Under the pieces are notes generated by a model that was given only the letters and a program-made list of their open reading frames with translations, had not been told where the DNA came from and ran no database searches. Shown here in pieces: positions 1 through 33,420 of a stretch of DNA of 33,420 nucleotides (position 1 is its first letter; every line of letters begins with the position of its first letter). A program made the position numbers and the translations under genes. The stretch is from Thermodiscus sp. (GTDB lineage Archaea > Thermoproteota > Thermoprotei_A > Sulfolobales > Acidilobaceae), in assembly GCA_015521175.1 (NCBI GenBank), contig WAOR01000086.1, positions 1-33,420 on the forward strand, in the 5' to 3' direction.

Positions 1-1
1 A

Positions 2-1120
2 GAGCCTGCCGGCGAAGCCCTAAAGGGTATTCTACAGCTCCACGAGGCTAAGAGGCTTCTAATAGTCTCGGACCCGGTGATCTCGAGGCTGGACTTCTAC
101 AAGGAAGTAATAGAGGCCCTCGAAGACGAGTACGAGATCGAAGAATTCACTGAGGTAGAGCCAGAGCCTAGCATAGAAACCGCCGTTAAGGCCGGGGAGA
201 AAGCTAGAGGGAGGGACGCAGTCGTAGCCATTGGAGGCGGGAGCGTAATAGACGTAGCGAAAACCGCTAGCTTTTTAGCGAAAAGGCCCGGACTGAACGT
301 GGAGGACATCGCCCCCTTCAACCCTCTTGGAATCGAGCTCGAGAAGCCAGTCCTCATAGCAATCCCAACCACTGCGGGGACAGGTAGTGATGCGAGCTAC
401 GGGATAGTACTATCTAAGACCGAGCCAGGAGTGGGAAAAGTTAAGGTAGCAGTTGGCAGCTACGAGGTCATACCCTATGCTACAATACTAGACCACAGAA
501 TACCCGCCGGAGCCCCCAGAAAAATCAAAGCTGGAGCCATAGCAGACGCACTAAGCCACGCCCTCGAAGCCCTAGCAAGCACTAACTCTAACCCCTTCAG
601 CGACGCCCTAGCAGAGAAGGCAATAACACTCATACTAACAAGCGCCCCCAAAGCCGTAAAGGAGAACGATGAGGAGGCCTGGCAGAACCTACACGCCGCC
701 GCAACAATGGCGGGAATGGCCTTCTCTAACAGCGGGCTAGGCCTAGCCCACGCGATAGCCCACCCCTTAGGAGCACTCCTAAGGCTACACCACGGAGCCA
801 CTGTCGGAATCGTAATGCTGGGAGTCCTAGAACTCTACATGAGGGGCCCCCAGGTGTCGGCTAAATACGATAGAATCAAGCGCCTTCTAGAAGTAGTCTA
901 TGGGCTTCCAGAAAGGCCGAGTCTCCTAGACCACATAACCTGGCTGTACAAGGAGATAGGGCAGCCCACGAGGTTTAACGAGCTGGGAGTGGACCGGGAA
1001 AAGTATAATGATGCGGTTTCTAAGGCCTCTGAACTCGCCTATCATGACCCGGATATAGCGTTTTCACCAGTGATACCCTCCACCGAGGATATTCAAGAGA
1101 TATTATGGAAACTATACTAG
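2..1120 (+). CDS. Iron-containing alcohol dehydrogenase, 5' partial
   Basis: This is a group III (Fe-type) NAD(P)-dependent alcohol dehydrogenase, interconverting alcohols and aldehydes or ketones in the cytoplasm. The reading frame is open from base 2, where it encodes typical family sequence, so the true start lies upstream and the first in-frame GTG at 77 is internal. Numbering from that GTG, the nucleotide-binding GGGSVID is near residue 53, followed by PTTAGTGSD. The four metal ligands of the family are all visible: Asp and His in DALSH, His in AHAIAHP and His in LHHGATVGI. It ends about 30 bp before the convergent unknown gene. The substrate cannot be told from the sequence. Family assignment is firm. 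Confidence 0.93.
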   Translation, partial: EPAGEALKGILQLHEAKRLLIVSDPVISRLDFYKEVIEALEDEYEIEEFTEVEPEPSIETAVKAGEKARGRDAVVAIGGGSVIDVAKTASFLAKRPGLNVEDIAPFNPLGIELEKPVLIAIPTTAGTGSDASYGIVLSKTEPGVGKVKVAVGSYEVIPYATILDHRIPAGAPRKIKAGAIADALSHALEALASTNSNPFSDALAEKAITLILTSAPKAVKENDEEAWQNLHAAATMAGMAFSNSGLGLAHAIAHPLGALLRLHHGATVGIVMLGVLELYMRGPQVSAKYDRIKRLLEVVYGLPERPSLLDHITWLYKEIGQPTRFNELGVDREKYNDAVSKASELAYHDPDIAFSPVIPSTEDIQEILWKLY

Positions 1121-1148
1121 ATTATTATATAAAAACATTGGTTGTCGT

Positions 1149-2567
1149 CTATTCCTCTTTTTCCTTCTCTCCTCTTAACATATCTATTAACGGTGCTAAC
1201 CTAGATAGAACAAGCCTGCCTGCGAGATCAGCCATGTCGTCCGCGGCACTATTATGTTCTTGTATTTCATCAAAGAAAATAATGGAATAGTTATCACTAG
1301 TGTTCCTCGCTTTCCTCAATAGTTGCTTAACTATTTCCTTCTCGGCCTTTGAGTCGTCTAGTGGCGGGATGCTTGTGCCGAGGAGTTTGTTTAGGAAGCC
1401 GCGCGGGGGACCTATTCTTAAGCCTACGGAGTCTATGTAGATATTCCAGGGGTATAGTGCTTCATGGCTTCTACCCGTGTACTCTTGGTAGGCTTGCAAG
1501 GCGTCATCAAGCCATGCTTTAATAGTTTCAACAGTCTCCTCGTCTATCTCGCTCACACGATCAACGTAGACCTGGAAGGTGCCATACGCCGGGGGAACAA
1601 AGAACAAAGCCCTCCTACTGGGTGAAAAGCCCAACGGCTGCTCGACATACTTGTAACGTGCCAGCTCGCCCCACGAACTGTCCCATTCCTCTCGAGAGAC
1701 CCCTCCTCCGCCTCCTTCTCTAGGCATGTATACTAGGGCGGCTAGGCCCAAGTCTAGCCGGAGGCAAGCGTACTGCTCTAAGTGCGACCCAGCAGTATAG
1801 AGGCGTCTACACCACCACGTGGATGGGAGCTCTACCCTGTAACTGGCCGGGTACACATCTCCGAATTCCATGGGTTCTAAGTCAGACCTCTGCACAACCA
1901 TTTCTCTCCGGAACCCGTAGCCCTTCACACGATAATATGCGTCGGGAGGGCGTGGAGAGTGAAATCGTATGATGTGAGTAGCCGGTAACACTAGTTTGCC
2001 TTCTGGGCCCTTGTCCCCGGACTTGTACTCGAGGATGTATCTTATCGTGTATTTTCCGGCCTGAGAGACGATGAACAGGTGTTTCTGCAATACGCAGGCG
2101 TCCTCTTCCGGATCCTCCTCCCCCGACAGCTCCACCACGTCTATGCTAGACGCCACAGGAGAGGGTATAACGCGGGCGGCGAACTGGTTAGACCGGAGAA
2201 GCTCGAAGTACCTGTCGCAAACCCTAATAGTGACCTGGTAGAAGCCGGGTAGGGTCTGCTTCACCCCTACTATATCGACTGTGAAAAGGGTGCTCCTATA
2301 CGTGCACCTATAAACCATCTCGTAGAACTCGTACTCATTAGTGAGAACCGTGCAGCCGAAACGATTGAGCGCTAGCTTCACGCATTCGAGGAATCTCCTA
2401 GAAGGACTTGATAGTACCGTGTCCAGGTTGAAGAGTAGCCTCGTCTTTACAGCCTTGTCCCCGAGCTCCATGAGTTCCTCAACGCACTCTTCCAGCCTCC
2501 AGCTGGTCTCATTGTCATAGAAGACTCCCGTCAAGATCCTATTGATAACGTACTCCAATCCTATCAC
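1149..2567 (-). CDS. Protein of unknown function (472 aa), second gene of a two-gene unit
   Basis: I do not recognise the family. The protein is soluble, with no signal peptide or membrane segment. It has an N-terminal helical part with several Cys, a mixed middle section, a glycine run near residue 285, and an acidic, charged C-terminus containing IIFFDEIQEH and ending in a Lys/Glu tail. No nuclease, ATPase or helicase motif can be seen. The GTG start lies 4 bp after the stop of the 563-residue gene, so the two are almost certainly cotranscribed. The Shine-Dalgarno-like GGGGTGAT overlaps this GTG, so a TTG at about 2558 is an alternative start. The motif GGGWCCC, common elsewhere in the window, is absent from both genes. 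Confidence 0.8.
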   Translation of the reverse strand: MIGLEYVINRILTGVFYDNETSWRLEECVEELMELGDKAVKTRLLFNLDTVLSSPSRRFLECVKLALNRFGCTVLTNEYEFYEMVYRCTYRSTLFTVDIVGVKQTLPGFYQVTIRVCDRYFELLRSNQFAARVIPSPVASSIDVVELSGEEDPEEDACVLQKHLFIVSQAGKYTIRYILEYKSGDKGPEGKLVLPATHIIRFHSPRPPDAYYRVKGYGFRREMVVQRSDLEPMEFGDVYPASYRVELPSTWWCRRLYTAGSHLEQYACLRLDLGLAALVYMPREGGGGGVSREEWDSSWGELARYKYVEQPLGFSPSRRALFFVPPAYGTFQVYVDRVSEIDEETVETIKAWLDDALQAYQEYTGRSHEALYPWNIYIDSVGLRIGPPRGFLNKLLGTSIPPLDDSKAEKEIVKQLLRKARNTSDNYSIIFFDEIQEHNSAADDMADLAGRLVLSRLAPLIDMLRGEKEKEE

Positions 2568-2571
2568 CCCG

Positions 2572-4263
2572 CTAAGGGTTCCAGCTATTCATTGTAGTAA
2601 TCCTAGCGAGGACAGGTTTGGGGAACCTTATCTCGGCCCTACCATGCTCTGGATGGTCTATGTAAACGCTGCCCTCTATTAGTACTAGCTCTTCACCAGT
2701 TTTAGCGGCCAAGCCTCTCGATAACGCATCTAGAACGTCGAGGGTGCAGGCTGCTCCCGTGGGTGACTTAGCGAAGCGGTATATCTTCCTTATAATGGTT
2801 TCTGCTTCTTCTAGGAATACGCTGGTAGCGTAGAGTGTTCCCGTGACTCTATAAGCTTCCCCATAGAGTGTATGATTCTCTAGCGTTACTCTGAGTATCC
2901 TCGACGATCTCCACAAGTCACACAGGTTCCTTCCAATGCTTCTAAGGAGTGGCGGGAAGCCGTCTAGACTGCGGGGATCGGAACAGAGCCTCGCCCATTC
3001 CCTTGCTTCCCTAGTCCAGAGCTTCTCTAATACTATTGACCTCATTATCGTGTAGATGAGGTTCACAGGCCTGGTTACATTGACGACTATTTGGCGCTTG
3101 TCTATAATCCAGTGAAGGATGGAGGGTTTCGGGACTTCATAGTCCTCGAGCCTCCCCGTCAGGGCCTCATAGTATTGTGGTTTAATCCCCTGGGGTCTAG
3201 GTGCATCACTCATTGCGAGGAGGGGCTTATAGAGTATGCTATCCGCTTTAACTATTGAGGAAGCCTTCCTAACGTACTCTATTACCTCGCTATCATCATG
3301 TATGCCGGCCGCAAACCAGGCCCACTTATCGGCGAAGAGCATCGAATAGTCGACACGGTAATACTCGGTTCCACGCCTTACTTCTTCATCAATCCAGGGA
3401 AGTAGAGATTGCACCTCGGGGATTCCTATAGACACGCCAAGGAGGTCCTCAGAAGCCCTGAAAACACCGCGCATTATGGCCCTCTCGACGCTTTCCTCAC
3501 CCAAATCCTCCTCTTCGTCGATCTGAGAGAGCTCTCTAGAGATACGCGACTTAACAGCAAGCTCGACATAGTCGAACAACCCTGTCAAAACATTATCCAC
3601 AGCCAAGGCGATAACGGTGTTGTTATAGGCTTCATCGAGGCTCCCATCATACTGCTGTAGCACTTCTAAGACAAGGTCGCCTTGAACCCTTACCCGGCCA
3701 CTACCACCCTTATACTCCCACAGATGATAATCAAAACCCATTAACACGCGGAGAGGCTTCTCGTCGCCCAAAGCCTGGCACATAAACCCTAGCATCGAGA
3801 TGGAAGGCGGGAGAATATGCACAAAGAATTTACCAGTGGGCCTATCAACGCCAACCACAGCAACTCTCACAAGTGGACTGCGGTCGCTGAACGCTGCGGT
3901 GTTGAGAATGTCGCCTAACGAGTCCCTCAAGGCCCTAATAAGCCAAGGACCTGGACCCTCGTTCTCGAGGGTAACGCCGATTAGCCTAAACGGGCTGGAA
4001 AAATACGATTTTAGACTCGATATTAAATAATTTTTATCGAGTAGGGCTAGCTCTCTACTTACTAGACTAGCTACAATATAGTCTCCAACCCTGCCTACAC
4101 GGAGATCGCAGCCCCAGCGGGTATCCATGATGGATAGCAGCCTATCAAAGTGGCCTGGAAGGAACAATTCTTTACCCGGACAATTCTCCGAGCGGTGCCA
4201 GTCCATATACCAACAATGTTTAACCAATTTTTTAACTTTCTGAATCCCCTCTCCCCCAGACAT
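2572..4263 (-). CDS. Protein of unknown function (563 aa), first gene of a two-gene unit
   Basis: The family is not recognised. The protein is soluble and has no transmembrane segment. The N-terminal 30 residues hold two Cys and two His (HCWYMDWHRSENC), which could bind a metal, though this is only suggestive. There is an acidic stretch around residues 245-260 and a Cys-containing region around 445-460. The C-terminus, with VYIDHPEHGRAEIRFP, looks like a beta-rich domain. The ATG at 4263 is preceded by GGAGGG about 9 bases away, which supports this start. It is tightly coupled to the 472-residue gene downstream. The arrangement of two large unknown proteins would suit a complex. Defence, surface or nucleic-acid roles are all possible and none is demonstrated. 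Confidence 0.82.
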   Translation of the reverse strand: MSGGEGIQKVKKLVKHCWYMDWHRSENCPGKELFLPGHFDRLLSIMDTRWGCDLRVGRVGDYIVASLVSRELALLDKNYLISSLKSYFSSPFRLIGVTLENEGPGPWLIRALRDSLGDILNTAAFSDRSPLVRVAVVGVDRPTGKFFVHILPPSISMLGFMCQALGDEKPLRVLMGFDYHLWEYKGGSGRVRVQGDLVLEVLQQYDGSLDEAYNNTVIALAVDNVLTGLFDYVELAVKSRISRELSQIDEEEDLGEESVERAIMRGVFRASEDLLGVSIGIPEVQSLLPWIDEEVRRGTEYYRVDYSMLFADKWAWFAAGIHDDSEVIEYVRKASSIVKADSILYKPLLAMSDAPRPQGIKPQYYEALTGRLEDYEVPKPSILHWIIDKRQIVVNVTRPVNLIYTIMRSIVLEKLWTREAREWARLCSDPRSLDGFPPLLRSIGRNLCDLWRSSRILRVTLENHTLYGEAYRVTGTLYATSVFLEEAETIIRKIYRFAKSPTGAACTLDVLDALSRGLAAKTGEELVLIEGSVYIDHPEHGRAEIRFPKPVLARITTMNSWNP

Positions 4264-4371
4264 ACCAAATACCCTCCAAGCCCTGCGCTAATCCGAAATG
4301 CTTCTAATAGACAGGCGCTAAGCCACACATATCACCGAGGCGAAGCTAGAATGATAAGAGGGGTCCGGGGG

Positions 4372-4521
4372 CTAATCCACCGGCTTCCCCCCTTGAATAT
4401 AGAGATACTCCACCTCTACCCGAATCTCTCCCCTTTCGACGATGGACTCGACCCTCTCGCCACGGACCGAGGAACTCGAGGACTTACGGCCGACCCGGAC
4501 CGCTCTAGCTACTCCCTTCAT
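4372..4521 (-). CDS. Possible small basic protein (49 aa)
   Basis: This is a short reading frame starting MKGVARAVRVGRK, with a run of five Ser, a charged middle (VRGERVESIVERGEIRVEVE) and a YLYIQGG end. The alternation of Val with charged residues looks like genuine beta structure. The ATG has GAGGAG 6 bases upstream and a TATA-like ATATAAG about 50 bp upstream (around 4573-4579), giving a plausible short leader. It lies about 108 bp before the 563-residue gene on the same strand and could be the first gene of that unit, for example a small regulator. I recognise no family. The short length leaves a real chance that this is a coincidence. Confidence 0.45.
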   Translation of the reverse strand: MKGVARAVRVGRKSSSSSVRGERVESIVERGEIRVEVEYLYIQGGKPVD

Positions 4522-5088
4522 GGCATACTCCTCTGCCTGAAGGTCGGCAGTACTATAGGAGGAGGTCAGGGCTTATATCTAGATTACTATGTGAACTGGG
4601 GGATTCCTATATCGAGTAATGTTTTACAGGAAACTTCTCCCTATCTAATAGATATTTAGCTTGTATAAGTTAATATTAATTTTAAAAATTGTATTTTTAA
4701 ATGTACAGATTCCTAATATATCGTATATTCAGCGGGTCCTATTCCTTAATCCAACGGATGCTGGATATACAAGCCCAAACATTTGCTTTTTTCCTCGATC
4801 AGCTCCATAATTCCATGATTCCCAAGATTCCTAATTCCTCCTGTACTCAGGCTTGAGCCTTGAAACAAACCATCGTAAATTATTTTACTATCTCGTATAT
4901 CATTATCGTCTTTTTATTCTTGATTTACACGGTATACTATTATTACGCCTTTGCAGCCTCTAGACTGATTCGTATTTTAGTGGATAGTTAATTCCCTTAC
5001 TTACTCCTTAGGATCACTAGAGACGCCACACGAACTAATTGTCCTAGATCCGTTACTATCTGTCACGGTAGTAGTTTCAGAGGGAGGC
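4522..5088. other. AT-rich gene-free region
   Basis: This stretch is clearly richer in A and T than its surroundings, with tracts such as TTAATATTAATTTTAAAAATT near 4670. It has no convincing gene. On the minus strand, 4746-4913 stays open for 55 codons and reads like protein, ending ELIEEKSKCLGLYIQHPLD, but it has no start codon near its beginning and looks like a decayed coding remnant. The part next to 5089 should contain the promoter of the FAD oxidase gene, but no TATA box stands out. I see no origin-type repeats. Confidence 0.6.
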
Positions 5089-6519
5089 TTGATAGCAGTG
5101 AATGGTAAATGTGACGTTGAGTATTACCTTAATAGTCTGAATGATGTTGGAATTGAGTATCGTATTGTAGAACCAAAATTGCCGGGTAGTTGGGATAAGT
5201 GGTGGCCTTACCCGCTAGATGCCTGGCCTCTATGCAATCTTACGTTTTACTCGGGCATTTATCAGCCGGGTAAGATTGTGGTCATACAGCCGAGAAACGT
5301 GAATGAGCTGAAAGAAGTAGTTTCGAGAGCCCGTAATCATACTGTTTGTCTCTTGCCTAGGGGTGGGGGTAGCGGGGTGCTCGGTGCCCTCGCCCCTCGC
5401 GACTGCTGTGTCTATGTTGACTTGTCTAGATTTGACTGGATCGAGCCCCATGTGGAGGAGGGTTATGTTTACGTGGGAGCCGGGGCTCTGCTCTCGCGTG
5501 TAGAGGAGGTACTCGGCGGGAAAGGTTACACGACTGGGCTGGAGCCGCAGAGTATAAGGGTTGCAAGCGTTGGGGGCTTAGTCAATACTCTCGGTGCTGG
5601 AGCTCTCCAGCCTGGGATCGGGAATATAGAGGACATCCTCATTTACGTGGACATGGTTGACGGCGGGAGTCGTAGGCTGAGGCTGGGGGACCCTCGCCGT
5701 CCTAGGGCCTATGGCCTTGCGGGGGGCCCATTCCTAATTGCAGGTAGCGAGGGTAGCCTGGGAATCGTGTATGGCGTCGGCCTGAGGATACGTAGGATCC
5801 CGCGGTATACTAGTAGTGGGACCTTTGAGTTCAATAGTATCGAGGACGCCCTACTTGTGGCTAGAAGGCTCCTGCAGTGGAACCAGCCAGCCCTACTCAG
5901 GGTGCTCGACGAGTATGAGGCCTCAACGCTCTATGGTGGGAGCGGGACCCTCCTATTGGTCGCCTACTATGACAATGAAGACCCGAGAGTTCCACAGGCC
6001 CTCCTCGGCAAGGCCTCCAAGATAGCGGGAGCCCAAGGCGGAAGGTCTACACAGGACATTTACGAGAAGTGGAGGGAAACAAGGTACGACTACCATAAGC
6101 TAGTGGAACAGGTGGCTGGCATCGGCCTATGGTTTGATACCATAGACGTTCAAGCTACGTGGCCAAGGCTACCAAGGATCCATAAGGCTGTAACCGAGAA
6201 GTTGCAAGCAACCAAGGGTGTCGTTGGGGTATTCAGCCATATATCACACTTCAACACTATGGGCGGATCCCTCTACACCACGATAATAGTTGAGAGGGAC
6301 CCCCAGGTACTCGCTAATGCTTGGCGTGTAATGCTTGACACGGTCCTAGAAATAGGGGGATCAGTGACGCACCATCACGGAGTCGGCCTTCAGAAACTAT
6401 ACTGGATACTCCGGGAGAGGCCCTGGGAGATAGAAGCCTACTGCAGGGTTAAGAGAGCCTTCGACCCAGAAGGAATACTGCAGGCTCACGGACTAGCCAG
6501 CGCCTGCAGGAGGAGCTAG
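5089..6519 (+). CDS. FAD-linked oxidase, GlcD / D-lactate dehydrogenase / alkyl-DHAP synthase family
   Basis: This is a flavoprotein of the vanillyl-alcohol oxidase/PCMH superfamily (FAD_binding_4 plus FAD-oxidase C-terminal domain). Members oxidise 2-hydroxy acids such as glycolate or D-lactate. The FAD pyrophosphate loop is PRGGGSGVLG (about residues 88-97), followed by VGAGALLSRVEE and VASVGGLVNTLGAG. Near the C-terminus GGSVTHHHGVGLQK resembles the His-rich motif of alkyl-dihydroxyacetonephosphate synthases and related dehydrogenases. The start is uncertain: TTG at 5089 lies too close to AGGGAGG, and GTG at 5098 is an alternative. Its stop overlaps the start of the next flavoprotein by one base, so the two products probably work together. 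The exact substrate is not determined. Confidence 0.88.
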   Translation: MIAVNGKCDVEYYLNSLNDVGIEYRIVEPKLPGSWDKWWPYPLDAWPLCNLTFYSGIYQPGKIVVIQPRNVNELKEVVSRARNHTVCLLPRGGGSGVLGALAPRDCCVYVDLSRFDWIEPHVEEGYVYVGAGALLSRVEEVLGGKGYTTGLEPQSIRVASVGGLVNTLGAGALQPGIGNIEDILIYVDMVDGGSRRLRLGDPRRPRAYGLAGGPFLIAGSEGSLGIVYGVGLRIRRIPRYTSSGTFEFNSIEDALLVARRLLQWNQPALLRVLDEYEASTLYGGSGTLLLVAYYDNEDPRVPQALLGKASKIAGAQGGRSTQDIYEKWRETRYDYHKLVEQVAGIGLWFDTIDVQATWPRLPRIHKAVTEKLQATKGVVGVFSHISHFNTMGGSLYTTIIVERDPQVLANAWRVMLDTVLEIGGSVTHHHGVGLQKLYWILRERPWEIEAYCRVKRAFDPEGILQAHGLASACRRS

Positions 6520-7574
6520 TGGGGAGCCCCTTGACAGACGCCGATATAATAATAGTGGGCGCCGGGGTCGTAGGCCTATTCACTGCTCTAGAAGCCGCCC
6601 ACAAAGGCCTAACGCCACTAGTACTAGAAGAGAGATCGCCAGGAGCAGGTGCATCGACGCGTAACGCGGGGGTACTCCACCTAATCCAGCCGCCCCCAGG
6701 CAAGCTGAGGCGCAGGCTAGCCCTCGAGGGGGCAAGACTCTACCGGGTACTAGCCGGTGGGATAGGCTACCAGGTCTACGAGACAAGACTGCTAATACTT
6801 GCTACCACGAGGCTTGAATCGCTACTCCTCCGTCCAGCCCTCATAGCGATCAGGAGGCTAGCACCGGGTGTGAAAGCGAGGATAGCCGGGAGAAGAGAGA
6901 TACTTAGACTGGAACCCGAGGCTAATCCAAAGGTGCGATCGGGGATCATAGTGGAAGGCTATGGAGTCGTCGAGCCACGACACCTAATAAGCAGGCTAGC
7001 TAGAGAAGCTGAAGCGCGTGGAGGCATAGAAACGGGGAAGAAAGTAACCGGGATCAAGTGCAGGGGCGATAAGGTAATCGTGGAGGCAAGCGATGGAAGC
7101 GAATACACGGCTCGTTACGCTATAAACGCTGCTGGTGCGGGGGCGGAAGTCCTAGCACGCCAACACGGGATAAGGGTAAGGGTCGAGTTAAAGCCGGGAA
7201 CAATGGAGATTTACCAAGACCCCAAGCCCAGAAACATTCTAGCGAGGATACCGACCACGTCGAAAACCAAGGGAGGAGCAGTCATACCCTGGCCGCAGGG
7301 GACCCTCTACGGCCCCGACCTAAGGGAGAGCCCGGGGGACCCCCAGCCATCGCCTGGAGCGGTAGCCGCAAAGTATCGCAGGCTAATTCGCAGGGACCCC
7401 AGAGGCCTACTCGAGAGGATCGAGGGCCTCCGGACGGTCGCCAAGCCTAGAGACTTCCATTTAATCGTACCGGAGCGTTGCCCGCGAGTGGTCCATTTGC
7501 TAGGCATCGAGAGCCCTGGACTGACAGCTGCGCCAGCCCTAGCCCGGCTAGCCCTCTCAAAGCTCTTCGGATAG
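6519..7574 (+). CDS. FAD-dependent oxidoreductase, DAO fold (L-2-hydroxyglutarate oxidase / GlpA type)
   Basis: This belongs to the D-amino-acid-oxidase superfamily. The N-terminal dinucleotide fold IIIVGAGVVGLFTALEAA is followed by ERSPGAGASTRNAG. A second FAD contact lies in YAINAAGAGAEVLA. The C-terminal GIESPGLTAAPALARLA is typical of L-2-hydroxyglutarate oxidase and archaeal glycerol-3-phosphate dehydrogenase-like enzymes. The GTG start shares its G with the TAG stop of the preceding gene, with AGGAGG just upstream, so the two are translationally coupled. The likely role is oxidation of a hydroxy acid or glycerol phosphate with electrons passed to a carrier. It converges on the SCP2-domain gene with a 5-bp gap. 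Confidence 0.88.
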   Translation: MGSPLTDADIIIVGAGVVGLFTALEAAHKGLTPLVLEERSPGAGASTRNAGVLHLIQPPPGKLRRRLALEGARLYRVLAGGIGYQVYETRLLILATTRLESLLLRPALIAIRRLAPGVKARIAGRREILRLEPEANPKVRSGIIVEGYGVVEPRHLISRLAREAEARGGIETGKKVTGIKCRGDKVIVEASDGSEYTARYAINAAGAGAEVLARQHGIRVRVELKPGTMEIYQDPKPRNILARIPTTSKTKGGAVIPWPQGTLYGPDLRESPGDPQPSPGAVAAKYRRLIRRDPRGLLERIEGLRTVAKPRDFHLIVPERCPRVVHLLGIESPGLTAAPALARLALSKLFG

Positions 7575-7579
7575 CGGGC

Positions 7580-8002
7580 CTACTCGATGGGGACCCTCTG
7601 AGCGGCCTTAACCATCTCTAAAGCCGCTATGGGATACCTCATAATTATACTATAGCTGCCCTTCGCTAGCACAAGCTTCCTCCTCATAATTGCTGAGAGG
7701 GGGTTAACCTTTCCCTGGATAATATCGAGCCAGTCCTGGAGTGTCGCCTCGAGCACGTAGGGAGCATCGGCCTTTGAGGCATCGTCATACCACTCCACAC
7801 CCTCACACTTGCCATTGTTCAGCTTTAGGACGAAGCCCTTCTTCCTACCGTTCTTCACGACGAATAGGATGGGCCAAACCCAGCCCCGGGCGCTCCTAGC
7901 ATAGGACTCGCTACGGTTGAGCTCTTTGCAATAAGCCTCCGCCCACTCCTTACTTGGAAACTTGGGCACTTCAGGCTCCCCCATAATTTTTAGAGAGCGC
8001 AT
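7580..8002 (-). CDS. SCP2 sterol-carrier-domain protein
   Basis: This is a single-domain protein of 140 residues resembling the archaeal/bacterial SCP2 family, which has a hydrophobic cavity and binds lipids or acyl-CoA. Supporting features are FVVKNGRKKGFVLKLNNGKCEGV (strands with a loop), the conserved-looking ATLQDWLDIIQGKVNPLSAIMRRKLVLAKG, and a C-terminal helix LEMVKAAQRV. A TATA-like TTAAATAA lies about 37 bp before the ATG at 8002, giving a leader of about 10 nt. The second Met, 18 bp downstream, is an alternative start. Crenarchaeal SCP2 proteins are often linked to fatty-acid or acyl-CoA metabolism, but no such gene is adjacent here. Confidence 0.72.
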   Translation of the reverse strand: MRSLKIMGEPEVPKFPSKEWAEAYCKELNRSESYARSARGWVWPILFVVKNGRKKGFVLKLNNGKCEGVEWYDDASKADAPYVLEATLQDWLDIIQGKVNPLSAIMRRKLVLAKGSYSIIMRYPIAALEMVKAAQRVPIE

Positions 8003-8033
8003 TGCCTATAACGTTTAACTACTCATTAAACTA

Positions 8034-8043
8034 GTTATTTAAG
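8034..8043 (-). promoter_or_regulatory. TATA-like box of the SCP2-domain gene
   Basis: On the minus strand the sequence reads GCTTAAATAA. It is centred about 37 bp before the ATG at 8002, fitting archaeal TATA placement with a short leader. Confidence 0.5.
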
Positions 8044-8049
8044 CTGTTA

Positions 8050-8460
8050 CTGAGATCGGGGGGAACTCGTACCTTTCAATGCACTCATTTGTATCCTTTG
8101 GAACTCATCATATAGAACCTCTGCAAAGAAGTACCTCAACTGGCTCCTCGCCTTCTCCTATTATTGCACCACTGAACGGGTCAGATACTAGAAGAGTATA
8201 TTCTGTTAGCGAGAGTTTTGCTCTCTATCAGCGTAGATATATGTGACCTTCACCCAGATTAAGGCTGCTTAACACTTACATTTTCCTTAGATTCGAGGGC
8301 TAGGAGCTCCTCCAAGACAATAGGAAACCTGTCTGCAATGGATCCTAATAGGCGTCTCGCTACCCCCTAAGATGCCGTCGGGAAAAGGACTATCCTGTAG
8401 AAGGTGTTTCAGGAATACTGAGATGATTCTTGCAATATATCACTAGAACTTGTTAGAACA
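8050..8460 (-). pseudogene. Decayed coding remnant in a gene-free 495-bp region
   Basis: The gap 8003-8497 holds no intact gene, but on the minus strand several open fragments in different frames read like real protein. From the 5' side these are ISVFLKHLLQDSPFPDGILGG (about 8440-8370), RRLLGSIADRFPIVLEELLA and its continuation (8366-8259), SLTEYTLLVSDPFSGAIIGE (about 8200-8130) and LRYFFAEVLYDEFQRIQMSA (about 8135-8070). They follow each other in order, separated by frameshifts and stops, as expected for a gene inactivated by several mutations. I do not recognise the family. The region is also more AT-rich than the adjacent kinase. Confidence 0.45.
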
Positions 8461-8497
8461 TAAACTATAAAATATCGTAACTATATGAAATAAATAA

Positions 8498-9901
8498 TTA
8501 GTCTCCGATTAGGTTGGCCAATAATTCTCCGATCTCTCCAGCCGAGTCCTCATCTTCAAACCCTGTAAGGAGCCTGTCGAAAGCCTTTCCAATTTCATAG
8601 TATAATTCCCCTCCTACTCCAACATTGCTACACTCTGTTAGCGGATGCCTATCGCTGAGTGCCCTCGACGCGAGAATCGCCGCTCCCAGAGATGTTGGAT
8701 CTTGGCGGCAATAGAATACCTCGCCAGGCAATACACGTTGAAGTATTTCCCTAATTAGAGGTATGCTAGCAATACTGCCCGTCAGGTAAACCTTCTTAGG
8801 CTTGCTTCGCTGAGAATGGAGCCATAGTAAATGGCTAGCAATGCCTACAACACCGGTCACAATGGCGCATGTGAGCTCTTCATTTCCTATTATAGAAGGA
8901 CTGCCTAGTATGATGACCCTTGAAGCTCCAACTCCTGCTCCTGGTCCTGCTGGGTATGGTAGTAGTATTGAGCCTTGCCATTGTTTGCAGTGTTTGGGTT
9001 TGAGTTGGTGTAGTGTTTGGAATCCTCCTATTGCCTCTGCTAAGCCCTGTACTGCTAGTCCTGCTCCCGGTGCTAGTGTTTCGATGCCCCATTCTACTTT
9101 TTTACCGTGCTTGTAGACTACTATTGGTAATTGTCCTCGTGGCAGTGTTAGTGGCGGTGGGCCCTGGATTCTCCTGTCGGCGAAGAAGCCTGTTCCTAGG
9201 CTTAGCTTCACGCAGATGGTGTCGCATGGTAGTGCTAGTAGTGCTGCTTGTTGGTCTGAGATTATCGCCCGGATGTTCATTGGCTCGTCGTCTAGTATGT
9301 TGTCTCCTAGTAGTGGTAGTTGTAGGTCTCTTAGCGCTGCTAGTTCCCGTATTAGTGGTATTGGCTTGAGGGTTCGGGGGTTGATTATTCCTGTTAATGC
9401 GGCCGCCGTGGGCTCGGTTCGGTAGCCTGCTCCTATCCACTCGCTTACTAGTGCGTCTAGCGTCCATACCCTGGCATTCGGATGCCTGGTGTGGAGGTGG
9501 TGGATTACTGGTAGGGGTGTGTGCTCGTTTATCACTTTGTTGTAGGGTGGTATCTTGGAGGCTACTCGTGCCCGGAGGGGTAGCTGGCGGTATGCTTCCT
9601 CGTGTATCTTGCGGTCTAGCCATAGGATTACGGGTTCCAGTGTTTCACCGCCGGGTTTCCATGCGGTGACGCTTGCCCTGTAGAGGGCTATCCCTATCGT
9701 CTTGGCTCCTTTTTCGATTGCTTTCTTCCTCATTTCTAGGAGTGCTTGGCGTAGTGCTTGGGGGTCGTGCCATGCCCTGCCCCGGTGCCAGTGGAGGGGT
9801 GAGGGCCTCGACTCTGAGTAGACTAGCCGGTCTTCCTCGTCGTAGACGTGTAGCTTTATCCTCGAGGTTCCAATGTCTATTCCCGCGGCTAAGTGCTCCA
9901 T
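8498..9901 (-). CDS. FGGY-family carbohydrate kinase
   Basis: This is an ATP-dependent kinase of the FGGY family (glycerol, xylulose, gluconate and related substrates), 467 residues, close to the usual 480-520. The N-terminal phosphate-binding motif GIDIGTSRIKLHV is present, followed by PVILWLDRK. The second half has SLGTGFFADRR, GAGLAVQGLAEAIGG and, near the C-terminus, VYLTGSIASIPLIREIL followed by DPTSLGAAILASRAL, matching the family's adenosine-binding region. It starts 16 bp after the stop of the membrane protein gene upstream, with GGAGAGG before the ATG, so the two are probably one operon. The substrate is unknown. Nearby glycerol-3-phosphate-type flavoproteins make glycerol or a sugar acid plausible. 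Confidence 0.87.
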   Translation of the reverse strand: MEHLAAGIDIGTSRIKLHVYDEEDRLVYSESRPSPLHWHRGRAWHDPQALRQALLEMRKKAIEKGAKTIGIALYRASVTAWKPGGETLEPVILWLDRKIHEEAYRQLPLRARVASKIPPYNKVINEHTPLPVIHHLHTRHPNARVWTLDALVSEWIGAGYRTEPTAAALTGIINPRTLKPIPLIRELAALRDLQLPLLGDNILDDEPMNIRAIISDQQAALLALPCDTICVKLSLGTGFFADRRIQGPPPLTLPRGQLPIVVYKHGKKVEWGIETLAPGAGLAVQGLAEAIGGFQTLHQLKPKHCKQWQGSILLPYPAGPGAGVGASRVIILGSPSIIGNEELTCAIVTGVVGIASHLLWLHSQRSKPKKVYLTGSIASIPLIREILQRVLPGEVFYCRQDPTSLGAAILASRALSDRHPLTECSNVGVGGELYYEIGKAFDRLLTGFEDEDSAGEIGELLANLIGD

Positions 9902-9917
9902 TTCGTGGGACCCTCTC

Positions 9918-11075
9918 CTAGGGGTTTACCTGGTGGGGGTTGGTGATTAGTGATGTGCATGGTCCTGGCCCCCTCCTGGCTAGTTTTATGTGGAGGGCTG
10001 GGTGTATCTCGGCCCACTGGCCGTGGTCTGTGTCTACGACGTGGACCCCGGTCACTATTAGCTCGTCTCCCTTGCAAACCATTCCTCCTAGCTGGTGTAG
10101 GAGGCTCCTGTCCCTTGGTATGATTTCTACGTGGAGGTTGCCGTGGCGTAGCACTATGTTGCCTATGCTGAGTACGGGGGTTGCATTAGCGTCCTCTACT
10201 CGGAGGTCGAAGCAGTAGTCTCCGTCGTCGGCTGTGAACGGTATACTAGCTACTACACCCCTCACCGTTACGCACTCGTGTACGATGCGTAGCCTCGCCG
10301 GGTCGTGTACACCCGTGAAGGCGTTGGTTCTCCCTTGGCAGGCCTGGTGGAGGCTCCACCTCCCCGTGGTGTAGCTCGAGGGCTTGAAGGGGTAGCTCAA
10401 TATGGAGGCGTTAGCCCACAGGCCGGGTCCCCCAAGGGCCACTCCTACTAGTAGGAGTAATAGTAGGCCTCCAATTGAGGCTCTCTTGGCCTGTGTCTTG
10501 GAGGCGAGCGGTGGGGCTAGTACTGCGGCTAGGCCTCCTGCGAGGGCGGTGGGGCTTGGAAAGAAGATTGTCCCGGCTATGTAGAGGGCTGTGCCTAGCC
10601 ATGAGAGGAGGCCTAGTGCTTTGTCCCTTCTCCAAGCTATTAGCCCCGTGTAGGCGAGTAGTACTACTATGGTGTTGAACACGCTTAGGCCGACATGGAT
10701 TCCATCGTCTCCATAGTAGAGTATGCCGGCGAGCGTCGCGACTAGAGGTGTTAAGGCTGAAAGGGCTAGGACTCCTGCCAGTGGACCCTTCCTAGCGGTT
10801 ACAAGGCTGGCCGCGTAGGCGACTAGCGGTCTTAGGACTAGGCCTAGCACTGCCACGGGGAGGAGCATGCTCTTACTCAGGGCTATGATCGGGAGGCCAG
10901 CGAGTTCTCCCAAGAATACTGTGGCTAGCGCCCACCGTGGGTCTAGTAGGAGGGCGGCGAGGGCCGTGGCGAGTGTTATGAAGCCGTAACCTGAAGCTAT
11001 GCTGGGAGCGTTCACTGATAGGGGAAAGGAGGCGAGGACCACTAACGTGACAAGTACGATTCTAATCCTTTTCAA
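9918..11075 (-). CDS. Multi-pass membrane protein with external OB-like domain
   Basis: The N-terminal half has about seven hydrophobic segments (from a signal-like first helix to LLLLLLVGVALGGPGLWANA near residue 215). A predicted external C-terminal domain of about 160 residues follows. That domain contains VRGVVASIPFTADDGDYCFD and, later, VDTDHGQWAEIHP. The DxxHGxxxEIHP pattern is familiar from secreted bacterial OB-fold domains of uncertain function. Two or more Cys in the external domain could pair. The start is TTG at 11075 with GGTG and GAGGG close upstream. It is the first gene of an operon with the FGGY kinase, so a role in uptake or sensing of the kinase substrate is possible but unproven. 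Confidence 0.75.
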   Translation of the reverse strand: MKRIRIVLVTLVVLASFPLSVNAPSIASGYGFITLATALAALLLDPRWALATVFLGELAGLPIIALSKSMLLPVAVLGLVLRPLVAYAASLVTARKGPLAGVLALSALTPLVATLAGILYYGDDGIHVGLSVFNTIVVLLAYTGLIAWRRDKALGLLSWLGTALYIAGTIFFPSPTALAGGLAAVLAPPLASKTQAKRASIGGLLLLLLVGVALGGPGLWANASILSYPFKPSSYTTGRWSLHQACQGRTNAFTGVHDPARLRIVHECVTVRGVVASIPFTADDGDYCFDLRVEDANATPVLSIGNIVLRHGNLHVEIIPRDRSLLHQLGGMVCKGDELIVTGVHVVDTDHGQWAEIHPALHIKLARRGPGPCTSLITNPHQVNP

Positions 11076-11184
11076 CCCTCGTTACACCTAGTGATTGGCC
11101 CCACTAGTATCCTACCCTGATCGTAATACTAGGGCTTATCCCCTTGGATAGTATTGAGGGGTTAACCACCCGTGTGGGGAGGCA

Positions 11185-11511
11185 GTGGTGCCGGGTCTAA
11201 ACGGTGCTTGGCTAGTGGTTGGAGAGGATGCTGAAAGGCTTAGGAGATATGCCTCCCGCCTCAGCGACCCCAGGCTTTCCGCCCTTGTGAGGATGGCTGC
11301 TAACGTGTTGGAGCAGGCGAGCTGGGAGCTCATGACTGGCCGTGTCACGTCTAACACGATTGAGAGTCTTGGGATTGTGGAGAGGCTCCTCGCCTCCACC
11401 CGGCTACCCGTTGAGCCTATCCGGAGGGCCCTGAGGATTGCTAAGATGAGTGTTAGGGCCAGGCTCGAGGGCCTCGCCGCTATTGAGGAGGAGGTTGTAG
11501 CCCTCCCCTAG
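11185..11511 (+). CDS. Small helical protein of unknown function (108 aa)
   Basis: A small, mostly alpha-helical, soluble protein. After a short N-terminus (GAWLVVGEDAERLRRYASRL) it is a chain of amphipathic helices with many Leu, Ala and Arg residues and no catalytic motif. Two GTG codons stand in tandem at 11185 and 11188, with GGGGAGG a few bases upstream, which supports the start. It is divergent from the membrane-protein operon and its stop overlaps the stop of the convergent 198-residue gene by 4 bp. No family is recognised. Confidence 0.7.
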   Translation: MVPGLNGAWLVVGEDAERLRRYASRLSDPRLSALVRMAANVLEQASWELMTGRVTSNTIESLGIVERLLASTRLPVEPIRRALRIAKMSVRARLEGLAAIEEEVVALP

Positions 11512-12104
11512 CATTCTGCGTGGGCTTCGAATTCCACGGCCTCGTAGCCGTCAAGGCGCATTCCTTTGCTTATAGATATCTCGACTATCCTACCTCTCGC
11601 TAGCCTGTCCACGTACCCGGGGGTTTCCACGCCCCTTATCTTACCGCAGGGCTGTGCTATCCAGTAGACGGTGTAGGGGTACTCTGCGGTCTCGGGCTCG
11701 TAATAGTCCTCGTAGACGTTCAAGCCGTCGATGGGCTCGTAGGGGATCCTGGCGTGGAATACTAGGCTGTGCCTCCTCCTGCTCCCCCTGAAGACTATGC
11801 GGGCGCTGTCAACTATAGTACGTGTTCTCATCCCGTTGACTATTACTTTCTCCTCGTCCATGAACTCTTGCATGCGTCTGCGAGCCTCTTCCGCCTCCTT
11901 ATCCTCTAGTTCATGGCTCGTAACATAGTCGTAATAGTCGCCTTCAAGGTCGACGTAGTCGAATACAATGGTGTAGTAGATAGTCCCCCATGTAATATGA
12001 AAGAAGCCCTCCCCGAAAACAGGGACAAGCCTAGCCACCCTTGAGGGACCCCCAGCCAAGGAGAGAGTATAATGAGCTATTACAGCTTTGAGGGACCCCC
12101 GCAA
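11508..12104 (-). CDS. Protein of unknown function (about 176-198 aa)
   Basis: A soluble, probably beta-rich protein with many Tyr and acidic residues (VDLEGDYYDYVTSHELEDKE, NVYEDYYEPETAEYPYTVYW). No family is recognised. The longest frame begins at TTG 12104, but that overlaps the start of the divergent PHP gene. GTG at 12038 (giving VARLVPVFGEGFF) is a more likely start and leaves a 33-bp intergenic space. Two copies of the GGGWCCC motif lie in this start region. The gene converges on the 108-residue gene with a 4-bp overlap. Confidence 0.7.
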   Translation of the reverse strand: MRGSLKAVIAHYTLSLAGGPSRVARLVPVFGEGFFHITWGTIYYTIVFDYVDLEGDYYDYVTSHELEDKEAEEARRRMQEFMDEEKVIVNGMRTRTIVDSARIVFRGSRRRHSLVFHARIPYEPIDGLNVYEDYYEPETAEYPYTVYWIAQPCGKIRGVETPGYVDRLARGRIVEISISKGMRLDGYEAVEFEAHAEC

Positions 12105-12797
12105 CTAGTACGTGGCGGGGGCTGGCAAGGATTGCCGAGGGCCGAGCTACACCTCCACACCACCGCGAGCGACGGCTCCCAGACCCCGGAGAGGGCAGTA
12201 AGGGAAGCCGTGAGGCGGGGCCTCACTGCACTGGCCGTGACGGACCACAACACGTTCCGGGGGTCCAGCCTGGCGATGCGGGTCTCCAAGCTACTCGAGG
12301 GACCCTTGATAATACCTGGGAACGAGGTTAGAACAGACTACGGAGACGTCCTAGTATACTGCCCCGAGCCCCACGAGGAAACCCCCAAGCCACTAGCCGA
12401 GCTGAGGGAATGGGCCGAGGAGAATAACTGCGTACTAGTCGTCGCACACCCGCTACAGCCTGGGAAGCACAGTGTCGGTCTAGCGACTAGAAGGCTAATC
12501 CCGTACTTCGACGCCATTGAGGTATGGAACTCCCGGGGGCTACCATGCCTCAACGCCCTGGCAATACTCCTTGCCAGGAAGCACGGGAAACCAATGACCA
12601 GCGGGTCAGACGCCCACACACCCCAGGAGGTCGCCACAGCCCCTGTAGAGCTACCCGGTGAGCCAGAGACGGTGGAAGACGTGCTGGAGTGGATAAGGAA
12701 GGGGAGGGTCAAGCCTCTCTATAGGCCCGTTAGGCCCTGGGCCATACCCTACATGCTAGCCTGGAGCGTGAAGAGGCGCCTTGGGAAGGGAGAGTAG
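12072..12797 (+). CDS. PHP-domain metal-dependent phosphoesterase
   Basis: This belongs to the polymerase-and-histidinol-phosphatase family (TrpH/YciV-like), cytoplasmic enzymes that hydrolyse phosphomonoesters or nucleotides using up to three metal ions. All expected ligands are visible: HLHTTASDG (His27, His29), TDHN (Asp58, His59), Glu85 in PGNEV, His126 in VVAHP, and SGSDAH (Asp180, His182). At 241 residues it is close to the size of the stand-alone PHP domain. The first 20 residues, including EGPP encoded by a GAGGGACCC motif, are weakly conserved-looking, and TTG at about 12132 (LPRAELHLHT) may be the true start. The substrate is not predictable. Confidence 0.87.
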   Translation: MSYYSFEGPPQLVRGGGWQGLPRAELHLHTTASDGSQTPERAVREAVRRGLTALAVTDHNTFRGSSLAMRVSKLLEGPLIIPGNEVRTDYGDVLVYCPEPHEETPKPLAELREWAEENNCVLVVAHPLQPGKHSVGLATRRLIPYFDAIEVWNSRGLPCLNALAILLARKHGKPMTSGSDAHTPQEVATAPVELPGEPETVEDVLEWIRKGRVKPLYRPVRPWAIPYMLAWSVKRRLGKGE

Positions 12798-12869
12798 CCT
12801 AGACTCCCAGGCTACGGTATCCTCTTATTCCCCGGGAGGGTCCCTCAATGGAGCACGGCGTGGATTACA

Positions 12870-13703
12870 TTGCTCACCCCCAAAACCCTAGCACTACCAG
12901 CATATCCTCCCAGCAAGCCGGAGGAGGCGCAGGCCCAGGTCGAGGAGCTAGTAGCCCTACACCTTGAGGGGAAGATCCAGGCAGGCCTCGTAGCCTCCTC
13001 ATGGAGTGGAGAAGGCCTAGTCCTCGGGTTCTACGAGGCATACCGTGAGGGTGCCAGGTGGAGGAGGATAACCGGGGGACCCTCATACAAGGCCACAGGA
13101 GCGACTGGGTACGCGGGCCTAGTCTTCGCTAGCGAGGACCTAGGAGAGGTCGCCGAGATAGCAAGTAGGCTAGCCGAGTGCATCGGCGGTGAGGCGTGGG
13201 GTGTGACGAGGATAGGCCCCCCACAGCTAGCCGCTGGAGTCGTCGAGGTGCTCGGAGGGTTCACTCCGGACACCGCGGTTGCATGTGTCCAAGAGGAGCT
13301 ATTCGGTGTGAGACTCGAGGCGAAAAGTGTAGGGTTGAAGTCTACTGAGAGGATTTCGAAGGCATACGCTGCAAAGGGCTGGGTGCACTATACTGGAGCA
13401 GTCGAGATGCCATTCGTCGGGAGGGTTGAGCGTGGGGACTACTGGGTTAGAATGGGTATCGCTGTGACGGGTGACGGCTTCATATCCAACGCTAGGATTG
13501 ACGGAGTGTTCCACGCTGCTCCGCCTAACGAGCCCTATAACCTGGTGAACGCAGTCCTTGGAATGCCTGCGGGAGAGCAAGCATTGGACTTATTCGAGGC
13601 CAGGAGCAACCTCGTAGAAGTGTGGGGCTTGGAGAGGAGCGACCTTGTCGAAGCCCTAGCCAGGGCGATAGATGCTTCTAGTAAAGGTCTAGACGACGAA
13701 TAG
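12870..13703 (+). CDS. Lipoate/biotin-protein-ligase-fold protein, divergent
   Basis: It resembles lipoate-protein ligase A. WRRITGGPSYKATG (about residues 64-77) matches the RRxSGGGxV loop that binds the adenylate. The C-terminal part GFISNARIDGVFHAAPPNE is like the accessory (LplB/C-terminal) domain. The region that should carry the NDV and GKKxxG lysine motif is short, and I cannot find a clear catalytic lysine. It may therefore be a ligase with altered chemistry, an octanoyl/lipoyl transferase or a binding protein. The TTG start at 12870 has no good Shine-Dalgarno. A well-placed ATG at 12848 with GGAGGG is out of frame. Its end overlaps the MoaD-like gene by 15 bp. Confidence 0.6.
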   Translation: MLTPKTLALPAYPPSKPEEAQAQVEELVALHLEGKIQAGLVASSWSGEGLVLGFYEAYREGARWRRITGGPSYKATGATGYAGLVFASEDLGEVAEIASRLAECIGGEAWGVTRIGPPQLAAGVVEVLGGFTPDTAVACVQEELFGVRLEAKSVGLKSTERISKAYAAKGWVHYTGAVEMPFVGRVERGDYWVRMGIAVTGDGFISNARIDGVFHAAPPNEPYNLVNAVLGMPAGEQALDLFEARSNLVEVWGLERSDLVEALARAIDASSKGLDDE

Positions 13704-13964
13704 CGCCCTCGGAGAGACTAGCACTACGTCGCCATCGCTGAGGGGCGTGTCGAGGCCTTGGAGAAACTCGATCCTCCTACCATTAACCGAGACCATGGCC
13801 GGATGCTTCAACTCTCCCTCAGGGGTAAGGACGCTGCTCTTTACTGGTTCTGGCAGCCTTTCTAGGAGGTCCCTGACCTTTGCACCCTCAGGGACTTCTA
13901 CTATGAGCTCGTGGCGGCCTAGAGCCTGGTAGAACTCCTGGACTAGTAGTACCTTGATCTTCAA
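13689..13964 (-). CDS. MoaD/ThiS-like beta-grasp protein lacking the Gly-Gly tail
   Basis: This is a 91-residue ubiquitin-like protein of the MoaD family: KIKVLLVQEFYQALG, the helix VRDLLERLPEPVKSS, MVSVNGRRI and the C-terminal GDVVLVSPRALFVV. MoaD donates sulfur to the pterin of the molybdenum and tungsten cofactor through a C-terminal Gly-Gly, but this protein ends ALFVV and no other frame supplies Gly-Gly. It follows the aldehyde ferredoxin oxidoreductase gene by 94 bp on the same strand. Placement next to a pterin-dependent tungstoenzyme fits a cofactor role, possibly as an accessory subunit rather than a sulfur carrier. A C-terminal processing step is an alternative. Confidence 0.75.
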   Translation of the reverse strand: MKIKVLLVQEFYQALGRHELIVEVPEGAKVRDLLERLPEPVKSSVLTPEGELKHPAMVSVNGRRIEFLQGLDTPLSDGDVVLVSPRALFVV

Positions 13965-14024
13965 CTCGGATCGTACCGTGTATGAAGGAGTGGCTCCCGG
14001 TCTATTAAAAAGGAGGAGTATGCG

Positions 14025-14052
14025 GGGGTTGAGGGACCCTCAGGGGTCCCCC
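14025..14052. repeat. Tandem palindromes between AOR and the MoaD-like gene
   Basis: The 94-bp space between the two minus-strand genes contains TGAGGGACCCTCA (a perfect palindrome around its central base) directly followed by GGGGTCCCCC. A GGGGG run upstream can also pair with the final CCCCC. These are two adjacent copies of the GGGWCCC core found throughout the window. In RNA they could form a hairpin that attenuates or processes the transcript between AOR and MoaD. In DNA they could bind a protein. Confidence 0.6.
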
Positions 14053-14057
14053 AGCTG

Positions 14058-15923
14058 TTATGCTCCTAGGTCTATGAACTCCTCGAGGCCCACTCGCTTG
14101 AGGGTTTCCTTTGTGGGCTTGCCGTCTACCCAGCCCCTGAGCTCGTAGAAGTAGGGGAGGTAGACCTCCATTGCTTCCTTAGCCCTCTTACCCTTGGCTG
14201 GGCCGTCTGGTATTGGCTCCTCCATGAGCCTCTTGGGCAGGTAGTCCTTGTAGCCGTGTCCCTCTCTTACAGCGAATAGCCTCTCGAGGTTGTAGATCCT
14301 CTCTCCGGTGAGGAGCAGCTCTTCGCTTGTTAGATCGTCCCATCCCATTGCGGCTTGGAGGAGGCCCACGTAGTCTGGCACGTCGGTGGCGAATGTGTTG
14401 AACTTGCATAGTACTAGGCTGTCGATCACGCTGAAGTAGTCCTGCTGGTACTTGACTAGCTCAACCTTCCTCTTATCGATCGCTAGTGGGTCGAACTTCT
14501 CCGGCACTCCGAGGACATCGAAGCTCACGGCGTAAGCCCTGAGGTGGCATCCGCCCCTGTTGCTCGTGGCATAGCTTAGCGCCATGCTGTTAATGCCTCT
14601 CGGGTCGTAGGCTGGTAGCTCGAGGCCCCTCACGTGTATCGCGCTGTCGGGGCTCCCGAAGTACTCTGCCAGCCTAGCCGCTCCCTCAGCCATGTAGTCT
14701 CCTATGCCGTGCCTGTACGCGGTCCTCCATACTGCCTGGATGAAGCTGTCTGGGTCGCCCCAGTCTGGCTTAATGTCTTCGAGGAGGTCTAGTAGCTCCT
14801 TCGCCTTATCCTCGGGTAGCTCGCCCTTCTGAGCCTTCTCGTACAGCTCCCTCAGGACTGCCATAGTGTTGCCGAGGCTTATAGTGTCGAAGCCGAGGTC
14901 GTTGGCCAGGTAGTTCAGCTTGATGATCGCCTCCATGTCTCCTATCAGGTTGTTGGCTCCGAAGGCCCATATTGTCTCGTACTCTGGCCCCTCTGAGACA
15001 GGGGTCCTGTAGGGGCCGTTATCCACCTTTGAGACCCTGGCGCACCTTATCACGCAGCCCCAGCATCCCTTGTTTGATACCAGGTACTTCTCAGCTAGGT
15101 ACTCTCCGCTTATCTCGAATGCTTTCTCGAAGGTACCCCTAGTCCAGTTCTTCGTTGGGAATGCTCCGTGAGCGTTAATTATGTTGACTAGCACTGCTGT
15201 GCCGAACTTTCCTAGAGCCTCGCTTATGCTGTGTTTCATTATCTTGTCTAGGACCTTCTTGCTCTCCTCTTTAAACTTCTCCTTGTCAACAACCTCGATC
15301 TTGCGGGAGCCCTTGACGAATATCGCCTTCAACTTCTTATAGCCGAGGACTGCGGCGAGGCCAGTCCTCCCTGCGGCCCTGTACTTATCGTTCATTATCG
15401 CTGCTATCTTCGAGAGGTTCTCGCCTGCAGGGCCTATTGCTAGGACGCTCCCTATGTGCTCGCTAGGCGTCTTCATTTCTTTGCGTATAAGCTTCTCCGT
15501 GTAGACTACGCCCTTCCCCCAGAGCTTCTTCGCCGGGTGGAATGCTACCTCCCCGTCGACAATGCTAATCCAGACTGGCTCGTCGCTGGCACCCTCTACG
15601 ACTATTCCGTCGTAGCCGGAGAAGCGTAGCCATGGGCCGAACTGTCCTCCACTGTTTGAGTCTCCTAGTATCCCGGTTAGGGGGCTCTTTCCTACAACGT
15701 GGTACCTGCCTGATTCGAATGCTCCGGTCCCGGTTAGGGGACCGGTGAGGATGTAGATCTTGTTTTCGGGGCTTAGAGGGTTAATGTGAGGAGGTATCTC
15801 TTTCATCGCGAGGTAGGCTCCAAGGCCTCTGCCACCAATATACTTCCTGAGGATCTCGTCTGGTACTTCCTCGACTCGGTAGGACCAGTCGGTTAGGTCT
15901 ACCCTGAGGAGTTTGAATCCCAC
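14058..15923 (-). CDS. aor: Aldehyde:ferredoxin oxidoreductase (tungsten-pterin enzyme)
   Basis: This enzyme oxidises aldehydes to carboxylic acids and reduces ferredoxin in the cytoplasm. At 621 residues it matches the family. The N-terminal domain is typical (GGRGLGAYLA, GPLTGTGAFESGRYHVVGKSP). The [4Fe-4S] ligands are Cys287, Cys290 and Cys294 (CWGCVIRC) and Cys506 (LVLCKF), the CxxCxxxC...C pattern of the Pyrococcus enzyme. A pterin-contact motif DLGFDTISLGN is at about 342-352, and GGCHLRAY is near 457. The GTG start at 15923 has a TATA-like CTTAAATA about 48 bp upstream. The MoaD-like gene follows. Which subtype it is (AOR, FOR, GOR or WOR) cannot be decided by eye. Confidence 0.95.
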   Translation of the reverse strand: MGFKLLRVDLTDWSYRVEEVPDEILRKYIGGRGLGAYLAMKEIPPHINPLSPENKIYILTGPLTGTGAFESGRYHVVGKSPLTGILGDSNSGGQFGPWLRFSGYDGIVVEGASDEPVWISIVDGEVAFHPAKKLWGKGVVYTEKLIRKEMKTPSEHIGSVLAIGPAGENLSKIAAIMNDKYRAAGRTGLAAVLGYKKLKAIFVKGSRKIEVVDKEKFKEESKKVLDKIMKHSISEALGKFGTAVLVNIINAHGAFPTKNWTRGTFEKAFEISGEYLAEKYLVSNKGCWGCVIRCARVSKVDNGPYRTPVSEGPEYETIWAFGANNLIGDMEAIIKLNYLANDLGFDTISLGNTMAVLRELYEKAQKGELPEDKAKELLDLLEDIKPDWGDPDSFIQAVWRTAYRHGIGDYMAEGAARLAEYFGSPDSAIHVRGLELPAYDPRGINSMALSYATSNRGGCHLRAYAVSFDVLGVPEKFDPLAIDKRKVELVKYQQDYFSVIDSLVLCKFNTFATDVPDYVGLLQAAMGWDDLTSEELLLTGERIYNLERLFAVREGHGYKDYLPKRLMEEPIPDGPAKGKRAKEAMEVYLPYFYELRGWVDGKPTKETLKRVGLEEFIDLGA

Positions 15924-15966
15924 TACTAATACACCCTTTATCGCTTTACCCGTATAGTCTTTACTG

Positions 15967-15976
15967 GTATTTAAGT
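15967..15976 (-). promoter_or_regulatory. TATA-like box of the AOR gene
   Basis: On the minus strand ACTTAAATAC lies about 48 bp before the GTG at 15923. It predicts a transcript start near 15945 and a leader of about 20 nt. Confidence 0.55.
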
Positions 15977-16079
15977 TAGGATGCCATTAATACAATGAGA
16001 TATACTGGGGCCGGTGACGTGGATCGCCGGCACTGTAGAAAATGATGAGCAGGTTAGACTCGCCGAGGCCCCCAGAAGG

Positions 16080-17411
16080 CTAGAACCTCCTAGCGAACGC
16101 CACGGCCGCAGCCACTATTATGACGGCTATAATAGCGGCTGCCGCTAGTGTCACTGTCTTGCTACTCGTTGCGGTTTCTACCCTGACACTATCGAGATCC
16201 TTTATCTTGATGGTGTCCGGCTCTATCTTCTTTATTCCATTATCGCCGGGCTTCAAGTGTACTGTAGTGTTGAGGAAGTCTTTCTTCTCATCGCTTGGTA
16301 GGTTGCTTGCGATGAGGTCTGCAAGTGATTTGAGGGTATCTAGGGGGTTAGTGGCCCCTACTTTCCGTATCTTTGGCGTAGAGGCTAGCATCATATTGTT
16401 AGTAACTATGAGCCGGAGTACTCCTCCCTCTTCTACCTCGTAATCTTCTCCCAGCTTGCTTAGTAGGCTCGACACGTTTTCCCCTCCGGATATGTTGTAG
16501 GCGCGGTCGACCTTCACTATGAAGTCAGCGTACATTTTTGCTAGCTTGTTAAAGCCGACGTGTAACACGGTGGTAGAGTTCGACTCGTACATGCCCGGTT
16601 TCATAACATACCTGTAATGGATCTCATCGGCGACTCCAACGCCCACGGTTAAACCGAAGATGCCGCTCTTCGCAATAGCTATCATGGGGAGAGGCGCCAT
16701 CCCTGTTACACCAGTGAAGCCGGACGGCTCTAACATCACCCTAACCGATACGCTCATAGTATCCTCCTTCCTGTTGACAACTAGTCTCTCAACGCTTAAA
16801 CCAGGGATTCTTGTGGAGTTGAGCTCTCTAAGATAGCCGGTTATCTTAGCGAGAGTAGCGTTAGACCCTTTAATCGTCACGTTACTATCTACTATAGTCT
16901 CGTTACCCTGGCTTATTACGGCGAAGACTCCGGAGGCCTCCAGGTTATATGGATCCACGTTCACGTATGCGTGGAAGCTTCCTCTCAAAGCACCGCTCTC
17001 CCTCTTTCCGTCCACCTTCACTTTGATTGTTGTATTGGTGTTGGACTGGCCTGGTAGTGGTGTTGGAATCGTCTCCTGTAATGATATTTTCTCGTAAGAC
17101 TTTATTATCGTCTTATTCTTCAAGAATTTAACCATAGTATCAGAGACAGTAGTGACTCCTCTGGTAGTCGTGGAGTTGAACTGCTCAGTAGCGTTTATCT
17201 TCACCCAGCCGTCGCTGTAGAGTATTACGGTGATCACGGGTTTACCTGACTGCAACTCCGTTACTCTAGGGCTGGCCGTCGTGGATACTAGCTGGGCTTG
17301 GGGGTAAGTTGGGGTTGTGTGCTTCTGAGCGAGGGCGGATGCTCCCCCTAGCATTATTATGGTTAGAAGGCCTACGAGGATGAGTAAAAGCAATGGTCCA
17401 GACCTTGCCAA
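16080..17411 (-). CDS. Secreted surface protein anchored by a C-terminal helix
   Basis: The first 28 residues are a signal peptide or anchor (MARSGPLLLLILVGLLTIIM, then GGASALA). The body is rich in Thr, Ser and Asn with many N-glycosylation sequons (NST, NTT, NGS-like). The C-terminus is one hydrophobic helix (TLAAAAIIAVIIVAAAVAFA) closed by Arg-Arg-Phe. That makes it a type I membrane protein with a large external domain, beta-rich by appearance. The start is TTG with GGTGTGAG upstream. I recognise no domain. An S-layer-associated, adhesion or binding role is possible. It lies between nicotinamidase and AOR without an obvious functional link. Confidence 0.78.
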   Translation of the reverse strand: MARSGPLLLLILVGLLTIIMLGGASALAQKHTTPTYPQAQLVSTTASPRVTELQSGKPVITVILYSDGWVKINATEQFNSTTTRGVTTVSDTMVKFLKNKTIIKSYEKISLQETIPTPLPGQSNTNTTIKVKVDGKRESGALRGSFHAYVNVDPYNLEASGVFAVISQGNETIVDSNVTIKGSNATLAKITGYLRELNSTRIPGLSVERLVVNRKEDTMSVSVRVMLEPSGFTGVTGMAPLPMIAIAKSGIFGLTVGVGVADEIHYRYVMKPGMYESNSTTVLHVGFNKLAKMYADFIVKVDRAYNISGGENVSSLLSKLGEDYEVEEGGVLRLIVTNNMMLASTPKIRKVGATNPLDTLKSLADLIASNLPSDEKKDFLNTTVHLKPGDNGIKKIEPDTIKIKDLDSVRVETATSSKTVTLAAAAIIAVIIVAAAVAFARRF

Positions 17412-17521
17412 GGCTCACACCACTAATACCGCTTTCCTAAAGTAACCCTGGGGGTATATGTAATTATGTATGCATACGACCACAGAGCATGTAATAGTGT
17501 GTTTATACAATGGAGGACTAG

Positions 17522-18121
17522 CTACTTGAATACTATACCATCAACAGACCTCACCACTATCCCTTTGTAGAGCCATGATACCTGCCGGAGAGTGGCGTGG
17601 AGGTCGAAGTCTGTTAGGGCGCTTATTCCGTCTATCGGAACTATCACCTTGTACCACCTTAGTGCGGCGCTCGCCGCAGTATGGAGCACACAGATGTTGG
17701 CCACGGTGCCCACTATCACTGTGTTTTTGATGCCATACACGCGGAGCAGATCGTCTAGCGGTGTCCCGTAGAAGCCATCGTACCTAGTCTTAACCACTAC
17801 TATGTCTCCCTCTTGGGGCTTCAACTCGTCTATGATTTGCCAACCCCATGTCCCGTAGCGGACGTGCTCTCCCCAGATCTCGTATTCGGGGTCGTTGTCG
17901 TAGTGGGTGTCCTGGGTGTAGAATGCCCGGGCCCCCGCCTTACGGGCCTTTTCTAGGAGCCTCTTTATGGGCTCGACTGTGGCCTGTGCTGTTGGAACAT
18001 AGAGCTTGCCCTCTGGCTTGACGAAGTCGTTTTGCATGTCAACCACTATGATAGCTGTCTCCTTGGCGGAGAGCTCTACCTGGTCCACGACCTCGTATTC
18101 GGGGACTTCCACTGTGGCCAT
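17522..18121 (-). CDS. pncA: Nicotinamidase / isochorismatase-family hydrolase
   Basis: It converts nicotinamide to nicotinate and ammonia in NAD salvage. The catalytic triad of the family is complete: Asp28 (VVDMQNDF), Lys111 (VVKTRYDGF) and Cys144 (VANICVLHTA). Candidate metal ligands are Asp71 and His73 (DTHYD) and His86. At 199 residues it matches archaeal nicotinamidases. The ATG at 18121 has GGTGATG at good spacing and a TATA-like CCTTAAAC about 44 bp upstream. It is divergent from the NAD(P)HX repair gene, so both neighbours act on pyridine nucleotides. Another isochorismatase-like amidase activity cannot be fully excluded. Confidence 0.88.
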   Translation of the reverse strand: MATVEVPEYEVVDQVELSAKETAIIVVDMQNDFVKPEGKLYVPTAQATVEPIKRLLEKARKAGARAFYTQDTHYDNDPEYEIWGEHVRYGTWGWQIIDELKPQEGDIVVVKTRYDGFYGTPLDDLLRVYGIKNTVIVGTVANICVLHTAASAALRWYKVIVPIDGISALTDFDLHATLRQVSWLYKGIVVRSVDGIVFK

Positions 18122-18160
18122 AGCTACATCACCATACTACTAGTAGTCTTCACGAGGGGA

Positions 18161-18182
18161 GTTTAAGGTTGCGCGTATAACC
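18161..18182. promoter_or_regulatory. Divergent promoter region for pncA and nnr
   Basis: Two TATA-like boxes lie back to back. CCTTAAAC on the minus strand (18161-18168) serves nicotinamidase. CGTATAACC on the plus strand (about 18174-18182) serves the NAD(P)HX repair gene, whose GTG is at 18226. Both give predicted leaders of roughly 20 nt. They are close enough to share a regulator. Confidence 0.5.
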
Positions 18183-18225
18183 CTGTAAACACCCATAACA
18201 CGTACCCGGGGAGGTGCTGTAGGAA

Positions 18226-19791
18226 GTGACGACGGGGATACCTGGCCTCAGGCCTGGAAGGTTAGAGGAGGCTATTAGTGTAGAGGATATGAGGGCATAC
18301 GAGCTTAACGGCGTATACCTGGGGGTCCCCCTACTCCTCATGATGGAGAACGCTGGCAGAAGCGTTGCCGACTATGTAGAGTACAGGCTAGGCGGAGTTA
18401 AGGGCAAGAAGATCGTAGTCTTCGCCGGCAAGGGCGGGAATGGTGGAGACGGCTTCGTAGCGGCACGCCACCTAGCCGCTAGGGGTGCGATCGTCGAGGT
18501 ACACCTAGCATACCCGCCCAGCGAGGTCGAACACCCAGACGCCAGGCTCAACCTAGAGGCGCTACAACGCCTGGATAGCGTCAGGCTGGTGAAGCCCTTC
18601 GCCAAGGGATGGCTCGAGACAAAGTCGGCCGACGCAGTCATCGACGCCCTACTAGGCACTGGCGTGAAGGGTGCTCTTAGGGGCAGCATAAGGGAGGCGG
18701 CGAGGGCCTACAATGAGGCGGGAGGCCTAAGGGTCTCCGTAGACGTGCCTACAGGCGTAGACCCCGACACTGGCAACGCCGTGGAGGGAGCTGTGAGGTC
18801 TGATGCAACAGTTACAATGCACAAGCCCAAGAAGGGCCTCTTTCAAGCCAGACACTATACGGGAGAGATCATTGTAGCAGAGATAGGTCTACCAAGAGAC
18901 GCCGAGGTAATAACTGGGCCTGGAGATGTAGCCGCGAGGATCCCGGGTAGGCCTAGAGACGCCCATAAGGGGTCGGCTGGAAGACTCCTCGTAGTCGCTG
19001 GTAGCAGGTACTATGTCGGAGCCCCACTCCTGGCGAGTATGGCGGCGGCCAGGGTTGGCGTGGACCTCGTATTCCTCGCCTCCACGCGCGAGATAGCGTT
19101 CGAGGCCGCTAGCCAGTGTTCAACAATAGTCCCAAGACCCTTCCACAGCGAAACGCTCACGAGCAGGGATCTACAAGAACTATCAAAGCTACTCGACAAG
19201 GCCCACGGACTACTCGTAGGCCCCGGGCTGGGCGACGAGCAGGAGACACTAGAAGCAGTAGTGAGCCTCGTCCATGAAGCCGTCGAGAAGAAGATCCCCG
19301 TTGTAGTGGATGCGGATGGCCTCAAGGCGATAGCAAAAACTAGCGGTAGACTAAGTGGATCAGTGGTGCTTACACCTCACAGAGGAGAGGCAAAGAGGCT
19401 GGCGGGAGTGAGTGATAGTGACGATCATTCTGACTGGAGGAGGCTCGCAAGGATGATAGCTGAGAAGTACGATGCGGTAGTGCTTCTCAAAGGCCCTACT
19501 GACTATATCTGCGATGCCAAGGGGAGATGCCGTGAGAACAGGTCCGGCGTGCCAGCCATGAGCGTGGGCGGGACCGGGGACGTGTTATCAGGGCTAGTAG
19601 CCGGGATATTGGCTAAGAGGAAGGCTCTAGGCAAGGATCCAGACCCCCTCAACTCGGCGGCGACAGGAGCGTTCCTAAATGGGAGGGCCGGAGAGCTCGC
19701 TTATAACGATCTCGGGGAGTCCTTGACGGCCAGAGACCTTCTCACATATATACCCGTATTGTTGAGGGACCCCCTCTTAGGGGTCAAGTAA
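18226..19791 (+). CDS. nnr: Bifunctional NAD(P)H-hydrate epimerase / ADP-dependent dehydratase
   Basis: It repairs hydrated NADH and NADPH, which form readily at high temperature. The N-terminal YjeF epimerase domain (about 1-225) shows GKGGNGGDGFVAARHL and VIDALLGTGVKG. The C-terminal ribokinase-like dehydratase domain shows HKGSAGRLLVVAGS, LVGPGLG, VVDADGL, LTPHRGEAKRL and the ATP/ADP-site GGTGDVLSGLVAGILA. The length of 521 residues is normal for the fused enzyme. The GTG start at 18226 has GGGGAGGTG upstream. The gene is divergent from nicotinamidase, a sensible pairing. Near its end GAGGGACCCC encodes part of LLRDPLLG. Confidence 0.94.
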   Translation: MTTGIPGLRPGRLEEAISVEDMRAYELNGVYLGVPLLLMMENAGRSVADYVEYRLGGVKGKKIVVFAGKGGNGGDGFVAARHLAARGAIVEVHLAYPPSEVEHPDARLNLEALQRLDSVRLVKPFAKGWLETKSADAVIDALLGTGVKGALRGSIREAARAYNEAGGLRVSVDVPTGVDPDTGNAVEGAVRSDATVTMHKPKKGLFQARHYTGEIIVAEIGLPRDAEVITGPGDVAARIPGRPRDAHKGSAGRLLVVAGSRYYVGAPLLASMAAARVGVDLVFLASTREIAFEAASQCSTIVPRPFHSETLTSRDLQELSKLLDKAHGLLVGPGLGDEQETLEAVVSLVHEAVEKKIPVVVDADGLKAIAKTSGRLSGSVVLTPHRGEAKRLAGVSDSDDHSDWRRLARMIAEKYDAVVLLKGPTDYICDAKGRCRENRSGVPAMSVGGTGDVLSGLVAGILAKRKALGKDPDPLNSAATGAFLNGRAGELAYNDLGESLTARDLLTYIPVLLRDPLLGVK

Positions 19792-19839
19792 GCTTAATAA
19801 TATTCACATTTATCCAAGCCATACGCGGGGCCACAGGTA

Positions 19840-20718
19840 TTGGATATAACAGTAGGCTTCAGCATCGACAGGCTATTCGACCTTATCCAGTGGGGAGCAC
19901 TAGAGAACCCCGGGGAGGCCAGGGCACGGGAGAGATTCTCCAAGCTACGAGACTATTTTCAGAAACTCCTTGGAAGGAAGCTTTTCGAGAAAATCGCTGG
20001 CTCCGAACAAGTACTGGTTGTAGACGTCATGGGCGGTACAGGGATAGCCGGAGCAGCTTTTCTAGCGGCCCACCAGGCCCTAAGGGGGGAGAAGGGAGAA
20101 TACAAGCTAACCGTGGTCGACGCGAGGAGGAAGGCCCTGGACTATGCCTCGAGGTGGCTTAGCCATGCGGGTCTCCAGGGAGTGGAGCTCTCAGCTATTA
20201 CTGGCGATGCTAGGAGGCTCCCAGAGGTACTCGGCGGTGAGAAGTATGATGTAGCCCTCGTGTGGGGTAGCAGTCTACCTCACGTAGACGTGCCGGGGAT
20301 GATACTGCTATTAGCAGGCCTGCGAGAGTCCATCGCCGAGGAGGGAGTAGCCCTGATAGAACAGCACGACCTTCTGCCCCGCCTTCTATTCGCCAACAAC
20401 TATAAGGACGTCTTGCTCGAGGGCGAGGCCATAACTATGCACCGCGGCTACGACCCCCGTACTGGTAGCGTGGAGCGGGTCGTGTATGATGCAAGGACAA
20501 TGCTATACCAGGGCGTCATGAAGACGAGGATATGGGAGATGAGCACGATAGCCGGGTACGCCTGGCTCTTCTTCCAGGAAGTATATCGCGACCACTACCT
20601 CGAGCAGGCTGGAGGGGGCCGCGCAGCCACGGTTTTGATAGCCTCTAAGCCCCGGGGCAACGCTCCGGGCTGGGAGGAACTGTGGGGGTCCCTCGACGAA
20701 TACTACAAGCCATTATAG
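19840..20718 (+). CDS. SAM-dependent methyltransferase (292 aa)
   Basis: A class I methyltransferase fold. The SAM-binding loop is VVDVMGGTGIAGAAFLAA (motif I, about 62-79), with an acidic end of strand two in LTVVDARRKALDYA, and ITGDARRLPEV and YDVALVWGSSLPHV as motifs II-III. The C-terminal section, with YDPRTGSVERVVYDARTM, probably binds substrate. The start is TTG at 19840 with a weak ribosome site. It is followed after 42 bp by a second methyltransferase. The substrate is unknown; the VVDVMGGTG form is a common variant in archaeal enzymes. Confidence 0.82.
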   Translation: MDITVGFSIDRLFDLIQWGALENPGEARARERFSKLRDYFQKLLGRKLFEKIAGSEQVLVVDVMGGTGIAGAAFLAAHQALRGEKGEYKLTVVDARRKALDYASRWLSHAGLQGVELSAITGDARRLPEVLGGEKYDVALVWGSSLPHVDVPGMILLLAGLRESIAEEGVALIEQHDLLPRLLFANNYKDVLLEGEAITMHRGYDPRTGSVERVVYDARTMLYQGVMKTRIWEMSTIAGYAWLFFQEVYRDHYLEQAGGGRAATVLIASKPRGNAPGWEELWGSLDEYYKPL

Positions 20719-20760
20719 CAGTCCCCCAGGGAGACCACCACCCCGGAGGGCTACCGGGTA

Positions 20761-21288
20761 ATGGGTAAGGGCCACAGGATAAGGGAGAGGTACGAGGCCA
20801 CAGCCGCCGGGTACGATGAACTCTACAGGGCCGAGCAATACGAGAAGTATAGCGTAGCGTTGAAGAGGGTCCCTCCAAAGGGCCGAGTCCTAGACGCTGG
20901 CTGTGGTACAGGGCTCCTAGCCGAGTACATGCGCACCGCCGGCTACCTCGACAATGTCAGCGAGTACTACTGCCTCGATTACAGCTGGGAGATGCTACGA
21001 ATAGCCCGTTGGAGGCTGAGCCATATCTGCCCTGGCAAGTGCCACGTTTTGGAGGGCAACGCGATGGCCCTCCCCTTCCATGATAACGTCTTCGACGTTG
21101 TATACAGCTTCACAGTACTAGACCTTGTAGACAATCTAGACATCGCAGTAAGGGAACTAGTAAGGGTCTCCCAAGGCCCCGTAGTGGCGAGCCTCCTAAA
21201 GAAGCTACCCTACAAGGACAAGCTCCTCTCACAGCTTAAGCCGATCGTAGCGGTCACGAGCAAAGACGTAGTCCTAAGGCTCGACTAG
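20761..21288 (+). CDS. SAM-dependent methyltransferase (175 aa)
   Basis: A short class I methyltransferase: GRVLDAGCGTGLLAEYM is motif I, YYCLDYSWEMLRIARWRL is the second strand and helix, VLEGNAMALPFHDNVFDVVY is the third, and FTVLDLVDNLDIAVRELVRV follows. At 175 residues it holds little beyond the core fold. It is probably cotranscribed with the preceding methyltransferase. Several Cys are present (DAGCGTG, YYCLD, CPGKC). The last codons overlap the convergent nucleotidyltransferase gene by 4 bp, in a GAGGGACCCC motif. The substrate is unknown. Confidence 0.82.
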   Translation: MGKGHRIRERYEATAAGYDELYRAEQYEKYSVALKRVPPKGRVLDAGCGTGLLAEYMRTAGYLDNVSEYYCLDYSWEMLRIARWRLSHICPGKCHVLEGNAMALPFHDNVFDVVYSFTVLDLVDNLDIAVRELVRVSQGPVVASLLKKLPYKDKLLSQLKPIVAVTSKDVVLRLD

Positions 21289-21989
21289 AGGGACCCCCAA
21301 GTCATCCTCCTAAAGAAGGGGTTCTCCCTGCGAAGCCTCTCAACAGTCTCCTCAACGCTAACCCCTGGCGGGACCTCGACCTTTAGGAATACTCCCGTCC
21401 TCCCATGCTCCTTCCTTCTAGTCAACACCCTGACCCTCTCAAGCACCGTCTCAATTGACACGCCTACTATTCTCGCGACGAGGTGCTCGTTCCCCTCAAC
21501 CTCGACCTCCACGTGCCCCCCTGGAGTGGGTATTATGAGGCGTAGCTCCTTTGACACTCCAGGGACCCTCACGCTCCCTATTAGGCCCTTGTAGTCTAGC
21601 TCGCCTCCCCACTTGTAGAACTCCCTCTCCCTAGGCCTGAGCCTCGCTAAAGGGTGGCTCACAACCTTCTCCTCCCTCTCGTCAAGGTAGTAGTAGACCT
21701 TGGGCACGTAGCCAGGAGTGGCCTGGACTATCTCCCGGTAGTATACCATGTACCCAGCCCTTTCGAGCAGTAGCTCGACCATGCTGGGGGGCACGGGCTC
21801 CAGTATGACTACGTCTATATCACTATCCTCACGGACGTCTCCCCTCGCGATACTACCGTGTACCACTACTGGGGCTCGGAGGGGCTGGAGAGCCTCTACT
21901 AGGCGTTTAGCCCTACGCCTCTTCTCCGCCAGGACCTCCCAGTGCCTTGGGGTATACTCCCTCTCCTCCCCCAGCCCCTCCCAGGTCAT
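21285..21989 (-). CDS. Nucleotidyltransferase-domain protein (MNT-like)
   Basis: The N-terminal half carries the polymerase-beta-type nucleotidyltransferase signature: VVVHGSIARGDVREDSDIDVVI (GSxxRGDxxxxSDID, about residues 43-61), with both metal-binding Asp present. The C-terminal half, about 130 residues (IPTPGGHVEVEVEGNEHLVA and onward), is unlike the short antitoxin-type MNT proteins and looks like a substrate or partner domain. It is the last gene of a four-gene operon. Its ATG overlaps the stop of the thioesterase gene as ATGA. It could transfer AMP or another nucleotide to a protein, RNA or small molecule. The target is unknown. Confidence 0.82.
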   Translation of the reverse strand: MTWEGLGEEREYTPRHWEVLAEKRRRAKRLVEALQPLRAPVVVHGSIARGDVREDSDIDVVILEPVPPSMVELLLERAGYMVYYREIVQATPGYVPKVYYYLDEREEKVVSHPLARLRPREREFYKWGGELDYKGLIGSVRVPGVSKELRLIIPTPGGHVEVEVEGNEHLVARIVGVSIETVLERVRVLTRRKEHGRTGVFLKVEVPPGVSVEETVERLRRENPFFRRMTWGSL

Positions 21990-22357
21990 CCCTCAACCAC
22001 GTACCTCTCGTTCAGGGCCTCCCCAATTATCTCCCCCTGGGGGTCCCTCGCTGTTATTATGAAGAGGGCCCTCCTACCGTCGAAGGAGGCGAGCCTAGCC
22101 TCAACGATAACCCTCTCTCCGACGCCCACGCTACGCCTATGCTTCACGTCAACCCTATACCCCACACTAGTCCTCCTATCGCCTAGCAGCTCGTCGAGGC
22201 ACATCCTAGCGGTAGCCTCCATGAATAGGGCGAGACAGGGCGTTGACAGGACGAGCTTACCCCTACCCGCTAAGTGCTGGGCCACATGCTCCTCGCCTAC
22301 AGTCCACTCGGCCTTACAGACGACCTGCTCCTCCCGCTCTATGCTAAGGCTGGGCAT
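21986..22357 (-). CDS. FlK-type hotdog thioesterase
   Basis: A 123-residue hotdog-fold protein like fluoroacetyl-CoA thioesterase and its relatives. The Thr-Glu-His catalytic residues of FlK (42, 50, 76) are matched with exactly the same spacing: Thr39 in STPCLALF, Glu47 in FMEATA and His73 in VDVKHRR. Other family features are TSVGYRVDVKH and the C-terminal ITARDPQGEIIGEA. It should hydrolyse an acyl-CoA or acyl-protein thioester. It overlaps the lipoate-ligase-fold gene upstream by 14 bp and the nucleotidyltransferase downstream by 4 bp, so all three are expressed together. Confidence 0.8.
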   Translation of the reverse strand: MPSLSIEREEQVVCKAEWTVGEEHVAQHLAGRGKLVLSTPCLALFMEATARMCLDELLGDRRTSVGYRVDVKHRRSVGVGERVIVEARLASFDGRRALFIITARDPQGEIIGEALNERYVVEG

Positions 22358-23150
22358 ACTCCTCAGCCCTCCTCACGAAGCCCTCGGCTGCGGCAAAAAT
22401 GTCCTCTGGCTCCACCCCAGCGTATTCTAGGAGGCTTATGAAGCTGTTAGCGAGCGAGTATGCAAGCCCTGGGCTGGGCGGGGAGTAGACAGTCTCCTTT
22501 ACGAGGCTCCGGGCCAGGCCTGGAGGATAGACGTGTATGTTCGAGTCGGGCCATAGCCCCCGTATGAGGCCGTCGCTCACGTATCCCACTAGGCCGAACA
22601 CGCTGCCATTACGGGTAACCCTGTAGGAGACTAGGCTACCCTCACCCCTAACGGGGTCTATCCACTCTTCCCTGGAGAGCTTTGAGACAATTGGCTCCAA
22701 TAGCTCTCTAGGAACGGGTTCGTCATCCTCTACTATATCCCATTCCCGGAATGCCTCCTCGACAACGGCTTCAAGGCTGCTAGGCGAGTATAGTTCTATG
22801 AAGGGTTTAGAAGCGCTCTTACCGACACCATAGACGAGACCGCTATATCTCGAGAACTCATCGACCGCCACTTCATATGCCCACTTGAGGGTCCCCCCGT
22901 TAAACACTATGACCCCGAAGTAGTCGCCGCCACTAGCCCTATACTCGCCACCACCACTAGCCCTCCTAAAAACACCACCACTACTCCAAACAGCTGCAAG
23001 ACTTCCCACCGTGACACCGGAGCCGTCAATCCTGCCAGTAGCTACTAGGGCCTCATAGCCCTCTGGAAACCTAGGAGCGGCGAACAATGGTATAGCCGCG
23101 GCCTCGGCCAGGGATAGACTGCCAGCATCGACCAGTAAGACCCTCGGCAT
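22344..23150 (-). CDS. Second lipoate-ligase-fold protein
   Basis: The central motif FRRASGGGEYRASGG agrees well with the RRxSGGG loop of lipoate/octanoyl ligases, followed by a hydrophobic strand FGVIVF. The C-terminal section (VSYRVTRNGSVFGLVGYVSD, then SNIHVYPPG) resembles the accessory domain. As in the paralogue at 12870, no clear GKKxxG lysine motif is present. The longest frame starts at TTG 23168. I prefer ATG 23150 because GGAGGG, part of a GAGGGTCCCTC palindrome, precedes it by about 10 bases. It overlaps the thioesterase start by 14 bp. An acyl adenylation or acyl transfer role is inferred from the fold and the neighbours. Confidence 0.6.
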   Translation of the reverse strand: MPRVLLVDAGSLSLAEAAAIPLFAAPRFPEGYEALVATGRIDGSGVTVGSLAAVWSSGGVFRRASGGGEYRASGGDYFGVIVFNGGTLKWAYEVAVDEFSRYSGLVYGVGKSASKPFIELYSPSSLEAVVEEAFREWDIVEDDEPVPRELLEPIVSKLSREEWIDPVRGEGSLVSYRVTRNGSVFGLVGYVSDGLIRGLWPDSNIHVYPPGLARSLVKETVYSPPSPGLAYSLANSFISLLEYAGVEPEDIFAAAEGFVRRAEEYAQP

Positions 23151-23183
23151 CCTAGAGGGACCCTCCAATCCACCGGGGAAGGC

Positions 23184-23762
23184 CTAGTCGAGCAACCCAC
23201 TATAACGGTCGAGTACATACACCGGTGGGACCTCCCTGAGACTCCGCCTCCTAACCGTCACAACCACCGCCCTCTCATCGGGGAGGTAAGCCCAGTCATA
23301 ATCCTCCCCATGCCTCTGCAACGGGGGCTCCTCACCCTCCTCCAAGTAGTAGTAAGCCTCAACGAGCACTCCGTCGGGGCCCCAGTCCACGCGGAGCCTA
23401 TCAGCCAGGAGATCACTACCCTCTAATGCGGCGAACTCCATTATGAAACCGGGCTCGTCCGGGTCGAACTCCAGCATCTCAAGCTCAAAGCGGCCCCTAG
23501 CCTCCAACCTATCCAGGACTCTCGACACGAGGCTCCTCCAAGCCTCAACAGCGTAGAAATAGACCTCGTCGAACAGTGAGGCCAGCCTGTGCTCCTTCCT
23601 AACCTTCAGGTCGAGCCCCCACCTGGCTAGGTCGCCCGAGTAGGGAGCCATTGATTCAAGGCTGGCCTTAACAACATCCTCAACGCTAGCCTTCAGCCTT
23701 TCGGCAAGGCGGGAAAGCTTCCCAAGAGTCTCCTTGTCAACCTCAACCCTAACCTCTACCAT
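23184..23762 (-). CDS. Protein of unknown function with a possible ribbon-helix-helix start
   Basis: The first gene of the four-gene minus-strand operon. The N-terminus MVEVRVEVDKETLGKLSRLA, then ERLKASVEDVVKASLES, resembles a ribbon-helix-helix DNA-binding unit. The remaining 140 residues are acidic and beta-rich (VLVEAYYYLEEGEEPPLQRH, AVVVTVRRRSLREV) and unrecognised. The frame can start at TTG 23774, but ATG 23762 has GGTGA five bases upstream and is the better start. It could autoregulate the operon. That is inferred only from the N-terminal resemblance. Confidence 0.65.
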   Translation of the reverse strand: MVEVRVEVDKETLGKLSRLAERLKASVEDVVKASLESMAPYSGDLARWGLDLKVRKEHRLASLFDEVYFYAVEAWRSLVSRVLDRLEARGRFELEMLEFDPDEPGFIMEFAALEGSDLLADRLRVDWGPDGVLVEAYYYLEEGEEPPLQRHGEDYDWAYLPDERAVVVTVRRRSLREVPPVYVLDRYSGLLD

Positions 23763-23843
23763 CAGCTTCACCAAAGCCCCAGGGTTAATAGTGAGGGGTT
23801 ATAACCGGGGTCAAACACATACTCGAGTGTAAAAGATAGCGCC

Positions 23844-23850
23844 TTTATAC
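23844..23850 (+). promoter_or_regulatory. TATA-like box of the small membrane protein gene
   Basis: CCTTTATACC is centred about 39 bp before the ATG at 23886, predicting a leader of roughly 13 nt. Confidence 0.5.
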
Positions 23851-23885
23851 CATTCCAGCCCCTCGGCCAGTGAGGCGACGAGAGA

Positions 23886-24167
23886 ATGATGACGGCAACA
23901 CAGGCAATAGGCGTCGCAGGAATGCTACTCGTATTCGCAAGCTTCATAGCCAAGAACTGGATATGGCTCTACAGCCTAAACCTCCTAGGCTCAACCCTAC
24001 TGATGCTATACGCGATACTAAACCATGACCCAGTCTTCACAATACTCGAGGCAGGAATAGTATCCCTCCTAGTCTACAGGCTCATAGGAGAGGTGAAGCG
24101 GAGGCGGCTCGAGACTCGGGTTCGATCCTCACCAGAGAGTGTCGGCAGCGGTCAAGCCACTCCATAG
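23886..24167 (+). CDS. Small membrane protein (93 aa)
   Basis: Three hydrophobic segments are visible: AIGVAGMLLVFASFIAKNW, LYSLNLLGSTLLMLYAIL and VFTILEAGIVSLLVYRLIG. A basic, probably cytoplasmic tail of about 25 residues follows. The pattern of an N-terminal IGVAGMLL helix and a central LNLLGS helix resembles the CBU_0592-like family of small membrane proteins, whose function is unknown. A TATA-like box lies 39 bp upstream and two ATG codons stand in tandem. It is divergent from the four-gene operon and precedes the pilin genes. Confidence 0.7.
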   Translation: MMTATQAIGVAGMLLVFASFIAKNWIWLYSLNLLGSTLLMLYAILNHDPVFTILEAGIVSLLVYRLIGEVKRRRLETRVRSSPESVGSGQATP

Positions 24168-24297
24168 CCGCCTCCAGGGAGCAAGTATTGTATACTCCTA
24201 GTTAAAATATTAAACAACAACCAACGAGTTGTTAAAAGGTACTACAATTTCCACTCACAAATGGCAGTAAACGAAACCGGAGAAGTAACCAATAAAC

Positions 24298-24306
24298 ATA
24301 TATAGC
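24298..24306 (+). promoter_or_regulatory. TATA-like box of the first pilin gene
   Basis: CATATATAG is centred about 48 bp before the ATG at 24350 and is among the best TATA matches in the window. GGTGAT at 24342-24347 supplies a strong ribosome site. Together they suggest high expression, as expected for a structural pilin. Confidence 0.6.
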
Positions 24307-24349
24307 CCCGCCACGATAATAGCGTACTGACAACATAATAAGGTGATGT

Positions 24350-24796
24350 ATGATGGCCAGGTCGAGGAAGGGTATAAGCCCAGTAATCGCCACCGTAATC
24401 ATCGTAGCTGTAGCGATTGCAATTAGCATCGCCGTGGCAGGATGGCTATTCGGACTATGGGGCGGCCTAGCAAGCGGAACCGCCCAAATCCAGGTATCAA
24501 GCGTCTCAGTCAATACGACAACCGCTAGCATCTACGTAGTAAACACTGGCAGCGGCGCCGACCAAATCCTCAAGATCGAGCTAAACAATGGAACTAAGAC
24601 CGTAACCCTAACGCCAACAAGCGCATTCGGCCAGGCAGTAACAAGCTACCCAATCAAGATACAGGCTAACCAGAAGGGCTGGATCTACGCAAGCGTGCCC
24701 ACCACGATAACGCTAACCCCCGGCCAGAGCGTAACCGTCAAGATCTACTTCGAGAAGAGCGGAACCGTAACAGTCCCTGTAACCGTCCAGGGCTAA
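24350..24796 (+). CDS. Archaeal type IV pilin
   Basis: The N-terminus is a class III signal peptide: basic MMARSRKG, then ISPVIATVIIVAVAIAISIA and VAGWLFG, the hydrophobic helix that forms the filament core. PibD-type peptidase should cut between Gly8 and Ile9. The remaining 110 residues are Thr-, Ser- and Val-rich beta structure with NTT and NGT sequons. No Cys is present. The size and layout fit adhesive or bundling pilins more than archaellin. A T-rich run (TTTTTTGTTT) after the stop is a likely terminator. No assembly ATPase or platform gene is in the window, so those must lie elsewhere. Confidence 0.85.
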   Translation: MMARSRKGISPVIATVIIVAVAIAISIAVAGWLFGLWGGLASGTAQIQVSSVSVNTTTASIYVVNTGSGADQILKIELNNGTKTVTLTPTSAFGQAVTSYPIKIQANQKGWIYASVPTTITLTPGQSVTVKIYFEKSGTVTVPVTVQG

Positions 24797-24807
24797 CATC
24801 CTTAATT

Positions 24808-24822
24808 TTTTGTTTAAAGTGT
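24808..24822 (+). terminator. T-rich terminator after the first pilin
   Basis: The sequence TTAATTTTTTGTTTA lies just downstream of the pilin stop. Such T tracts end transcription in archaea without needing a hairpin. Confidence 0.5.
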
Positions 24823-24862
24823 AAATTATTTAGTAATATAGTTTTAAGTTCTATAGAGATAG

Positions 24863-24891
24863 TATAATTTAATACCTGGTATTTTCCAGGT
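24863..24891 (+). promoter_or_regulatory. TATA-like box with adjacent inverted repeat before the second pilin-like gene
   Basis: TATAATTT (24863-24870) is followed by ACCTGG, a 6-base TATTTT loop, and CCAGGT (24874-24891). The perfect 6-bp inverted repeat covers the expected transcription start, about 20 bp before the TTG start at 24912. A repressor bound there, or a hairpin at the 5' end of the RNA, could control this gene separately from the first pilin. Confidence 0.5.
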
Positions 24892-24911
24892 AACAAAACA
24901 CGGGGCGTGCA

Positions 24912-25349
24912 TTGAAGAAAAGAGCGATATCCCCGGCTATAAGCGAGTTTATATTAGCAGTAATAACGGTCTCTCTTGCAATCCTAGCGACATCATACTT
25001 TATAGGCGTGTGGAACCAGCAACAGGAGAAATTCTCAGTAGTACCAATTGTTAACATTAGGAGTACCTTGAACTCTACTTCCACACAGCCCGTGCTGGTT
25101 TTACATATTAAGAATGAGGGGGCGCGGGCGGTTCACATTATCCGGGTCGAGATCCGGGTGGGGACTGGTGCTTGGGTTAATACGTCTAACTGGACTATAA
25201 AGCCTGGAGAATCAGTTGACCTGACGATTTCTAGCTGGGAGTGGTGGGGGAATGATAGCCCGCCTGACTTGAATCCGGGCGATAAGTGTAGGGTTGTCAT
25301 AATAACCGAGAAGATTGGATCACTCTTCTATGATGTAACAGTCTCGTAG
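24912..25349 (+). CDS. Type IV pilin-like protein
   Basis: A second class III signal peptide is seen: MKKRA, then ISPAISEFILAVITVSLAIL and ATSYFIG. Cleavage is expected between Ala5 and Ile6. The head domain of about 110 residues has NST and NWT sequons and the unusual tryptophan cluster SSWEWWGNDSPPD. VLVLHIKNEGARAVHIIRVE suggests an Ig-like beta fold. The start is TTG with a weak ribosome site, unlike the strong site of the preceding pilin, so it may be a minor or tip pilin. It converges on the Cas4-like gene with a gap of about 10 bp. Confidence 0.8.
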   Translation: MKKRAISPAISEFILAVITVSLAILATSYFIGVWNQQQEKFSVVPIVNIRSTLNSTSTQPVLVLHIKNEGARAVHIIRVEIRVGTGAWVNTSNWTIKPGESVDLTISSWEWWGNDSPPDLNPGDKCRVVIITEKIGSLFYDVTVS

Positions 25350-25358
25350 CAACTTCCT

Positions 25359-26003
25359 CTACACGAGCCTATAGGGGCACTCCGTTCTAAGACTGCAGGC
25401 TGAGCATTTATTCCCTGCTGGAGGCCTCGGCTGTACAAGGCCTACGAGTAGTCGGACGGGTCTCGCTAAAAGCCGTAGTATTTCGTCCTCTCCAAGTATC
25501 CTGGTTTTTATGGTGTAGGCCGGGTTTTTGGCTGGTTTTGGGCCCTCATTTTTAATCTTCCATACTGCTTCCCTGAGGGCCTCTTCGTCCCTGGCTAGGG
25601 CTAGTGCGAGGACGATCGTGTCGGGGTCTCTCCCGGTGATCTGGCCTAGGAGTAGGCTTGCTAGTGCTAGTACTGCCCAGTCTCCTGGGTAGTCTCGGAG
25701 GTTGGGCCTTATCTTGCCTCGTATGATTGCTTTAGGCCGGGCGTTTTCGAAGTATACTGCGTCAGGGGTGGTTATTGCTGGGTATCCCATTATTTCGCCT
25801 GCTAGTGTTAGTTTTACGTAGGCTTTTCCCACCCTTGGTATTTGCTTGATTGTTTCAAGGGTTCTCTGTACTATTCTCCTGGCTAGTCCCGGGGTTATCC
25901 TGGTTTGCTTCTTGGCTTCTATGTATGGCTTGTATTCGCAGTATAGCGCTGATTGTATTAGGTATCCTGTTATTGCGCCTGTGTATGCTATTGGCGGGTC
26001 CAT
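25359..26003 (-). CDS. Cas4-like PD-(D/E)XK protein with Fe-S cysteines, possibly catalytically altered
   Basis: The layout is that of Cas4/RecB-type nucleases: an N-terminal ITGYLIQSALYCEY with Cys22, and a C-terminal CSACSLRTECP giving Cys200, Cys203 and Cys209. Together these four can hold a [4Fe-4S] cluster. The core shows the Asp of TTPDAVYF (Asp81) and the Lys of AIIRGKIRP (Lys97). The acidic residue expected two positions before that Lys is Arg95, so nuclease activity may be lost. No cas1, cas2 or repeat array is present in the window. It could be a stand-alone Cas4 homologue, a degenerate structural relative or a DNA-repair exonuclease. Confidence 0.65.
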   Translation of the reverse strand: MDPPIAYTGAITGYLIQSALYCEYKPYIEAKKQTRITPGLARRIVQRTLETIKQIPRVGKAYVKLTLAGEIMGYPAITTPDAVYFENARPKAIIRGKIRPNLRDYPGDWAVLALASLLLGQITGRDPDTIVLALALARDEEALREAVWKIKNEGPKPAKNPAYTIKTRILGEDEILRLLARPVRLLVGLVQPRPPAGNKCSACSLRTECPYRLV

Positions 26004-26206
26004 TGTAGGTCTTTCCTCCCTGGGGGTCCCCTGGCTGGTGGCCCTTGTTTCATCTGGGGTTCTTGTTGTTTTGTATTACGTTTTGTTAGTGGATTCTATT
26101 AGGCTTCGCATGGGTTTACATGTGGAAGCTATTTATTTCTGCGCCTATACTGAGTAGTTTACCCAGGAATCGAGTAAGGTCTTTACTTAGGGGAGGGTGA
26201 CGGGGA

Positions 26207-27901
26207 GTGAACCTGCTGGGACAGTGGGCTAGCTACCCAGCGTTTCACGATAGAGTATTGTCGATGATTGGCATCGAGGTACACTGGGCCATACTACAAT
26301 ACGTGCTGGGGCTTAGCGCTATCTCATTCATACTCTACCTCATCTACCTCAAGACAGGAGACAAGAAGTGGGAGAAGCTGGCCTACACCACCTTTAAGGG
26401 CTTCGTCATAGTATTCGCCGTAGGAGCGGCTACCGGTACTGCAAGCGAGTTCGGCCTCGTACTGCTATGGCCTAACCTTACAGAGGCGGCTGGCAGGTAC
26501 GTTTACTTCCCCCTCTACGCCGAGGTATTCGCCTTCCTACTGGAGGTAATCTTCGTCTACCTCACCTTCTACGGCTGGAGGAAGTTCGGCAAGGCCGCAA
26601 TGGTAGTATTACTATTCCTATCAGTGCTGGGCCCATGGTATAGCGCCGCTATGATTGTCAGCGTGAACAGCTACATGGTCGCCCCAACCGGGATAGAGCC
26701 CGCCTACAACCTTGCAACAGGCCATTGGATGTACGATCAGGGATACCCCAAGGTAACCCTAGTAGTGCCCAAGGACCTCGTCAAAGATCTAAACGTTACC
26801 CTACTCGAGAAGCTCGGAATGGACGTCAAGGGTACCACCAATGATGCCGTGATAGTTGCGATGCCTTCGAGGATAGTGCAACGCCTCGCCTATGAGTCAT
26901 GGGCCGGGTACAAGGTGAAGGACAGCATCCTAAAGGTAGTCGTCAATAAGACCACGATCGCGCACATGTCGAAGGACCAGTTGAACAAGCTATTGAACAC
27001 CCCCGTTAAGGCTATCGTTGACAAGATACTCGTGAAGACTGTCGAGACCGTTGGAGTAACATGGGTGACCTTCAAGAGCCCAGTATACGCCGCGTCAATA
27101 ATGCACGTGATAGGCGCAGCACTAACAGTCTCATCCTTCACGATGCTTGGAGCCTACGCTATGAGGATTCGGAAGTATAAGAATGCTAGCAAGGAGTACA
27201 AGGAGTATATTAACGCCGCCTTCAAGTTCGCAGTCGTGTTCGCCCTTATAGTAATAGCGGTACAAGGCCTCGTCTTCGGCCACGAGATGGGCAGGGCCAT
27301 TGCACACTACAACCCGGAGAAGTTCGCCGCCATGGAAGCCACCACCGTACAAATCACCCCGGTAACCAAGTACCTGCCCGGCGGCGAGAAGCTCGTAGCA
27401 CTACTAGCCTACGGTAACCCCAACGCTCCACTACCAAGCTATGACAAGATACCCAACGACTACTGCGTATGCCAGCTGACCAAGGCACAGGACCTGGCCA
27501 GAATAGGAGGAACCTGTAGGCCTCCACTACTCATACACTACCTATACTACACTAAGATAACCCTAGCCGTCCTCCTAGGATTCTACGCCCTCATACTAAC
27601 CGGGTACCTGTGGTGGAAGAAGGACCCGGAGAAGACGCCAGGATGGCTACTAAGCCTGGGAATAGTAGCGATAATAGTAGTACACCTAGTAAGCTACCTA
27701 GGCTGGGCTGTCAGGGAGATAGGCAGAAAGCCGTGGACAATCTACGGCATAATGACCACCGATGTCGCCCACACAATCAACCCGGCAAGCACCACTGCAG
27801 TAGCACTAGTGGCGCTATTCTTCATACTGATACTGATAGCGCTCGGCTACAGCGTGTGGAAGTTCCTCTGGGTCCCCGGTAGGCCCGAGGAGGAGGTCTA
27901 A
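26207..27901 (+). CDS. cydA: Cytochrome bd-type oxidase subunit I (CydA of CydAA' type)
   Basis: A membrane quinol oxidase subunit of 564 residues with about nine helices. Visible landmarks are His in IEVHWAILQYVLG (heme b595 ligand, E. coli His19), two Glu in PLYAEVFAFLLEVIF (like Glu99 and Glu107, but seven rather than eight apart), NSYMVAPTG, and His in ASIMHVIGAA (like His186). GRKPW stands for the GRQPW motif. The stretch that should hold the Met393 ligand (YYTKITLAVLLG) has no Met. A hydrophilic insert of about 100 residues precedes the His186 helix. The GTG start has GGAGGGTGA. A CydA-like second subunit follows after 12 bp. Confidence 0.88.
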   Translation: MNLLGQWASYPAFHDRVLSMIGIEVHWAILQYVLGLSAISFILYLIYLKTGDKKWEKLAYTTFKGFVIVFAVGAATGTASEFGLVLLWPNLTEAAGRYVYFPLYAEVFAFLLEVIFVYLTFYGWRKFGKAAMVVLLFLSVLGPWYSAAMIVSVNSYMVAPTGIEPAYNLATGHWMYDQGYPKVTLVVPKDLVKDLNVTLLEKLGMDVKGTTNDAVIVAMPSRIVQRLAYESWAGYKVKDSILKVVVNKTTIAHMSKDQLNKLLNTPVKAIVDKILVKTVETVGVTWVTFKSPVYAASIMHVIGAALTVSSFTMLGAYAMRIRKYKNASKEYKEYINAAFKFAVVFALIVIAVQGLVFGHEMGRAIAHYNPEKFAAMEATTVQITPVTKYLPGGEKLVALLAYGNPNAPLPSYDKIPNDYCVCQLTKAQDLARIGGTCRPPLLIHYLYYTKITLAVLLGFYALILTGYLWWKKDPEKTPGWLLSLGIVAIIVVHLVSYLGWAVREIGRKPWTIYGIMTTDVAHTINPASTTAVALVALFFILILIALGYSVWKFLWVPGRPEEEV

Positions 27902-27913
27902 GGGGGTGGTGGA

Positions 27914-29128
27914 GTGATGCTCTACACGGTGTTCTGGCTGGCGTTAACCTTCGGCCTCCACATAATGCTCGTAAACCTAGGCATATTCCTAGCCCTATAC
28001 GTCCCATACCTGAAATGGAAGGCTGACAAGGAGGGCGATGAGGGCCTCGAAAAGGTGGCCTATAAGCTGATGCGCTTCTACGCCGCAACCTACGGTGTAG
28101 CGGGAGTATTCGCCACCGCGTTCACAGTATTCCTTCTAAGCTACTACCCCAACTTCCTCGGCCTAGCCGGTAACATTGCGATGATACCATTCGGCATCGC
28201 AATAACAATGATAGTGCTACACTTCTTCAGCATCGCCACATTCTACTACGGCTGGTACAGGTGGAGCAGGCCGGTACACTACACGCTAGGCTTCCTGCTA
28301 GCACTATCAGCAATTCTAATACCGCTAGGCTTCAGGTCAGTATTCGCATTCCTCAACATACCAGTAGGCCTCCACTTCGCCAATGGCAAACCCTATCTAA
28401 ACGTCTCCGAGGCCCTAGGAAACCCAACACTATGGCCACTATACTTCAAATCACTAGTAGCCGCGATAACCGCTGGAAGCCTCGCAATAGCCGGAGGCCT
28501 CGCCTACAGCTACCATAAGAGCGAGGACCAGGCTTACAAGGCAGCTATCAATAAGGTACTGAGGCAACTGGCACCCGTTAGCCTAACAGGCCTGATACTA
28601 ATGTTCTTCCTAGGCCTCTGGTACGCCTACACGCTCGAGAGCATACCATACAAGTTCAACAATGTCTTCGCCAGTCTAGGCTGGAAGGTAGGAGACGGCG
28701 TTGTACACTACAACGTTGCGTGGGTCTTCGTACTGAAAATGATACTCTACGTCTTCCAGTTCGCAGTCATAATAGCTGTCTACAAGTACATGAGGAGCGG
28801 TTCAATGCCCTTTGCCAAGGCCAAGCTCCTACTCTATGGTGGCCTCGCCGCCCTGGCCACGATAATGCTGGGAGAGTGGCTCAACGCTTTCAGCCAGTAC
28901 CCCTACTTCATCGCCTGCCTAGGAAGCCCCCAGAGCTGCCAGAGCATACTCGCGGAGATACCTAAGGACCAGCTACCATATATTGCCAAGATACTTAACC
29001 TAGAGAACTACAACCAGTTGGCGGTAGTATCGAGCGTAAGGATGTTAACCGATGGCTTCATGCTATTCCTACTGGCCTCAGTAGTATACTTCTTCTACGC
29101 CTACTTCTTCAAGCCAGAAAAAGCCTAG
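27914..29128 (+). CDS. CydA-like second subunit (CydA')
   Basis: A CydA homologue of 404 residues, not CydB. It keeps the first-helix His (FGLHIMLVNLGIFLALYVPY). By hand alignment it has lost other redox ligands: the Glu107 position is His (VLHFFSIATFYYGW), Glu99 is missing, and the His186 position is Lys (LYFKSLVAAI). It has about nine membrane segments and no GRQPW. Pairing with a full CydA matches the archaeal CydAA' oxidases, where A' takes the place of CydB as a structural partner. It starts 12 bp after cydA with GGGGGTGG upstream. Quinol oxidation and oxygen reduction at the membrane are inferred for the complex. Confidence 0.85.
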   Translation: MMLYTVFWLALTFGLHIMLVNLGIFLALYVPYLKWKADKEGDEGLEKVAYKLMRFYAATYGVAGVFATAFTVFLLSYYPNFLGLAGNIAMIPFGIAITMIVLHFFSIATFYYGWYRWSRPVHYTLGFLLALSAILIPLGFRSVFAFLNIPVGLHFANGKPYLNVSEALGNPTLWPLYFKSLVAAITAGSLAIAGGLAYSYHKSEDQAYKAAINKVLRQLAPVSLTGLILMFFLGLWYAYTLESIPYKFNNVFASLGWKVGDGVVHYNVAWVFVLKMILYVFQFAVIIAVYKYMRSGSMPFAKAKLLLYGGLAALATIMLGEWLNAFSQYPYFIACLGSPQSCQSILAEIPKDQLPYIAKILNLENYNQLAVVSSVRMLTDGFMLFLLASVVYFFYAYFFKPEKA

Positions 29129-29267
29129 CCCCAGGCCAGGAAACCTCATTCTTTTTCCTTCTAGACTATTATCATTTCTTATTTACTCCTAAAATCTGAG
29201 GGACCCGACAGTACAAGAATTAATCGAATAACCAGTGAGTGCAATCACACGGGCCGGGTGCGAGCAA

Positions 29268-29948
29268 ATGGTGAGGCTCGTAGTCCTTAACGATAACGAG
29301 CCGAGCCCCGGACTACTCAACGAGTGGGGCTGGAGCCTCTACGTTGAGGGACCCTCACGCCTCTTATTCGACGCCGACACAGACTACCACGTCATAGAGC
29401 ACAATGCTAAGACACTAGGCGTAGACCTAGCAAGTCTAGACTACGCAATACTAAGCCACTGGCACAGGGACCACTATGGGGGCTTCCCAGCAGTAGCGAA
29501 GGCCAAGCCAGGGCTAACAGTATACTCTCCACCCGGGCCTACCTTCAGGCTCGAGAGACTCGGCCTAAGAGTAGTCACTGTGAGGGACCCCCTCAGGTTA
29601 GACGACGGAGTAATCATACTTCCACCCCTCTACGCTGAAAGCGTAGGCCTCTACGAGCTCGCCGCGAGCATACCCTCGGCTAAGGGCAGGATCCTAGTAG
29701 TAGGCTGCAGCCACCCGGGCGTGGACAGGCTGGCAATGCTACACTTGGAAGTGGTGGGGGAGAAGCCCTACATGGTGATAGGCGGCTTCCACGCCCCGCC
29801 CAGGAGTGTATTGGACAGGCTGGCAGGGATAGTCGAGGGACCTGTATGCGCCGCCCATTGTAGCGGGGACGAGGCGAAGGAATACATAGCCCGCGAGTAC
29901 ACGTGGAAGGCCTGCAGTGTTAGGACGGGCTCCATAGTGGAGGTCTAG
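29268..29948 (+). CDS. Metallo-beta-lactamase-fold hydrolase, DHPS-like
   Basis: The family motif LSHWHRDHYGG (HxHxDH) is present, with LVVLNDNEPSPGLLNEWGWS at the N-terminus and ILVVGCSHPGVDRL later. These match the archaeal DHPS-like group, related to the ribofuranosylaminobenzene phosphate (dihydropteroate-type) synthases of methanopterin synthesis. The frame is open from GTG 29235, but ATG 29268, after GGGTGCGAG, gives the usual family N-terminus. Its stop directly abuts the GTG of the radical SAM gene, so the two are coupled. The reaction could be phosphate-ester or C-N bond chemistry in cofactor synthesis. The substrate is unproven. Confidence 0.8.
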   Translation: MVRLVVLNDNEPSPGLLNEWGWSLYVEGPSRLLFDADTDYHVIEHNAKTLGVDLASLDYAILSHWHRDHYGGFPAVAKAKPGLTVYSPPGPTFRLERLGLRVVTVRDPLRLDDGVIILPPLYAESVGLYELAASIPSAKGRILVVGCSHPGVDRLAMLHLEVVGEKPYMVIGGFHAPPRSVLDRLAGIVEGPVCAAHCSGDEAKEYIAREYTWKACSVRTGSIVEV

Positions 29949-31301
29949 GTGCCTAGTAGGTTGCCGGTTAAACTCTGGGTTATCGCTAGGCCAGTGTACG
30001 GTGGGAGGAACGCCTTCGCCCCACTACTGTCAGCGATCGAGGACAACCTAGGCGTCGAGTACAAGGTTACAATCATAGAGGGAGACCCCCTCCCATTTGC
30101 CAGGAGGGCGAGTGAAGCAGGGTATAAGCCCGTGGTCCTCTACGGCGTCTCCTCCCCAAGCTACCTCGACCTACGCGGGGAGATAGCAAGAGTCTCCAAG
30201 AGATACCACGTTATAGTAGGGGGGCCTCATGCTGAGGGAGCCTACTGGCACTTGTTGCGTGACGGCGCCTGGGCTGTAGTGGTTGGGGACGGAGAAGAGG
30301 CTATCACACCGCTACTAGAGGCAGCGGCCCTGGGGGACCCTCCAAGTAGTACTCCTAACACAGCGTATAGGGATGAGGACGGGTTCCACGTTACCAGGCA
30401 GGTCTATGCTAGACTAGACGACTACAAGCCCCACAACTCTACCCATGGCTTATACCCGCCGATCGAGATAATGCGTGGCTGCCTCTACAAGTGCAAGTAC
30501 TGCCAGGTACCATGGCTCTTCAAGGCCAAGGTGAGGTATAGGAGCATTGCTAAGGTGAGGGAGGCAGTTAGAGACTACGTGGCCGCTGGTAAGAGGAGGA
30601 TAAGGTTCATCGCTCCAATAGGTTTCGCCTACGGTAGCGCGATTCCTGGAAAACCAGATCCTATCATGGTGCGTGGCTTGCTTGAAGCGGTGAGGGAGGC
30701 GGGAGGGACCCCCTTCCTCGGTAGCTTTCCAAGCGAGACGAGGCCGGAATACGTTACACCCGAGGTTCTCGAGGCGGTGAGGGAGCTAGCTGGGAATAGG
30801 AAGATCTCCCTGGGCCTCCAGTCGGGTAGTAATAGGCTTCTGGAAAGGGTCGGAAGAGGGCATACTGTGGAGGAGGCCCTCGAAGCCGTGGACCTCATCC
30901 TCGAGTACGGGTTCACCCCTGTAGTGGACATATTGTTCAGCTTGCCCGGTGAGGAGGAAGAGGATGTTAAGGAAACAGTTAGAGTAATGGAGGAGCTAGC
31001 GGGTAAGGGGGCAAGACTACGCCTACACACCTTCATACCACTACCGGGAACCCCATTCGCGCGTAGCCGGCCCCATCCAGTACATAGGCTATACCGCAGG
31101 ACAGTCCTCCGGCTACTGGGGCGAGGCGTGCTCGAGGGCTACTGGGAGTGGCAGGAGGAGATAGCCCCAGCAGTCTACTGCCTAACAGCCCTAGACCCCG
31201 CTCCTACCCCTACACCCAGACCCCTGCCTGGTGCACGACAATACTGTCGTAGCTATTTAAAACAGAAGTATTACAGGACAGCCGCCCTACACCTCACCTG
31301 A
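29949..31301 (+). CDS. B12-binding-domain radical SAM protein
   Basis: The N-terminal cobalamin-binding-like domain (about 1-140) has VVLYGVSSPSY and VIVGGPHAEGAYW. The radical SAM core follows with RGCLYKCKYC (Cys178, Cys182, Cys185), binding the [4Fe-4S] cluster and SAM, then ISLGLQSGSNRLLERVGRGH and VVDILFSLPGEEEEDV. The order matches archaeal B12-binding radical SAM proteins. The last 45 residues (APTPTPRPLPG and a basic end) look unconserved and contain an inverted repeat and TATA-like element at the DNA level. It is coupled to the upstream metallo-hydrolase, so both probably act on one substrate. GTG start directly after that stop. Confidence 0.85.
   Translation: MPSRLPVKLWVIARPVYGGRNAFAPLLSAIEDNLGVEYKVTIIEGDPLPFARRASEAGYKPVVLYGVSSPSYLDLRGEIARVSKRYHVIVGGPHAEGAYWHLLRDGAWAVVVGDGEEAITPLLEAAALGDPPSSTPNTAYRDEDGFHVTRQVYARLDDYKPHNSTHGLYPPIEIMRGCLYKCKYCQVPWLFKAKVRYRSIAKVREAVRDYVAAGKRRIRFIAPIGFAYGSAIPGKPDPIMVRGLLEAVREAGGTPFLGSFPSETRPEYVTPEVLEAVRELAGNRKISLGLQSGSNRLLERVGRGHTVEEALEAVDLILEYGFTPVVDILFSLPGEEEEDVKETVRVMEELAGKGARLRLHTFIPLPGTPFARSRPHPVHRLYRRTVLRLLGRGVLEGYWEWQEEIAPAVYCLTALDPAPTPTPRPLPGARQYCRSYLKQKYYRTAALHLT
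31235..31262 (+). promoter_or_regulatory. Inverted repeat and TATA-like element inside the 3' end of the radical SAM gene
   Basis: ACGACA-ATAC-TGTCGT (31235-31250) is a perfect 6-bp inverted repeat, followed 3 bp later by CTATTTAAAAC. It lies about 150 bp before the purine permease start and could be an operator-linked distal promoter for that gene. Confidence 0.4.
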
Positions 31302-31365
31302 ATCCTTCAACGACATCAACCCGCTTTCTAGATTAATTCAAGAAATCCCCATATCCCAACGATTC

Positions 31366-31373
31366 CTGTATAA
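31366..31373 (+). promoter_or_regulatory. TATA-like box of the purine permease gene
   Basis: TGTATAAG lies about 44 bp before the ATG at 31413, which has GAGGGAT just upstream. It predicts a leader of about 20 nt. Confidence 0.5.
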
Positions 31374-31412
31374 GACAATTTACTAAAACACGCAACACAC
31401 GAGGGATCCCAC

Positions 31413-32792
31413 ATGAGTATCTCTGAGAAACTCGACGCTTTCTTCCACGTGAGCGAGAGAGGCTCAACTATACACAGGGAGATCCTAGCAGGGATAACGA
31501 CCTTCATGACAATGGCCTATATCCTCCTAGTAAACCCCGCAATACTAGGGAAAGCAGGGGTCCCACCAGCAGGAGTGGTAACCGCTACAGCACTGTCGGC
31601 GTCCCTGGCCACGCTAATGATGGGCCTCTACGCGAACGCTCCATACGCCCTCGCACCGGGAATGGGTCTAAACGCCTACTTCGCCTACAGTGTTGTACCC
31701 TTCGTATCCGCGATCCTAGCAGTGAGAGGATTAGATGACCCCGATCCTTGGAAGATAGCCCTCGCCGCCGTCCTAGTCGAGGGCATAGTATTCATCCTAC
31801 TCTCGGTTACCAGGGCGAGAGAATCCGTAGCTAACTCTATACCTACGAGCCTGAAGTACTCGATAGCGGCTGGAATCGGATTATTCCTCACATTGATAGG
31901 CTTCGAAGACGCCGGCCTTGTAACGGGTAACCCTGCGACACTACTCTCCTTCAACATTTCATCCTTTACGAAGCCAGGCCCCATCATAGCCCTCGTATTC
32001 GTCCTAGTCGCAGGTGCACTAATGGCCCTAAGGATCCCTGGAGCTCTCCTAATCTCAATACTACTAGCTGCTCTGACGAGCTGGGCACTAGGAGTATCTC
32101 CCCCACCCAGTGGCGTGGTCTCGAGGCCAGATTTCTCAGCGACCCTCCAATTAGACCTGCAAGGCCTAGCAAGCCTAGGGCTTGCAACGGCAACAGCCAT
32201 AGTCTTCACCTTCTTCATGGTAGACTTTTTCGACACTCTAGGAACCGTTACAGGACTATCAGCAATAGCTGGACTACTAGACGAGAAAGGACGGGTTAAA
32301 GGCATTGGGAGAATGCTCCTAACCGACGCAACCGGTACAACCATCGGAGCGCTTCTCGGGACCAGCACTGTTACTACCTACATAGAGAGCGCGGCCGGAG
32401 TCGAGGAGGGAGGGCGCACAGGCCTAACCGCTATTATCGTAGGCTTACTATTCCTACTAGGCCTATTCTTCGCCCCAGTATTTACGTCTACACCCGCATA
32501 TGCAACCGCTCCTGCACTGATAATCGTGGGACTCCTAATGGCCCAGGCCATAACTAGAGTCAACCTGAAGGACCCGACGGAGGCGATACCAGCATTCCTA
32601 ACCATAGCAGGAATACCTTTCACTTTCAGCATAGCGGACGGTATGGCCCTGGGCTTCATAAGCTACGTCGCCCTGAAAGCCGTGACGGGCCGGTGGAGGG
32701 AGCTCAACCCAATACTGGTTGGCGTAGCCCTACTATTCCTGGCATACTTCCTAAGCCTACCCCACATCCAGTCAGTAACCCTTAAAGGCTAG
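31413..32792 (+). CDS. AzgA-type (NCS2) purine permease
   Basis: An inner-membrane proton-driven importer of hypoxanthine, guanine or adenine, 459 residues with about 12-14 helices. The N-terminus is diagnostic: REILAGITTFMTMAYILLVN, then NPAILGKAG and ANAPYALAPGMGLNAYFAYS. The central part has VDFFDTLGTVTGLSAIAG and GTSTVTTYIESAAGVEEGGR, both hallmarks of the AzgA branch. A TATA-like box and a ribosome site stand upstream. No purine metabolic gene is adjacent. The exact base transported cannot be inferred. Confidence 0.92.
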   Translation: MSISEKLDAFFHVSERGSTIHREILAGITTFMTMAYILLVNPAILGKAGVPPAGVVTATALSASLATLMMGLYANAPYALAPGMGLNAYFAYSVVPFVSAILAVRGLDDPDPWKIALAAVLVEGIVFILLSVTRARESVANSIPTSLKYSIAAGIGLFLTLIGFEDAGLVTGNPATLLSFNISSFTKPGPIIALVFVLVAGALMALRIPGALLISILLAALTSWALGVSPPPSGVVSRPDFSATLQLDLQGLASLGLATATAIVFTFFMVDFFDTLGTVTGLSAIAGLLDEKGRVKGIGRMLLTDATGTTIGALLGTSTVTTYIESAAGVEEGGRTGLTAIIVGLLFLLGLFFAPVFTSTPAYATAPALIIVGLLMAQAITRVNLKDPTEAIPAFLTIAGIPFTFSIADGMALGFISYVALKAVTGRWRELNPILVGVALLFLAYFLSLPHIQSVTLKG

Positions 32793-32858
32793 CCTAGCCC
32801 TAGCACTCAATAACAAATACCTTCTTTTCCATCTCCATAATCCCCGGCGGCTGACTAC

Positions 32859-33420
32859 ATGCCAAAGATACTAGTACTAGCAGGATACGGGGGCCACGCC
32901 GGCTACGCCTACGCGGTACTATACCATCTAAGACACGCATACAATGTCCCCATAGAGGACATAGACGTTCTAGTCCCACAAGGCTACAAGTGGGTGCGAG
33001 AAAAGTTAGAGGGTCTAGGAAACATCCTCGAAGCACCACTCCCCCGCAAACCCAACGAACCCTTCATAAAGACCCTTCACAGGTGGCCCGGAGCACTTAT
33101 AAGAGGATTAAGAGAATGCCGAGACTACAGCGTTGTACTAGCCACGGGGAGCAACTTCTCTCTCCCCCATGCGGCGACATGCCTATTGAAGAGGAAGGCT
33201 AGAGTCTTAGTAATCGAGGCTGTAGATAGGGTGATAACTGCTAGTAAAACCCCGAAAATACTCTCACGGCTAGGAGCAACTCCAATACTTGCCTGGGAGG
33301 AGCAGAAGAGAAACTACCCCGAGGGAATCGTCGTAGGCCCAATATATGAGCCACCAATATACGAGGCCAGAGACGAGGGCTTCATCCTGGTTACAACGGG
33401 GACGCTCGGGCTTCCACGCC
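32859..33420 (+). CDS. Alg14/MurG-like glycosyltransferase, 3' partial
   Basis: The frame starts at ATG 32859 and is still open at the window end (187 codons). MPKILVLAGYGGHAGYAYAV resembles the GGHxG phosphate loop of glycosyltransferase family 28/Alg14 proteins. VVLATGSNFSLPHAATCLL and RVLVIEAVDRVITASKTPKI match the second part of the N-terminal (Alg14-like) domain, and GFILVTTGTLGLP begins the nucleotide-sugar-binding (Alg13-like) half. It would add a sugar, usually GlcNAc, to a lipid-linked acceptor at the membrane, as in archaeal N-glycan or surface polysaccharide synthesis. The remaining sequence lies outside the window. Confidence 0.75.
   Translation, partial: MPKILVLAGYGGHAGYAYAVLYHLRHAYNVPIEDIDVLVPQGYKWVREKLEGLGNILEAPLPRKPNEPFIKTLHRWPGALIRGLRECRDYSVVLATGSNFSLPHAATCLLKRKARVLVIEAVDRVITASKTPKILSRLGATPILAWEEQKRNYPEGIVVGPIYEPPIYEARDEGFILVTTGTLGLPR

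Follow-up and report, generated by a model that had tools for sequence, protein, structure and literature searches.

A conserved gene row of Acidilobaceae links a divergent LplA-LplB-fold protein to an old nucleotidyltransferase of Thermoproteota

The closest described relatives of the central gene of the row reported here, gene C, are the lipoate-protein ligases in which an LplA catalytic domain is combined with an LplB domain, as in Escherichia coli (1x2g) and Enterococcus faecalis (5icl); the archaeal bipartite LplAB of Thermoplasma (2ars/3r07) belongs with them. Gene C is the same as LplA with an LplB domain in its full-length two-domain fold, in the RRx[ST]GG loop and in an LplB-like C-terminal domain, but it is without all three of the other LplA motifs (GGGAxxHD, ND...K.SG and HGTxL) and escapes the Pfam family LplA-B_cat. 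The usual archaeal arrangement places LplA-LplB together with lipS1/lipS2 (PMC10332631), whereas C is linked to a nucleotidyltransferase gene, and its paralogue C2 to genes for an aldehyde:ferredoxin oxidoreductase (AOR) and a ThiS-like protein.

Two other genes of the row can also be set beside known systems. Gene A shares the GS..RGD....SD.D motif with the minimal nucleotidyltransferases (MNT/MntA; PF01909) but differs from them by a long conserved second half, phylum-wide occurrence, a Pelota/radical SAM neighbourhood and the absence of a HEPN toxin. Gene B resembles the fluoroacetyl-CoA thioesterase FlK (PF22636) in a Pfam match over the cut-off and in the spacing of its triad; it is, however, an archaeal single-copy gene that only occasionally stands in the row, and the family name is no guide to its specificity.

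Layout and conservation of the row

The stretch of DNA analysed, referred to as the window (33,420 nucleotides in its whole length), comes from a metagenome-assembled genome (G000) of 1.27 Mb that is 83% complete. Genes D, C, B and A are arranged in tandem on the minus strand (Table 1), and each of them is also conserved as an open reading frame in other species. The junctions described in an earlier note on this DNA, made from the letters alone, are reproduced from the coordinates of the open reading frames: C and B overlap by 14 bp, B and A by 4 bp, and the gap between D and C, given there as about 30 bp, is 30 bp with the ATG start of C at 23153 and 15 bp if the TTG at 23168 is used. The end of A overlaps by 4 bp a convergent gene for a UbiE-like methyltransferase; this gene and the paralogue C2 are both absent from the earlier note.

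Table 1. Coordinates of the genes of the row and of related features in the window, with the evidence for each assignment
Feature	Position	Strand	Evidence
Gene A, nucleotidyltransferase (NTP_transf_2), 234 aa	21285–21989	-	PF01909, E = 2.1e-9
Gene B, FlK-type hot-dog thioesterase, 123 aa	21986–22357	-	PF22636, E = 7.7e-23
Gene C, divergent LplA-LplB-fold protein, 269 aa	22344–23153 (alternative TTG start at 23168)	-	Predicted structure, PDB fold search, HHalign, family profile, motif count
Gene D, 196 aa; weak ribbon-helix-helix-like N-terminus, long helix, six-stranded C-terminal domain	23184–23774	-	RHH_1, E = 0.048; model pLDDT 85.5
UbiE-like SAM methyltransferase	20761–21288	+	PF08241, E = 1.4e-17
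Gene C2, full-length paralogue of C, LplB-like C-terminus	12870–13703	+	HHalign, NCBIfam LplB, tree
ThiS/MoaD-like small protein, adjoins C2	13689–13964	-	PF02597, E = 8.4e-9
Aldehyde:ferredoxin oxidoreductase, adjoins C2	14058–15923	-	PF01314, E = 2.5e-137; PF02730, E = 4.7e-78

Gene neighbourhoods were surveyed in a sample of 60 genomes of relatives. The order D-C-A was found in G000, G001, G015, G017, G023, G031 and G033, C-A without D in G012, and D-C at the end of a contig in G025. Every complete copy of C in the sampled genomes (8) adjoins A, and a ninth, cut copy adjoins D; the overlap of C and A is 4 bp in G012, G015, G023 and G031. In the tree, the C proteins, eight in all, group in a single clade (100/100), separate from C2. 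In G016, G024, G032, G035 and G009, D directly adjoins A and C is absent, so that C is dispensable for A or D in the genera that keep D-A and lack it.

Four genera of Acidilobaceae have kept D-C-A, and the other flanking genes mostly differ between genera, which indicates that the block was kept against turnover. The most frequent neighbour shared between genera is the methyltransferase gene (G016, G024, G032, G017, G023, G033 and G010), which is convergent with the row in the window and lies directly upstream of D, on the same strand, in other genera. Overall, D-C-A is a real unit, a co-oriented gene set of Acidilobaceae, and its genes are probably translationally coupled.

The picture for gene B is different. 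The search of the 60 genomes gave homologues in 28 further genomes, yet B adjoins A only in G000 and G001, and outside the row the homologues have no neighbours that are common across genera. B is a late insertion in one genus (g1) and does not define the row; its scatter over 28 genomes without shared neighbours rules it out as a core part of the system. The earlier note had joined all four families in one operon and proposed a search for their conserved co-occurrence: neighbourhood conservation holds for D-C-A and fails for B, which is scattered outside genus g1.

Our preferred explanation, which we put forward tentatively, is that D-C-A is a real unit in which C is a repurposed two-domain LplA-LplB protein that assists A by binding a ligand or target, with B as a recent insertion. 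It is also possible, though somewhat unlikely, that the genes have separate tasks and share a transcript only because small, densely packed genomes economise in this way. The change in the composition of the row between genera and the lack of an evident common chemistry would fit such an arrangement; the retention of D-C-A in four genera while the neighbours changed, and the constant adjacency of complete C copies to A and of the cut copy to D, speak against it.

Gene C and its paralogue C2

Gene C gave no match in Pfam, NCBIfam or PADLOC. Its structure was modelled by AlphaFold2 from six aligned sequences (pLDDT 72, pTM 0.74), the model being uncertain at residues 1–31, a part of the pocket. 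In a PDB fold search with this model, 33 of 33 matches at E ≤ 0.001 were lipoate-protein ligases or LipB (one of them the mycobacterial LipB), the best with E = 3e-9, and the top matches align over both domains at full length. The earlier note had assigned an LplA-like fold to 22344–23150 and named structure prediction as the means of refuting it; the predicted structure matches LplA crystal structures, and the ligase fold is present.

HHalign of C against the canonical LplA of related genomes gave probabilities of 66–76 for local and 88 for global alignment. The middle part of the global alignment is unreliable for placing the catalytic lysine, and motif counts were therefore used for this purpose. 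The presence of an LplB accessory domain in C is based on the full-length structural match, on the LplB match of the paralogue C2, and on the LplB genes that a C/C2 profile retrieves directly adjoining canonical LplA in G043, G044 and G049.

The motif counts are given in the sequence C, C2, canonical LplA, the last taken from genomes of the same taxonomic order. The RRx[ST]GG loop is present in 8/8, 25/26 (the exception is truncated) and 30/30 proteins. GGGAxxHD occurs in 0/8 and 0/26 as against 30/30, ND...K.SG, the motif of the catalytic lysine, in 0/8 and 0/26 as against 26/30, and HGTxL in 0/8 and 0/26 as against 24/30. In the LplA topology, three strands lie between the third helix and the next helix. 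The C model has two strands at this place, which suggests that the ND strand has probably been lost. With the LplA motifs other than RRx[ST]GG gone and the ND strand probably lost, ordinary lipoyl adenylation by C is unlikely.

It should be noted that two canonical LplA-type genes, G000:C81 and G000:C87, lie at other places in G000. The canonical LplA-type genes of Acidilobaceae are often adjacent pairs (G012:C6:4297-5682, G016:C1:1496181-1497565 and others). No canonical LplA match was obtained in G001 (95% complete), where C is present.

A conserved Lys/Arg in the GVTK/GVGK segment of C could leave room for relocated catalysis. In that case C would be an active but divergent enzyme that transfers a lipoyl, an octanoyl or another acyl group (or an adenylyl group) to a dedicated target, with this residue in place of the canonical lysine. 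The near-universal RRx[ST]GG loop in C and C2, the full LplA-LplB architecture and conservation over a long divergence are consistent with an active enzyme; the absence of ND...K.SG and HGTxL from every member, the strand count of the model and the canonical LplA genes that the genomes already own make it unlikely.

C and its paralogue C2 are related with an HHalign probability of 99.9 (E = 1.3e-32), C2 is the sister clade of C in the tree, and C2 matches NCBIfam LplB with E = 6.5e-4, below the cut-off. Members of the C/C2 family were found in the family of the window and, within the same order, in families f7 and f10. Among 300 genomes of the phylum, matches beyond these families are both short and weak, which is what ordinary LplA or LplB should give.

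In the window, C2 is convergent with the ThiS/MoaD-like gene and the AOR gene. Next to C2, an AOR homologue stands in eleven genomes, which belong to families f1 and f7, and a ThiS-like gene in eight. The context of C2 in genus g5 (L167, L168 and L170, at about 150–3600) is another one that recurs, with a TldD/PmbA protease gene on one side and a radical SAM/SPASM gene on the other. In the literature we found no description that joins LplA with AOR/MoaD, nor one that reads an LplA-fold protein as a pseudoenzyme. A wider proposal, which we regard as distinctly improbable, is that C and C2 represent two lineages within an LplA-fold enzyme class that is new and has a relocated catalytic residue, C working with A, and C2 acting in the maturation of the tungsten aldehyde:ferredoxin oxidoreductase with the ThiS/MoaD-like carrier.

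Taken together, these data describe an LplA-fold family that Pfam and NCBIfam do not name: the members scanned have no Pfam match and only a sub-threshold match to LplB. Its two branches, C and C2, keep company with different sets of genes, that of the C branch including a nucleotidyltransferase conserved across Thermoproteota.

Genes A and D and the possible role of the row

The assignment of A as a nucleotidyltransferase, already made in the earlier note, stands: the protein passes the PF01909 cut-off (38.1 bits against 21) and has the GSxxRGDxxxxSDxD motif within GSIARGDVREDSDID. In 12 A sequences, HGS..RGD....SD.D is invariant, as is REREFYKWGGE, and the second half of the protein is highly conserved. 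Pfam, NCBIfam and PADLOC returned only generic nucleotidyltransferase or MNT matches for A, and a PDB sequence search with the A profile returned only a generic minimal nucleotidyltransferase.

Gene A was found in 45 of the 46 good genomes of the 60-genome sample and in 237 of 300 genomes of the phylum, the latter tally including weak matches to other nucleotidyltransferases; as a full-length orthologue, it is almost always in single copy. Outside Acidilobaceae, its typical neighbours are genes for a site-2 protease, a radical SAM protein, Pelota and RimI, together with PolB or DnaG, and across the phylum no acyl-chemistry gene is among them. The association with C is far younger than A itself. 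This phylum-wide neighbourhood can be seen at loci L113–L150 and L265–L284; no description of an A-radical SAM-Pelota neighbourhood was found in the literature.

Gene D is limited to the family of the window in the 60-genome sample. The match of the D protein in the window to RHH_1 reaches 14.1 bits against a Pfam cut-off of 20.5; ribbon-helix-helix matches with E < 1 were obtained in 2 of 6 D members (best E = 0.0073), all below the cut-off. A fold search with the D model gave no PDB match at E ≤ 0.001, and a PDB sequence search with the D profile gave nothing usable. From these sub-threshold sequence matches, a regulatory role of D is possible, with weak support.

D has become linked to the old nucleotidyltransferase A, as in some genera has C, a protein with an LplA catalytic fold and an LplB lid that has kept RRx[ST]GG and lost the residues for acyl adenylation and transfer. 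On the explanation that we prefer, A would modify a protein or an RNA with a nucleotide, for which AMP is the most likely candidate. C would make no lipoyl-AMP; its old pocket or docking face would hold a ligand or offer the target to A, and D would have a structural or a regulatory part. This service of C to A, through binding of a ligand or target, is our best inference for the role of C, and if it is correct, C would provide a handle on the function of A.

The earlier note had proposed a common chemistry for the four genes, namely one acyl-group system in which C would activate an acyl group and pass it on, B would proofread by hydrolysing wrong acyl-thioesters, A would add a nucleotide and D would regulate. 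The fold and family assignments of C, B and A were sound. B passes the cut-off of PF22636 (81 bits against 27) and has an intact Thr-Glu-His triad at T39, E47 and H73, with spacings of 8 and 26. This is the spacing of the FlK triad, T42/E50/H76; the matches of B to solved FlK structures are weak. All folds are as claimed, the overlaps are tight, and G001, another species of the genus, has the same four-gene order. The system itself does not hold up and is now highly improbable: B is out of the row in every other genus and scattered over 28 genomes, which largely refutes it, C has neither the motif with the adenylation lysine nor those of the acyl carrier, and throughout the phylum A is found with no acyl gene beside it.

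Equally improbable is that D and A form an MNT-type toxin-antitoxin or defence pair with C as a passenger, as the likeness of A to minimal nucleotidyltransferases such as MntA and the weakly RHH-like N-terminus of D, a trait of many antitoxins, might suggest: a toxin-antitoxin identity of A is contradicted by its phylum-wide, almost always single-copy spread, unlike the patchy one of toxin-antitoxin genes, by the lack of a HEPN partner (no HEPN Pfam match among the scanned neighbour genes of A) and by a score of 20.6 bits against the cut-off of 60 for curated MntA, with no MntA or HalB cut-off reached, and A has its own conserved second half.

Two further genes lie near the row. Upstream of D, positions 23886–24167 encode a small membrane protein with a weak LAB_N match, and its homologues in G012, G017 and G023 follow A directly on the downstream side; this protein may be part of an extended neighbourhood. 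Positions 25359–26003 encode a 214-aa protein with a C-terminal Cys cluster and a weak Cas4 match (E = 0.0078), homologues of which lie near D in G001 and G004.
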